45,653 nucleotides of DNA from NCBI GenBank assembly GCA_018673215.1, contig JABHDE010000031.1, positions 1-45,653 of the forward strand. The letters are read 5' to 3'. This DNA is from Formosa sp. Its GTDB lineage: Bacteria > Bacteroidota > Bacteroidia > Flavobacteriales > Flavobacteriaceae. The position numbers and the translations under genes were made by a program. This document shows positions 1-45,653 of this stretch, piece by piece; positions within the stretch are counted from its first letter, which is position 1; the number at the start of each line of letters is the position of its first letter. The notes under the pieces were generated by a model. The model was not told where the DNA came from. It did no database searches and worked only from the letters and a program-made list of their open reading frames with translations.

Positions 1-1
1 A

Positions 2-355
2 AAAATGGAAGATGCAAAAATAATTAAAGGATCTTCATTGACATTAGATTATCAAAAATTAGGATACTCTTTTATTGCTTATGTAGGCGTCTTTTTACAA
101 AATACTTCACAAACAAAATTTGTTTTAGAGCGTATTTACGATATTCCACATGTAACAGTGGCTCATATCACTACTGGGAAATTTAATATTTTTTGTAAAA
201 TTCGTGCCAAAAGCACCACACATGCAAAAGAAATTATTTTTAAACTAGACGACATCGAAGGTGTTTACAGAACAGAAACGATGATTTCTTTAGAGGAAAG
301 TATCAACGACAAAAAGCGATTGATGCACTCTATTTTTAATGATATGAATGACTAA
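2..355 (+). CDS. Lrp/AsnC family transcriptional regulator, C-terminal part (partial)
   Basis: Transcription factor of the feast/famine (Lrp/AsnC) family, truncated by the window edge. The reading frame is open to base 2, and the first visible methionine (base 5) probably lies inside the protein, because only the end of the DNA-binding region and the ligand-binding RAM domain are present. Visible features are the linker around IIKGSSLTLDYQKLGYSF, the RAM core with VTVAHITTGKFNIFCKIRAK, and the tail with the ETMISLEESINDKKRLMH stretch that I recognise from flavobacterial members. The helix-turn-helix must lie upstream. Such proteins bind DNA as dimers or octamers and usually respond to amino acids; the effector cannot be read here. 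It converges on aroB with six bases between stop codons. Confidence 0.8.
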   Translation, partial: KMEDAKIIKGSSLTLDYQKLGYSFIAYVGVFLQNTSQTKFVLERIYDIPHVTVAHITTGKFNIFCKIRAKSTTHAKEIIFKLDDIEGVYRTETMISLEESINDKKRLMHSIFNDMND

Positions 356-361
356 TTTGGT

Positions 362-1429
362 TTACGAAGCGTAATATTTAAAAGCTTGATCGATCAAATA
401 ATCCTCAACAATAACATCAACCTTACAAGTTCCAATAGATTCTAACAATGCATATTTAATTTGCCCGTGAGAATTCTTTTTATCATACTTCAAAAGCTCA
501 ACTATTGAGCTTTTGTCGTTTTCTGTTAAAGCAACAGTTCCATAGATCTCTTTAAAAGTGTTTTTTATTTCTGCCAGCTCGTCCTCAGTAAGCCCGCATG
601 TTTTAAATGATAAATAGCCTTCCATAATCATTCCTGCTGCAATAGCTTCGCCGTGTAATAAGGTTTTAATGTAATTATTATCCAAACAAAAAGATTCAAT
701 TGCATGGCCTAAGGTATGTCCAAAGTTTAATTGTTTGCGTTCGCCTTGTTCATTAGGATCTCTTTTAACTACTTCATTTTTTATATGAACAGATTCGTGA
801 ATTAAATCTTCTAAATCCGAACTTTTTAATGCTTCTAAATTACGCAAACGATTCCAGTACTTTTTATCTTTAATCAATCCGTGCTTCAACATTTCAGCAA
901 GTCCAGAGCGCATTTCTTCAGAAGGAAGCGTATCTAAAAAGGAAACATCAACTAGAACCATATCACTAAAATTAATAACACCTATTTGATTTTTGATCGT
1001 CCCTAAATCAACACCTGTTTTTCCTCCTACGGATGCATCAACCATGGATAGAAGTGAGGTTGGTACGTTAATGAAACTAACACCCCGTTTAAATGCAGAA
1101 GCTACAAAGCCCCCTAAATCAGTTACGACACCACCGCCTAAGTTAATAATTAAGGATTTTCGGTCACCATCTAAGTCAGAAAGAGTCTGCCAAACCTGAG
1201 TACAAGTATCCAAGGTTTTATGAATTTCACCTGCTTCTATTTCAATAATTTCTAAAGTCAAATCAACATTAATATTTGATAGAAATTTTGGCAAACAATG
1301 CGTATGTGTATTGCTGTCTACTAATATGAATATTTTAGAGAAATTTGAAGTTTCTAAATAACTGTTTAGTTCTTTATAACATGTCTCATTAAAGTGAATT
1401 GAATAGGATAATGAAGGGATGGATTTCAT
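362..1429 (-). CDS. aroB: 3-dehydroquinate synthase
   Basis: Cytosolic enzyme of the shikimate pathway converting DAHP to 3-dehydroquinate with NAD and a divalent metal. At about 355 residues it has normal family length. The NAD-binding glycine-rich part (NLGGGVVTDLGGFVASAF), the following PTSLLSMVDASVGGKTGVDL block, and the metal-site blocks around RSGLAEMLKHGLI, NFGHTLGHAIE and LLHGEAIAAG are all present. I chose the ATG at 1429; the frame is open to a TTG at 1444, but that would add only five unrelated residues. It stands alone, with no other aro gene nearby, and is divergent from proline dehydrogenase, with a 100-base intergenic region that should carry both promoters. Confidence 0.95.
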   Translation of the reverse strand: MKSIPSLSYSIHFNETCYKELNSYLETSNFSKIFILVDSNTHTHCLPKFLSNINVDLTLEIIEIEAGEIHKTLDTCTQVWQTLSDLDGDRKSLIINLGGGVVTDLGGFVASAFKRGVSFINVPTSLLSMVDASVGGKTGVDLGTIKNQIGVINFSDMVLVDVSFLDTLPSEEMRSGLAEMLKHGLIKDKKYWNRLRNLEALKSSDLEDLIHESVHIKNEVVKRDPNEQGERKQLNFGHTLGHAIESFCLDNNYIKTLLHGEAIAAGMIMEGYLSFKTCGLTEDELAEIKNTFKEIYGTVALTENDKSSIVELLKYDKKNSHGQIKYALLESIGTCKVDVIVEDYLIDQAFKYYAS

Positions 1430-1499
1430 GTAAGAATTGATCAAAATATTAAAACGTGAAATTAAGCAGAAATTTATAATTATTATAACTACTATTAAA

Positions 1500-1507
1500 T
1501 ATATTTG
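1500..1507 (+). promoter_or_regulatory. Candidate -7 promoter element for proline dehydrogenase
   Basis: TATATTTG matches the Bacteroidota sigma-70 -7 consensus TAnnTTTG and lies 22 bases before the ATG at 1530. No clear TTG -33 element sits at the usual distance, so this is a motif match only. Confidence 0.4.
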
Positions 1508-1529
1508 TGTGAAACTAAAAGTAATTTCT

Positions 1530-2696
1530 ATGGCTGTAGACTTTAATAATACTGAAATAGCATTTCACCTGAAATCAGATTCAGAATTAGAACGCGCATA
1601 TTTTTTGTTTAAAATGATTTCAATAGAACCACTCGTTCGTATAGGGACAGCCGCTACTAATTTTGCACTCAAAGCACATCTTCCTGTTGAAGGTTTGATT
1701 CGGTCCACTGTTTTTGATCATTTTTGTGGTGGCGTTGATAAAATGGACTGTACACCTACCATTGATAAAATGTATGCTAGTAGAGTGTACAGTGTTTTAG
1801 ATTATTCTGTAGAAGGAAAAGGAATTGAAAGTCAATTTGATTTAGCTTTAGATACTATTTTAGACCTCATCAAGTTCTCTAAAGATAGAGAAGCCTTGCC
1901 TATTGCTGTATTTAAACCCAGTGCTTTTGGAAGTTTTGATTTGTATCAAAAAATCAGTGAAAAGAAAACCTTAACCACTTCAGAAAAAGAAGAATGGCAA
2001 CGTATTAAAGTTCGCTTTGAAACTGTCTGTGCATATGGTAAATTAAATAATGTCAAAATTCTAATTGATGCTGAAGAAAGTTGGATTCAAGATGCTGTTG
2101 ATGATTTGGTTTTAGAATTGATGGAAACTTTTAACACGGACGCTTTGATTGTTTACAGTACTTTACAGACTTATCGTTGGGATCGCTTAGACTATCTTAA
2201 AAAAATTCACATCAAGGCGATTCAAAATAATTTCAAACTAGGCTTCAAGGTGGTTCGAGGTGCTTACATGGAAAAAGAGCGGAAACGTGCAAAAGAGCTA
2301 AGCTATATATCTCCAATATGTGAAACGAAGGAAATTACGGATGCATTGTTTAATTCTACAATTACATACATTCTTTCTAATTTGAACAGCATCCACCTTT
2401 TTATTGGAACACATAATGAAGAAAGTTCTCAATTAGCTCTTGATCTGATGGCCGAATCTCATATTCTGAATAATGATTCTCGTATTTGGTTTGGACAGCT
2501 TTATGGAATGAGCGATCATATTAGTTTTAACCTAGCTGAACACGGCTATAACGTGGCTAAATACGTTCCGTTTGGCCCAATAAAAGATGTTATGCCCTAT
2601 CTCATTAGGAGGGCAGAAGAAAACACCTCTGTAGCAGGGCAAACAAGTCGAGAACTCGCGCTAATAAAGAAAGAAAAACAAAGGCGAAACGTTTAA
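1530..2696 (+). CDS. Proline dehydrogenase family protein
   Basis: Flavoenzyme that oxidises proline to pyrroline-5-carboxylate, passing electrons to the quinone pool; the partner P5C dehydrogenase is not in this window. The 388-residue monofunctional protein has the conserved barrel motifs of the family: FKVVRGAYMEKERKRAKE, FIGTHNEES, and the C-terminal YVPFGPIKDVMPYLIRRAEENTS arginine pair that binds substrate carboxylate. The frame extends upstream to a TTG at 1437, but the added lysine/isoleucine-rich stretch is unlike the family, and the TATATTTG promoter motif lies inside it, so the ATG at 1530 (MAVDFNN) is the likely start. The stop codon overlaps the stop of the converging downstream gene by four bases. 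Confidence 0.9.
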   Translation: MAVDFNNTEIAFHLKSDSELERAYFLFKMISIEPLVRIGTAATNFALKAHLPVEGLIRSTVFDHFCGGVDKMDCTPTIDKMYASRVYSVLDYSVEGKGIESQFDLALDTILDLIKFSKDREALPIAVFKPSAFGSFDLYQKISEKKTLTTSEKEEWQRIKVRFETVCAYGKLNNVKILIDAEESWIQDAVDDLVLELMETFNTDALIVYSTLQTYRWDRLDYLKKIHIKAIQNNFKLGFKVVRGAYMEKERKRAKELSYISPICETKEITDALFNSTITYILSNLNSIHLFIGTHNEESSQLALDLMAESHILNNDSRIWFGQLYGMSDHISFNLAEHGYNVAKYVPFGPIKDVMPYLIRRAEENTSVAGQTSRELALIKKEKQRRNV

Positions 2697-3052
2697 CGAA
2701 TAATTAGATTTTTGATGGTTGCGATTCGTTCACAATTTTCAACATCCAGTTCATAAAGATCTCCAACCACTCGGTAGGTTTTACAGGGAACAGATTTCGT
2801 GTCACTTTTACTAAAATTGATATCTGCCCCTTTAAAAATGGAATTTAAGGTTAAGGTATCAATTACACTGTTGTTGAGTTGATTTTGAACCGATTCAGAA
2901 TATTTAATACTCTTAATTTGAATATTTTTTAAAACTCTGGCATCAGGACCATAGGCACAACTTGTTTTTTTACCACTTAAAAAAAACATTAAAAATAATA
3001 ATCCAATGGAGAATCCTCCAAAGTAAAAAACAAAACGGTATGCAAGTTTCAT
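2693..3052 (-). CDS. Small membrane-anchored protein, DUF4258-like
   Basis: A 119-residue protein with one N-terminal hydrophobic segment (about residues 7-25) followed by SGKKTSCAYGPDARVLKNI and a small extracytoplasmic domain ending in CERIATIKNLI. The layout (anchor, a cysteine soon after it, two later cysteines, one in PCKTY) resembles flavobacterial proteins annotated as DUF4258; I recall this family from similar neighbourhoods but cannot confirm it here. Function is unknown. It lies ten bases downstream of alanine dehydrogenase on the same strand and is probably cotranscribed with it. Confidence 0.6.
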   Translation of the reverse strand: MKLAYRFVFYFGGFSIGLLFLMFFLSGKKTSCAYGPDARVLKNIQIKSIKYSESVQNQLNNSVIDTLTLNSIFKGADINFSKSDTKSVPCKTYRVVGDLYELDVENCERIATIKNLIIR

Positions 3053-3061
3053 GTAACTATT

Positions 3062-4261
3062 TTAAAAAATCAAAAGGTTGGCATCGCTATAATCTAAATC
3101 AAACCAATCTGCCACAGATTTATTAGTTAAAATGCCGTGGTAAAAGTACAATCCATTTTTCAATCCTTGGTCAAATCTTAGTGAATTTTCTATGCCTCCA
3201 TCTTCTGCTATTTTTAAAAGATAGGGTGTAAATATGTTACTGATTGACACTGAGGAGGTTCGCGCGTAACGTGCTGGAATATTTGGAACGCAATAATGTA
3301 TCACGTCGTGTTTTATAAAAGTAGGTTTGTCGTGAGAAGTAACTTCACTGGTCTCAAAACAGCCCCCCATATCAATACTTACATCTACAATAACGGATCC
3401 CGACTTCATTTGTTCTACTAAGGCTTCATTCACTAAAATGGGTGCTCTATTATTGCCTTTTGCCGCGCCGATAGCTACATCACAGCGTCTCAAGGCCTTT
3501 TGTAGATTTTTAGGTTGCATCGTAGAGGTATAAATTGTTCTGCCAATATTAGCTTGTAATGCGCGAAGTTTAGTGATTGAATTATCAAAAACTCGTACGT
3601 TTGCTCCTAAACCAATAGCTGCACGAGCTGCAAATTCACCAACTATTCCAGCTCCTATTATTACTACTTCTGTTGGAGGAACTCCACTGATATTCCCAAA
3701 CATTAGTCCATTACCTTCATTGGTGATCGACATGATTTCGGAGGCAATTAAAATAGAGGCAGACCCTGCAATTTCACTCAACTGTCGAACGGCTGTAAAT
3801 GCACCATCTTGGTCTTTAATAAACTCAAAACCAAGTGCTGTGACTTGTTTTTCGGCTAGTTTCTTAAAATATTCTTTATGCTGCATCTTTAATTGAAGAG
3901 CAGAAATTAAAAGTGTTTTGGGGTTTAAAAGTGCAATTTCTTCTAAAGTGGGAGGTTCAACCTTAAGAATTATTGGACAAGCAAACACCTTTGATTTGTC
4001 ATTAGAAATTTCGGCACCTGCTTCGCTGTACTCATGATCCTCAAAACAGGCATTGTCTCCTGCTCCTGATTCAATGAGCAAGCGGTGTCCGTTACTCGTC
4101 AATGCAGAAACAGCATCTGGAGTAAGGCACACTCTCTTTTCTTGAAAAGACGTTTCTTTAGGAATGCCAATAAATAAGGCACCTTTTTCTTTTGTCAATT
4201 CTAGAGTTTCTTCTTTCGGAAGCAGTTGTTCTCTTGTAAAAGGGGAAGTTGGTTTATGCAT
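3062..4261 (-). CDS. ald: Alanine dehydrogenase
   Basis: NAD-dependent enzyme of the alanine dehydrogenase/transhydrogenase family, interconverting alanine and pyruvate plus ammonia. The 399 residues show the N-terminal catalytic part (IGIPKETSFQEKRVCLTPDAV, with the KE and R residues typical of the substrate site), the Rossmann fold with VVIIGAGIVGEFAARAA at about 200-217, and the C-terminal block HYCVPNIPARYARTSSVS. The extra 30 residues before the first beta strand are usual in Bacteroidota members. It lies 56 bases after tsaE on the same strand and is followed by the DUF4258-like gene. NAD(P) transhydrogenase alpha subunit is the related alternative, but the C-terminal motif favours Ald. 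Confidence 0.85.
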   Translation of the reverse strand: MHKPTSPFTREQLLPKEETLELTKEKGALFIGIPKETSFQEKRVCLTPDAVSALTSNGHRLLIESGAGDNACFEDHEYSEAGAEISNDKSKVFACPIILKVEPPTLEEIALLNPKTLLISALQLKMQHKEYFKKLAEKQVTALGFEFIKDQDGAFTAVRQLSEIAGSASILIASEIMSITNEGNGLMFGNISGVPPTEVVIIGAGIVGEFAARAAIGLGANVRVFDNSITKLRALQANIGRTIYTSTMQPKNLQKALRRCDVAIGAAKGNNRAPILVNEALVEQMKSGSVIVDVSIDMGGCFETSEVTSHDKPTFIKHDVIHYCVPNIPARYARTSSVSISNIFTPYLLKIAEDGGIENSLRFDQGLKNGLYFYHGILTNKSVADWFDLDYSDANLLIF

Positions 4262-4317
4262 AGCCTTTGATATAAAGTATCTAATTTACAATTATTTTTT
4301 TACTAATCATTAGAAAG

Positions 4318-4734
4318 CTATTTTTCTGAGATTTTTAGTATTCTGCGGTCATCGTCAGCAATTGATAATTCTAAAATAGTTACGTTTTCTGGAAGTAAAT
4401 TTTTAATTTTTTCTGGCCATTCAATAAAATTCCATGAATCTGAATAAATATAATCTTCTATGCCCATATCCAATGCTTCATATTCGTTTTTAAGTCTATA
4501 AAAATCAAAATGATAGACAAGGTCGTCTTTTACCTTATATTCGTTAACAATTGAGAATGTAGGGCTTGAGGTCGAATCAACTCCTCCCATTTCACTCACA
4601 ATTGCGCTAATGAGGGTTGTTTTACCAGTACCCATTTCCCCATAAAACAACAATGTTTTGGACTGCACATCTCTGAGGATTATTTGTGCTATTTCTGAAA
4701 GTTCTTCCTTTTTAAAATACAGTTCTTTAGTCAT
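4318..4734 (-). CDS. tsaE: tRNA threonylcarbamoyladenosine biosynthesis ATPase TsaE
   Basis: P-loop ATPase that, with TsaB and TsaD, makes the t6A modification at position 37 of ANN-decoding tRNAs. The 138-residue protein has Walker A GEMGTGKTT (residues 32-40), the SSPTFSIVNEY block typical of the family, the Walker B region VYHFDFYRL, and the FIEWPEK motif. Length is normal. It starts one base after the porX stop codon on the same strand, so the two are almost certainly cotranscribed. TsaB and TsaD are not in this window. Confidence 0.93.
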   Translation of the reverse strand: MTKELYFKKEELSEIAQIILRDVQSKTLLFYGEMGTGKTTLISAIVSEMGGVDSTSSPTFSIVNEYKVKDDLVYHFDFYRLKNEYEALDMGIEDYIYSDSWNFIEWPEKIKNLLPENVTILELSIADDDRRILKISEK

Positions 4735-4735
4735 A

Positions 4736-6286
4736 CTAACGCGGGGTTAAAACTACAAAAGGAATAATCACTTCTTCTAAGGATATCCCCCCATGTTGAT
4801 AGGTGTTTTTGAAATAATTTACATAATAATTGTAATTGTTTGGATAAGCAAAAAACAAGTTGTCCTTGGCAAAAATAAAGCTGCTATTCATAGCTAAAGA
4901 GGGGAGGTAAATTGACCTAGGATCTTTTACAGCCAATACATCCTTTTCTTCGTAAGAAATACTTCGACCCGTCTTGTAACGTAGATTTAAACTTGTTTGT
5001 TTATTACCAACAACTTTAGAGGGGTTTTTAACATTAATCGTTCCGTGGTCTGTTGTAATAATTAGCTTAAAATTAAGTTCTTTTGCTTGTTTGATAATAT
5101 CTAACAGTGGAGAGTTTTGAAACCAACTTTTAGTCAGTGATCTATAGCCCTTGTCATTAGAAGCAAGTTCTTTTAAAACTTCCATTTCTGTTTTTGCATG
5201 TGACAACATATCAACAAAATTATACACCAAAACGGTTAGATCGTTTTGAGCTTTTGTCTTAAAATTTTCAGATAATTTTTTTCCTGCTTTTAAGTTGGTG
5301 ATTTTTATATATTCATGTTTCAAATGTGAAAGACCTAAATGCTTTAACTGTGCTTCTAAAAATTCAGCTTCATATAAATTTTTACCTCCTTCGTCAGTAT
5401 CATTTTTCCAATATTGAGGATATAGCTTCTCCATTTCGGCAGGCATCAAGCCTGAGAATAGTGCGTTTCTAGCATATTGAGTTGCAGTTGGAAGAATACT
5501 GTAATACAAGCTGTCTTCTTGAATTTTATAATAATTATTCACTGTTGGCTCTAGTGATTTCCATTGGTCATACCTTAAATTGTCAATTACAATAAGTAGG
5601 GTAGGCTGGGTGTTGACAAGCTCTTTGGCAATCTTATTTTTAAATAATGTATGAGACATTACCGGAGCTTGATGGTCCTCAAACCAGTCGGGATAGTGTT
5701 TTTCTATGAAGCGTCCAAATTGTTGATTAGCTTCTGTTTTTTGAGTATCTAAAATTTCACTCATTGTTGCATCGTTAGAAGATTCTAGTTCTAACTCCCA
5801 AAAAACTAGTTTTTTATAAAGCTGTTCCCATTCTTCAAATGAATTAATTTCATTTAAATTCATAGAAATTTTACGAAATTCTTGTAAGTAATTAGACGAT
5901 GTTTTTTCGGAAACCAACCTATTGTGATCAAGATTCTTTTTGAGCGATAAAAGAATTTGATTTGGATTAACAGGCTTGATGAGATAATCGGCAATTTTAT
6001 TTCCAATCGCATCTTCCATAATGTATTCTTCCTCACTTTTGGTAATCATCACTACGGGTAGGGTAGCTTTAATTTCCTTTAGCTCGGATAAAGTTTCTAA
6101 ACCAGAGAGTCCAGGCATATTTTCGTCTAAAAATACAATATCAAAATCATTTTCTTGAATGAGTTTTAGTGCTTCTGTACCACTTTGACAGCCAATAACC
6201 TTATAGTTTCTTTGTTCTAAAAATATGATATGAGGCTTTAAAAACTCAATTTCATCGTCAACCCACAAAATATTAATGTCACTCAT
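4736..6286 (-). CDS. porX: Response regulator with PglZ domain, PorX (type IX secretion regulator)
   Basis: Two-domain regulator of the type IX secretion system, paired in other Bacteroidota with the histidine kinase PorY. Residues 1-120 are a receiver domain: acidic pocket D10/D11, phosphoacceptor D54 in VFLDENMPG, the conserved threonine in VMITKS, and lysine in LIKPVNP. The rest, after a helical linker, is a PglZ domain of the alkaline phosphatase superfamily, with the metal-site motifs LIVIDNLRYDQW, LPTATQYARNALFSG and ITTDHGTINV. There is no DNA-binding domain, as expected for PorX, whose PglZ domain has been described as a phosphodiesterase. It is the first gene of a porX-tsaE-ald-DUF4258 run. 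No other secretion gene is nearby. Confidence 0.92.
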   Translation of the reverse strand: MSDINILWVDDEIEFLKPHIIFLEQRNYKVIGCQSGTEALKLIQENDFDIVFLDENMPGLSGLETLSELKEIKATLPVVMITKSEEEYIMEDAIGNKIADYLIKPVNPNQILLSLKKNLDHNRLVSEKTSSNYLQEFRKISMNLNEINSFEEWEQLYKKLVFWELELESSNDATMSEILDTQKTEANQQFGRFIEKHYPDWFEDHQAPVMSHTLFKNKIAKELVNTQPTLLIVIDNLRYDQWKSLEPTVNNYYKIQEDSLYYSILPTATQYARNALFSGLMPAEMEKLYPQYWKNDTDEGGKNLYEAEFLEAQLKHLGLSHLKHEYIKITNLKAGKKLSENFKTKAQNDLTVLVYNFVDMLSHAKTEMEVLKELASNDKGYRSLTKSWFQNSPLLDIIKQAKELNFKLIITTDHGTINVKNPSKVVGNKQTSLNLRYKTGRSISYEEKDVLAVKDPRSIYLPSLAMNSSFIFAKDNLFFAYPNNYNYYVNYFKNTYQHGGISLEEVIIPFVVLTPR

Positions 6287-6392
6287 CAGATATATTTTTT
6301 TTAGTTAAGAATAGAAGTCCTTTGGTTTTAGTATTTTTACGATCTAAAACTTTCAAAGGAAGTTTCAGAATGTAAATTTAACACTATAAAGT

Positions 6393-7622
6393 TTGAATAC
6401 TAACAACAAGCTTAAAATATTTAACGACCCAATCTACGGATTTATTACAATCCCGAACACATTAATTTTTGATTTAATCGCACACAAATACTTTCAGCGG
6501 TTGCGTCGAATATCTCAGATGGGGTTATCTTATTTGGTTTATCCTGGTGCTCACCATACACGATTTCATCATGCATTGGGCTGTTTACACCTCATGCAGA
6601 ATGCAGTTCGTATTTTAAGATTTAAAGGCGTCAATATTTCAACAGAAGAAGAAAACGGATTGTATATCGCTATTTTGTTACATGATGTTGGTCATGGACC
6701 CTTTAGTCATGCAATGGAACATAGCATTGTAGACAATATCAGTCACGAGGTAATTTCATTAAAATTCATGGAAACCTTAAATGTAGAATTTAAAGGTGCC
6801 CTCGATACAGCGATATCAATGTTTAAAGGGGAGTACCATCGTGATTTTTTTGGACAACTAATTTCCGGTCAACTAGACATTGATCGCTCTGATTACCTCA
6901 AAAGAGATAGTTTTTATACAGGGGTTTCAGAAGGGAATATCAATAGTGAACGGCTTATATCAATGATGAATGTAGTGGATGATGAGTTAGTTATTGAAGA
7001 AAAAGGAATCTATTCAATTGAAAAGTTTTTAACGGCTCGTCGCTTGATGTATTGGCAAGTTTATTTACACAAAACAAGCTTAGTTGCCGAACAAATGATT
7101 ACCCGAATTCTGAAACGCGCAAAGGAATTGACACAAAAAGGGTTGAAGTTAGAAGCTAGTTCTGCCCTAAGCTTTTTTTTAGTAAATAGTACAAATCCTA
7201 AAGATTTTAATGAATCTACTTTAGGGCAATTTTCGTTATTGGATGATTATGATATAATGTCAGCTTTGAAATCTTGGCAATTTCACGACGATTTTGTTTT
7301 GAGTCAACTCTCAGAAATGATCTTGAATAGAACACTCTTAAAAATTAAATTTAAAAACAATCCTATTTCCGATTCTAAATTGAAATCTATAAAACAAGAC
7401 CTTATTTTAAAGTATTCATTAAATTCTGATGAAGCTTCTTATTTTGTGTTTCGAGGATTCGTAGAAAACTTGGCATTTAACCCAAAGCAGGGAGGGCTTA
7501 AAATTTTATATAAAAACGGAAAAATAAAAGATATTATAAAAGCTTCGAGCCACCTCTCTTCAAAAGTGCTCTCTAAAACAGTCACAAAACATTATATATG
7601 CTTCCCAAAGGATATTCTTTGA
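6393..7622 (+). CDS. HD domain phosphohydrolase (dNTPase/SAMHD1-like)
   Basis: Metal-dependent phosphohydrolase of the HD superfamily, resembling the COG1078 group that includes dGTPase/SAMHD1-like enzymes. Motifs: FQRLRRISQMG, HTRFHHALG (metal histidine near residue 59), ILLHDVGHGPFSHAME (HD pair at 97-98) and QLDIDRSDYLKRD (later aspartate). The 409 residues are full length. An in-frame stop lies at 6387-6389 and the only plausible start after it is TTG at 6393, because the next ATG would remove the first conserved block. It is the first gene of the lipid A cluster, 24 bases before lpxD, an arrangement common in this family. The substrate cannot be told from the sequence. Confidence 0.85.
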   Translation: MNTNNKLKIFNDPIYGFITIPNTLIFDLIAHKYFQRLRRISQMGLSYLVYPGAHHTRFHHALGCLHLMQNAVRILRFKGVNISTEEENGLYIAILLHDVGHGPFSHAMEHSIVDNISHEVISLKFMETLNVEFKGALDTAISMFKGEYHRDFFGQLISGQLDIDRSDYLKRDSFYTGVSEGNINSERLISMMNVVDDELVIEEKGIYSIEKFLTARRLMYWQVYLHKTSLVAEQMITRILKRAKELTQKGLKLEASSALSFFLVNSTNPKDFNESTLGQFSLLDDYDIMSALKSWQFHDDFVLSQLSEMILNRTLLKIKFKNNPISDSKLKSIKQDLILKYSLNSDEASYFVFRGFVENLAFNPKQGGLKILYKNGKIKDIIKASSHLSSKVLSKTVTKHYICFPKDIL

Positions 7623-7632
7623 TAATTTTTTT

Positions 7633-7640
7633 TATTTTTG
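7633..7640 (+). promoter_or_regulatory. Candidate -7 element immediately before lpxD
   Basis: TATTTTTG fits TAnnTTTG exactly and ends only six bases before the lpxD ATG at 7647. If used, transcription would begin at or just before the start codon, giving a leaderless mRNA. No good -33 TTG lies 17-23 bases upstream. Confidence 0.35.
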
Positions 7641-7646
7641 CAAGTA

Positions 7647-8675
7647 ATGAAATTTACAGCCAAACAAATAGCAGAGATATTAAACGGAAAAATTATTGGA
7701 AATCCAGACGTTGAAGTCCATACACTTTCTAAAATTGAAGAAGCTGCTCAAGGATCTCTTACTTTTTTAGCAAATCCGAAATATACTCCCTACATATATA
7801 CGACCGAGGCATCTATAGCCATTGTTGGTGAAGACTTTGTTTCTGATCAAAAAATAAAGACTACACTCATAAAAGTTGATAATGCGTACAGCGCATTTTC
7901 TAAGCTGTTAGAGTACTATAACCAAATAAAAAACAACAAATCAGGAGTTGAATCTCCGATATTTATTTCAGATTCAGCTACTTATGGTGAAGGTGTTTAT
8001 ATTGGTGCATTTTCTCATATAGGTGAGAGTGTTGTCATAGGCGATAATGTAAAAATTTATCCCAATACTTTTATTGGAGATAATGTCATCATAGGATCGA
8101 ATACAACTCTGTTTTCAGGAGTGAAAATTTATTCTGATTGTGTGATTGGTTCACATTGTTTTATCAATTCTAATGCAGTTATTGGAGCTGATGGTTTTGG
8201 ATTTTCCCCAGATGAAAATGGGGCTTATCAAAAAGTACCTCAAATTGGAAATGTGATTTTGGAAGACCATGTAGACATTGGAGCTGCCACCACTATTGAC
8301 CGTGCCACTCTTGGATCTACTCTTATAAAAAATGGAGTCAAACTTGACAATCATATTCAAGTAGCCCATAATGTGGTCATTGGCGAAAATACTGTGATAG
8401 CTGCTCAAACTGGTATAGCAGGTTCTGCCAAAATAGGCAACAATTGTCAAATAGGTGGACAAGTAGGTATTGCAGGACATATAGTTATTGGAAATAATGT
8501 AAAAATCCAAGCACAGTCTGGTATCGGACACAATATTAAAGACGACGAAGTTTTACAAGGAACTCCTGCCTTTTCTTTTAGAGATTATTACAAATCATAT
8601 ATTCATTTTAAAAACCTACCAAACCTTGTAAAAACTATTGATACATTAGAAAAATCCCTTAATCATGATAATTAA
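7647..8675 (+). CDS. lpxD: UDP-3-O-acylglucosamine N-acyltransferase LpxD
   Basis: Third step of lipid A biosynthesis: transfers an R-3-hydroxyacyl chain from ACP to the glucosamine nitrogen after LpxC deacetylation. The 342-residue protein has the N-terminal uridine-binding domain ([28 protein letters not shown]) and then a left-handed beta-helix of hexapeptide repeats (IGDNV, IGSNT, IGNNV types). The expected catalytic histidine is H241 in [12 protein letters not shown]. The frame is open to TTG at 7638, but ATG at 7647 ([10 protein letters not shown]) matches the family. It overlaps lpxC-fabZ by 11 bases, so translation is probably coupled. A second LpxD-like gene lies at 11459. Confidence 0.95.
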
Positions 8676-10068
8676 ATCTGAATCAAAACAAACTACGATT
8701 TCCAAAAAAGCATCTTTAAAAGGCGTCGGACTTCATACAGGGCTTGAAGTTGAAATAAACTTCCTTCCCGCAGATATTAACAATGGATATACTTTTAGAA
8801 GAATTGATCTAGAAGGAATGCCAATGATAAATGCAGATGCAAATCTGGTAACAAATACTCAGCGTGGTACTTGTTTAGAAAAAAATGGAGTGACTATTCA
8901 AACTTGCGAACATGTGCTTGCAGCTCTAGTTGGACTTGAAATTGATAATGCTATAATTGAATTAAGTACTTCAGAACCTCCAATTATGGATGGATCTTCC
9001 AAGTATTTTATTGAAGCCCTAGAAAGTGCCGGAACTGTAGAGCAAGAGGCTTACCGAGAAGTGTTTGTTGTGAAGGATGTCATTTCCTACTCAGATGAAG
9101 AAACTGGGAGTGAAATTACTGTCATTCCATCAGACGAATATCAGGTGACTACTATGGTAGATTTTGGAACCAAAGTTTTGGGAACTCAGAATGCAACCTT
9201 ACAAAATTTATCAAACTTCAAGTACGAAATTTCCGAATCACGTACCTTTAGTTTTTTACATGAACTAGAAATGCTCCTTGAACATGGGTTGATTAAAGGT
9301 GGAGATTTAAACAATGCAATTGTTTATGTAGACAAGCCAATTTCAAAACAAACTATGGAGCGTTTAAAAGTGGCGTTCAATAAAGATTCTATTTCCGTAA
9401 AAGCAAATGGGATATTAGATAATTTAACTTTACATTATCCAAACGAAGCAGCACGCCATAAACTCCTCGATGTGATTGGAGATTTAGCTCTTATTGGAAC
9501 CCGTATTCAAGGAAAGGTTATTGCTAATAAACCTGGACACTTTGTAAATACACAATTTGCTAAAAAAATATCAAAAATAATTAAAATGGAACGAAGAAAT
9601 AACGTTCCGAGTGTGGACTTAAACAAACCCCCTCTAATGGATGTAAATGCCATTATGGATATGTTACCGCACCGACCACCATTTTTACTCTTGGATAAAG
9701 TCTATGAATTATCTCAAAATCATGTAATTGGCTGTAAAAATGTAACAATGAATGAATCATTCTTTGTAGGACACTTTCCAGGTGCCCCAGTAATGCCTGG
9801 AGTTCTAATTATTGAAGCTATGGCACAAACAGGGGGTATATTGGTATTAAATACTGTTCCTGACCCTGAAAACTACCTTACTTTTTTCATGAAAATGGAC
9901 AATGTAAAATTTAAACAAAAAGTGGTCCCCGGGGATACTCTTATATTCAATTGCTCATTAATCACACCTATAAGAAGAGGCATTTGCCACATGCAAGGCT
10001 ACGCGTATGCGAACGGCAAACTATGTGCTGAAGCGGAATTAATGGCTCAAATAACAAAAGTTAAATAA
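8665..10068 (+). CDS. lpxC-fabZ: Bifunctional LpxC deacetylase / FabZ 3-hydroxyacyl-ACP dehydratase
   Basis: Natural fusion of two enzymes. Residues 1 to about 305 are LpxC, the zinc deacetylase that commits UDP-acyl-GlcNAc to lipid A: zinc ligands H83 (CEHVLAAL), H265 and D269 ([10 protein letters not shown]), and the catalytic histidine H292 ([13 protein letters not shown]). Residues about 320-467 are FabZ, the fatty acid elongation dehydratase: [13 protein letters not shown], the catalytic H370 ([12 protein letters not shown]) and E384 ([10 protein letters not shown]). All key residues are present in both halves. LpxC and FabZ compete for the same 3-hydroxyacyl-ACP precursor pool, and the fusion, common in Bacteroidota, fixes their ratio. 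The 467-residue length matches such fusions. Confidence 0.96.
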
Positions 10069-10096
10069 ACTTGTAATATATCAAAAAACGAACATC

Positions 10097-10882
10097 ATGA
10101 ATCAACCTTTAGCCTATGTTCATCCAGGGGCAAAAATCGCAAAAAACGTGGTGATCGAACCCTTTACTACGATAAACAACAATGTCGTGATAGGGGAAGG
10201 AACTTGGATAGGATCTAACGTCACCATCATGGAGGGTGCGCGAATCGGTAAAAATTGTAATATTTTTCCTGGATCTGTTATTTCTGCAATGCCACAAGAT
10301 CTTAAATATGACGATGAAGATACCACAGTAGTAATAGGAAACAATGTAACCATAAGAGAATGTGTGACAATTAATCGTGGAACTACAGATAAAATGAAAA
10401 CGGTCATTGGAGACAATTGTTTAATTATGGCATACTGTCATATTGCTCATGATTGTACCGTTGGGAATAATTGTATTTTTTCAAACAACAGTACTCTTGC
10501 AGGTCATACAATGGTGGGAGACCATGTTGTTTTGGCCGGAATGACTGCTGTTCATCAATTTTGTTCCATTGGAAACCATGCGTTCGTAACAGGTGGGTCT
10601 TTGGTACGTAAAGATGTACCGCCTTATGTAAAAGCAGCACGAGAACCTCTATCATATGTAGGTATAAATTCTGTTGGATTAAGACGTCGTGGGTTTACTT
10701 CAGAAAAAATTAGAGAAATTCAAAACATATACCGATTACTCTATCAAAAAAATTACAACAATTCTCAAGCTTCAGAAATTATTGAAGCTGAAATGGAAGC
10801 CACTCCAGAACGTGATGAAATTTTACAATTCATCAAGAACTCTCATCGTGGAATTATGAAAGGATATTTTAAATCTAATTAA
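10097..10882 (+). CDS. lpxA: UDP-N-acetylglucosamine acyltransferase LpxA
   Basis: First enzyme of lipid A synthesis, moving a 3-hydroxyacyl chain from ACP to the 3-OH of UDP-GlcNAc. The 261-residue protein starts directly in the left-handed beta-helix (YVHPGAKIAKNVVIEPF, IGEGTWIGSNVTIMEGARIGKNC) and carries the LpxA signature ECVTINRGT and the catalytic histidine H118 in IAHDCTVGNN. The C-terminal helical part contains GLRRRGFTSEKIREIQNIYRLLY, as in E. coli LpxA. It lies 28 bases after lpxC-fabZ and 8 before efp, all on the same strand. Confidence 0.96.
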   Translation: MNQPLAYVHPGAKIAKNVVIEPFTTINNNVVIGEGTWIGSNVTIMEGARIGKNCNIFPGSVISAMPQDLKYDDEDTTVVIGNNVTIRECVTINRGTTDKMKTVIGDNCLIMAYCHIAHDCTVGNNCIFSNNSTLAGHTMVGDHVVLAGMTAVHQFCSIGNHAFVTGGSLVRKDVPPYVKAAREPLSYVGINSVGLRRRGFTSEKIREIQNIYRLLYQKNYNNSQASEIIEAEMEATPERDEILQFIKNSHRGIMKGYFKSN

Positions 10883-10890
10883 ACACAGAT

Positions 10891-11457
10891 ATGGCAAGTA
10901 CTTCAGATATTAGAAATGGATTATGTATAAGATATAACCACGATATATTTAAAATTATAGAATTTCTTCATGTAAAACCCGGAAAAGGTCCAGCATTTGT
11001 AAGAACAAAAATGAAAAGTGTTACAAATGGTAAGGTCATTGACAATACATTTTCCGCAGGACATAAAATAGAGGAAGTTCGTGTAGAAACTCATAAGTTT
11101 CAATTTTTATACAACGATGGCGAAACATTTCATTTTATGAATACAGCCGATTATTCTCAGATTGAACTACAGAAAGCAGTTTTAGACAGTCCAGAATTAA
11201 TGAAAGAAGGTGAAGTTGTAACTGTGCTTATAAATACCGAAGATAGTTCGCCACTCTCAGTGGACCTACCAGCAAGTGTTATTCTTGAAGTAACGGCTAC
11301 AGAGCCAGGAATCAAAGGAAATACTGCAACCAATGCGACCAAGCCCGCAACAGTTGAAACAGGTGCTACCGTTATGGTTCCTTTGTTTATCAACGAAGGA
11401 GATAAAATTAAGGTAGAGACAGCGAAAGGATCGTATAAAGAACGGATCAAAGAATAG
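10891..11457 (+). CDS. efp: Elongation factor P
   Basis: Translation factor that binds between the P and E sites of stalled ribosomes and helps form peptide bonds at polyproline stretches. The 188-residue protein has the three beta-barrel domains; the tip loop of domain I is KPGKGPAF, with lysine K32 at the position that carries the post-translational modification in other species. The C-terminal domain has TNATKPATVETGATVMVPLFINEGDKI, the family signature region. Which modification this lysine receives cannot be inferred, as no modification gene is in the window. Embedded in the lipid A cluster: 8 bases after lpxA and 1 base before the second lpxD-like gene. Confidence 0.95.
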   Translation: MASTSDIRNGLCIRYNHDIFKIIEFLHVKPGKGPAFVRTKMKSVTNGKVIDNTFSAGHKIEEVRVETHKFQFLYNDGETFHFMNTADYSQIELQKAVLDSPELMKEGEVVTVLINTEDSSPLSVDLPASVILEVTATEPGIKGNTATNATKPATVETGATVMVPLFINEGDKIKVETAKGSYKERIKE

Positions 11458-11458
11458 T

Positions 11459-12415
11459 ATGAAATTTGTTCAGCCGTACTCCCTAAAACAGATTGCATCG
11501 CTGATTGATTGCGAGTATGTAGGGGATCAAAATTTTGAGGTGTTAGGCATGAATGAAATCCATGTGGTCACACCAGGTGATATTGTGTTTGTAGACCATC
11601 CAAAATATTACGATAAAGCCCTAGCTTCTAAGGCAACAGTGGTACTTATAAATAAAAAAGTAGAATGTCCAGAAGGTAAAGCATTGTTAATTTCAGATGA
11701 CCCTTTTAGAGATTTTAATAAACTCACTTCGCATTTTAAACCGTTTCAAGCTTCTCATGTAGCAATTTCTGAATCCGCTACAATTGGGGTCGGCACCATC
11801 ATACAACCTAATTGTTTCATTGGTAATAATGTCGTTATCGGTAAAAATTCAATTATTCACGCCAATGTGAGTGTATTTGATGACACCATCATTGGCGATA
11901 ATGTTGTTATCTTGTCGGGGACTGTTTTAGGAGGAAATGCTTTTTATTATAAAAAACGTCCTGATGGCTATGATCAATTGCAATCTAGTGGACGTGTCAT
12001 AATTAAAAACAATGTTCACATCGGGGCGTCGTGTACTATAGACCGTGGTGTGACGGGTGATACTACTATAGGAGCCGGTTCCAAGCTTGATAATTTAATT
12101 CAGATAGGACACGACACCATCATTGGGGAAAATTGCTTAATTGCGTCACAAACAGGAATTGCTGGGTGCTGTATTGTTGAAGATGACGTAACTATTTGGG
12201 GTCAAGTGGGTACCAATAGCGGTATAACCATAGGAGCTAATGCGGTTATCTTGGGTCAAACTGGAATTACAAAATCTATAGAAGGGGGCAAAACATACTT
12301 TGGGACCCCAATTGAAGAGTCGCGAACAAAACTAAAAGAATTGGCATTACTTCGTAAACTACCTAAGATTATTCAAGATTTAAAAGAAAAGAATATTGGA
12401 TCTAATTTTAAATGA
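11459..12415 (+). CDS. LpxD-like hexapeptide acyltransferase (second copy)
   Basis: A second, shorter LpxD-family protein of 318 residues. It keeps the layout of LpxD: N-terminal domain (YSLKQIASLIDCEYVGDQNFEVLG, GDIVFVDHPKYYDKAL), a left-handed beta-helix with repeated IGxxxx turns, DRGVTGDTTIGAGSKLDNLIQIGHD, and a histidine (H218) where LpxD has its catalytic one. It is clearly diverged from LpxD at 7647 and lacks its longer C-terminal tail. It may acylate a different UDP-sugar or use a different acyl chain; substrate unknown. The start codon follows the efp stop after one base, so the two are cotranscribed. It is the last gene before the promoter of sucD. Confidence 0.85.
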   Translation: MKFVQPYSLKQIASLIDCEYVGDQNFEVLGMNEIHVVTPGDIVFVDHPKYYDKALASKATVVLINKKVECPEGKALLISDDPFRDFNKLTSHFKPFQASHVAISESATIGVGTIIQPNCFIGNNVVIGKNSIIHANVSVFDDTIIGDNVVILSGTVLGGNAFYYKKRPDGYDQLQSSGRVIIKNNVHIGASCTIDRGVTGDTTIGAGSKLDNLIQIGHDTIIGENCLIASQTGIAGCCIVEDDVTIWGQVGTNSGITIGANAVILGQTGITKSIEGGKTYFGTPIEESRTKLKELALLRKLPKIIQDLKEKNIGSNFK

Positions 12416-12445
12416 TAAAACCTTTATAATTTCCATTCAAAAAAT

Positions 12446-12453
12446 TACATTTG
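12446..12453 (+). promoter_or_regulatory. Candidate -7 promoter element for sucD
   Basis: TACATTTG fits TAnnTTTG, lies in the 72-base gap after the lpxD-like gene and 34 bases before the sucD ATG. The implied leader is A-rich, as is common before highly expressed Bacteroidota genes. No good -33 TTG is visible. Confidence 0.45.
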
Positions 12454-12487
12454 CAGCAGTAAAAAAAACCAATAAAAACAAAACCAC

Positions 12488-13360
12488 ATGAGTGTTTTAG
12501 TAAATAAAAATTCAAAAATAATTGTTCAAGGATTTACGGGAAGTGAAGGGACATTTCACGCCTCTCAAATGATTGACTACGGCACTAATGTTGTTGGTGG
12601 TGTGACTCCAGGAAAAGGAGGACAAACACATTTAGATAAACCAGTGTTTAATACGGTTCAAGAAGCTGTAGAGCAGGTAGGGGCGGACACTACAATCATT
12701 TTTGTACCACCCGCTTTTGCAGCCGATGCTATTATGGAAGCTGCAGATGCTGGTATAAAAGTAATTATTACAATAACTGAAGGAATCCCTGTAGCCGACA
12801 TGATAAAGGCTTCAAACTATATAAGCACAAAAGACTGCCGTTTGGTAGGCCCTAATTGTCCTGGAGTAATAACTCCTGGCGAAGCTAAAGTAGGGATCAT
12901 GCCAGGATTTGTTTTCCAAAAAGGAACCGTAGGAGTTGTATCTAAATCTGGAACATTAACTTATGAAGCAGCTGACCAAGTGGTAAAACAAGGTTTAGGA
13001 ATCACGACGGCTATTGGAATTGGTGGCGATCCAATAATTGGAACCACTACCAAAGAAGCCTTAGAAATGCTGATTAACGACTCAGAAACTGAATGCGTTG
13101 TGATGATAGGTGAAATAGGCGGGCAACTTGAAGGAGATGCCGCTAAATGGTACAAAGAAAGTGGGAGTAAAAAACCAGTGGTTGGATTTATTGCTGGAGA
13201 AACTGCGCCTGCAGGTCGTACAATGGGTCACGCTGGTGCTATTGTTGGTGGGAGTGATGATACTGCCCAAGCTAAAAAACAAATCATGAGAGAATGTGGC
13301 ATACATGTCGTGGAATCTCCTGCTGAAATAGGAAAAAAAGTAGCGCAAGTTCTTGCTTAA
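12488..13360 (+). CDS. sucD: Succinyl-CoA ligase (ADP-forming) alpha subunit
   Basis: Citric acid cycle enzyme subunit making ATP/GTP from succinyl-CoA via a phosphohistidine. The 290-residue protein has the CoA-binding Rossmann domain (IIVQGFTGSEGTFHASQMIDYGTNVVGGVTPGKGG), the signature GPNCPGVITPGEAKVGIMPG, and the active-site histidine H248 in GRTMGHAGAIVGGSDDTA. Length and all motifs are normal. The beta subunit sucC is not next to it, which is usual in Flavobacteriaceae. It has its own promoter motif upstream and a strong terminator downstream, so it is probably a single-gene unit. Confidence 0.96.
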   Translation: MSVLVNKNSKIIVQGFTGSEGTFHASQMIDYGTNVVGGVTPGKGGQTHLDKPVFNTVQEAVEQVGADTTIIFVPPAFAADAIMEAADAGIKVIITITEGIPVADMIKASNYISTKDCRLVGPNCPGVITPGEAKVGIMPGFVFQKGTVGVVSKSGTLTYEAADQVVKQGLGITTAIGIGGDPIIGTTTKEALEMLINDSETECVVMIGEIGGQLEGDAAKWYKESGSKKPVVGFIAGETAPAGRTMGHAGAIVGGSDDTAQAKKQIMRECGIHVVESPAEIGKKVAQVLA

Positions 13361-13384
13361 AAAACCTCTTTTTATATAATATCC

Positions 13385-13414
13385 AGCCTCCTTTTTGTAT
13401 TAGGGGGCTTTTTT
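13385..13414 (+). terminator. Rho-independent terminator after sucD
   Basis: Stem AGCCTCCT (13385-13392) pairs with AGGGGGCT (13402-13409) through an eight-base stem with one G-T pair, followed by a six-T run. It lies 25 bases after the sucD stop codon. Confidence 0.85.
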
Positions 13415-13483
13415 GTGTTTATTATTTATAAAAGTTTACAGATAGACCTTAAGTTGTTTAATTAATTACTACTAATCGTAAAC

Positions 13484-13513
13484 AAAAAAAACCACTCATA
13501 GAGTGGTTTTTTT
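13484..13513. terminator. Bidirectional terminator between sucD and the Omp28-like gene
   Basis: CCACTC (13492-13497) and GAGTGG (13501-13506) form a hairpin with an ATA loop, flanked by an eight-A run on the left and a seven-T run on the right. Because both flanks give a U-run in the matching direction, it can stop transcripts from both converging genes. It sits 33 bases past the end of the minus-strand lipoprotein gene. Confidence 0.8.
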
Positions 13514-13545
13514 AAAATTATCATAAAGTTGATAGAACAAATAAT

Positions 13546-14868
13546 TTAATCAAATTCTTGCGTTTCACCAAGTTCAACTTTTTGTACGTTGTAAATATCG
13601 TAATGAGGCGAATTTGAATGAGTAGTACCGAAATAGTCAACAAAGGTTTTAGCATATGTATTTCTGACAAATGCGATGACTTTCAGGTTATTTATATCGT
13701 CTATATTAGATGGTAAATCAAGATCAATAAAGTTTCGTGTATAAACACAACCAGCAACTGCACTTGAAGCTTCAATAGCATCACCAAGTTGATCTGTATA
13801 AACTTCTCTTAAAACATCTTTGTGTACATAATTAACCCCTAGAGATGACCCAGATTGTGGGGTTGACGTTGTAACGTTATCTTCAATCAAATAAACCATT
13901 AACTGTACTTGTTCATTAGGCGTAGTGTTGAATCCAACATTTACTTCAATATTTAATTTTCCTGCAACAAGAGCAGTTTCAAGAGCTAAACCAACAGTTG
14001 CTGTTTCAGCCAACTCGCTATCTACTTGTCCCATATTTGGAAAATTCCAGCGTGTATCAGCACCATTTACATATACAGTAGGGAAGCCAGTGACATTGTA
14101 GTATGAAGACCAATAAGCCGTTTCAGGAATTTCCATAGGGTCGCCACCAACAGCATGATAACCGACTCCAAATATATTAGAATTACCACTCATCGCAGAC
14201 GCTATAGCAGAGGCAGCAGGTGGACATTGCGGACACCAAGTTCCAGTAAAATCTTCTAAAAGTACTTTCTTTGTGTAAGCTATAGGAGCTCCAGAATTGG
14301 GTGTTACTTCAAAAGATACTTCATTTGATGTTAATCCTTCGAAAGTTGCTACAAAATTATACGTACCATCTGCACTAAACTGAAATGGATTACTTGCAAC
14401 GCTACCATTGACAGTTACTTCGGCTTCCGATGTAATTGTATTATTAAAGTTGTCTAAAACTGTAAAGGAAGTTGTGTCTCCTGTGCTATAGCACACTTGA
14501 TTGAAACGAAGCTCAATACTAGAAGCTGGAATATCACTCACAGTAATAGTTAGTGTGTTAGATGTTAAATCATTGTAAGTAGCAGATACTTGGTAGGTTC
14601 CTTCTGAATTAAAATTTAAAGGATTTGAAAAGGACTGTCCGTCAACTTTTAAAGTAGATGAACTCGTTACGTCAGATGAGTTGTTTCCAGTTACCACAAA
14701 TGCAACTTGAGCACCCGTATTAACTTCAGTAGAAGCTGTAGTTAATGTAATTGAGGTTACCTCTTCATTTCCATTACCAGAACCTGAATCTCCACCGTCA
14801 TCACTAGCGGAACAACTTATAATTAAGAGTCCCAAAAGAAAAGATTTAAAGATATTTAATGTTTTCAT
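13546..14868 (-). CDS. Omp28-related lipoprotein with Ig-like repeats and a thioredoxin-like domain
   Basis: Secreted lipoprotein of 440 residues. The signal peptide ends at lipobox LIISC with Cys19; the following SASDDGGDSG is acidic, resembling the surface-export signal described for Bacteroidota lipoproteins. Two related Ig-like repeats follow (about 38-110 and 115-190), each with a phrase like NPFQFSADGTYNFVATFEGLTSN. The domain from about 198 on begins KKVLLEDFTGTWCPQCPPAA with a thioredoxin-type CPQC (Cys212/Cys215), then the Omp28-type region with GFPTVYVNGADTRWNF and YVHKDVLREVYTDQLGD. Probably an extracytoplasmic redox or metal-related lipoprotein; the exact role is unknown. Single gene with a bidirectional terminator downstream. 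Confidence 0.8.
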   Translation of the reverse strand: MKTLNIFKSFLLGLLIISCSASDDGGDSGSGNGNEEVTSITLTTASTEVNTGAQVAFVVTGNNSSDVTSSSTLKVDGQSFSNPLNFNSEGTYQVSATYNDLTSNTLTITVSDIPASSIELRFNQVCYSTGDTTSFTVLDNFNNTITSEAEVTVNGSVASNPFQFSADGTYNFVATFEGLTSNEVSFEVTPNSGAPIAYTKKVLLEDFTGTWCPQCPPAASAIASAMSGNSNIFGVGYHAVGGDPMEIPETAYWSSYYNVTGFPTVYVNGADTRWNFPNMGQVDSELAETATVGLALETALVAGKLNIEVNVGFNTTPNEQVQLMVYLIEDNVTTSTPQSGSSLGVNYVHKDVLREVYTDQLGDAIEASSAVAGCVYTRNFIDLDLPSNIDDINNLKVIAFVRNTYAKTFVDYFGTTHSNSPHYDIYNVQKVELGETQEFD

Positions 14869-14936
14869 ACTTTTTTGTTTAATTTATTATTTAAACAAAT
14901 AAACAAAATATTATTTATAATTCTTCATAAATTAAC

Positions 14937-14948
14937 AGTGTTAACACT
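14937..14948. repeat. Perfect 12-bp palindrome in the lipoprotein/fabG intergenic region
   Basis: AGTGTTAACACT is a perfect inverted repeat, 68 bases upstream of the lipoprotein start and about 190 upstream of fabG. Such a site could be an operator, but AT-rich DNA produces short palindromes by chance and there is no second copy to support it. Confidence 0.3.
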
Positions 14949-15056
14949 AATTATTAAATTCAAAAATGTCAGTTGCAATAAATTAAATCCTTAAATTAAT
15001 AGGATATTTCCAATACACTAATTAATTCTGTTAATCAAAATCATTTTTAAAGGAAT

Positions 15057-15090
15057 TATATTTGAAAGCATTTTACTATATTTGAAATCA
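15057..15090 (+). promoter_or_regulatory. Tandem TATATTTGAAA elements upstream of fabG
   Basis: A 14-base unit occurs twice, at 15057-15070 and 15077-15090, exactly 20 bases apart, with one mismatch. Each begins with TATATTTG, a perfect match to the TAnnTTTG -7 element. Either both are -7 elements of two start sites, or one works as a promoter and the other as a binding site two helical turns away. The second lies 50 bases before the fabG ATG. Confidence 0.5.
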
Positions 15091-15134
15091 ATATTATTTA
15101 AAGATATTATTGGTAAAACTATTAGAAAATTTAT

Positions 15135-15881
15135 ATGAAATTATTAGAAGGGAAAACAGCTATTATCACTGGTGCAAGCCGTGGAATTGGTAAAGGAATT
15201 GCAACGGTTTTTGCTCAGCATGGAGCCAATGTTGCGTTTACATATAGTTCTTCTGTTGAAGCCGCCAAAGCTTTAGAAACAGAACTACAAACATTTGGAA
15301 CCATTGTTAAAGGTTACCAAAGCAATGCAGCTGATTTTAACGACGCTCAACAATTAGCTGAAGATGTGATTTCAGATTTTGGAGGGATTGATATACTTAT
15401 AAACAATGCTGGAATTACTAAAGATAATTTACTCATGCGAATGGGAGAAGAAGATTTTGATCAAGTGATTGAAGTCAACTTAAAATCTGTATTTAACATG
15501 ACAAAAGCAGTACAACGCACGATGTTAAAACAACGTAAAGGTTCTATCATTAACATGAGTTCAGTGGTAGGCGTTAAGGGAAATGCTGGGCAAACTAATT
15601 ATGCTGCCTCTAAAGCTGGAATCATTGGGTTTTCAAAATCGGTTGCTTTAGAGCTTGGCTCAAGAAATATAAGAAGTAATGTAATTGCGCCAGGATTTAT
15701 TGAAACCGAAATGACGGCTAAATTAGATGAAGCAACCGTAGCTGGTTGGCGCTCTGGAATTCCTTTAAAACGAGGAGGCTCACCTGAAGACATTGCCAAT
15801 GCCTGTGTGTTTCTTGCAAGTGATTTATCAAGTTATATTACTGGACAAACAATTAATGTCGATGGCGGAATGCTTACCTAA
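15135..15881 (+). CDS. fabG: 3-oxoacyl-[acyl-carrier-protein] reductase
   Basis: NADPH-dependent reductase of fatty acid elongation, a short-chain dehydrogenase of 248 residues. It has the cofactor loop GASRGIGKG, the NNAGITKDN motif, catalytic S143, Y156 and K160 (NMSSVVG, NYAASKAG), and the C-terminal GQTINVDGGMLT typical of FabG. It is separated from other fab genes here; FabZ is part of the LpxC fusion at 8665. Forty-three bases separate it from the VWA gene on the same strand. Other short-chain dehydrogenases are possible, but the NNAGITKDNLLMRM and GQTINVDGGM signatures favour FabG. Confidence 0.9.
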   Translation: MKLLEGKTAIITGASRGIGKGIATVFAQHGANVAFTYSSSVEAAKALETELQTFGTIVKGYQSNAADFNDAQQLAEDVISDFGGIDILINNAGITKDNLLMRMGEEDFDQVIEVNLKSVFNMTKAVQRTMLKQRKGSIINMSSVVGVKGNAGQTNYAASKAGIIGFSKSVALELGSRNIRSNVIAPGFIETEMTAKLDEATVAGWRSGIPLKRGGSPEDIANACVFLASDLSSYITGQTINVDGGMLT

Positions 15882-15924
15882 TCTGTTGTAAAAGGCACTG
15901 TTACTATCCAAAGTTTATTTAAGT

Positions 15925-17955
15925 ATGCCCACACAAACGATTATATATATTATTATTTCTGGAATTTTAGCGCTATTCATAGCGCTTTTTCAGTATGTTT
16001 ATAAAACCAAACGAAATACACTTTATTGGAGTTTAGCAGGCGTGAGGTTTATTTCAATTTTTTCATTACTCCTTTTAATAATCAACCCGAAATTTGAAAA
16101 CAAAGAATCCAATTTAATTAAACCAATACTTTCAATTTTAGTAGATAACTCACAGTCTATAAAGTATTTAAATAAAGACAGTGTTGTGTCTGAAGTAGTA
16201 CAAGTTCTTTTAGATAATTCAGAAATTAATTCTAAATATGAACTTAAAATATTTCGGTTTGGGAACGAAATTTCTCAAAACTCAATTTTCACTTTTGAGG
16301 ACGTTCAGACCAATATCACAAAGAGTCTTCTAGACGTTCAGTCTCTTCATGACTCCCAAATAGCCCCCATAGTTTTAATATCTGATGGAAATCAAACTAT
16401 TGGCAACGATTATGAATTTGCTTCAAATCAGTTTGAGCAAGTCGTATTTCCTCTTATACTAGGGGATAGTGTTCAGAACACAGATTTGAAAATCCAACAA
16501 ATTAACGTCAATAAATTCACCTACTTAAATAATAAATTTCCTGTAGAAATTATGACTTCATACACAGGAAATACGGCAGTAGAATCGGAATTAAAAATTG
16601 AATCTCAAGGTCAAATCATCCATAAAGAACGTGTTCGGTTTTCAACCTTAAACAACTCAGCTATTATCACACCAAAGATCTCATCTAGTAAGGTAGGGTT
16701 TCAGCGTTATAAGGTCAGTTTTAAACCTATTGAAAACGAAAAAAACACAATCAACAATCAACAATCTTTTGCGATAGAAACCATTGATGAATACACAAAT
16801 ATTGCATTAGTAAGCTCTATATCTCATCCCGATTTAGGGGCTTTGAAATCTTCAATTGAAACCAACAAACAACGGCAAATAAAAATTTGTTCTCCATCAG
16901 AGTATTTAAAAACGAATGAAAACTATGGACTAGCAATTTTATACCAACCAAATCAAAGTTTTAAAGCTGTTTTTGATTTGATTGAAAAAAGAAAAATGAA
17001 TAGCTTTATTGTAGGAGGAACTCAAACCCAATGGACATTTTTAAATGCAATTCAGTCTGATTTTAAGCAAGAAACTACGAGGCAGAGTGAAAACTATCAA
17101 GGAAGCATTAATCCAGATTTTACTAATTTTTCTATCCAAGACTTCAACTTTAATAATTCCCCACCATTATCCGCTGAATTTGGCACTATTGATATAAATG
17201 TCCCCTATGAAACTTTAATATTTAAGATGATCAATGGGACGATTACGCAAGAACCCTTATGGTTTACATATGATAATAACGGTCAAAAAATAGCTGTACT
17301 CCTTGGTGAAAATATATGGAAATGGCGTATGCACTCCTTCCGTGAAGATCAAGATTTTAAAACTTTTGATTTGTTTACATCTAAATTGATTCAATATCTG
17401 AATATTAAAAATCAAAATACACGTCTGGTTGTAAATTATGATCCTGTTTACGACGGAAACCAACCCTTAATAATATCTGCGCAGTATTTTAATAAAAATT
17501 ACGAATTTAATGGAAATTCAGAGCTGATAATTAAATTAAAAAACACAACTACAAATCAGCAGGTTGAATACCCTATGTCCCCAGTTAAAAACAGTTATAT
17601 CGCAAATATAAGCGCACTGGAGCCTGCTAATTATTCTTTTGAAGTGAGTGCTGATAACGGCAAATATCGCTCGTTTGGAACCCTTGAAATTTTAGATTTT
17701 AATATTGAACAACAATTTATCAATGCCAACGTTCAAAAATTAGAACAACTCGCAATTCATACAGAAGGAAAGGCATACTTTGATACTCAAATAGACAAAT
17801 TAACTTCAAATTTAATTTCTGACAATCGTTTTTTAAGTATTCAGAAAATTACTAAAAAAACAGTACCTTTGATTGATATAAAATTCTACTTGTTATTGCT
17901 TATATTAAGCTTAGCAACTGAATGGTTGATAAGAAAATACAACGGACTTATTTAA
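15925..17955 (+). CDS. Membrane protein with VWA-like domain
   Basis: A 676-residue protein with two N-terminal transmembrane helices (about 5-25 and 38-57), a large extracytoplasmic part and one C-terminal helix (about 650-668) followed by a short basic tail. The segment from about 68 looks like a von Willebrand A domain: ILVDNSQSI (DxSxS metal site) and IVLISDGNQT. The middle (300-440) has alternating alpha/beta character like the glutamine-amidotransferase-like half of related BatA-type membrane proteins. Function is not known; similar proteins occur across Bacteroidota. It lies 18 bases upstream of the SPFH gene, suggesting a shared membrane role. Confidence 0.7.
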   Translation: MPTQTIIYIIISGILALFIALFQYVYKTKRNTLYWSLAGVRFISIFSLLLLIINPKFENKESNLIKPILSILVDNSQSIKYLNKDSVVSEVVQVLLDNSEINSKYELKIFRFGNEISQNSIFTFEDVQTNITKSLLDVQSLHDSQIAPIVLISDGNQTIGNDYEFASNQFEQVVFPLILGDSVQNTDLKIQQINVNKFTYLNNKFPVEIMTSYTGNTAVESELKIESQGQIIHKERVRFSTLNNSAIITPKISSSKVGFQRYKVSFKPIENEKNTINNQQSFAIETIDEYTNIALVSSISHPDLGALKSSIETNKQRQIKICSPSEYLKTNENYGLAILYQPNQSFKAVFDLIEKRKMNSFIVGGTQTQWTFLNAIQSDFKQETTRQSENYQGSINPDFTNFSIQDFNFNNSPPLSAEFGTIDINVPYETLIFKMINGTITQEPLWFTYDNNGQKIAVLLGENIWKWRMHSFREDQDFKTFDLFTSKLIQYLNIKNQNTRLVVNYDPVYDGNQPLIISAQYFNKNYEFNGNSELIIKLKNTTTNQQVEYPMSPVKNSYIANISALEPANYSFEVSADNGKYRSFGTLEILDFNIEQQFINANVQKLEQLAIHTEGKAYFDTQIDKLTSNLISDNRFLSIQKITKKTVPLIDIKFYLLLLILSLATEWLIRKYNGLI

Positions 17956-17973
17956 TAATTTAAAACAAAAAAA

Positions 17974-18786
17974 ATGCAAAATTTTCCTAAACTCGGACTT
18001 CCTATAATTTTTTTAATTGGAGCAATTGTAATTTTAATTTCTAAAACAGCGGTAACAATCGGACCTGGTGAAGGTGGTGTGTTATTTGAGCGTTTTGGAG
18101 ACGGTATTGATACTGAACAAACATACGGAGAAGGGTTTCATATAGTGGCGCCTTGGAATAGTATGTTAATTCACAAAGTGAGACAACAATCAATTTCTGA
18201 TGAAATGAATGTTCTTTCTGTGAATGGACTTGAAGTGAAAGTAAATGGTACGATATGGTACGAACCTGAATACGAAAATCTTGGAAACTTGATCAAAACA
18301 AAAGGGGAGGATTATGAAAATGAACTTTTAGGCCCTGCTGTCAATGCTGCTGCAAGAAGCGTTGTTGGACGTTATACTCCAGAACAATTATATTCTAGCA
18401 AACGTGATGTCATCGAACAAGAAATTCTTGACGAAGTAGTAAATTTATTAAATGGTCAGTTTTTAGTTGTGAAACGTGTTCTAGTAGAAGATGTAAAACT
18501 TCCAAACACCATTAAAAATGCGATTGAGAGTAAATTAAAGCAAGAGCAAGAATCTTTAGAATATGAATTTAGATTAGTGACTGCCGATAAAGAAGCTCAA
18601 AAAGTACGTATTGAAGCACAAGGAAAAGCCGATGCCAACAGAATTTTAAGTGCTTCTTTGAACGATCGTATCCTTCAAGATAAAGGAATTGAAGCGACTG
18701 TTAAGTTATCTGAATCTTCGAACAGTAAAGTCATTGTTATTGGCTCAGGAAAAACTGGCTTACCAATTATTTTAGGAAATCAGTAA
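17974..18786 (+). CDS. SPFH/prohibitin family membrane protein
   Basis: A 270-residue protein with one N-terminal membrane helix (about 8-27) followed by the SPFH (PHB) domain: VTIGPGEGGVLFERFGDGIDTEQTYGEGFHIVAPWNSM. A charged helical region follows (about 185-220: KLKQEQESLEYEFRLVTADKEAQKVRIEAQGKADANR), as in prohibitin and HflK/C proteins, which form rings around membrane proteases. No FtsH-type protease is next to it. It is downstream of the VWA protein with 18 bases between them, and upstream of the his leader, where transcription probably starts anew. Confidence 0.88.
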   Translation: MQNFPKLGLPIIFLIGAIVILISKTAVTIGPGEGGVLFERFGDGIDTEQTYGEGFHIVAPWNSMLIHKVRQQSISDEMNVLSVNGLEVKVNGTIWYEPEYENLGNLIKTKGEDYENELLGPAVNAAARSVVGRYTPEQLYSSKRDVIEQEILDEVVNLLNGQFLVVKRVLVEDVKLPNTIKNAIESKLKQEQESLEYEFRLVTADKEAQKVRIEAQGKADANRILSASLNDRILQDKGIEATVKLSESSNSKVIVIGSGKTGLPIILGNQ

Positions 18787-18899
18787 ATTTTAGATATTAG
18801 ATAGTTTTAACGACTCTAATTTATGAAATCAATAATTCTTATTAATATGTTAGGTTTAGAGTATTTATTTTCTGAATATTTGCACTCAATAATTAAATA

Positions 18900-18956
18900 A
18901 TGATTTTTATAGCGATCCATCATCATCACTTTTTAACTGGCCATCAAGCGAGGTAA
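18900..18956 (+). CDS. hisL: Histidine operon leader peptide
   Basis: Short coding region not long enough for ordinary gene calling. It begins with ATG and encodes MIFIAIHHHHFLTGHQAR followed by TAA: 18 residues, with four consecutive histidine codons (18918-18929) and a fifth at 18942-18944. It sits 32 bases upstream of a perfect terminator hairpin that precedes hisG. This is the arrangement of a transcription attenuator: when charged tRNA-His is scarce the ribosome stalls on the His codons and the downstream hairpin is prevented from forming. That the peptide is translated is an inference; the histidine run and position are seen directly. Confidence 0.9.
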   Translation: MIFIAIHHHHFLTGHQAR

Positions 18957-18988
18957 GGTTGTGTAGGATACTATTTAAAACTATATAT

Positions 18989-19021
18989 AGACCCGTTTGA
19001 GAAATCAAACGGGTCTTTTTT
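18989..19021 (+). terminator. Attenuator terminator of the his operon
   Basis: AGACCCGTTTGA (18989-19000) pairs perfectly with TCAAACGGGTCT (19005-19016) around a GAAA tetraloop, followed by a six-T run (19016-19021). It ends 17 bases before the hisG ATG and begins 32 after the leader stop codon. A competing structure may form between GGTTGTGTAG (18957-18966) and 18981-18993, imperfectly, which would sequester the left arm; that antiterminator is an inference. Confidence 0.92.
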
Positions 19022-19038
19022 ATACTAAATAACAAAAA

Positions 19039-19896
19039 ATGAAAACTTTAAAAATTGCAGTGCAGAAGTCAGGACGTCTTAAAGACGATTCCATGAAACT
19101 GTTGAAAGATATTGGAATCTCTATAGACAATGGAAAAGATCAGCTCAAAGCCACGGCTACTAATTTTCCCGTTGAAGTTTTTTACCTTCGAAATGGTGAC
19201 ATCCCACAGTACCTAAAAGATGGAGTTGTAGATGCAGCAATTATTGGAAACAATGTGCTTGTTGAAAAAGGTAACACTATTGAATACATTTCTAAGCTTG
19301 GATTTTCAAAGTGCAGAGTTTCCATTGCGGTTCCAAAAACCATGGAATACAACTCCCTCGAAGATTTGAATGGAAAACAAATTGCGACCTCTTACCCTAA
19401 TACTGTCAATGCTTTTTTAGAGGAACATAATATCTCTGCGAGCATACATGTCATTAATGGTTCCGTTGAAATAGCACCTAATATTGGATTAGCAGAAGCC
19501 ATCGTTGACATCGTTTCTACGGGAGGAACATTGTTTAAAAATAACTTGGTTGAAAAAGAAGTAATCTTAAAATCGGAAGCTGTTTTGGCAGTCTCACCAA
19601 CTATAGATGAGGCTCAAAAAGCAATTTTAGATAAAGTTAAATTTCGTATAGAAGCTGTTCTTAAAGGACAGTCCTCAAAATATGTACTGCTCAATGCTCC
19701 AAATAATAGTTTAGAAGCTATCATTAATCTTTTACCGGGGATGAAAAGCCCAACCGTTCTCCCGTTAGCAGAATCGGGGTGGAGTTCTGTGCACAGTGTA
19801 ATTGATAAAAACCAATTTTGGAATATTATTGATGATTTAAAAGACTTAGGAGCACAAGGCATCTTGATATGCCCAATCGAAAAAATGGTACTCTAA
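19039..19896 (+). CDS. hisG: ATP phosphoribosyltransferase (long form)
   Basis: First and feedback-regulated step of histidine synthesis, joining ATP and PRPP. At 285 residues this is the long form with a C-terminal ACT-like regulatory domain (about 215-285), so it should not need HisZ. Motifs: KIAVQKSGRLKDDSMKLL at the start, GVVDAAIIGNNVL, and the PRPP-binding LAEAIVDIVSTGGTLFKNNL. The C-terminal domain includes LPGMKSPTVLPLAESGWSSVH, typical of the His-binding regulatory part. It opens the operon after the attenuator; its stop codon TAA overlaps the hisD ATG in TAATG. Confidence 0.96.
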   Translation: MKTLKIAVQKSGRLKDDSMKLLKDIGISIDNGKDQLKATATNFPVEVFYLRNGDIPQYLKDGVVDAAIIGNNVLVEKGNTIEYISKLGFSKCRVSIAVPKTMEYNSLEDLNGKQIATSYPNTVNAFLEEHNISASIHVINGSVEIAPNIGLAEAIVDIVSTGGTLFKNNLVEKEVILKSEAVLAVSPTIDEAQKAILDKVKFRIEAVLKGQSSKYVLLNAPNNSLEAIINLLPGMKSPTVLPLAESGWSSVHSVIDKNQFWNIIDDLKDLGAQGILICPIEKMVL

Positions 19897-21194
19897 TGGA
19901 ATCTCTTGTTAAATATCCCTCCCAATCTACTTGGGAAACAATACTTCAACGTCCCACACAGCCCGTGGAAACTATTGAAGCTATCGTAAACGAGGTCTTT
20001 TTGGCAGTCAAACAAAAAGGAGATATCGCTATTGCACAGTATACAAAACGATTTGATAAGGTAGATTTAAAAACTCTTTTTGTATCTCAAGAAGAAATTA
20101 AGACCGCATCAGATTTGGTTTCAAAAGATTTGAAAGTAGCCATTCAACAAGCCAAGTCCAATATTGAGGTCTTTCACAACGCCCAAAAAACTCCGAAAGT
20201 TGATATTGAAACGCAACAAGGGGTGCGTTGTTGGCAAGAAAAACGCCCTATTGAAACTGTCGGTTTGTACATTCCTGGTGGAACAGCACCCTTGTTTTCT
20301 ACAGTATTGATGCTTGCTGTACCCGCAACCCTAGCAGGGTGTAAAAACATTGTCTTATGTACCCCTCCAAATTCTCAAGGAGCTATTGCAAACGAAATTC
20401 TCTATACAGCAGATTTATGTGGGGTTACAACTATTCTCAAAGTAGGAGGGATTCAAGCGATTGCAGGGATGACCTTTGAAACATCGTCTATCCCTAAAGT
20501 GTCTAAGATATTTGGCCCAGGCAATCAATACGTGACTGTTGCCAAACAACTGGCTACCAAATTTGGGGTCGCTATCGATATGCCAGCAGGTCCAAGTGAA
20601 CTTCTGATTATGGCCGATAAATATGCCAACCCCGCATTCATCGCTTCAGATTTATTAAGTCAGGCAGAACACGGAATAGATAGTCAGGTTGTGTTGGTAT
20701 CAACAGATGAGAAATTACTTTTAGAGACAGCCGATCAATTACGGATTCAAACAAAACTATTAGATCGTAAATCGATCATTGAAAAAGCTCTTGAAAACAA
20801 GAAACTGATTTTGGTTGCTTCTGATCAAGAAGCGGTTGATTTAATTAATTTTTATGGACCAGAACATTATATTATTTGTACTGAGAATAACTCTTTTTTT
20901 GTTGACAAGGTCATCAATGCGGGTTCTGTGTTTATAGGGAAATATACTCCTGAAAGCGCTGGAGATTATGCTTCTGGAACCAATCATACCTTACCGACAA
21001 ATGGCTATGCAAAAGCATATTCGGGAGTGAATTTAGATAGTTTTTTGAAAAATATCACTTTTCAAGAAATCACTAAAGAAGGCTTAAAAAATATTGGAAA
21101 TACCATCGAGCTTATGGCAGAAGCTGAAGGATTAATGGCACACAAAAACGCAGTCACAATTCGATTAAAATCTATAGAAAATGGATCTAAATAA
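19896..21194 (+). CDS. hisD: Histidinol dehydrogenase
   Basis: Zinc enzyme catalysing the last two oxidations from histidinol to histidine with NAD. The 432-residue protein has the family blocks PIETVGLYIPGGTAPLFSTVLM, GPGNQYVTVAKQ, DMPAGPSELLIMADKYANP, the zinc/catalytic region LSQAEHGIDSQVVL and FYGPEHYIIC. An alternative upstream ATG at 19869 adds nine residues inside hisG; the ATG at 19896, in a TAATG overlap with the hisG stop, fits the family start and coupled translation. It overlaps hisC by 14 bases. Confidence 0.96.
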   Translation: MESLVKYPSQSTWETILQRPTQPVETIEAIVNEVFLAVKQKGDIAIAQYTKRFDKVDLKTLFVSQEEIKTASDLVSKDLKVAIQQAKSNIEVFHNAQKTPKVDIETQQGVRCWQEKRPIETVGLYIPGGTAPLFSTVLMLAVPATLAGCKNIVLCTPPNSQGAIANEILYTADLCGVTTILKVGGIQAIAGMTFETSSIPKVSKIFGPGNQYVTVAKQLATKFGVAIDMPAGPSELLIMADKYANPAFIASDLLSQAEHGIDSQVVLVSTDEKLLLETADQLRIQTKLLDRKSIIEKALENKKLILVASDQEAVDLINFYGPEHYIICTENNSFFVDKVINAGSVFIGKYTPESAGDYASGTNHTLPTNGYAKAYSGVNLDSFLKNITFQEITKEGLKNIGNTIELMAEAEGLMAHKNAVTIRLKSIENGSK

Positions 21195-22218
21195 TTTAAT
21201 ACGAAAAAACATTCAACAGATGAAAGCCTATTCATCTGCACGCGATGAATACAAAGAGTTCCAAGCGGATATGGTGTTTTTGGATGCCAACGAGAATCCT
21301 TTTGACAATTCCTTAAATAGATATCCAGATCCTCAACAAGCAGCTTTAAAAGCCCTCATTTCTGATCAAAAGGAAGTAGCATTAGATCAAATTCTTTTGG
21401 GCAATGGAAGCGATGAAGTCTTAGATTTAATTTTTAGAGCCTTTTGTGAACCCAATTCAGATAATATTCTAACATTACCTCCGACTTATGGGATGTACGA
21501 CGTCTTGGCAAATTTGAATGCCATTGAGAATATACAAGTGCCTTTGTCATCAGATTTTCAAATAGAGGTTGATTTGGTTATAGAAAACATAAAACCAAAT
21601 ACTAAATTATTATTTATATGTTCGCCAAACAATCCATCTGGAAACACCGTTGATCGTAGTGCCATAGAACGTCTTTTAAAAGCATTTAATGGATTGATTG
21701 TTATCGACGAAGCTTATATTGATTTTACAGAAGAAACCAGTTGGACACAGTTTCTAAATGTGTATCCTAATTTAATTGTGGTGCAAACTCTTTCTAAGGC
21801 TTATGGTTTGGCAGGGATTCGACTGGGGATTTGTTATGCATCTAAAGAAATTATTGCAGTATTAAATAAAATCAAGCCGCCGTATAACGTCAATACGCTT
21901 ACACAAGAAGCAGCAGTGAAAGCCCTCCATAATAAGGATGTGGTTTCTGATCAAATAGCTTCCATTTTAAATGAGCGCATCAGATTAAAAAAAGCTTTAA
22001 CAGCTTATTCATTTATTAAAAAAATATACCCTTCGGAAGCGAATTTCTTTTTAATTAAAGTGGATGATGCCAACAAACGTTACGATGAACTTATTAAAAA
22101 TGGCATCGTTGTCAGAAACCGAAGCTCACAATTGCATTGTGATAATTGCTTAAGAATCACGGTGGGATCGCCTTCTGAAAACACACAATTATTAACCTTA
22201 TTAAAGACTTTAAAATGA
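21181..22218 (+). CDS. hisC: Histidinol-phosphate aminotransferase
   Basis: PLP-dependent class II aminotransferase converting imidazole acetol-phosphate to histidinol phosphate. The 345 residues show [19 protein letters not shown] near the start, [16 protein letters not shown], the [10 protein letters not shown] block, VIDEAYIDF, the PLP lysine K206 in [14 protein letters not shown], and the arginine in CLRITVG near the end. It is translationally coupled to hisD (14-base overlap) and to hisB (ATGA overlap). Confidence 0.96.
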
Positions 22219-23351
22219 AGCCTGTATTATTTATAGATCGTGATGGAACTATCATCCGTGAACCTGCAGATGAACAAATAGATTCCTTTGAGAAATTAGA
22301 ATTCTATCCGGATGTATTTTCTAATTTAAAAAAAATCTGTCAAGAATTGGATTTTGAAATTGTCATGATTACCAATCAAGATGGTTTGGGAACGGAAGTC
22401 TATCCAGAAAACACCTTTTGGCCGGTTCATAATTTTATCCTTGATACCTTTAAAAATGAAGGCATTATTTTTGAAAAACAATTCATCGATCGCACCTTTG
22501 CAAAAGACAATGCACCGACTCGAAAACCTCAAACAGGATTATTAACGGAGTATTTTACCGAAGCCTACGATTTAGAAAATTCTTTTGTGATTGGGGATCG
22601 GCTAACAGATATAGAACTGGCTAAAAATTTAGGTTGTAAAGGAATTTTTATTAATGATGAAACCCATTTAGGAGTCAATGAGATTTCAGTTAAAAAGGAT
22701 GAATTAACGTCATTTATTGCCTTAGAAACAAACCGTTGGGACGTCATTTATGAATTTCTTAAAGCGAAGCAACGCGTCCAATCTATTGAGAGAAACACCA
22801 ACGAAACAAAGATTGCGATTACATTAAATTTAGACGGCAAAGGTCAAAGTAAAATTGACACTGGAATTGCGTTTTTTGATCACATGTTAGACCAAATAGC
22901 AAGGCACGGTCAAATGGATTTAGATATTAAGGTGAAAGGCGATTTAGAAGTTGATGAACACCACACTATCGAAGATACTGCGATAGCTTTAGGGAATTTA
23001 TTCCATACTGCCTTAGGTTCAAAATTAGGCATTGAACGCTATGGTTTTTGCTTGCCAATGGACGATTGTTTGGCGCAAGTCGCCATTGATTTTGGGGGTA
23101 GAAACTGGCTCGTTTGGGAAGCCGATTTTAAACGTGAATATGTCGGTAAAATGCCCACTGAAATGTTTATGCACTTTTTTAAATCCTTTACAGATGGGGC
23201 AAAGTGTAATTTAAACATCAAAGCTAACGGCAGCAATGAGCATCACAAAATAGAAGCGATTTTTAAAGCCTTTGCTAAAGCCATCAAAATGGCGGTCAAA
23301 CGCGACGTGAATAAAATGATTTTACCATCAACCAAAGGAACTTTAGAATAA
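22215..23351 (+). CDS. hisB: Bifunctional histidinol-phosphatase / imidazoleglycerol-phosphate dehydratase
   Basis: Two enzymes in one chain of 378 residues, as in E. coli. Residues 1 to about 170 are a HAD-family phosphatase with nucleophile D8 and acid D10 in [12 protein letters not shown], and a later [14 protein letters not shown] motif. Residues about 190-378 are the dehydratase, with its metal-binding histidine motifs [22 protein letters not shown] and [12 protein letters not shown]. The fusion supplies the phosphatase step, so no separate hisN is needed. The hisH ATG follows immediately after the stop codon. Confidence 0.96.
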
Positions 23352-23933
23352 ATGAATGTCATTATAATCGATTACGGTGCTGGGAATATTCAGAGTATTC
23401 AATTTGCGTTTCAGCGATTGGGAGTTCATGCCAAACTCTCGAATTCTGTAGAGGAAATTCTTAAAGCAGATAAGGTCATTTTTCCTGGTGTTGGCGAAGC
23501 CAGTCAAGCGATGGAAATGTTGAAGAAATCAAAGTTAGACCTCTTAATTCCAACCCTCAAACAAGATGTGCTCGGAATTTGTTTGGGAATGCAATTGTTA
23601 TGTAAGCATTCCGAAGAAGGCGATACCAATGGGCTTGGTGTTTTTGATGTAGATGTCAAACGGTTTTCAAATGCTGTTAAAGTTCCACATATGGGCTGGA
23701 ATACCATTCAAAATTTGGAATCTGGATTATTAAAGAGCATACCTGAAAACAGTTATATGTACTCTGTACATAGTTATTATGCTGATCTTGGTTCACAAAC
23801 CATCGCAAGTTCAACTTATGAACATGAGTTTTCGGCTGTTTTACAATCTGATAATTTTTATGGAGTTCAATTTCACCCTGAAAAAAGCAGTAAAGACGGA
23901 GCTCAATTATTACAAAACTTTTTAAACTTATAG
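23352..23933 (+). CDS. hisH: Imidazole glycerol phosphate synthase, glutaminase subunit
   Basis: Class I glutamine amidotransferase that feeds ammonia to HisF. The 193-residue protein has [18 protein letters not shown] at the start, the nucleophile C77 in [10 protein letters not shown], the PHMGWN motif, and the His-Glu pair in [10 protein letters not shown]. Stop codon of hisB and start of hisH abut exactly. It must act with HisF, encoded two genes downstream. Confidence 0.96.
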
Positions 23934-23934
23934 T

Positions 23935-24663
23935 ATGCGAATTATACCTGCAATAGATCTAATCAATGGACAATGTGTACGCCTGACCAAAGGTGATTAC
24001 AGCACAAAAAAAGTCTATAATGAAAATCCATTAGAAGTTGCTAAAATGTTTGAAGACGTCGGCATCGAACATCTACACCTAGTAGATTTGGACGGTGCTA
24101 AAGCGAAACACATCATCAATCATAAAATTTTAGAAAGCATTGCCAATAAAACGAATCTAAAGGTTGATTTTGGAGGCGGGTTAAAATCCGACGAGGATTT
24201 GAACATAGCCTTTAATTCTGGTGCAAATCAGATCACAGGAGGGAGTATTGCGGTTAAAAATCCATCACAGTTTTTAAACTGGTTGGAAACCTATGGTGCA
24301 GATAAAATTATATTAGGAGCAGACTGCTTGGATCAAAAAATTGCGATTCAAGGATGGCAGGAGGAAAGCGATAAAGAAGTCCTTAGCTTTATAAAGGACT
24401 ATGTGTCCAAAGGAGTGTCTTATGTGATTTGTACAGACATCGCTAAAGACGGAATGTTACAAGGACCTTCCTTTGATTTATATAAAACGATTTTGAACAG
24501 CATCAACCCTGTAAAGCTCATTGCATCAGGGGGTATTTCAACCTTTGATGAGTTGCCAAAATTAGCTGATTTGGGTTGTGAAGGTGTCATTATTGGAAAG
24601 GCCATTTACGAAGGAAATATGAGTCTTAAACAATTAGAAACCTATCAACTCAATCAATCTTAG
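23935..24663 (+). CDS. hisA: Phosphoribosylformimino-AICAR isomerase
   Basis: TIM-barrel isomerase of histidine synthesis, with the duplicated half-barrel structure shared with HisF. The 242 residues include [18 protein letters not shown] at the N terminus (catalytic aspartate in AIDL), [20 protein letters not shown], the second-half catalytic aspartate region [18 protein letters not shown] and the phosphate site ASGGIST. It starts one base after hisH ends and ends two bases before hisF. Confidence 0.96.
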
Positions 24664-24665
24664 TT

Positions 24666-25421
24666 ATGTTAGCCAAACGAATTATTCCTTGTTTAGATAT
24701 TAAAAATGGGCGGACGGTCAAAGGGGTCAATTTTTTAAACCTTAGAGATGCAGGCGATCCCGTTGCCTTGGCAAAACAATATGCTGAAAACGGAGCGGAT
24801 GAATTGGTGTTTTTAGATATTTCAGCGACTTTAGAGTCACGCTCGACCACTATAGAAATGGTTCGGAATGTGGCAGAACAAATAGACACTCCGTTTACTG
24901 TGGGCGGCGGTGTGAGCACTAGAGATGGAGTTGAATTGCTTTTGAAATCTGGAGCAGATAAGGTATGTGTGAATTCGGCGGCGATCAAACGTCCAGAGCT
25001 GATTAACGAACTTTCGAAAGCCTTCGGAAACCAGTGTATAGTGGTGGCTATTGATGCTAAGGAAGTGGATGGAAAATGGTTGGTGCATTTGGCAGGCGGT
25101 ACCATTCCGACAGAATTAGATTTATTTGAATGGGCTAAAGAAGTAGAAACTCGGGGAGCTGGTGAAATCCTATTTACATCGATGAATAATGACGGTGTCA
25201 AAACAGGCTTTGCAAATGAAGCCTTGGCACAATTGTCAGAAACAGTCAATATCCCGATTATTGCATCTGGAGGAGCTGGAACCATGCGGCATTTTGTGGA
25301 TGTTTTTAAAGAAGGAAAAGCAGATGCAGCCTTGGCAGCCAGTGTATTTCATTTCGGTGAAATTGCCATAAACGATTTAAAACAAGAATTACAATCAAAT
25401 AAAATAAACATACGACTCTAA
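24666..25421 (+). CDS. hisF: Imidazole glycerol phosphate synthase, cyclase subunit
   Basis: TIM-barrel cyclase that uses HisH-derived ammonia to form IGP and AICAR. The 251 residues carry [19 protein letters not shown] (catalytic aspartate in CLD), [21 protein letters not shown], the second aspartate region [11 protein letters not shown] and the phosphate site ASGGAGT. Its stop codon overlaps the hisIE ATG by one base in TAATG. Confidence 0.96.
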
Positions 25422-26011
25422 TGGATATCAAGTATAACAGTGAAGGATTAATTCCTGCAATCATTCAAGATGCAAATACAAAAACCGTTTTGATGCTCGG
25501 CTATATGAATACCGAAGCGGTTGCCAAAACTTTGGAAACACAAAAGGTGACTTTTTTTAGTCGTAGTAAACAACGCCTCTGGACAAAAGGGGAGGAGAGT
25601 GGAAATTTTCTAAGCTTCAAAAGTTTACAGAATGATTGTGATAACGACACATTGTTGATTCAAGCAAGTCCACATGGACCAACTTGTCACAAAGGAACAG
25701 ATAGCTGCTGGGGAGAATATAATGTTGAATCTTATGGGTTTTTGTCGGAACTCGAAACGATCATTACAGATCGTAAGGAGAATGCATCTTCAGAAACCTC
25801 CTATGTTTCTGAATTGTTTGAGAAGGGGTTAAATAAAATTGCTCAAAAAGTAGGAGAGGAGGCTGTTGAAGTTGTGATTGAAGCCAAAGACGATAACGAT
25901 GAATTGTTTTTAAATGAGAGTGCCGATTTGTTATTTCATTATTTGATTTTATTGCAAGCAAAAGGATTCAAACTCGATGCGGTCATTGACGTTCTAAAAT
26001 CCAGACATTAA
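25421..26011 (+). CDS. hisIE: Bifunctional phosphoribosyl-AMP cyclohydrolase / phosphoribosyl-ATP pyrophosphatase
   Basis: Carries the second and third steps of the pathway in one 196-residue chain. Residues 1 to about 105 are HisI, a zinc cyclohydrolase: MLGYMNTEAVAKTLE, TFFSRSKQRLWTKGEESGN, DCDNDTLLIQ and the cysteine motif GPTCHKGTDSCW. Residues about 110-196 are HisE, an all-alpha MazG-like pyrophosphatase: KIAQKVGEEAVEVVIEAK and ESADLLFHYLILL. It ends the his operon; the truA promoter motif overlaps its stop codon. Confidence 0.96.
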   Translation: MDIKYNSEGLIPAIIQDANTKTVLMLGYMNTEAVAKTLETQKVTFFSRSKQRLWTKGEESGNFLSFKSLQNDCDNDTLLIQASPHGPTCHKGTDSCWGEYNVESYGFLSELETIITDRKENASSETSYVSELFEKGLNKIAQKVGEEAVEVVIEAKDDNDELFLNESADLLFHYLILLQAKGFKLDAVIDVLKSRH

Positions 26012-26016
26012 TTTTG
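25986..26016 (+). promoter_or_regulatory. Candidate promoter for truA inside the end of hisIE
   Basis: TTG at 25986-25988 and TAATTTTG at 26009-26016 are separated by 20 bases, within the 17-23 base spacing of Bacteroidota sigma-70 promoters. The -7 element overlaps the hisIE stop codon. This is the only site in the window where I found both boxes at proper spacing. Confidence 0.55.
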
Positions 26017-26047
26017 TAACTCTTTGAATAATTACGACCTTGTAGTC

Positions 26048-26830
26048 ATGTTGCAAAAACGTTATTATTATTTAATCAAGGTTCAGTTTTTAGGGTATCG
26101 TTTTCATGGGTGGCAAAAACAACCAAATACCAAAACAATTCATCTAATGATCGATCGTACCTTAAAGTACGTTCTGGGAGATCAAAAATTCAAAACATTA
26201 GGAGCAGGTCGAACCGATGCGATGGTCTCTGCTAATGAAGCAGCGTTTGAGTTGTTTTTAGATAGACAGCCTTTAGAAGATTTAAAGGTATTTCTAGAAC
26301 TATTTAATAAAAACTTACCTCAAGATATCCGTGCTTTGAACATCAAAGAAGTGGATTCGAAATTTAACATTATTCAGGACTCAAAATTAAAAGAATACCA
26401 TTATGTATTTGCGCAGGGGGCCAAATTTCATCCTTTTGCGGCTCCGATAATGACCACCATTTTAGATGCTTTGGATATTGAGTTAATGCAAGAGGGTGCG
26501 AGATTATTTGAGGGTAAACACAACTATAAAACCTATTGCTATAAACCTTCAAATGAAGGGATGTATAACAGAGAACTCATCTGTTGTGAGCTTGTAGAAA
26601 ATACTTTATATACAGCCAGTTTTTTTCCAGAGAAAAGTTATGTTTTAAAAGTCATAGGAAAGGGATTTGGGCGGCATCAAATACGATTGATGATGGGTGC
26701 TTTGATCAAATTGGGTCGTGGAGACATTGATTTGGAATACATAAAAAACAGTTTAAAGGCAGATAATCAAGAAGTGATGGATTATATCGCGCCTGCTTCG
26801 GGCTTGATTTTACATAAGGTTGAATTTTAA
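26048..26830 (+). CDS. truA: tRNA pseudouridine synthase A family protein
   Basis: Forms pseudouridine in the anticodon arm of tRNAs (positions 38-40 in E. coli TruA). The 260-residue protein has QFLGYRFHGWQKQPN at the start, the catalytic aspartate D57 in GAGRTDAMVSA, the KEYHYVFA block and GKGFGRHQIRLMMGALIKLGRG near the end. An in-frame TTG at 26024 would add eight residues, but the ATG at 26048 fits the family better and the promoter motif lies close upstream. Sequence is somewhat diverged (YHYVFA rather than the commoner YRYRI), so a second truA elsewhere is possible. Confidence 0.85.
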   Translation: MLQKRYYYLIKVQFLGYRFHGWQKQPNTKTIHLMIDRTLKYVLGDQKFKTLGAGRTDAMVSANEAAFELFLDRQPLEDLKVFLELFNKNLPQDIRALNIKEVDSKFNIIQDSKLKEYHYVFAQGAKFHPFAAPIMTTILDALDIELMQEGARLFEGKHNYKTYCYKPSNEGMYNRELICCELVENTLYTASFFPEKSYVLKVIGKGFGRHQIRLMMGALIKLGRGDIDLEYIKNSLKADNQEVMDYIAPASGLILHKVEF

Positions 26831-26841
26831 AAATATAAAAC

Positions 26842-27510
26842 ATGATTTCTAAAGACGTATTTAGTTTCTTAAAAGCATTACAAAAAAACAATAATCGTGA
26901 TTGGTTTCATGAGCATAAAGCGGCATTTAAAGAAGTAGAAATAGGAGTGAAGCAGTTTTATGCTCAACTTTTCGAACAGCTAAACACGGTAGATTCTATT
27001 GACAATTTTAAAGTTTTCCGCATCTATAAAGATGTGCGTTTTTCAAAAAACAAATTACCTTATAAAACTCATTTTGGTGGAAGTTTTCATCGCAGCAAAC
27101 CCGAATTAAGAGGGGGTTATTATTTACATATAGCTCCTAATAATGAGAGTTTTATAGCAACTGGATTTTGGGATCCAAATAAAGAAGATCTTCTTAGAAT
27201 TCGGAAAGAGTTTGAAACTGATGCTCAAGAAATACGTGAACTGATGAATCAACCAACATTTAAAAGCGTTTGGGGAACGTTGCAAGGAGACGAACTAAAA
27301 TCTGCGCCAAGAGGATTTGACAAACTAGATCCAAACATTGATTTGATCCGAAAGAAACAATTCATTTTCACCAAAAAATTTACGGACAAAGAAGTGCTTT
27401 CAAAGGGTTTTGAACAACAAGTGATTGAAGACTTTAAAGTCATTCGGCCTTATTTCGACTATATGAGTTCTGTATTAACTACAAATTTAAACGGAGAATC
27501 TATGCTTTAG
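26842..27510 (+). CDS. DUF2461 family protein
   Basis: A 222-residue cytosolic protein of the DUF2461 (TIGR02453) family, recognisable by FLKALQKNNNRDWFHEHKAAF near the start, the YKDVRFSKNKLPYKTHFGG motif, HIAPNNESFIATGFWDPNKEDLLRIRKE and DPNIDLIRKKQFIFTKKF. Function is unknown for the whole family. It lies 11 bases downstream of truA on the same strand and overlaps the converging orphan gene by 11 bases. Confidence 0.85.
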   Translation: MISKDVFSFLKALQKNNNRDWFHEHKAAFKEVEIGVKQFYAQLFEQLNTVDSIDNFKVFRIYKDVRFSKNKLPYKTHFGGSFHRSKPELRGGYYLHIAPNNESFIATGFWDPNKEDLLRIRKEFETDAQEIRELMNQPTFKSVWGTLQGDELKSAPRGFDKLDPNIDLIRKKQFIFTKKFTDKEVLSKGFEQQVIEDFKVIRPYFDYMSSVLTTNLNGESML

Positions 27511-27910
27511 GCTCCATTTCTGAAAGCAACTGAACATGACTGATGAGGCGTTCTTTAATAATACCGGATATACGTTTGTTAAGGGCAGAAGCATTGAGCG
27601 TATAAGCATTGTATTCTTCGACCGTAAACAGCCCTACAATCATATCTTTTAGAATGTTCCTGAAGCTGCTATCTTTAGCAATGGCGTTTTCTATATAGGT
27701 GATTTTCTTTTCTGTTGATAACTTAAAAAACACGTTTTTATATTTGTTTGAGAAATTCAAAAAAGCAGCTATTAATAAATCATTTTGAAACTTTATGATC
27801 GGTCGCAAAACACTGTTTTGAAAGTGTTCATCAGAAGACATTTCTGACTTGATGGTCTCGGAAATACGATCCAAACGAATGGTATTTAAACTTGAATTTC
27901 TAGATTGCAT
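27500..27910 (-). CDS. Hypothetical protein of unknown family
   Basis: I do not recognise this 136-residue protein. It is mostly helical, with no signal peptide or membrane segment. It contains RPIIKFQNDLLIAAFLNFSNKY and MIVGLFTVEEYNAYTLNASALNKRISGIIKERL. It begins three bases after the MscS stop codon on the same strand and overlaps the end of the DUF2461 gene by 11 bases, so it is probably cotranscribed with the channel. Amino acid composition looks like a real protein, and the tight spacing supports that. Confidence 0.65.
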   Translation of the reverse strand: MQSRNSSLNTIRLDRISETIKSEMSSDEHFQNSVLRPIIKFQNDLLIAAFLNFSNKYKNVFFKLSTEKKITYIENAIAKDSSFRNILKDMIVGLFTVEEYNAYTLNASALNKRISGIIKERLISHVQLLSEMEPKA

Positions 27911-27913
27911 TGC

Positions 27914-29158
27914 TTATTTTTTTGAAGTAGTAAATACAGGTGTTTCAGAAATTTCCAAATCGAAATCATTAACGGATGCTATCATATGATCAAAAATATC
28001 GGCTATGATATATTCGTAATTCGCCCAGCGCTTATCACTGCTAAACGAATAAATTTCAATAGGTAAACCATGTGCTGAGGGTTGCAACTGACGTACCATT
28101 ATCATCATATCTTTATTGATTGCAGAATGCTGTTCGATAAATGATTCCATATATTTTCTAAAAACACCAATATTGGTCAAGTTCCTACCGTTAATAAGAA
28201 GAGATTTATCAATTGAATTTAAATTATTAAATGTATTAATCTCTTCAGACCGTCTTAGAATATAATCCGATATAAGTTGAATTTTAGATATTTTGATAAT
28301 ATCATCTTGGCTTAGGTTTCTTATACTATCCATACGAATATTAAGAGACCGTTTGATGCGTCTTCCATTCGATTCGTTCATACCACGCCAGTTTTTAAAC
28401 GAATCAGAAATGAGAGCATAGGTGGGAATGGTGGTAATGGTATTATCGAAGTTTTGAACTTTTACAGTCGCTAAATTAATTTCAATTACATCTCCATCGG
28501 CTCCAAATTTTTCAAAAGAAATCCAATCTCCAATACGAACCATGTCGTTGATGGACACTTGAATACTAGCAACAAATCCTAAAATAGTATCTCTGAAAAC
28601 TAAAATAATAATTGCTGAAATAGTACCTAAACCAGCTATAAATTTTAAAAATGAAATCCCAGAAATAATGGCAACTGTTGCAAAAATTCCTGTAAGCCAA
28701 ACAAAAATCATAAATACCTGAATGTAACTATCAACAGGCTTGTCTTTAAGAAAATTAAGAGTTTTAAAATATATTTTTAGAGAATTTAGAACATTTCTTA
28801 ACCCCCAAATAGTGAGCGCGATACCAATGATTAAAATAGTATTCTCAGTGAAATCTTTCAATTTCTCGAAATCATAAAATAAATTAGGAATGAGTTTATA
28901 TGTAAGAATGAAAGGAATTATTTGGGCAATACTACTTGGAACTTTATTTGCCAACATTATGTCGTCAAAATCTGTTTTAGATTTAAGAGCAATTTTGGTA
29001 AAGATTGCACGAATTACTTTTTTAATGATAAAGTCTATGATATAGATCAGTAGAATCAATCCTACAAATAATATCGTAATGGCTAGATTAGTAGCAACAT
29101 TAGATGGGAACCCCCAAGAGCTTAATAACTGAATTATTAATTCGACAATATGTTTCAT
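27914..29158 (-). CDS. Mechanosensitive ion channel, MscS family
   Basis: Small-conductance mechanosensitive channel protein of 414 residues, closest in layout to the YbdG/YnaI-like group. Five hydrophobic helices are visible (about 20-45, 70-90, 100-120, 145-165, 170-195), then the MscS beta domain with VFRDTILGFVASIQVSINDMVRIGDWISFEKFGADGDVIEINLATVKVQNFDNTITTIPTYALI. The region RIKRSLNIRMDSI and a long C-terminal domain follow. It lies in the inner membrane and should protect against hypo-osmotic shock. A DUF3817 gene lies 29 bases upstream on the same strand. Confidence 0.88.
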   Translation of the reverse strand: MKHIVELIIQLLSSWGFPSNVATNLAITILFVGLILLIYIIDFIIKKVIRAIFTKIALKSKTDFDDIMLANKVPSSIAQIIPFILTYKLIPNLFYDFEKLKDFTENTILIIGIALTIWGLRNVLNSLKIYFKTLNFLKDKPVDSYIQVFMIFVWLTGIFATVAIISGISFLKFIAGLGTISAIIILVFRDTILGFVASIQVSINDMVRIGDWISFEKFGADGDVIEINLATVKVQNFDNTITTIPTYALISDSFKNWRGMNESNGRRIKRSLNIRMDSIRNLSQDDIIKISKIQLISDYILRRSEEINTFNNLNSIDKSLLINGRNLTNIGVFRKYMESFIEQHSAINKDMMIMVRQLQPSAHGLPIEIYSFSSDKRWANYEYIIADIFDHMIASVNDFDLEISETPVFTTSKK

Positions 29159-29187
29159 AAGTGTCTTTATTTATTTTTGATGGATGT

Positions 29188-29475
29188 TTATTTTAACTGT
29201 TTCTTGAGTTTATGCTCAACAATGAACGTCCCAAAAGGCACGATTGAAGCTATAGCAATTAAAATAAAATGTTTTTTGAGCCATGGAGTGTCAAATCTCA
29301 GGACAATTATAAATGCGATATAGGCCATAAATAAAAATCCGTGAGGCATTCCAAGCAATTTTACTAGAGTGACATCATTTCCTAAATATTTTAAAGGCAC
29401 ACCAACAAATAGCAATAGGATATAAGATAAACCTTCTAGAAATGCTACAATGCGAAATAGTGTAAGTAAATTCAT
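29188..29475 (-). CDS. DUF3817 membrane protein
   Basis: A 95-residue membrane protein with three hydrophobic segments and the family pattern MNLLTLFRIVAFLEGLSYILLLFVGVPLKY, then LGMPHGFLFMAYI and PFGTFIVEHKLKK. The EG-S-YI...P(L/M)KY and G(M/P)xHG motifs are typical of DUF3817. Function is unknown. It has a candidate promoter 20 bases upstream and lies 29 bases from the channel gene. Confidence 0.8.
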   Translation of the reverse strand: MNLLTLFRIVAFLEGLSYILLLFVGVPLKYLGNDVTLVKLLGMPHGFLFMAYIAFIIVLRFDTPWLKKHFILIAIASIVPFGTFIVEHKLKKQLK

Positions 29476-29494
29476 TTGTTTTGTATGTGATTTA

Positions 29495-29502
29495 CAAAAA
29501 TA
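29495..29502 (-). promoter_or_regulatory. Candidate -7 promoter element for the DUF3817-mscS unit
   Basis: On the minus strand this reads TATTTTTG, a match to TAnnTTTG, 19 bases before the ATG at 29475. No -33 TTG was found at normal spacing. Confidence 0.4.
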
Positions 29503-29537
29503 GTAAAGATATTAAGAATAGATGGGATTGGTTGTTG

Positions 29538-29570
<33 letters not shown>

Positions 29571-29577
29571 ACAATAT

Positions 29578-29694
29578 ATGCTATATGAATTTAATATAAT
29601 ACCTTTACAAAATAGATTTGAGGCTAAACTATATGTGTCATGTAATGATGATATTGATTTGAATATTAATTCTAATGTATTTTTTTTAAGGTAA
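29578..29694 (+). other. Short open frame of 38 codons, possibly a small or decayed gene
   Basis: In the 277-base gap before the lipoprotein gene, ATG at 29578 opens a frame encoding a 38-residue peptide (MLYEFNIIPLQNRFEAKLY at its start, NSNVFFLR at its end) before TAA at 29692-29694. The amino acid mix, including LQNRFEAKLYVS, looks more protein-like than random AT-rich translation. There is no recognisable family, promoter or ribosome binding site. It may be a remnant of a longer gene or chance. Confidence 0.25.
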
Positions 29695-29752
29695 TATATA
29701 ACAACACTTACAACAAAAATTTTTAAATGATTAAAAGTTAAATGATAAGACT

Positions 29753-30187
29753 ATGAAAAACATTTTAGCATTCGCTGTTTTAGTTACAATATACAGTTGT
29801 AATATGAAAGCCGATATCAAAGCAGACAAAGCCGCCATTCTGAAAGTAATGAAAAATCAAGAAGTTGCTTGGAGCACGAATGATTTAGATGGTTTTATGG
29901 AGGGATACTATAAAAGTGATTCATTAAAATTTTATGGAAAAAATGGATTAACCAAAGGCTGGCAACAGACACTTGACAATTATAAAAAAGGCTATCCATC
30001 AAAAGATCATAGTGGTACACTAACCTTTCAAATTACAGACATCTCTCCTATAGAAAGTCAAAGTTATTGGGTTATGGGAAGTTACTTTTTAAAAAGAAAC
30101 ATTGGGGATGCTAATGGTGTTTTTATGGTTATATTTAAAAAGATAAAAGGCAAATGGAAAATTGTATCCGATATCAGTTGTGGATAG
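29753..30187 (+). CDS. SnoaL/DUF4440-like lipoprotein
   Basis: A 144-residue secreted protein. The signal peptide ends with YSC, placing the lipid-modified cysteine at residue 16. The rest fits the NTF2-like/DUF4440 fold: ADKAAILKVMKNQEVAWSTNDLDGFMEGYYKSDSLKFYGKNG near the start and the final strands FMVIFKKIKGKWKIVSDISC. Enzymatic function cannot be assigned; many such lipoproteins bind small molecules. It is a single gene on the plus strand, converging with the FAD oxidoreductase gene 25 bases on. Confidence 0.75.
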   Translation: MKNILAFAVLVTIYSCNMKADIKADKAAILKVMKNQEVAWSTNDLDGFMEGYYKSDSLKFYGKNGLTKGWQQTLDNYKKGYPSKDHSGTLTFQITDISPIESQSYWVMGSYFLKRNIGDANGVFMVIFKKIKGKWKIVSDISCG

Positions 30188-30193
30188 TAACTA

Positions 30194-30225
30194 TTTAAAT
30201 TCCCTTAAGAACCTAGGGATTTAAA
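30194..30225. terminator. Possible hairpin between converging genes
   Basis: TTTAAATTCCC (30194-30204) can pair with GGGATTTAAA (30216-30225) with one bulged T, around an 11-base loop. It covers the junction of the lipoprotein gene and the last codons of the minus-strand oxidoreductase. Weak AT stem and no T-run, so its role is doubtful. Confidence 0.3.
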
Positions 30226-31457
30226 GACTCTATAACTCCTAACGCCGCCCGTTCGCCTGAAATCATAGCCGCATTAAGTGAGGCATTTAATTGTGTATCT
30301 CCAGCTAAGAACAAACGGTCCGTTAAACGTGTTTCTGAAGGGGTCATTTCGTACTTCAAATCTTTTAATTTTGGTAATGCTCTAGGGATATTGTATAATT
30401 TGATAAAAGCTTTAGGAATAATACCACATAGTTCTTTTAGTTCTGTTTGAACAGCCTCAATAAGAGCTTTACCAGAAAGCCCCTGATCGTCTATAACCGT
30501 GACCGATAGCACTTCTTTTTTGGGATTTATAGCACACTTTAAACTACTGTTGTAAAAGATATTGTTTATGAAGGTTCCTGATTTTGGAATAAGCCCAATT
30601 AACTTTTTTTCAATAACACGTGTTTCAGTTTCAAAATACAAAGTTGTGCAAGCCTTCCACTCCGTAGATTGATTTTTCAAATTGGAAATCAAACCACTCG
30701 CCTCGGTAGCCACAATAGTATAATTGCTTTCTAATTTTGTATCATCATCAAGCGTAATCTCTCCATCTTTTAACGCAGTTACTTTCGTGTTATATTTAAA
30801 AGTTGTGGTCTTCAAGTTATTTAATAACTGTTTTGGAATCGCCTCAATGCCAGCTTTTGGAATTGTTGCATCGCCTTCACCAAACATTTTATATACAAAC
30901 TCAAACATTCTACTCGAAGTATCTAGTTGTGTTTCAAGAAAAATACCACAAAAAAAAGGCTTAAAAAAATCATTAATAATTGCATTCGAAAATCCAAAAT
31001 TTATCAAATAATCAAGAGTTGATTGTTCTGATTCTGAAAAAATGGCATCAACTGATTTGTTTTTTAACTTTTGGTTCAGTTTTAAGATTTTAAGTTTATC
31101 AGAAAAAGTGCCAATTCCAGAAAATAAGGTAGGAATTAGTAATGAAATATTTCTTAGAGGATCTCCTACGATCTTTTGCGTTCTTGTTTTAAAAATAGCG
31201 GCTCCTGGTAAAAATTCCTGTAATTCTAAAGCGTCATAATTTAGATATTTTTGGGCTGCTGGATAAGCTGTTAGCAACACTTGAAAACCATGGTCTAATT
31301 GATACCCATTTATAATATCTGTATTAACACGCCCCCCTACTCGATCAGTTGATTCAATAATAGTTGGATTATATCCGTAATTTTCTAAAACTCTGGCAGC
31401 AATAAGGCCACTGATACCTCCACCTATAATGTGTATTTTATAATCTTTTTTCGTCAT
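30213..31457 (-). CDS. FAD-dependent oxidoreductase, amine oxidase/phytoene desaturase-like
   Basis: A 414-residue flavoprotein. The N terminus has a dinucleotide-binding fold IHIIGGGISGLIAARVLENYG with E35-type ribose contact in TIIESTDRVGGRVNTD, and the C terminus has the second FAD motif LFLAGDTQLNASLNAAMISGERAA. This is the layout of the NAD(P)/FAD-binding amine oxidase, protoporphyrinogen oxidase and phytoene desaturase group. The substrate is unknown. It is the last of three minus-strand genes, 24 bases after the photolyase, so it may act in the same light-related process. Confidence 0.82.
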   Translation of the reverse strand: MTKKDYKIHIIGGGISGLIAARVLENYGYNPTIIESTDRVGGRVNTDIINGYQLDHGFQVLLTAYPAAQKYLNYDALELQEFLPGAAIFKTRTQKIVGDPLRNISLLIPTLFSGIGTFSDKLKILKLNQKLKNKSVDAIFSESEQSTLDYLINFGFSNAIINDFFKPFFCGIFLETQLDTSSRMFEFVYKMFGEGDATIPKAGIEAIPKQLLNNLKTTTFKYNTKVTALKDGEITLDDDTKLESNYTIVATEASGLISNLKNQSTEWKACTTLYFETETRVIEKKLIGLIPKSGTFINNIFYNSSLKCAINPKKEVLSVTVIDDQGLSGKALIEAVQTELKELCGIIPKAFIKLYNIPRALPKLKDLKYEMTPSETRLTDRLFLAGDTQLNASLNAAMISGERAALGVIESLNP

Positions 31458-31481
31458 AAGTCGTTTTGTAATTACTCATTA

Positions 31482-32939
31482 TCATCTTGCATTTACATGC
31501 GTTTGTAACAAGCGATTTTTTTCTTTTTGTGCAGCAGGATGCTTTTTATGTCCCCAAATCTTATCTCTTGCCAATCGTGCACTTTCTTGTAAATCAACAA
31601 TTGGAAGAGGATAATCCTCTCCAATAATAACTCCACAAAAGGTCTGCTCCATTACAGTCATATTCCAAGGCTCGTGAATGTGTTCTGTTGGAACGTTTCT
31701 CAATTCTGGAATCCATTTCTTGATAAAAACTCCTTCAGGGTCGTGCTCTTGTGAGTTTTTCACAGGATTGTACAAACGTACCGTATTAATTCCTGTAGTT
31801 CCGGCTTGCATCTGAAACTGCGGATAGTGTATGCCAGGCTCATAATCTAAAAACTGCCGTGCCAAATGGTAAGTGCCTTCTCGCCAATCTTGATCCAAAT
31901 TCAACGTTAAAAAGGAAACCACCATTGCACGCATTCTAAAATTAATCCAACCTGTGTTTTCAACAGCACGCATGCACGCATCGATTAACGGAAAACCTGT
32001 AGTACCCGTTTTCCAGGCTTTTATAAATCCCTCATTTTTGTCGTGTGCTAAAAGCTCATAGCCTTTGTTGATGCATTCCGTTTCATAGCGACACTCTACT
32101 TCAAATTTCTGGATAAAATGACAATGCCAATGCAATCTGGTAAGCATGGCCGAAAAAGCCTTGCTATTTCTAGTACCATTAGGATGTGTACCAATAAAGT
32201 GAAAGGCTTGTTTGATACTCATATTCCCCCAGGCGAAGTAAGGAGATAAGCGACTGCAAGACGTCCTACTTTCTGTAGGTTTTGAAATATGCTTCTGATA
32301 ATTAAAACCTCGTTGATTGGTAAATGATTTCAAATACCTCCATCCATTTTGTTCTCCAGCGGGCTGGTACTGTTTCGGATATTTTTTCAATTGAAATTCT
32401 AATTTTTCAGGGAGTAAAAAAGAGTGTTCTAAACGCGCTTCTTTAGATACAGTATAACTGTTTTGAAGCACAGGCTTATGCATAGTGATGTGCCACTGCT
32501 TGTTCCAATCATCTCTGTTTTTAATACCTCTTAAAATTCCATCCCGTTGAAATTCTTGCCAATCAATTTGATACTGCTTACAAAAAACAGTGATTTTTTT
32601 GTCACGTTTCCAAGTCTCTTGAGTCCCACTCTCACGATAGCTAAAAATACTGTGTATATCAAAACTTTCTTTAAGATGGTTAAATATGTCAATAGCTTCC
32701 CCATAAAACACATCAACATTCCTATTGAAAGGTTCCAGTGTTTTATTTAAAGCCGAAATAGAATGGTACACAAACTGCAAATGCCGAGGGCTAGTGTCGG
32801 GATATTCAATTCTGGAAGGTTCAAATATATAAACAATCCGATACGGAATTCCAGCTCGCTCTGCCTTTAACAAAGGTTCATGATCTTGTGTCCGAAGGTC
32901 CCGTTTTAACCAAACTATATTTACAGATTGTTTTTTCAA
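31482..32939 (-). CDS. Cryptochrome/DNA photolyase family protein
   Basis: A 485-residue flavoprotein of the photolyase/cryptochrome family. The N-terminal antenna domain is typical ([25 protein letters not shown]), and the C-terminal FAD-binding domain carries [41 protein letters not shown] and [28 protein letters not shown], followed by a short tail. The start is TTG at 32939: it forms a TTGA overlap with the stop of the upstream gene and no ATG precedes the [10 protein letters not shown] block. It may repair UV dimers or be a blue-light sensor; the sequence alone does not decide. It is followed by the FAD oxidoreductase 24 bases on. Confidence 0.87.
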
Positions 32940-34054
32940 TATCTAAGCTGTTTTTTACATTTTTTCCAAAACGAAAAGAAAGACGGAAAATATCCCTTTA
33001 CATCAAACATCCAATCTCTCGATTCTTCAGTTCCTTGATAGTGTTGGCTTAAAGGGTGTTCTTTAAAATAGATGTTTGTAAGCTTATAATCAGTTATTAA
33101 ATCCTTAAATTCTCCAACATAAATTTGAATTCCATTAATGTTTTCTTTGGAAATATTTAGGATGAAATCAATTGTTTTTTGTGAAACCGGATAGGACTCA
33201 AAATGAGACGGTTCTAATAATAATATTCTATTGACGGAATCCTCTTTTTTCCAAAGAGGATCGAGGTTGTAAAAATTATAGATACAAGTTGGAAGTGTTG
33301 TATCCACAACTAAATCTGTATGTTTTGGCAGAGGTGTTTTCAACTCAATTGGAGGGGTTTCTTCTAAAACCTCAGGAATTTGCATCGAAGTAAATGCCTC
33401 ATAAGGCACATCTAAAAAGGTGTTTTTTTGATTCGTGAAACAGTATTTATTAATATTATCTTGATTGGCAACATATTTTTTATTGGCGTTAGACCCAGCA
33501 ACCCACTGCCAGCTTAGAGCATTACTTGCCCAATCGGCATCTAATAAATGATAATACATCCACTGTGCAGGAACGTTCCATTGACTTTGAGCCATATTAC
33601 ACGCCACTGCAGCAGTGTACATTCGCAAGTGATTGTGCATATAGCCTGTTTCATAAAGTCCTTCAATCCCCTTGTCTAGCGCTTCAACTCCTGTAGTGGC
33701 ATCTACAATAGATTTTGATATAGAGTGGTTAGAAACGGGTGTTTGAGGGTGCTTCAAATCTTTATCTATAGCAGTTCCTTTTGCAATCCAAACCTGTTGC
33801 CAATAATCCCTCCATGCCAATTCTTGAATAAATTTTTCAATTTGTGCTGGTTTATAGCCCTTTTTTAAAACTTCAGAAAGTATGAGACTTGTAGAAATCA
33901 CACCTCTTGATATGTAGGGTGATAAGTAAGTAACTGATCCATTGATATAATTACGTGTCGACCCGTATTTAACGGGGTCTATACCACGAATACGCTGAAG
34001 GATTTCGGCATAAGATAAAGGAAACATCGCAGCATCTTGGTTGAATAATACCAT
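32936..34054 (-). CDS. Photolyase-like FAD-binding protein lacking an N-terminal antenna domain
   Basis: A 372-residue protein that begins directly with the FAD-binding helical domain of photolyase/cryptochrome ([44 protein letters not shown]) and includes [34 protein letters not shown] and [34 protein letters not shown], which is DASH-like. A C-terminal part of about 110 residues (from residue 260) with alternating strands and helices follows ([25 protein letters not shown]). The normal N-terminal antenna domain is absent. The tail may be a displaced or different alpha/beta domain. It leads the operon and overlaps the next gene by four bases. Confidence 0.85.
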
Positions 34055-34249
34055 AAATTATGTGCTTAATTCGTTATTGTATACAGATTATAAAGATATA
34101 ATATGTTTAATTAATATTAGGTATTGTTAATCGGTAATAATTTATCTAAGTTGTTTTCTATACAAATTCAATAAATCTCACTTAAGATGTTCATATAAAA
34201 ATCATAAAAATTGAAATTTAACTTTTCTATTTATTAAGTTTACAGAACG

Positions 34250-34257
34250 TATATTTG
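34250..34257 (+). promoter_or_regulatory. Candidate -7 element upstream of the DEAD-like gene
   Basis: TATATTTG, a match to TAnnTTTG, lies 47 bases before the ATG at 34305 in the divergent 250-base region shared with the photolyase operon. No -33 element at normal spacing was found, and no matching element was seen on the other strand for the photolyase operon. Confidence 0.4.
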
Positions 34258-34304
34258 TCCCAACTTATACTACATGACATTAACCAGTGATCACTTAAAT
34301 TTCT

Positions 34305-34916
34305 ATGCCTTTTAAAAAATTACATTCTGATATTCAAGAGAAACTAGAGTCTCTAGACATACGAACACCCACGCCGTTTCAAAGCAGTTGTATCCCAGTC
34401 ATAAAAAGTGGTGTGAATACTTATTGTACTGCTCCAAAAGGAAATGGAAAAACATCTGCACTTGTATGGACCACCCTACAAAAGTTGAAATGTGAAGCCA
34501 TTGGAAATGCCCCTAGAGCAGTTGTTCTAGTTGAAAATAAAGAACGAGCATTGGAGATATACGATACGTTTTTAGCCTACACAAAGTATAATTCTTTAAG
34601 AGTATATGTTGGACATGAACAGCTACATATTGACATTCAAAAATCAGAAATATTTATGGGTGTTGATATTCTAATCTCAACCCCAAAAACTATGAATAAG
34701 TTATTTTTATTGAATGGCGTCAGCACGGCTCAATTAAAAATTATCAGTATTGATGATGCAGAATTTTTAACACAACATTCCTCTTACACAGCACTCATGT
34801 CAATAGCTCAAAGTATTCAAAAATGCCAATATGTCATCTACTCAGAAAAAATGCATCCCGTTTTAAAACGTTTTGAATCTTATTTTATGGAACGCTCTAA
34901 AGTCGTTTCTATTTAA
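34305..34916 (+). CDS. Single-lobe DEAD-box helicase-like protein
   Basis: A 203-residue protein covering only the first RecA-like lobe of a DEAD-box helicase. It has a Q-motif-like TPTPFQSSCIP, Walker A APKGNGKTSA and a motif Ib-like STPKTMNKLF, but motif II is IDDAE instead of DEAD and motif III SAT is replaced by SEK (VIYSEKMHP). The second lobe with motifs IV-VI is missing and there is no gene for it downstream. Helicase activity is therefore unlikely; it may bind ATP or RNA, or act with another protein. The frame is intact, so this looks like a stable small protein rather than a fresh truncation. Confidence 0.78.
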   Translation: MPFKKLHSDIQEKLESLDIRTPTPFQSSCIPVIKSGVNTYCTAPKGNGKTSALVWTTLQKLKCEAIGNAPRAVVLVENKERALEIYDTFLAYTKYNSLRVYVGHEQLHIDIQKSEIFMGVDILISTPKTMNKLFLLNGVSTAQLKIISIDDAEFLTQHSSYTALMSIAQSIQKCQYVIYSEKMHPVLKRFESYFMERSKVVSI

Positions 34917-34947
34917 AAAGTGATAACTCGCAATACAATCTTTCAGA

Positions 34948-35583
34948 ATGATACCGAAACTACATTATATCTCACAAGGAAATTCACCCAAAATGCATCT
35001 TGAAAATATTCAAAATGCTTGTGCAGCTGGAGCAGAATTGGTAGTACTAGATATTCAAAGTAGTTTTGAAAAAAAGTTTTTAAAATTAGCCACAAAAGCT
35101 AGAGAGATTACAGCTCATTATCAAACAAGACTCATAATTAATTCACATATAAAACTTGCTAAAATTCTCAAGGTTGATGGAATACTTATTGACCAAATAG
35201 TTCCCTGCCCTACCACTCTTAGAAAGCAATTACATCCTTGGCAGATGATCGGAGCCACCGCAAATACACTTCAAGACTGCGAAAACTATATCAATAAAGA
35301 TGTTGATTATTTATACCTATCACCATTTAAAGCTGACAAACATAGTAAAGTAGCAGAACTAGGCTTAAACGGTTTTACTGCGATTATGGATATCTTAAAG
35401 ACCGAAACTCCTATTCTTGGCATAGGAAAAATCGCTACCTCCGACATTAAAGCAATTCTTGAAACAGGTATTTCTGGTGTTGGTGTTTCTGATCAGATTT
35501 CTGATGACTTTAATAGTATAAAAGTATTTCACCTATTACTGACCGCTTCTTCCACTGAAGAACAACGGCATTCGTTCCAATAA
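34948..35583 (+). CDS. ThiE/TenI-like thiamine phosphate synthase family protein
   Basis: A 211-residue TIM-barrel protein of the thiamine phosphate synthase superfamily. Recognisable are MIPKLHYISQG at the start, AGAELVVLDIQS, RLIINSHIKLAKILKVDGILI and the C-terminal phosphate-binding region ILGIGKIATSDIKAILETGISGVGVSDQI. It is more diverged than typical ThiE and is not beside other thi genes, so whether it makes thiamine phosphate or plays a regulatory TenI-like part is open. It lies between the single-lobe DEAD protein and rlmF on the same strand. Confidence 0.75.
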   Translation: MIPKLHYISQGNSPKMHLENIQNACAAGAELVVLDIQSSFEKKFLKLATKAREITAHYQTRLIINSHIKLAKILKVDGILIDQIVPCPTTLRKQLHPWQMIGATANTLQDCENYINKDVDYLYLSPFKADKHSKVAELGLNGFTAIMDILKTETPILGIGKIATSDIKAILETGISGVGVSDQISDDFNSIKVFHLLLTASSTEEQRHSFQ

Positions 35584-35636
35584 AAAACATTCGTAATATT
35601 AATATAAAGATACTACGAGTTAGGACTGAAATCATC

Positions 35637-35644
35637 TACCTTTG
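35637..35644 (+). promoter_or_regulatory. Candidate -7 element immediately before rlmF
   Basis: TACCTTTG fits TAnnTTTG and ends five bases before the rlmF ATG at 35650. As for lpxD, use of this element would give a leaderless transcript. Confidence 0.35.
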
Positions 35645-35649
35645 CCGTT

Positions 35650-36515
35650 ATGCATGCCAAAAACCCTTACAGCGAACGTTACAATCTGAAACGATTGGCA
35701 ATACACCACCCTCAATTACAAGATTATATAGTTTTAAATCCCTCTGATGAAGAGACCATTGATTTTAGTAATTCAGCTGCAGTTTATGAACTGAATAAAG
35801 CCATGTTATTGGCCGACTTTAAAGTTGAAAACTATGAGTTGCCAATGGGCTATCTCATACCTCCTGTTCCTGGTCGTTTAGAGTATCTGTTGCAAATACA
35901 GGAATTTTTATCTGAAAAATTTAATATCGATAAAAACACAAAACTTCGAGGATTAGATATAGGATCTGGTGCAAATGGGATCTATTGTATCTTGGGATTA
36001 CAACATTTTAATTGGACAATGGTGGGTGCTGAATGTGATGCCAGTTCTGTTAAAATTGCAAAGGCGAATATACAACGTACAAAATCCTTGAAAAATAATA
36101 TTGAAATTCGACACCAAGAAAACAAGAGTTTCCTATTTAAAAACATCATTAAAAAGGATGAGCAATTTGATTTCACCATCTGTACCCCCCCCCATTTCAT
36201 TCCTCTAAAGAAGAAGCTTTAAGAGGATCTCAAAGAAAAATTAATAATTTAGGACGCAAATTTGACAAAAAAGAAATCGTTCTTAATTTTGAAGGACAAG
36301 CCAACGAACTTTGGTGTAATGGTGGTGAAGCTCTTTTTATCAAACGATTGATAAAAGAAAGCACCGCATTTATAAACCACGTGAAAGTATTTTCCACACT
36401 GGTTTCAAAAAGAGACAGTTTAGCTAGCATCAATAAACAACTTATTAAAGTAAAAGCGAATTCTTATGTGGTGCCAATGGATTTGGGCAATAAGAAAAGT
36501 CGTATTGTATTATAG
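35650..36515 (+). pseudogene. rlmF: 23S rRNA (adenine-1618-N6)-methyltransferase RlmF, frameshifted
   Basis: RlmF methylates A1618 of 23S rRNA. The N-terminal part is intact (MHAKNPYSERYNL, TIDFSNSAAVYELNKAML, PPVPGRLEYLLQIQ, SAM motif GLDIGSGANGIY), but the frame shifts at a run of nine C (36185-36193) within the catalytic NPPF motif and reaches a stop at 36222. Two C fewer, or one more, would restore the frame, which continues from 36195 with FHSSKEEALRGSQRKINNLG, NFEGQANELWCNGGEALFIKRLIKES and GNKKSRIV, all RlmF-like, to a TAG at 36513-36515. The motif reads TPPF rather than NPPF if the frame is restored, and the normal C-terminal AWTF is replaced by a stop. Confidence 0.85.
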
Positions 36516-36530
36516 TGGTTTGATTCGGCA

Positions 36531-37844
36531 TTATAAGACCATTACCCGTACTTTTTTCTTTTTGAGTCTTGTATTGTTTAATTTCTCAACCAATTCGGCT
36601 GCGATAACTTTGGGTACTGCTACAAACGCACAATCTTGTTTTAACTCGATGTTTCCGAGCTGATCCTTTGTGATGTTCCCTTGTTTAAAAAAGAGTCCTG
36701 CTATATCTCCTTTTGAGATTTTGTCTTTCCTTCCGCCTGAGATAAACAAGGTTTCCCAAAATTGAGGTTTACGAACCGATTTATTAGAAATAGTTACGAT
36801 TTTAGAATTTTGAATGTAGACTGGTAAATCCTCTACCTCTCCCTTCATTATGTAAGCCGTTCCTTTTGAATCCACTCTAGCAACGCGCCCATTTCTGTGG
36901 ATAAATTCTTCTTTAGCGCGAGGCACTTCGTAATGAATAATAAATTTTAACTCGGGAATATCAATACCACGAGAGGCTAAATCTGTTGCTATGAGAATCT
37001 GATTGGTGCCATTTCTAAATTTTATCAACGACCGCTCCCTTTCTTTTTGTTCCATCCCCCCAACAAAACAACTGTGGTTGATCTTATTTTTATCTAAAAA
37101 CCGACTTGCAGAATCTACACTGTCTCTTAAGTTACAGAATATGATTCCTGTTTGATTGCCAAGATGTCCAATTAAATCTAAAAGTATCTGCGGTTTGTTT
37201 TTTGACGGATAAACCACTGTTTTAATTTCGAGTTTAGAAACCACTTTTTCTTTCAAATAGTTGACCGTATTGGGCTGATCCAATCTTACAAAACCTGGAA
37301 TGTTGATACTTTGAGTGGCAGAGGTTAAAATCCGTTTGTTGATATGTGGTAACTGACGAATAATTTCTTTCATTTCAGCTTCAAAACCATCCTCAAGCGA
37401 CTTGTCAAACTCATCTAAAATAAGCGTTTTAATACTTGTTTTAGAGAACCGATCGTTGCTAAAGTGATCTGCAATTCTTCCAGGAGTTCCAATTAAAATA
37501 GCGGGGACGTGTTTGATTTCAATTTTATCTTTAGACATCGGACGTCCACCATAGATCGCGTTAACTTTAAATCCAGAGCCCATACTCCGTACCACTTGCT
37601 CAATTTGGATGGCCAATTCACGCGAGGGTACAATAATCAAAGCTTGAACCTCTTTATTTTCGGGATCCAAAAGTTTGATAAGCGGCAACAAAAATGCCAA
37701 GGTTTTTCCTGTACCAGTTGGAGATAACAAGACAGTGTTGGTTGTTTGTTCAATTACAGAAATTGCCTCCTCTTGCATTGGATTCAATACATGAATATTT
37801 AATTTCATTAAAATATCCTGTTGTTCTTTAATTGTATTTGCCAT
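36531..37844 (-). CDS. DEAD-box RNA helicase with DbpA-like RNA-binding domain
   Basis: A 437-residue two-lobe RNA helicase. Lobe 1: SPTGTGKTLAF, VPSRELAIQ, GTPGRI, motif II DEFD (a variant of DEAD), SAT. Lobe 2: GIIFCNLRDSVD, ATDLASRGIDIPE, HRNGRVAR. The last 70 residues (GGRKDKISKGDIAGLFF to VRVMVL) resemble the RNA-binding domain of DbpA, which in E. coli targets 23S rRNA during ribosome assembly. It starts five bases after the stop codon of another DEAD-box gene on the same strand and is the second gene of that pair. It converges on rlmF, with 15 bases between stop codons. Confidence 0.88.
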   Translation of the reverse strand: MANTIKEQQDILMKLNIHVLNPMQEEAISVIEQTTNTVLLSPTGTGKTLAFLLPLIKLLDPENKEVQALIIVPSRELAIQIEQVVRSMGSGFKVNAIYGGRPMSKDKIEIKHVPAILIGTPGRIADHFSNDRFSKTSIKTLILDEFDKSLEDGFEAEMKEIIRQLPHINKRILTSATQSINIPGFVRLDQPNTVNYLKEKVVSKLEIKTVVYPSKNKPQILLDLIGHLGNQTGIIFCNLRDSVDSASRFLDKNKINHSCFVGGMEQKERERSLIKFRNGTNQILIATDLASRGIDIPELKFIIHYEVPRAKEEFIHRNGRVARVDSKGTAYIMKGEVEDLPVYIQNSKIVTISNKSVRKPQFWETLFISGGRKDKISKGDIAGLFFKQGNITKDQLGNIELKQDCAFVAVPKVIAAELVEKLNNTRLKKKKVRVMVL

Positions 37845-37849
37845 AATAA

Positions 37850-39181
37850 TTACTTCTTTTTGGATGCCTCAATTTTTGAATTTGCTGCCCTTGTTTGCGT
37901 AAGATAATTTGCCAATACTTTTTCGATCAATTCCTCTTTGGTCAAATGATGGAAAATTGTATTTATATTTGTTCTAAATTCATCTGAAATACTACGATTT
38001 GGTTTGGTCTTAAATATTTTTTTAGCCCACAACAAACCATTATTCTCTTCAATACTTTGGGCATCTACTTTTTTGAATTTTTTAAATTCAATTCCTAATT
38101 CTTGTTCAAATTCAGGAATGTCTTTAACTTCTTCTGTTTGTAATACAGTTAAGGATAAACCCTTAGCGCCTGCTCTTGCCGTACGGCCACTCCGATGCAC
38201 ATAGGCTTCAAAAGTGTCTGGCAAATGATAATTAACAACAAAGGCAATTTCTTTCACATCAATACCTCGGGCTGCCAAATCGGTAGCCACCAAAACATCG
38301 ATAAATCCTTCTCTGAATTGTCCCATAATTCGATCGCGAATGCCCTGAGACAAACTCCCATGAAGCGCACCCGATGAGAATTTATTAATGGCTAGATTTT
38401 TCGCTAATTTATTAACCGCTGCTTTTGTTTTACAAAATATAATTCCACGTTGTCCCTCTTTAGTACTTAAAAAATGCATCAAAACATTTAGTTTTTCAAT
38501 AGGTTCTACCACAACATATTGATGATCGATTCCTTGGTGTCCAACCGTTGTCATATCGGCCTCTATGTGGATCACATGTTTAGACATGTAATTCTGAACC
38601 AATTGTTTGATGGCTCCAGAAAGGGTGGCGGTAAACAACAATGTTCTACGTGTTTTTGGAACCTCTTTAATAATTAGATCTAAATCTTGTTTTAAAGCAC
38701 TCACCATTTCATCGGCTTCGTCCAATACTAAGAAAGACAACTGCTTAAGGTTGATGGCGCCACGCTTGACCAAATCCACTAAACGACCTGGAGTAGCAAT
38801 TACTATATGAGTTGTCGTTTTTAAGCGTTCTATTTGAGGTTTTATTGGGATCCCTCCACAAACGGATGCAATAGATATTTCAGGACATTGCGCAGCATAG
38901 GCCGTTAAGTTCGCATGAATTTGTTGTCCCAACTCTCGAGTAGGTACTAATACGACACACTGTACATTCGTTTTTTTAATATCTACGAGCTGTAACAAAG
39001 GAATTCCAAAAGCCGCAGTTTTTCCAGTTCCTGTTTTAGCGATGGCTACAAGGTCCTCCGTTTGATTTAGGACTACTGGAACGGTTTTTTTCTGAATGTC
39101 TGTAGGAACAGAAATTTGTAAATCGGCTAAGCCTTGTTGCAAGAGGATATTAATTCCTAAATCGGAAAACGGTTTTGACAT
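37850..39181 (-). CDS. DEAD-box RNA helicase
   Basis: A complete 443-residue DEAD-box ATPase: Q-motif region near the start (FSDLGINILLQQGLADLQISVPTDIQKKTVP), Walker A AKTGTGKTAAF, PTRELGQQ, TPGRL, the DEAD motif in VLDEADEM, FTATLSG, GIIFCKTKAAVNKL, ATDLAARGID and HRSGRTARAG. The C-terminal extension of about 60 residues is basic and ends KIEASKKK. RhlE-like is the most natural group, but many Flavobacteriaceae carry several and I cannot name it. It is cotranscribed with the DbpA-like gene. A TAnnTTTG match on the minus strand lies at 39196-39203. Confidence 0.9.
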   Translation of the reverse strand: MSKPFSDLGINILLQQGLADLQISVPTDIQKKTVPVVLNQTEDLVAIAKTGTGKTAAFGIPLLQLVDIKKTNVQCVVLVPTRELGQQIHANLTAYAAQCPEISIASVCGGIPIKPQIERLKTTTHIVIATPGRLVDLVKRGAINLKQLSFLVLDEADEMVSALKQDLDLIIKEVPKTRRTLLFTATLSGAIKQLVQNYMSKHVIHIEADMTTVGHQGIDHQYVVVEPIEKLNVLMHFLSTKEGQRGIIFCKTKAAVNKLAKNLAINKFSSGALHGSLSQGIRDRIMGQFREGFIDVLVATDLAARGIDVKEIAFVVNYHLPDTFEAYVHRSGRTARAGAKGLSLTVLQTEEVKDIPEFEQELGIEFKKFKKVDAQSIEENNGLLWAKKIFKTKPNRSISDEFRTNINTIFHHLTKEELIEKVLANYLTQTRAANSKIEASKKK

Positions 39182-39195
39182 AACATTATTTTGGA

Positions 39196-39203
39196 CAAAG
39201 ATA
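39196..39203 (-). promoter_or_regulatory. Candidate -7 promoter element for the DEAD-box pair
   Basis: The minus strand reads TATCTTTG, matching TAnnTTTG, 14 bases upstream of the ATG at 39181. Confidence 0.4.
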
Positions 39204-39287
39204 ACTATACATAATCCGAGAATCGTGTAAAATGGAACGTGAATTCAATTTTTGAACAAGATAAATAATCAAAATATCTATATTGTC

Positions 39288-39737
39288 CTAAGCCTCTTGA
39301 ACGGTGCGTTTAGATTTTCTGTAGATGTAATTCGGGTAAATACTTCGTTTTGCAAAACGGTTCAATTTGTTAGAATTGATCATTTTTATGTAAATTGGTT
39401 TGGTGACTCCAAAGTATTCATAAGTAGAACCATCTAAAAAGGTGATTTCTAAGAGCATTCCTTTGTGAGTGTAATCAGCTATTCCAGAATTTGTTATTGT
39501 ATCTGTATATTCTTCTAAATTTGCTGCAATTGTTTCAGGAGCGATACTAACCAAGAAATGATAACCATCAATAATTTCACGACTTTTTAATTCCGCTTCT
39601 TCTGCCTTAGCATCATTTTCTTGAAACTTATCTGGGTGCCATTCTTTCACCAAGTTACGGTAACTCTTTTTGAGTGTTTTAAGGTCAATTTCCTTTTCAA
39701 CATTAAATAGTTTTTTATATTGACTGATACGCTTCAT
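39288..39737 (-). CDS. J-domain protein with C-terminal KTSC domain
   Basis: A 149-residue two-domain protein. Residues 5-60 are a J domain (KLFNVEKEIDLKTLKKSYRNLVKEWHPDKFQ) with the HPD tripeptide at 34-36 that stimulates DnaK ATPase. Residues about 85-140 (GIADYTHKGMLLEITFLDGSTYEYFGVTKPIYIKMINSNKLNRFAKRSIYPNY) form a KTSC domain, whose role is unknown. The combination is found in several Bacteroidota. Probably cytosolic co-chaperone function. It is a single gene, 106 bases upstream of the DEAD-box pair. Confidence 0.8.
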   Translation of the reverse strand: MKRISQYKKLFNVEKEIDLKTLKKSYRNLVKEWHPDKFQENDAKAEEAELKSREIIDGYHFLVSIAPETIAANLEEYTDTITNSGIADYTHKGMLLEITFLDGSTYEYFGVTKPIYIKMINSNKLNRFAKRSIYPNYIYRKSKRTVQEA

Positions 39738-39863
39738 ATACTGATTTTTAGCAGCTGCGAAACTACATCTTTATTATCAACTGAAACTGTAATTAGGTTT
39801 ATTTATTTTTATCATATTTACAATACTTCATTTCAAATATTAATAATAATTGGGTACAAAAAA

Positions 39864-39886
39864 AGCCCAACATAAAATGTTGAGCT
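39864..39886 (-). terminator. Rho-independent terminator after the cold shock gene
   Basis: AGCCCAACAT (39864-39873) and ATGTTGAGCT (39877-39886) form a ten-base stem with an AAA loop and one G-T pair, flanked by an A-run and a T-run on either side. On the minus strand the U-run follows 25 bases after the csp stop codon. The symmetric flanks mean it could work in both directions. Confidence 0.85.
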
Positions 39887-39911
39887 TTTTATTAAACTTG
39901 AAGTATATGTA

Positions 39912-40103
39912 TTAGATAACTTTTACGTTTACTGCATTTAATCCTTTGTTTCCTTCTTGAAGATCAAATTCAACGATATCGCCTTCACGAATCTCGTCTA
40001 CTAATCCAGAAATGTGTACAAAATGGTCTTTCTCAACTCCTTCTTCTGTGATAAATCCAAATCCTTTAGTTTCATTGAAAAACTTTACTGTTCCTTTACT
40101 CAT
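39912..40103 (-). CDS. csp: Cold shock domain protein
   Basis: A 63-residue single-stranded nucleic acid binding protein. MSKGTVKFFNETKGFGFITEEGVEKDHFVHISGL carries RNP1 (KGFGFI) and RNP2 (FVHIS), and the rest (IVEFDLQEGNKGLNAVNV) closes the five-stranded barrel. The frame is open to an upstream ATG at 40145, but the added 14 residues are not part of the family and overlap the promoter motif, so the start is at 40103. It is a single gene with a promoter motif and a strong terminator. Likely RNA chaperone; cold induction cannot be seen from the sequence. Confidence 0.94.
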   Translation of the reverse strand: MSKGTVKFFNETKGFGFITEEGVEKDHFVHISGLVDEIREGDIVEFDLQEGNKGLNAVNVKVI

Positions 40104-40131
40104 AATAGTGTAATTAAATTTATAATTTTTG

Positions 40132-40139
40132 CAAACATA
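40132..40139 (-). promoter_or_regulatory. Candidate -7 promoter element for the cold shock gene
   Basis: The minus strand reads TATGTTTG, matching TAnnTTTG, 28 bases before the ATG at 40103. This predicts a short leader of about 20 bases rather than the long structured leader of E. coli cspA. Confidence 0.45.
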
Positions 40140-40145
40140 CAACAA

Positions 40146-40456
40146 TTTAAATAGAAACCTATTATAATTAAATTACTTAATTTAAGGAAGGTAGATGAGA
40201 AAATGAAAGATGTACCTTGTCTCAACTCCACCCTTCAAATGATTTTGTGAATTTACACTCATCATTGAATTTATAATTCACTACTACAGAAACTCTAATT
40301 ATTTTATTTTCTGATATACGTAACGAAGTTATGATTCAAGGTAACCAGAAGAAGTGTTGTTAATTTAGTTTTCATTGTAATTAATTTTAATAAACCTAAA
40401 CAAAGTAAAATAAATTCTATCTAAGAGGTTGATAACAAATAAACACAGTAAAAATG
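40146..40456. other. Intergenic region between csp and CIA30 genes
   Basis: This stretch lies between two minus-strand genes. I see no intact gene, tRNA or terminator in it. On the minus strand, 40222-40375 holds what may be a decayed small secreted-protein gene, listed separately. Confidence 0.5.
40222..40375 (-). pseudogene. Possible remnant of a small secreted-protein gene
   Basis: An ATG at 40375 starts MKTKLTTLLLVTLNHNF, which has the basic start and leucine-rich core of a signal peptide, and then stops after 23 residues at 40304. An overlapping frame one base out continues as SENKIIRVSVVVNYKFN and ends in FEGWS at 40222. The two pieces read naturally as one short precursor if a single base were removed. 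No family is recognised. The lesion could also be a sequencing error, or the whole pattern chance in AT-rich DNA. Confidence 0.3.
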
Positions 40457-40993
40457 TTACTTAAGAGAAATACTTTTAATTTTTAAACTAAAAAGCTCTT
40501 TAGTTTTATTTCCAATTAAAAAAGCAATTTGCTCAATTTGATCTGCATCAAAATTAGGCATTTCAAAAACTCTGCCTCTAAAACTTGGATAAAAATCTTT
40601 TAATGGAATGACAATTTCTTGTTCCAATCCAGTCGTTTTAAATGAATAAATATAAGAATGACGTTGATAATTTGAAGCTTTTAACCTAAACTGGTAGGAT
40701 TTACCATCTCCAATTAATTTTAAAACAATAAAATCAAAATTTTTTGTTTTAATCCCGTCAAAATTATATCGAAGTGAAGAAAAACCACCGTTGTTTTCTG
40801 TAGTAACTAAGCCTTGAAAAACCCCAAAACCTTCTGAGTTAATTGTGAAATCTCCTTGCGACCTCCCTCCCATTACACGGTCATCAACAATTTGCCATCC
40901 ATCAGTAGAACTACCAGGTTCAAATTTAAAAATCAAGTTAGGGGATTGAAACATATTCATAAAAACAACTAAAATCAGTGTATAGTAACTCAT
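40457..40993 (-). CDS. CIA30 family protein
   Basis: A 178-residue protein with a hydrophobic N terminus (MSYYTLILVVFMNMFQ, possibly a signal peptide) and the CIA30/galactose-binding-like domain: WQIVDDRVMGGRSQGDF is the family signature, then GFSSLRYNF and a region ending FDADQIEQIAFLIGNK. In mitochondria CIA30 is a complex I assembly factor; bacterial homologues have no established role. It starts six bases after the stop codon of an SF2 helicase gene on the same strand, so they are likely cotranscribed. Confidence 0.82.
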   Translation of the reverse strand: MSYYTLILVVFMNMFQSPNLIFKFEPGSSTDGWQIVDDRVMGGRSQGDFTINSEGFGVFQGLVTTENNGGFSSLRYNFDGIKTKNFDFIVLKLIGDGKSYQFRLKASNYQRHSYIYSFKTTGLEQEIVIPLKDFYPSFRGRVFEMPNFDADQIEQIAFLIGNKTKELFSLKIKSISLK

Positions 40994-40999
40994 AAAAAC

Positions 41000-42541
41000 T
41001 TATACTTTGAGAAGCCCTTCAAAAATTTCGTCAAAATTTTCTCTAATGTAAGCTCTTAATTTCTTTTTGTAATCCTCTTTAAGCCAAGTCAAAAAGTTGT
41101 GCGTACTTTTACTTATGCATTTAGAATAACGGTGAATTCTAAAATCTATATCATCTGATAAAAGCTTTATGAGAGCCAAGGCATCATACACATCTTCACT
41201 GTTTTCTATGCATATAAGAGCATGTTGTTCGATGGAGCGTCTTAAGACAACTTTTGAGGACTCCCCCCTACGAATGGACTGAATATAAGTTTTGTTGACA
41301 TCAAAATATACTTCTTTAGAGTTAGAGAACGAAACTCTAATGTCTTCAGGCATTTCATAAATAAAATTACTTTCAAGTTCTTCGTCACTTAAAACACCAT
41401 CTAAATAATAATTAGGATATTTAAAAATACGCTGCCAATCCAAGTTTGTACTTCCCCAAGGACCAAAACGATGAAAATTGTTACCCAAATCTATTACATC
41501 AAAGGAATTTTTGTTCTTTAAAATACGAGACCCCCTACCAATCATTTGGTAATAAAGAGTTAAAGACTTTGTAGCACGATTTAAAATGATAGATTCAACA
41601 GTTGGTTCATCAAATCCCGTTGTTAATATACTTACCGAGGTTAGGATCGCATTTGGAGTTTCCTTGAACCATTTAAGTATTTGAGTTCGTTCTTTTTTAG
41701 AAGCCGTATTATCTAAATGTGCAATAGGATATCCAGAAGTTCTAAATAAATCATACACAAACAAAGACGTATTTATTCCGTTGTTGAATATCAATGTTTT
41801 CTTTCCTTCGCAACGTTCGGTATATGCTTCCATTAATTTAGAAAGCATCTCATTATTAGTGTATAAATCTTCTGAGGATTTAACTGTATAATCTCCGTTT
41901 GCCCCTACAACTAATGAAGTCAATCCGACATTATAGGAATACATATTGGCTTGGGCTAAAAATTCATTTTCAATAAGAGATTCAATACTCTCACCGACTA
42001 TTAATTCATTGTAATTATCAGCCATTGGAAGTTCAATATTTGAACTTAAAGGAGTAGCAGTAACTCCTAGTATGAAGGACTTTTCAAAAAACTTAAAAAG
42101 TTTGGTAAATGAATTATAATGAGCTTCATCAATAATAATTAACCCAATATCGGAAATGTCTAATTTATCATCTTTTAATCTGTTGTTGAGAGTTTCAACC
42201 ATAGCAACAAAACAATCGAATTGCGCTTGATTCTCTAAATTGGCTTTGCTATCAATCACTTTGTTTTGAACCCCAAATTCTGTCAAAACAGAAGAAGTTT
42301 GTTTACAGAGTTCTATTCTGTGAGTCATAACCAACACTTTTTTCTTGTGGGTCTTAAGATACTGACTCACAATTTCAGAAAAAATGACTGTTTTACCCCC
42401 ACCAGTTGGCAACTGATATAAAAGATGGTAATCATCCGCAGCAGTTTCAAAACATTGAAAGATTTTTTGAATAGCTCCCTTCTGGTAGTTATAAAGTTCT
42501 TTGCCAGTTTTACGTTCTTCTTGTTCTGAAATGGAAAGCAT
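41000..42541 (-). CDS. Superfamily 2 DEAD/DEAH helicase (type III restriction-like fold)
   Basis: A 513-residue helicase of the ResIII/SSL2 type: ELYNYQKGAIQKIF, Walker A PTGGGKTVIFSE, motif II IIIDEAHYNSF, GVTATPLS, then lobe 2 with LIFNNGINTSLFV, SVSILTTGFDEPTVESIILNRATKS, the arginine-finger motif YYQMIGRGSRI and a helical C-terminal region to LLKV. No nuclease or methylase partner is nearby, so this is not an obvious restriction system. The ATG at 42541 is preferred over one at 42574, because the TATTTTTG promoter motif (42564-42571, minus strand) lies between them. It is cotranscribed with the CIA30 gene. Confidence 0.85.
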   Translation of the reverse strand: MLSISEQEERKTGKELYNYQKGAIQKIFQCFETAADDYHLLYQLPTGGGKTVIFSEIVSQYLKTHKKKVLVMTHRIELCKQTSSVLTEFGVQNKVIDSKANLENQAQFDCFVAMVETLNNRLKDDKLDISDIGLIIIDEAHYNSFTKLFKFFEKSFILGVTATPLSSNIELPMADNYNELIVGESIESLIENEFLAQANMYSYNVGLTSLVVGANGDYTVKSSEDLYTNNEMLSKLMEAYTERCEGKKTLIFNNGINTSLFVYDLFRTSGYPIAHLDNTASKKERTQILKWFKETPNAILTSVSILTTGFDEPTVESIILNRATKSLTLYYQMIGRGSRILKNKNSFDVIDLGNNFHRFGPWGSTNLDWQRIFKYPNYYLDGVLSDEELESNFIYEMPEDIRVSFSNSKEVYFDVNKTYIQSIRRGESSKVVLRRSIEQHALICIENSEDVYDALALIKLLSDDIDFRIHRYSKCISKSTHNFLTWLKEDYKKKLRAYIRENFDEIFEGLLKV

Positions 42542-42563
42542 AGTTGGTTTTGGTTGATTTTTG

Positions 42564-42571
42564 CAAAAATA
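42564..42571 (-). promoter_or_regulatory. Candidate -7 promoter element for the helicase-CIA30 unit
   Basis: The minus strand reads TATTTTTG, a match to TAnnTTTG, 22 bases before the ATG at 42541. It decides between two possible start codons. Confidence 0.45.
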
Positions 42572-42730
42572 CATTCTTTATTAGGTTTATAAAGAATTAT
42601 TATGAAATATTTTTTGTGATTTTTCGAATTATACAGTCATTTTAAGTGTTTTAATAAAATTTAAACATTGTGAAAATTTTTGATTTGATTTAATTTTTGT
42701 TATTTTCATAAATCTTAACCTAAAAAAATT

Positions 42731-43162
42731 ATGAATAAAACTTCAAACAGTCCTTCAATTAACTTTTGGATCATCAGCAGTATTGCCCTTGTTTGGAACA
42801 TCATGGGAGTTTTTGCTTATTTAGGCCAAACTTTTATGAGTACAGAAGTTCTATCATCCCTGCCTAAGGCTGAACAATATTATTTCTCAAACATGCCTGC
42901 TTGGGTAACTGCTGCATTTGCATCAGCAGTTTTTTCAGGTGTATTTGGATCAGTTGGATTGTTATTCAGAAAAAAGATTGCATATATCCTTTTCTCAATA
43001 TCAATCATAACCCTTCTAGTACACCAGGCATACAACTTTTTTATTCAAGATTACTTAGAAATTATTGGCATCAAATTAATACTGCCAATATCCACAACTA
43101 TCATTGGACTATATTTGTATAGGTACTCAGCTAAAATGAGTAAGCAAGGAGTATTGAACTAG
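42731..43162 (+). CDS. Four-helix membrane protein of unknown function
   Basis: A 143-residue inner membrane protein with four hydrophobic helices (about 10-30, 57-78, 83-100 and 108-128) and a short charged tail. The first helix contains FWIISSIALVWNIMGVFAY, a pattern I recall from flavobacterial proteins sometimes labelled sugar transporter, but no catalytic or transport motif is visible. It overlaps the end of the converging methyltransferase gene by four bases. No partner gene is evident. Confidence 0.7.
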   Translation: MNKTSNSPSINFWIISSIALVWNIMGVFAYLGQTFMSTEVLSSLPKAEQYYFSNMPAWVTAAFASAVFSGVFGSVGLLFRKKIAYILFSISIITLLVHQAYNFFIQDYLEIIGIKLILPISTTIIGLYLYRYSAKMSKQGVLN

Positions 43163-44328
43163 TCTTTTTTTGCTTGTAGTTTGTGTGTTTTCTTGGAACC
43201 AGCATACATTTCGTATTTAGAAAAACGCGCTTCTAACTTGGCATTGAATAACTTTATTTTTCTTGAAGGTCGCAAACCAATAAACTTAAGGGCTTCTAAA
43301 TTAGAAGATATCATCCAAGCATGAGTCCCTGGATATTTATGTTTAAGAGTTGATCCTATTGCACTGTAAAAAGTTTCCATTTCAATATCCAAACGTTCAC
43401 CATAAGGCGGGTTAAATACCATGTGCAAATGCTCCTCACCTCCTTTTTGAGTTTTAAAAAAATCTTCGTGTTTTATATAAATAAAATCTTCCAGCTTTGC
43501 ATTTTCTACATTTTGAGTGGCTTTCTCTACCCCACTAGGCGATTTGTCAAATCCCATAATTTTATAATGAAAATCACGAGTTTTAGACAATAAAGATTCT
43601 TCTATTTTTTCAAATAAATCAACATCCCAATCTTCCCAACGTTCGAAGCCGAATTCGTTACGCATTAAATTTGGAGGAATATTACAAGCAATCATGGCGG
43701 CTTCTATCAAAACCGTTCCAGAGCCACACATTGGATCCATAAAATCACTCTGTCCATCCCAACCAGATAGGAGAATCAAACCAGCAGCTAAAACTTCATT
43801 TATGGGGGCGATATTTGTTGCTATTTTATATCCGCGCTTGTGTAAAGACTCTCCAGAACTATCCAAAGAAACTGTACAAAAATGACGGTCAATATGAATA
43901 TCAATTTTTAAATCTGGAAACCTTAAGTCTACATTTGGACGTTCTCCAGACTTGTCTCTAAAACGATCCACAATTGCATCTTTTGTTTTGAGTGATACAT
44001 ATTGAGAATGCGTAAAAGTATCACCATTTAGGGTTGCTCCCACAGCCAAACTACCATTGGATTTTAAATAATTCTCCCATGGGATGGCTTTTATTTTATT
44101 ATATAAATCATTTTCGTTTATAACCTTAAATTTTGCAATAGGTTTAAGTATTTTAATCGCTGTCCGTAATCCAATATTTGCTTTATACATAAAACCCTTA
44201 TCCCCTACAAAACTCACGTGGCGTACGCCTGTAGTGACGGCCTGTGCTCCTAATTGTTTCAGTTCTTTAGCTAAAAGTTCCTCAAAACCAAACAAGGTTT
44301 TCGCAACCATCTTAAAATTATTATCCAT
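43159..44328 (-). CDS. THUMP-domain class I rRNA N2-guanine methyltransferase (RlmL/K-like)
   Basis: A 389-residue RNA methyltransferase. Residues about 1-160 form the THUMP region (KMVAKTLFGFEELLAKELKQLGA), followed by a Rossmann-fold methyltransferase with SAM site DPMCGSGTVLIEAAMIACNIPP and the catalytic NPPYGERL motif. This matches the N-terminal RlmL part of the E. coli RlmKL, which makes m2G2445 in 23S rRNA; the RlmK half is absent. The frame is open to TTG at 44331, but the next codon is ATG at 44328 and is preferred. It is divergent from another methyltransferase across a 58-base promoter region. Confidence 0.88.
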   Translation of the reverse strand: MDNNFKMVAKTLFGFEELLAKELKQLGAQAVTTGVRHVSFVGDKGFMYKANIGLRTAIKILKPIAKFKVINENDLYNKIKAIPWENYLKSNGSLAVGATLNGDTFTHSQYVSLKTKDAIVDRFRDKSGERPNVDLRFPDLKIDIHIDRHFCTVSLDSSGESLHKRGYKIATNIAPINEVLAAGLILLSGWDGQSDFMDPMCGSGTVLIEAAMIACNIPPNLMRNEFGFERWEDWDVDLFEKIEESLLSKTRDFHYKIMGFDKSPSGVEKATQNVENAKLEDFIYIKHEDFFKTQKGGEEHLHMVFNPPYGERLDIEMETFYSAIGSTLKHKYPGTHAWMISSNLEALKFIGLRPSRKIKLFNAKLEARFSKYEMYAGSKKTHKLQAKKD

Positions 44329-44347
44329 CAAAATTATTTAGTACATG

Positions 44348-44366
44348 CAAAAATACAGTATTTTTG
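44348..44366. promoter_or_regulatory. Back-to-back divergent -7 promoter elements forming a 19-bp palindrome
   Basis: CAAAAATACAGTATTTTTG is a perfect palindrome (nine-base arms around a central A). Its two halves are TATTTTTG on each strand (44348-44355 minus, 44359-44366 plus), both exact TAnnTTTG matches, three bases apart. The starts they would serve lie 19 bases to the left (44328) and 20 to the right (44387). Confidence 0.6.
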
Positions 44367-44386
44367 TTTGAGTTAGAAGTAAATAA

Positions 44387-45127
44387 ATGACAAAAGAACA
44401 TCCAAAGTGGTTTCAGTCTTGGTTTGACACCTCCTATTATCACCTCCTTTATAAGCATAGAAATTTCAAGGAAGCTGAATTTTTTATTAAAAATATAGTA
44501 GCGTATTTGAATCTAGAAAAAGGAGACTCAGTACTAGATTTAGCATGTGGTAAAGGAAGGCATTCTATTTTTTTGAATTCTTTAGGCTTTCACGTTACTG
44601 GATTGGATCTATCAAAAAACAGTATTGAACACGCAAAAACTAACGAATCAAATTCCCTTCATTTTAAAGTTCATGATATGAGAGATCCTTTTAAAAGTAA
44701 ATTTGAAGTGGTTTTTAATTTATTTACAAGTTTTGGGTATTTTGAAAAGGATGAAGATAATTTTAAAGTCATTCAAACGATTAAATCGAGTCTAAAACAT
44801 AACGGAATTGGAGTCATCGACTTTATGAATAGTCCAGTTGTCATAGATAATTTAGTTGCTCACAATACATACGAAGCCAATGAGGTAAAATTTGAGTTAA
44901 AACGGAACTACAAAAACGGTTTTATCACGAAAGATATTCAAGTAAAAGATGCTGGGAAAACATTTCATTTTAAAGAAAAAGTAAGAGCATATACCTTTGA
45001 AGATTTTGAAATAATGCTTTCAAATGTGGGGCTTCATTTGTTAGACTGTTTTGGAAGTTATAAATTAGATCCCTTTAACATCAAAACATCCGAACGTTTA
45101 ATCTTAATTTTTATGGCGAATGATTAG
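44387..45127 (+). CDS. Class I SAM-dependent methyltransferase
   Basis: A 246-residue methyltransferase with a canonical SAM-binding motif I, SVLDLACGKGRHSIFLNSLGFHVTGLDLSKNSI, post-I acidic residue in GLDLS, motif II region FEVVFNLFTSFGYF and motif III IGVIDFMN. The substrate is not apparent; some members of this group methylate small molecules. It shares the divergent promoter region with the rRNA methyltransferase, and its stop codon overlaps the next gene by eight bases. Confidence 0.82.
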   Translation: MTKEHPKWFQSWFDTSYYHLLYKHRNFKEAEFFIKNIVAYLNLEKGDSVLDLACGKGRHSIFLNSLGFHVTGLDLSKNSIEHAKTNESNSLHFKVHDMRDPFKSKFEVVFNLFTSFGYFEKDEDNFKVIQTIKSSLKHNGIGVIDFMNSPVVIDNLVAHNTYEANEVKFELKRNYKNGFITKDIQVKDAGKTFHFKEKVRAYTFEDFEIMLSNVGLHLLDCFGSYKLDPFNIKTSERLILIFMAND

Positions 45128-45653
45128 TTTTTTAGCACCTATAATGGCTGTAGTATTTGGGGTGGTTATCGTTTTAATATACAGTAAATCTAAACCCCTA
45201 AATCAAAAATTGTTTTTAGCCTTTAGTGGGGCATTTTTGTTATCAAGCACCATTTTTGAATTGCTTCCAGAAGTGTATTTAAATGTTGAAACCAAACAAA
45301 TAGGTGTATTTATTATGGGCGGTATTTTGTTACAGATTCTTTTAGAGTTTTTCTCCAAAGGCGCTGAACATGGCCATTTACATCACCATGATACCAATGA
45401 GAGGTTTCCTTGGTTTTTGTTTGTTAGTTTAGGAATTCATGCTTTTTTTGAAGGCTTTCCACTCAAAGATCACCAAAATATTATTATTGGAGTAGTTATT
45501 CATAAAATACCCATAGCGATTCTTATCACTACCTACCTCCTAAAATCTAAACTTCCAAAGTTTCAAGTCGTTTTATTTTTGATTGTTTTTACAATAATGA
45601 CCCCTTTAGGATCTGTTGTATCAGAAGTATTAAGTATTTCAACGAGCTTAATA
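45120..45653 (+). CDS. ZIP family metal transporter (partial)
   Basis: Metal uptake transporter, cut off by the window end; 178 codons are open with no stop. The visible part has an N-terminal membrane helix (LAPIMAVVFGVVIVLIY), further helices, a histidine-rich loop (EHGHLHHHD) and two hallmark segments: GIHAFFEGFPL (the H-x3-EG of helix 4) and GVVIHKIPIAI (helix 5). These metal-binding residues are intact. The substrate (zinc, iron or manganese) is not deducible. It overlaps the preceding methyltransferase by eight bases, so translation is probably coupled. Confidence 0.88.
   Translation, partial: MISFLAPIMAVVFGVVIVLIYSKSKPLNQKLFLAFSGAFLLSSTIFELLPEVYLNVETKQIGVFIMGGILLQILLEFFSKGAEHGHLHHHDTNERFPWFLFVSLGIHAFFEGFPLKDHQNIIIGVVIHKIPIAILITTYLLKSKLPKFQVVLFLIVFTIMTPLGSVVSEVLSISTSLI

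Follow-up and report, generated by a model that had tools for sequence, protein, structure and literature searches.

An Omp28-family lipoprotein encoded in the window (the whole 45,653-nucleotide stretch of Formosa sp. DNA that was analysed) probably acts as the surface oxidoreductase in a thiol-disulfide module of three parts; its gene would have been relocated, while those of the other two components, a TlpA-like thioredoxin and a DUF6029 protein, lie elsewhere in the same genome. The Omp28/TlpA-like/DUF6029 association is clear in the genomes and new to the literature searched: among the literature matches listed, no title or abstract start suggested such a partnership.

The gene occupies positions 13546..14868 and, like all features of the window given below, lies on the minus strand. 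It encodes 440 amino acids plus a stop, starting from an ATG, and scores 82.4 bits against Pfam Omp28 (PF11551; cut-off 34.9). A terminator-like hairpin and T-run, read from the sequence by eye, lies on its 3' side (13480..13512). Residues 1–18 read as a lipoprotein signal peptide ending in IIS before the lipid-modified Cys19 (14812..14868). This cysteine is kept in 63 of the 65 aligned sequences, the remaining two being gapped there, and the lipoprotein call made in the earlier note holds. A linker rich in acidic, Gly and Ser residues, SASDDGGDSGSGNGN (14767..14811), leads into two Ig-like domains (residues ~36–113, 14530..14763, and ~114–195, 14284..14529). Both were placed by comparison of the repeats and by strands at residues 40–111 and 118–189 of an AlphaFold2 model built from 65 sequences (mean pLDDT 90.9, pTM 0.74), in which they form two all-beta stretches, as expected of the Ig-like tandem proposed before. 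The repeats are indeed alike, with a local score of 120 against 34.3 ± 6.4 for shuffled sequences (0 of 2000 shuffles as high). Pfam Ig models gave only sub-cut-off matches on the window protein (Big_13, 19.9 bits vs. 27). When the model was searched with Foldseek, the top match was 5y1a (HBP35), and matches two and three were segments of LigA, which we take to be Ig-like, at a TM-score of just 0.2 across the whole query.

A thioredoxin-type domain follows (residues ~198–290, 13999..14277; seen in the AlphaFold2 model and in a profile match) and carries the active-site CPQC (residues 212–215, 14224..14235), which agrees with the redox-type domain noticed earlier. The rest of the protein is a beta-rich C-terminal domain (residues ~291–440, 13549..13998), recognised from Pfam Omp28, most of whose model falls on it, from the AlphaFold2 model and from a profile match to 2r2c. 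AlphaFold2 secondary structure and the alignment (65/65) both place the CxxC-bearing thioredoxin-type domain before the Omp28 domain.

By its sequence, the window protein is a further member of a known family. Its best profile match among solved structures was Omp28 itself (2r2c) and the second was HBP35 (5y1a), both from Porphyromonas gingivalis. It shares the family of P. gingivalis Omp28, its closest solved-structure profile match, but adds two N-terminal Ig-like domains. With HBP35 it shares a thioredoxin-type domain and a domain that the Omp28 profile recognises, but it differs in being a lipoprotein with Ig-like spacers and no Por_Secre_tail in a Pfam search, and it was therefore not classed as a T9SS cargo. 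NCBIfam Omp28 lipoprotein NF033782 scored 74.6 bits against a cut-off of 150, so we kept the protein out of that subfamily; Omp28-related selenoprotein NF045500 scored 33.6 bits against 200.

The earlier note regarded the cell surface as an unusual place for a thioredoxin-like fold. That view does not stand, as there is a precedent in the same family: passages of PMC2907840 describe HBP35 as a glycosylated protein on the cell surface with measured thioredoxin activity, whose insulin reductase activity needs both cysteines and whose C-terminal residues are required for surface transport. The pneumococcal lipoproteins Etrx1 and Etrx2 are likewise of the thioredoxin family and surface-exposed, with a named redox partner, according to PMC3914529; unlike the window protein, they belong to a Gram-positive host, so without an outer membrane, and their partner is a methionine sulfoxide reductase. 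Because surface thioredoxins such as HBP35 are known, the window protein by itself is ordinary, and we ruled out novelty from the surface placement of the fold alone, for which HBP35 and T9SS-tailed Omp28 proteins are precedents.

The window protein is probably lipid-anchored to the outer membrane, most likely facing outward. The acidic patch invoked earlier in favour of surface exposure is present after the lipid-modified cysteine; it is modest, with two D/E residues in positions +2 to +8 that form a pair at +5/+6, and does not match the canonical export signal. The criterion for surface lipoproteins of Bacteroidota (LES) is acidic residues at about +2 to +5 after the lipid cysteine, and in SusD-like lipoproteins of the genus these residues stand mostly at +2 to +4. 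Across +2 to +8, the mean D/E count was 2.88 in SusD-like lipoproteins (17 distinct N-termini from 30 loci), 2.16 in Omp28 proteins (81 distinct) and 1.0 in BamD-like lipoproteins (6 distinct from 17 loci), these means including three N-termini whose cysteine is probably misplaced (L122, L132, L007). From this comparison and the published signal, SASDDGGDSGSGNGN may serve as a surface-export signal, although its acidic residues are not at the canonical place. The same offset from the SusD-like positions would suit a periplasm-facing thioredoxin lipoprotein whose acidic patch is no export signal, and passages of PMC5080379 indicate that the position of the acidic residues matters in Capnocytophaga. 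We nevertheless consider a periplasmic orientation unlikely. The two acidic residues exceed the BamD-like mean of 1.0 (6 distinct), the Ig-like spacers of the family range from 0 to 8 units, and HBP35 is on the surface (PMC2907840, in the passages cited above). Omp28 paralogues also bear T9SS tails: in six loci of the same family, every long Omp28 paralogue (10 of 10) ends in a type IX sorting tail, but only 2 of the 65 aligned sequences do.

We aligned the window protein with 64 of 78 references. Eleven positions are invariant in the 65 sequences (E205, T208, G209, T210, W211, C212, C215, H238, P263, E329 and N427), among them both active-site cysteines, whose lack of conservation would have spoken against the earlier reading. 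The CxxC was absent from 6 of 103 distinct relatives, namely L026 (two pieces), L028, L089, L100 and L014; L028 and L089 are cut at the sequence end, and the others are fragments only 24–168 residues long. Whole-gene dN/dS of omp28 was 0.11 against L031 and 0.14–0.16 against three others. The thioredoxin domain had the lowest dN of the four domains in 4 of 4 comparisons, with a dN/dS of 0.03 against L031, where synonymous sites are near saturation.

These data also bear on whether Omp28 proteins are instead surface ligand binders or adhesins, with a secondary CxxC and with DUF6029 transporting the ligand. Ig-like domains are common in adhesins, and residues outside the redox site are conserved in the C-terminal domain (E329 in 65/65, H349 in 61/65, R354 in 62/65). 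HBP35, moreover, is a hemin binder whose deletion slows growth when hemin is absent, according to passages of PMC2907840. The CxxC in 65 of 65 sequences and the low dN of the thioredoxin domain argue against a binding role, as does the replacement of Omp28 in one family by redoxin-type lipoproteins that keep the CxxC (see below), and we judge it improbable. Hemin binding as sole function was kept as a rival only.

The number of Ig-like units does vary among relatives, as the earlier note had asked to be checked, with 0, 1, 2 or 8 units per protein. Counted by length in 97 distinct proteins (99 rows minus L011, which is L172 cut short, and L028, which is part of that protein), 13 had none, 49 one, 34 two and 1 eight; an Ig profile backed 33 of the 34 two-unit proteins. 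This variability fits a spacer arm. The eight-unit relative (L172; G038:C1:2050700-2055200) spans 958 residues stop to stop, with the units followed by the thioredoxin domain.

Two further cysteines of the window protein, Cys126 in Ig-like domain 2 (14491..14493) and Cys374 in the C-terminal domain (13747..13749), are candidate disulfide partners that may staple these domains together. They co-occur in 3 of 65 sequences, never one alone at those columns, and look to have been gained or lost together among relatives (window protein, L031, L035). On the tree, this takes at least two joint changes, and 42 of 500 label shuffles gave a number equally low, a weak signal. L042 has a lone cysteine one column off Cys126, which speaks somewhat against strict pairing.

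The protein features described in the earlier note were for the most part right; the conserved association with TlpA-like and DUF6029 genes lay beyond its sequence-only view. Among clustered Omp28 genes we saw a divergent pair of genes, encoding a 160-residue TlpA-like thioredoxin and DUF6029, and in many Flavobacteriaceae this pair sits between an aldehyde dehydrogenase gene, which we take to be pruA (Pfam gives only Aldedh), and a gene that is presumably rsmG. Kordia, Bizionia and Xanthomarina are among the genera that retain the locus. Among the 60 Omp28 loci flanked by 3 kb or more in both directions, 54 had both partners. The six exceptions were L032–L034, which form the window's own subgroup, L071, L081 and L085. 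With any flank allowed (n = 79), 63 loci had both partners, 15 neither and 1 the TlpA-like gene alone; L099, which had no Omp28 ORF match, was left out, and L057 and L058 are one contig with the same Omp28 match. In the loci with both partners, Omp28 and the TlpA-like gene point away from each other in 60 of 63, and the TlpA-like and DUF6029 genes share a strand in all 63. The loci were collected by Omp28 similarity alone, so the neighbours were not chosen for; the neighbour profiles came from six genomes of the family, and overlap with the counted loci is possible. In loci L173–L178, a gene for a protein of ~240 residues separates DUF6029 from the secreted Omp28 genes; in L175, the one tested, this protein has a type IX tail.

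The 160-residue thioredoxin is above the Pfam cut-offs for AhpC-TSA, Redoxin and Thioredoxin. In L175 it fell under those of NCBIfam (ResA, the best match, 61.7 bits vs. 170; TlpA, 47.2 vs. 230), and we therefore call it TlpA-like. Both CxxC cysteines are kept in 78 of 78 sequences (those of 93 matches that were complete, long enough and distinct). Given its signal peptide, we infer that it is periplasmic. These Pfam matches, together with DsbD_TM genes in 18 of 18 genus genomes, recall the known TlpA/ResA/DsbE and DsbD systems; the module differs in having its conserved dithiol in a predicted outer-membrane barrel. Known carriers of the DsbD kind serve the inner membrane. With such a carrier in every genus genome, electrons could reach the periplasm, though this supply would not be module-specific.

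DUF6029 (PF19494) matched at 704 bits in L175 and at 629 bits in the window's own genome. A C-x4-C motif with the consensus GRQRGGLxCxGGxCR is present in 73 of 73 sequences (those of 99 matches that were complete, long enough and distinct) and in 36 of 36 ORFs from 40 further loci. An AlphaFold2 model from 55 sequences (pLDDT 88.3, pTM 0.84) has 24 strands of at least 8 residues, and the loops after odd strands have a median length of 15.5 residues vs. 4 on the other side (p 0.0004), which by the usual rule puts the long-loop side outside. The cysteines lie on that side, in the loop between strands 23 and 24, the last hairpin. The C-terminal residue is F, a common feature of outer-membrane barrels. 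All 50 matches listed by Foldseek were titled outer-membrane barrel proteins, including AlgE, pilus ushers, OprC and the Mtr complex, at low TM-scores (0.29–0.45 of the query). The model thus predicts a 24-strand outer-membrane barrel with the Cys pair on the extracellular side. A search by sequence found no solved DUF6029 structure; its matches to RecA look like artefacts and were set aside. Passages of PMC9603273 propose a possible role in polysaccharide secretion for DUF6029 from its similarity to Wzi-type barrels. That barrel and ours are of the same family, but those passages make no link to a Cys pair, Omp28 or thioredoxins. We kept polysaccharide export as background, since it leaves the Cys pair and the linked thioredoxins unexplained.

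Omp28 and DUF6029 also co-occur across genomes. With kinship ignored at every level, both were present in the same 10 and absent from the same 8 of 18 genus genomes, several of them incomplete (Fisher p 2.3e-5); among 199 family genomes, Omp28 occurred in 37, DUF6029 in 37 and both in 34 (p 2e-31); among 198 phylum genomes, the respective counts were 41, 55 and 38. As a control in the family sample, rhodopsin had 9 genomes in common with Omp28, where 8.4 were expected. The window's genome itself carries a rhodopsin gene (G000:C45:9459-10115).

The three family genomes with Omp28 only are all decayed. G029 has a stop in both Omp28 copies, and in G140 (L228) and G128 (L229) the module is gone from between pruA and rsmG, where the end of a long, CxxC-less Omp28 remains; L229 also holds a 27-residue match to the end of the Omp28 lipoprotein. 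DUF6029 only was found in G064 (intact), G084 (a fragment) and G086, which has a redoxin-type lipoprotein nearby. The G064 locus (L200) holds DUF6029 and the TlpA-like gene, preceded by a DUF3179 lipoprotein gene, and no surface thioredoxin was seen beside them. In the phylum sample, the Omp28-only genomes comprised two weak matches (G321, G351) and one strong one in G385, which lacks DUF6029 and whose contig ends inside the Omp28 gene.

Of the 17 phylum genomes with DUF6029 and without an Omp28 match, 16 came from one family (f36), and we examined loci from nine of these and from the remaining genome, G354. The latter does have an Omp28 with a type IX tail after DUF6029, above the cut-off and missed by the genome scan. 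In all nine f36 loci, a TlpA-like gene precedes DUF6029, which is followed on its own strand by a gene for a thioredoxin-like protein that begins like a lipoprotein (a simple search for a lipobox picked out seven; for L191 and L196 an internal start was read by eye). Seven of the nine also have a longer ORF of thioredoxin type (268–286 residues). The three lipoproteins tested (L190, L194, L197) matched Pfam Redoxin/AhpC-TSA, as did the two longer ORFs tested (L190, L194), which carry a type IX tail as well. On these matches, the place of Omp28 is taken in f36 by a thioredoxin from another Pfam family, in both lipoprotein and secreted forms. That another thioredoxin family takes this place is the strongest indirect sign of a shared surface redox function. 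A further thioredoxin-like ORF with the motif YADWCTYC was seen near the DUF6029 locus in L190, L191, L192, L196 and L197.

Collectively, these data suggest a module of three proteins: a periplasmic TlpA-like thioredoxin, a DUF6029 barrel with a C-x4-C hairpin, and a surface thioredoxin, here Omp28. The window protein would be a thiol-disulfide oxidoreductase anchored in the outer membrane and facing outward, its two Ig-like domains spacing the thioredoxin and C-terminal domains off the membrane. Its CPQC would most likely exchange disulfides with the extracellular-side hairpin of DUF6029, and the TlpA-like protein would serve DUF6029 from inside, before or after insertion. We infer the surface location, the barrel topology, the physical partnership and the direction of the reaction. 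Several points speak against the module: a periplasmic TlpA-like protein would not simply reach an extracellular hairpin, G064 and G385 each show one member of the pair without the other, 17 phylum genomes have DUF6029 and no Omp28 match, six of the 60 well-flanked loci have no DUF6029 close by, and the window gene is apart from its proposed partners. Sequence alone does not choose between DUF6029 as a client and DUF6029 as the middle step of a relay.

As a client, DUF6029 would have its C-x4-C disulfide set or repaired by TlpA-like and Omp28 proteins, with nothing crossing the membrane; the disulfide could serve folding or the opening of a redox-gated pore, and this account overlaps with the module favoured above. 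The invariant Cys pair in the last hairpin would fit such biogenesis, as would the thioredoxin genes that flank the barrel gene on either side or diverge from it, and TlpA, if periplasmic, could work on the barrel while it is still unfolded and not yet inserted. The presence of several surface-type thioredoxins at one locus, some of them T9SS-tailed, is not readily explained in this way, and we regard it as a serious possibility that nonetheless falls short of probable. A little more tentative still is a relay across the outer membrane, in which electrons or disulfides would pass from an inner-membrane carrier to the TlpA-like protein in the periplasm, then by way of the DUF6029 C-x4-C hairpin to the surface thioredoxins. 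Its end points would be Omp28 lipoproteins, T9SS-secreted Omp28 or, in another family, redoxins. To our knowledge, no such relay is known in any other outer membrane. If true, the relay would mean that Bacteroidota use enzymes to maintain a redox zone outside the cell. With its invariant dithiol and its genetic tie to thioredoxins that should lie to either side of the outer membrane, DUF6029 is a concrete and testable candidate for supplying electrons or oxidant to surface thioredoxins of outer-membrane bacteria, and the module gives this protein a function to look for.

The window's genome encodes all three components, Omp28 at C25 and the TlpA-like and DUF6029 proteins at G000:C16, where their genes lie between pruA and rsmG. 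The window omp28 is not adjacent to this pair; it stands between sucD and fabG. We assigned the names of its neighbours (lpxD-like, sucD, fabG) ourselves and ruled out a function drawn from them: among L001–L060, only same-genus genomes and the counterparts L031–L034 have this setting. Omp28 copies beside fabG were found in the window genome and in G002, G003, G006, G009 and G011. G006 and G009 also keep omp28 at the ancestral site (L024, L025). At that site, G002 and G011 have omp28 remnants with the central part missing, G003 has a 30-residue piece, and G000 has a weak 54-base match to the omp28 end (E 1.5e-4). Given these relics, the window gene most likely arose by relocation and has survived longer than the original copy. 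Within the genus, omp28 would have been copied to its place beside fabG, with decay of the ancestral copy in some lineages, which is why the partners are encoded elsewhere here (G000:C16). The low dN/dS of the window gene indicates that it is still in use.

Follow-up and report, generated by a model that had tools for sequence, protein, structure and literature searches.

In E. coli and Salmonella, the his leader region encodes a peptide with a run of His residues before hisG, and its competing helices lead up to an intrinsic terminator that precedes the structural genes. Ribosome-mediated attenuation of this kind needs a leading ribosome that keeps pace with RNA polymerase. Candidate leader-peptide attenuators were reportedly also noted in Bacteroidetes/Chlorobi by Vitreschak et al. 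in 2004. According to the accessible part of a 2010 paper, none had to its authors' knowledge been shown outside Proteobacteria and Actinobacteria (PMC2965389). In their available portions, PMC4833913 mentions Bacteroidetes only for leader-gene distances, PMC8305728, on the his genes of this superphylum, leaves leaders unmentioned and names attenuation once, in its introduction, and PMC7366714 describes leader-like short frames in Bacteroides with no mention of hisG. In Flavobacterium psychrophilum, structured 5' transcript regions were reported upstream of pheA, hisG and other genes; these elements were found in other Flavobacteriaceae genera without Rfam hits. The same account describes strong signs that amino-acid operons are attenuated by way of leader peptides, and its accessible part contains no leader sequence, antiterminator or test (PMC9723704). 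The F. psychrophilum hisG element is very probably the same as the one described here. A dissected his attenuator in Bacteroidota did not appear, by title or start of abstract, among the literature matches listed, in which subscription journals are little covered. The mechanism, which is very probably ribosome-mediated, is a known one that has been noticed in this phylum before but not worked out in the accessible literature; the antiterminator, the breadth of occurrence and a TruA-like (HisT) gene at the operon end are new.

The window, which is the whole 45,653-nt stretch of Formosa sp. DNA that was analysed, belongs to a draft assembly whose 78 contigs total 1.94 Mb (completeness 90.88%, contamination 7.83%), and Flavobacteriaceae MAGs were its nearest named relatives among the matches listed. 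The hisG gene (NCBIfam TIGR00070, 5.4e-55; ATG at 19039) is followed by hisD, hisC, a bifunctional hisB, hisH, hisA, hisF and hisIE, all of which scored above curated cut-offs. We consider, with a probability of about 0.9, that this operon is controlled by a ribosome-mediated transcription attenuator; the sequence and the computed folds show which parts it has, that they are conserved and where they overlap, and we infer that the ribosome stalls, that readthrough follows, in which order the helices fold and that histidine supply is what the switch responds to. The sequence-only reading had described an 18-residue frame with four consecutive His codons and a fifth, and we recovered this frame as the peptide MIFIAIHHHHFLTGHQAR (ATG at 18900, TAA at 18954-18956), with the consecutive codons CATCATCATCAC at 18918-18929 and the fifth, CAT, at 18942-18944. 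Its spacing was likewise confirmed: 32 bases (18957-18988) lie between the leader and a perfect 12-bp stem (18989-19000/19005-19016) with a GAAA loop, and a run of six T (19016-19021), the first of them within the stem, is followed by 17 bases (19022-19038) up to the hisG ATG. The combination of at least four His in six codons with a stem of at least 10 bp has a single occurrence on the + strand of the window and none on the - strand; 100 dinucleotide shuffles of the entire window, each scanned on one strand, did not produce it. The fold of 18888-19030 showed a z of -4.48 against 200 shuffles, and the pattern CAYCAYCAYCAY has 16 sites in the window's genome. The features are collected in Table 1.

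Table 1. Elements of the putative his attenuator and the operon behind it, in window coordinates.
Feature	Position	Strand	Basis
Bacteroidota-type -7 promoter element AATATTTG, 17 nt before leader ATG	18875-18882	+	relaxed-box scan against shuffles
hisL leader frame, MIFIAIHHHHFLTGHQAR*, with control codons at 18918-18929 and at 18942-18944	18900-18956	+	sequence, conservation
Arm 1, leader codons predicted to form the interrupted helix P1, weak in the window, together with 18955-18979	18904-18932	+	computed folds, conservation; 9/100 window shuffles equal
Arm 2, predicted 5' arm of antiterminator, TCAAGCG(A)GGT, last leader codons and first stop-codon base	18944-18954	+	window shuffles as good 1/50
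Predicted 3' strand of P1, overlaps 5' strand of inner antiterminator helix	18955-18979	+	computed folds
Predicted inner antiterminator helix, 5' strand, partner 18981-18987	18960-18966	+	computed fold
Predicted inner antiterminator helix, 3' strand	18981-18987	+	computed fold
Arm 3, 5' arm of terminator; 18991-19000 doubles as 3' arm of antiterminator	18989-19000	+	stem scan, covariation, folds
Arm 4, 3' arm of terminator (19005-19016) and U run (19016-19021)	19005-19021	+	stem scan, covariation
Controlled operon hisG-hisD-hisC-hisB(NB)-hisH-hisA-hisF-hisIE	19039-26011	+	family matches
Divergent TruA-like (HisT family) gene, 36 nt 3' of hisIE, possibly cotranscribed	26048-26830	+	TIGR00071 below cut-off

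Compared with the E. coli and Salmonella system, the overall design was found to be alike, with a His-run leader before hisG, competing helices and a terminator before the first gene. The gene order, hisGDC(N)BHAFIE, is also the same, according to the available part of PMC8305728. Several differences were present. The leader here contains four consecutive His codons and one more, while the enterobacterial HisL contains seven consecutive ones, as given in the accessible text of PMC7822408. In contrast to the enterobacterial His leader, the region here has no Rfam match. Additionally, the predicted antiterminator arm here is made up of the final codons of the leader together with one base, the first, of its stop codon, unlike in HisL, and the leader appears to be preceded by a Bacteroidota-type promoter box that would leave only a short 5' leader.

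The sequence-only reading had proposed that relatives be compared for a conserved His run, a conserved hairpin and covarying stems. For the order-level comparison, 122 loci were assembled, the window being one of them: 42 upstream regions, taken from a group of 60 genomes (that of the window and 59 relatives) of which 42 have hisG and 18 do not, and 80 named loci, which were the best 80 of at least 541 confirmed and in part belong to the same species as the 42-genome group. A leader was scored when at least three His occurred in six codons of a frame of at most 45 codons within 400 nt upstream. By this rule, all 122 loci carried a His leader, as they also did under a 60-codon limit, and 119 carried a leader together with a terminator, the scan finding no terminator after the leader in the other three (L005, L081 and L122). 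Dinucleotide shuffles yielded a leader in 27 of 1220 cases and the combination in none; the reverse strand gave 1 and 0 of 122. On these counts, the joint presence of leader and terminator before hisG, as judged by sequence, is not due to chance, and the comparison bore out both the conserved His run and the conserved hairpin. The covarying stem was observed as well: on alignment A1 (81 sequences thinned from 123), 7 of the 11 terminator pairs showed changes on both sides, and only 2 of 891 cells were broken or gapped. Outside the His run, the leader sequence differs between families.

A wider class/phylum set of 117 loci was used as well, from which 11 loci without a tblastn alignment to the window's HisG were left out; the 106 loci that were scored include 8 belonging to the same family as the window. 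The three fetched members of family f83, which lies outside the class, were all among the 11 unscored loci, and a further 23 hisG places, 18 of them from f83, are not part of the set. A leader was found in 88 of the 106 loci and a leader with terminator in 56. Among 1060 shuffles these numbers were 24 and 0, and on the reverse strand of the 106 loci they were 3 and 0; the scan found no leader in 18 loci and no simple terminator in 32 of the 88 with a leader. Judged by these scans, the leader is present wherever it was tested at the order level and frequent within the class; outside the class there are such frames too, and the terminator is often missing by scan. In family f89, outside the class (L153-L155, L158, L164, L167, L169-L171, L173, L221 and L228), the leaders often contain several His blocks, for example MNRKNLHTTHLHHGVHHLHQGHHHA; the scan found no simple terminator behind them, and the output mode there may differ. 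One record, titled as a Rhodobacteraceae MAG (L037), has a hisG 91% identical to that of the window and a leader of the same kind, and is probably a mislabelled or mixed bin.

The sequence-only reading had placed an imperfect antiterminator at 18957-18966/18981-18993 and had suggested that the switch may differ from the classical one. This pairing overlaps the inner part of the computed structure (18960-18966/18981-18987), and that portion stood, but the main arm (18944-18954/18991-19000) had been missed. In particular, TCAAGCG-A-GGT in the last leader codons (18944-18954) was predicted to pair with ACC-CGTTTGA (18991-19000) with one bulged A at -12.7 kcal/mol, against -5.7 kcal/mol for the pairing first named, a result that does not support the idea of a weak antiterminator in a non-classical switch; in the models, the switch logic looks classical. 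Arm 2 resembles the 3' arm of the terminator. When a modelled ribosome was placed on each in turn of the window's four consecutive His codons with arm 4 unmade, 18944 onward was left free, and the optimum consisted of arm 2 with arm 3 plus the inner helix. With the ribosome modelled at the stop codon, the terminator alone remained. Without a ribosome, the computed optimum was the antiterminator (-17.1) rather than P1 while arm 4 was unmade, and P1 plus the terminator (-34.5) once it was made; termination without translation would therefore depend on the order of folding. As the window folds of P1 and the antiterminator have 18960-18966 in common, and those of the antiterminator and the terminator have arm 3 in common, the three states are predicted to be mutually exclusive, as in the classical scheme.

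The mechanism that we propose runs as follows. RNA polymerase would start about 10 nt before the leader ATG, as judged from the position of the promoter element. Under ample charged His-tRNA, the ribosome would clear the His codons, reach the stop codon and cover arm 2 (18944-18954), so that arms 3 and 4 could form the terminator. If the leader were not translated at all, P1 would form first and the terminator next. When charged tRNA-His is scarce, the ribosome would stall at 18918-18929, mask the 5' strand of P1 and leave arm 2 free; arm 2 would then pair with arm 3 (18991-19000), extended by 18960-18966/18981-18987, which would block the terminator and allow transcription from hisG onward. 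The fifth His codon (18942) overlaps arm 2, and a stall there would be expected to favour termination.

After identical sequences had been removed, 109 distinct leader-to-terminator sequences remained at the order level, and in 106 of these the best partner of arm 3 has its start 5-20 nt ahead of where the stop codon ends. The best partner was equalled by no more than 2 of 50 shuffles in 84 of the 109 order-level and 28 of the 56 class/phylum sequences, while arm 2 was no better than shuffles (at least 10 of 50) in 10 and 16, respectively. When the ribosome was modelled as stalled on the first His codon while arm 4 was unmade, the leader tail formed at least six pairs with arm 3 in 112 of the 113 distinct loci of CCCGTTTGA type, and likewise at least six in 31 of 52 loci with other terminator types; for a stall at the last His codon, the counts were 92 of 113 and 33 of 52. 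The observed number of pairs was reached by at most 1 of 30 shuffles in 43 (first His) and 27 (last His) of the 113 CCCGTTTGA-type loci, and in 6 and 9 of the 52 others.

Whole-alignment RNAalifold found the terminator only, since competing helices are beyond its reach; P1 and the antiterminator were therefore tested by duplex energies with shuffles, by cross-species permutations and by counts on the named structures. Over 165 distinct sequences, the mean for own partners was -9.03 against -7.33 for cross-species partners in the case of arm 2/arm 3, and -12.35 against -8.93 in the case of P1, neither value being reached in 2000 permutations; such tests are inflated by relatedness, and the advantage of own partners persisted after thinning to 56 distinct arm-3 cores (z of -7.4 for arm 2/arm 3 and -11.7 for P1). 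Within the 113 CCCGTTTGA-type loci, arm 2 was so highly conserved that, with ties counted, the own partner had a median rank of 102 of 113. Other families have a different arm 3, and arm 2 has changed along with it in many (e.g., L137, L145, L180, L117 and L118) and has not in L202, L206, L207 and L216. On A1, 84.7% of the antiterminator cells were paired, which 1 of 500 shuffles equalled, and sliding the register gave 25.8-53.9%. Changes on both sides occurred in 4 of 11 pairs (reached by 54 of 500 shuffles), the covariation score was reached by 4 of 500, and pairs 101-165 and 102-164 failed in 39 and 46 of the 81 sequences; the column covariation of arm 2/arm 3 is modest. The dipeptide QA is common near the leader C-terminus in the window's family, and as its codons carry arm 2, it is best read as a putative RNA constraint.

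As long as arm 3 is still unmade, the leader codons of the window that fall in 18904-18932 were predicted to pair with 18955-18979 to form P1, and 9 of 100 shuffles paired as well. Among 15 loci with leaders of the type of the window's genus, the window included, 14 gave 7-44 of 100 shuffles, and L024 gave 5 of 100. At most 5 of 100 shuffles paired as well in 74 of the 113 CCCGTTTGA-type and 20 of the 52 other loci. P1 is thus supported across the order at large, does not exceed shuffles in the window or in 14 of these 15 loci, and may be marginal in the window's genus. On A1, 78.9% of the P1 cells were paired (0 of 500 shuffles), as compared with 37.2-49.8% when slid, and the covariation score was also reached by 0 of 500. 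Double changes occurred in 10 of 14 pairs, which 109 of 500 shuffles reached, and a slide by +1 gave 56 double-change cells against 38 in the true register.

We also found leaders of corresponding type before other amino-acid operons. Among 30 trpE-like loci from 30 genomes (L256-L285; TIGR00564 matches, none above the cut-off of that family), 27 carried a Trp leader with a terminator, as against 0 of 300 shuffles. In the window's genome (L263, on G000:C37), the WWW leader peptide MNLTLNNTWWWYSRKQNS and a terminator lie just before the trpE-like gene. A leader rich in Phe/Tyr with a terminator was present at 26 of 30 prephenate dehydratase loci, all of them above the Pfam cut-off (shuffles, 0 of 300); under a looser rule that scored Phe alone, 25 of the 30 loci qualified, as did 1 of 300 shuffles. 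The leader rich in Phe and Tyr at L325 and L343 (G000:C66), MTSVNYIFYSFYYFFFKKEIEALYM, precedes a terminator and the Phe/Tyr operon, which in the window's genome comprises prephenate dehydratase, an aminotransferase, prephenate dehydrogenase and a DAHP synthase-chorismate mutase. A mixed leader fits this operon because it has two products, and it is possibly a two-amino-acid sensor. When all leader types were scored at each gene, His, Trp and Phe/Tyr leaders numbered 40, 0 and 1 at 42 hisG loci, 0, 27 and 2 at the 30 trpE loci, and 0, 1 and 26 at the 30 prephenate dehydratase loci; the leader type matches the pathway, and the gene-by-leader matrix is nearly diagonal. The original proposal of leader-peptide attenuation thus draws support from three sides: the near-constant occurrence of leader (122/122) and terminator (119/122), the covariation of the terminator, and the match of leader amino acid to pathway in three operons.

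For ilvD, Ile/Leu/Val leaders are not claimed, as leaders alone were found in 7 of 27 loci and in 61 of 270 shuffles. A candidate leader of this kind with a terminator was seen in 4 of the 27 (L286, L288, L306 and L308), and in 0 of 270 shuffles.

The Bacteroidota -7 consensus is TAnnTTTG. A relaxed box, (T/A/G)AnnTTTG, was present in the 60 nt that precede the leader ATG at 113 of the 122 order-level loci, as against 121 of 610 shuffles; it lay 14-21 nt before the ATG in 106 of the 122, most commonly at 17. A TTG 21 nt upstream of the box was found in 65 of the 113, and in the window the TTG (-33) position reads TAG (18851-18853). The 106 distinct order-level leader frames always start with ATG, which the scan prefers, and end in TGA (52), TAA (46) or TAG (8). 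Their His codons were CAT 409 times and CAC 35 times, compared with 81 to 84 in the first 200 codons of hisG; the preference for CAT may serve the pairing of P1.

Other explanations of the hairpin and the His run were weighed. A terminator-like site is expected somewhere in this region, as shuffles of 3 kb contain about 1.8 each, and the hairpin might merely be the terminator of the upstream Band_7 (SPFH) gene, with a His run arisen by chance. The stem, however, lies far nearer to hisG, 22 nt from its end, than to the SPFH stop, which is 203 nt from its beginning; 113 of the 122 loci have a promoter box ahead of the leader, and the His leader recurs in all 122; the conservation of leader and terminator contradicts such a coincidence, which we regard as extremely unlikely. 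His runs bind metals, and since the frame is conserved, a functional His-rich small protein with an incidental hairpin could also be imagined. In this lineage, however, trp and phe/tyr operons carry Trp and Phe/Tyr leaders with terminators at the corresponding place, so that the leader residue follows the pathway; the sequence outside the His run varies by family, and the common QA is explained by the pairing of arm 2. A metal-binding protein has scarcely any credibility against these observations. It is also very unlikely that histidine is sensed by a tRNA-binding (T-box-like) or protein-binding leader to which the short frame is secondary. T-boxes do control his genes in Firmicutes and Actinobacteria, according to the available part of PMC9413887. 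No Rfam family, however, reached its threshold in the window. RF00514 and RF00230, which we take to be the covariance models of the His leader and the T-box leader, gave no match in the window at the gathering threshold or, within 18780-19120, at E up to 10. The 13 sub-threshold matches obtained in that interval at this E value included neither; PyrR, SSRC10, the trpB motif and ten others were all below their gathering scores and were rejected as chance.

A somewhat less remote, though still quite improbable, alternative is that attenuation acts through the translation of hisG or through Rho rather than by intrinsic termination. The leader-bearing class/phylum loci at which the scan found no simple terminator (32 of 88) are in line with it, and other output modes may therefore exist elsewhere in the phylum; at this locus and in 119 of the 122 order-level loci, by contrast, the stem and U run are present, as intrinsic termination would have it.

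Because ribosome-mediated attenuation needs a ribosome that keeps pace with the polymerase, the conserved switches predict coupled transcription and translation in Bacteroidota, and the leaders are ready-made reporters for testing it. The ribosomes of these flavobacteria are not known to rely on Shine-Dalgarno pairing, and the leaders suggest that very short, probably Shine-Dalgarno-independent frames are translated well. Coupling in Bacteroidota is little discussed in the searchable literature: the accessible text of a review on coupling contains no mention of Bacteroid- (PMC7858274), and in the available part of PMC13323073 Bacteroidota are not listed among the runaway phyla. The short frames found ahead of hisG, of trpE and of the phe/tyr operon can be included in genome annotation, and a new RNA family could be proposed for the element.

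The TruA-like gene behind hisIE is the most surprising lead. Its start was placed at the ATG at 26048, the frame being listed from a TTG at 26024, and the protein, tested from codon 26054, matched TIGR00071 at 1.5e-37 with 129.5 bits, below the cut-off of 142.85. A better-scoring PF01416 gene is located elsewhere in the window's genome, on contig C76. In a table of 30 genomes, from which G052 was left out, a weaker PF01416 gene lay on the same strand at most 12 kb downstream of hisG in at least 17, namely 11 in the window's genus and one in each of six other genera among the matches listed; among these matches it was not so placed in 13, of which at least two (G010 and G016) have hisG near a contig end. 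In enterobacteria, loss of the TruA modification of tRNA-His derepresses his, according to the accessible part of PMC7822408. It is conceivable, though unlikely, that leader-peptide attenuation is standard for flavobacterial his, trp and phe/tyr operons and that, in addition, the gene product acts on the anticodon arm of tRNA-His, either modifying it or competing with TruA, and so sets the speed of the ribosome on the leader His codons. If true, the gene would close a feedback loop within the his operon. A gene of this kind also occurs in G017 and G022, genomes without a detected hisG, and a role in attenuation is for this reason only a possibility. The TruA-like gene has kept a catalytic-looking AGRTDA motif.
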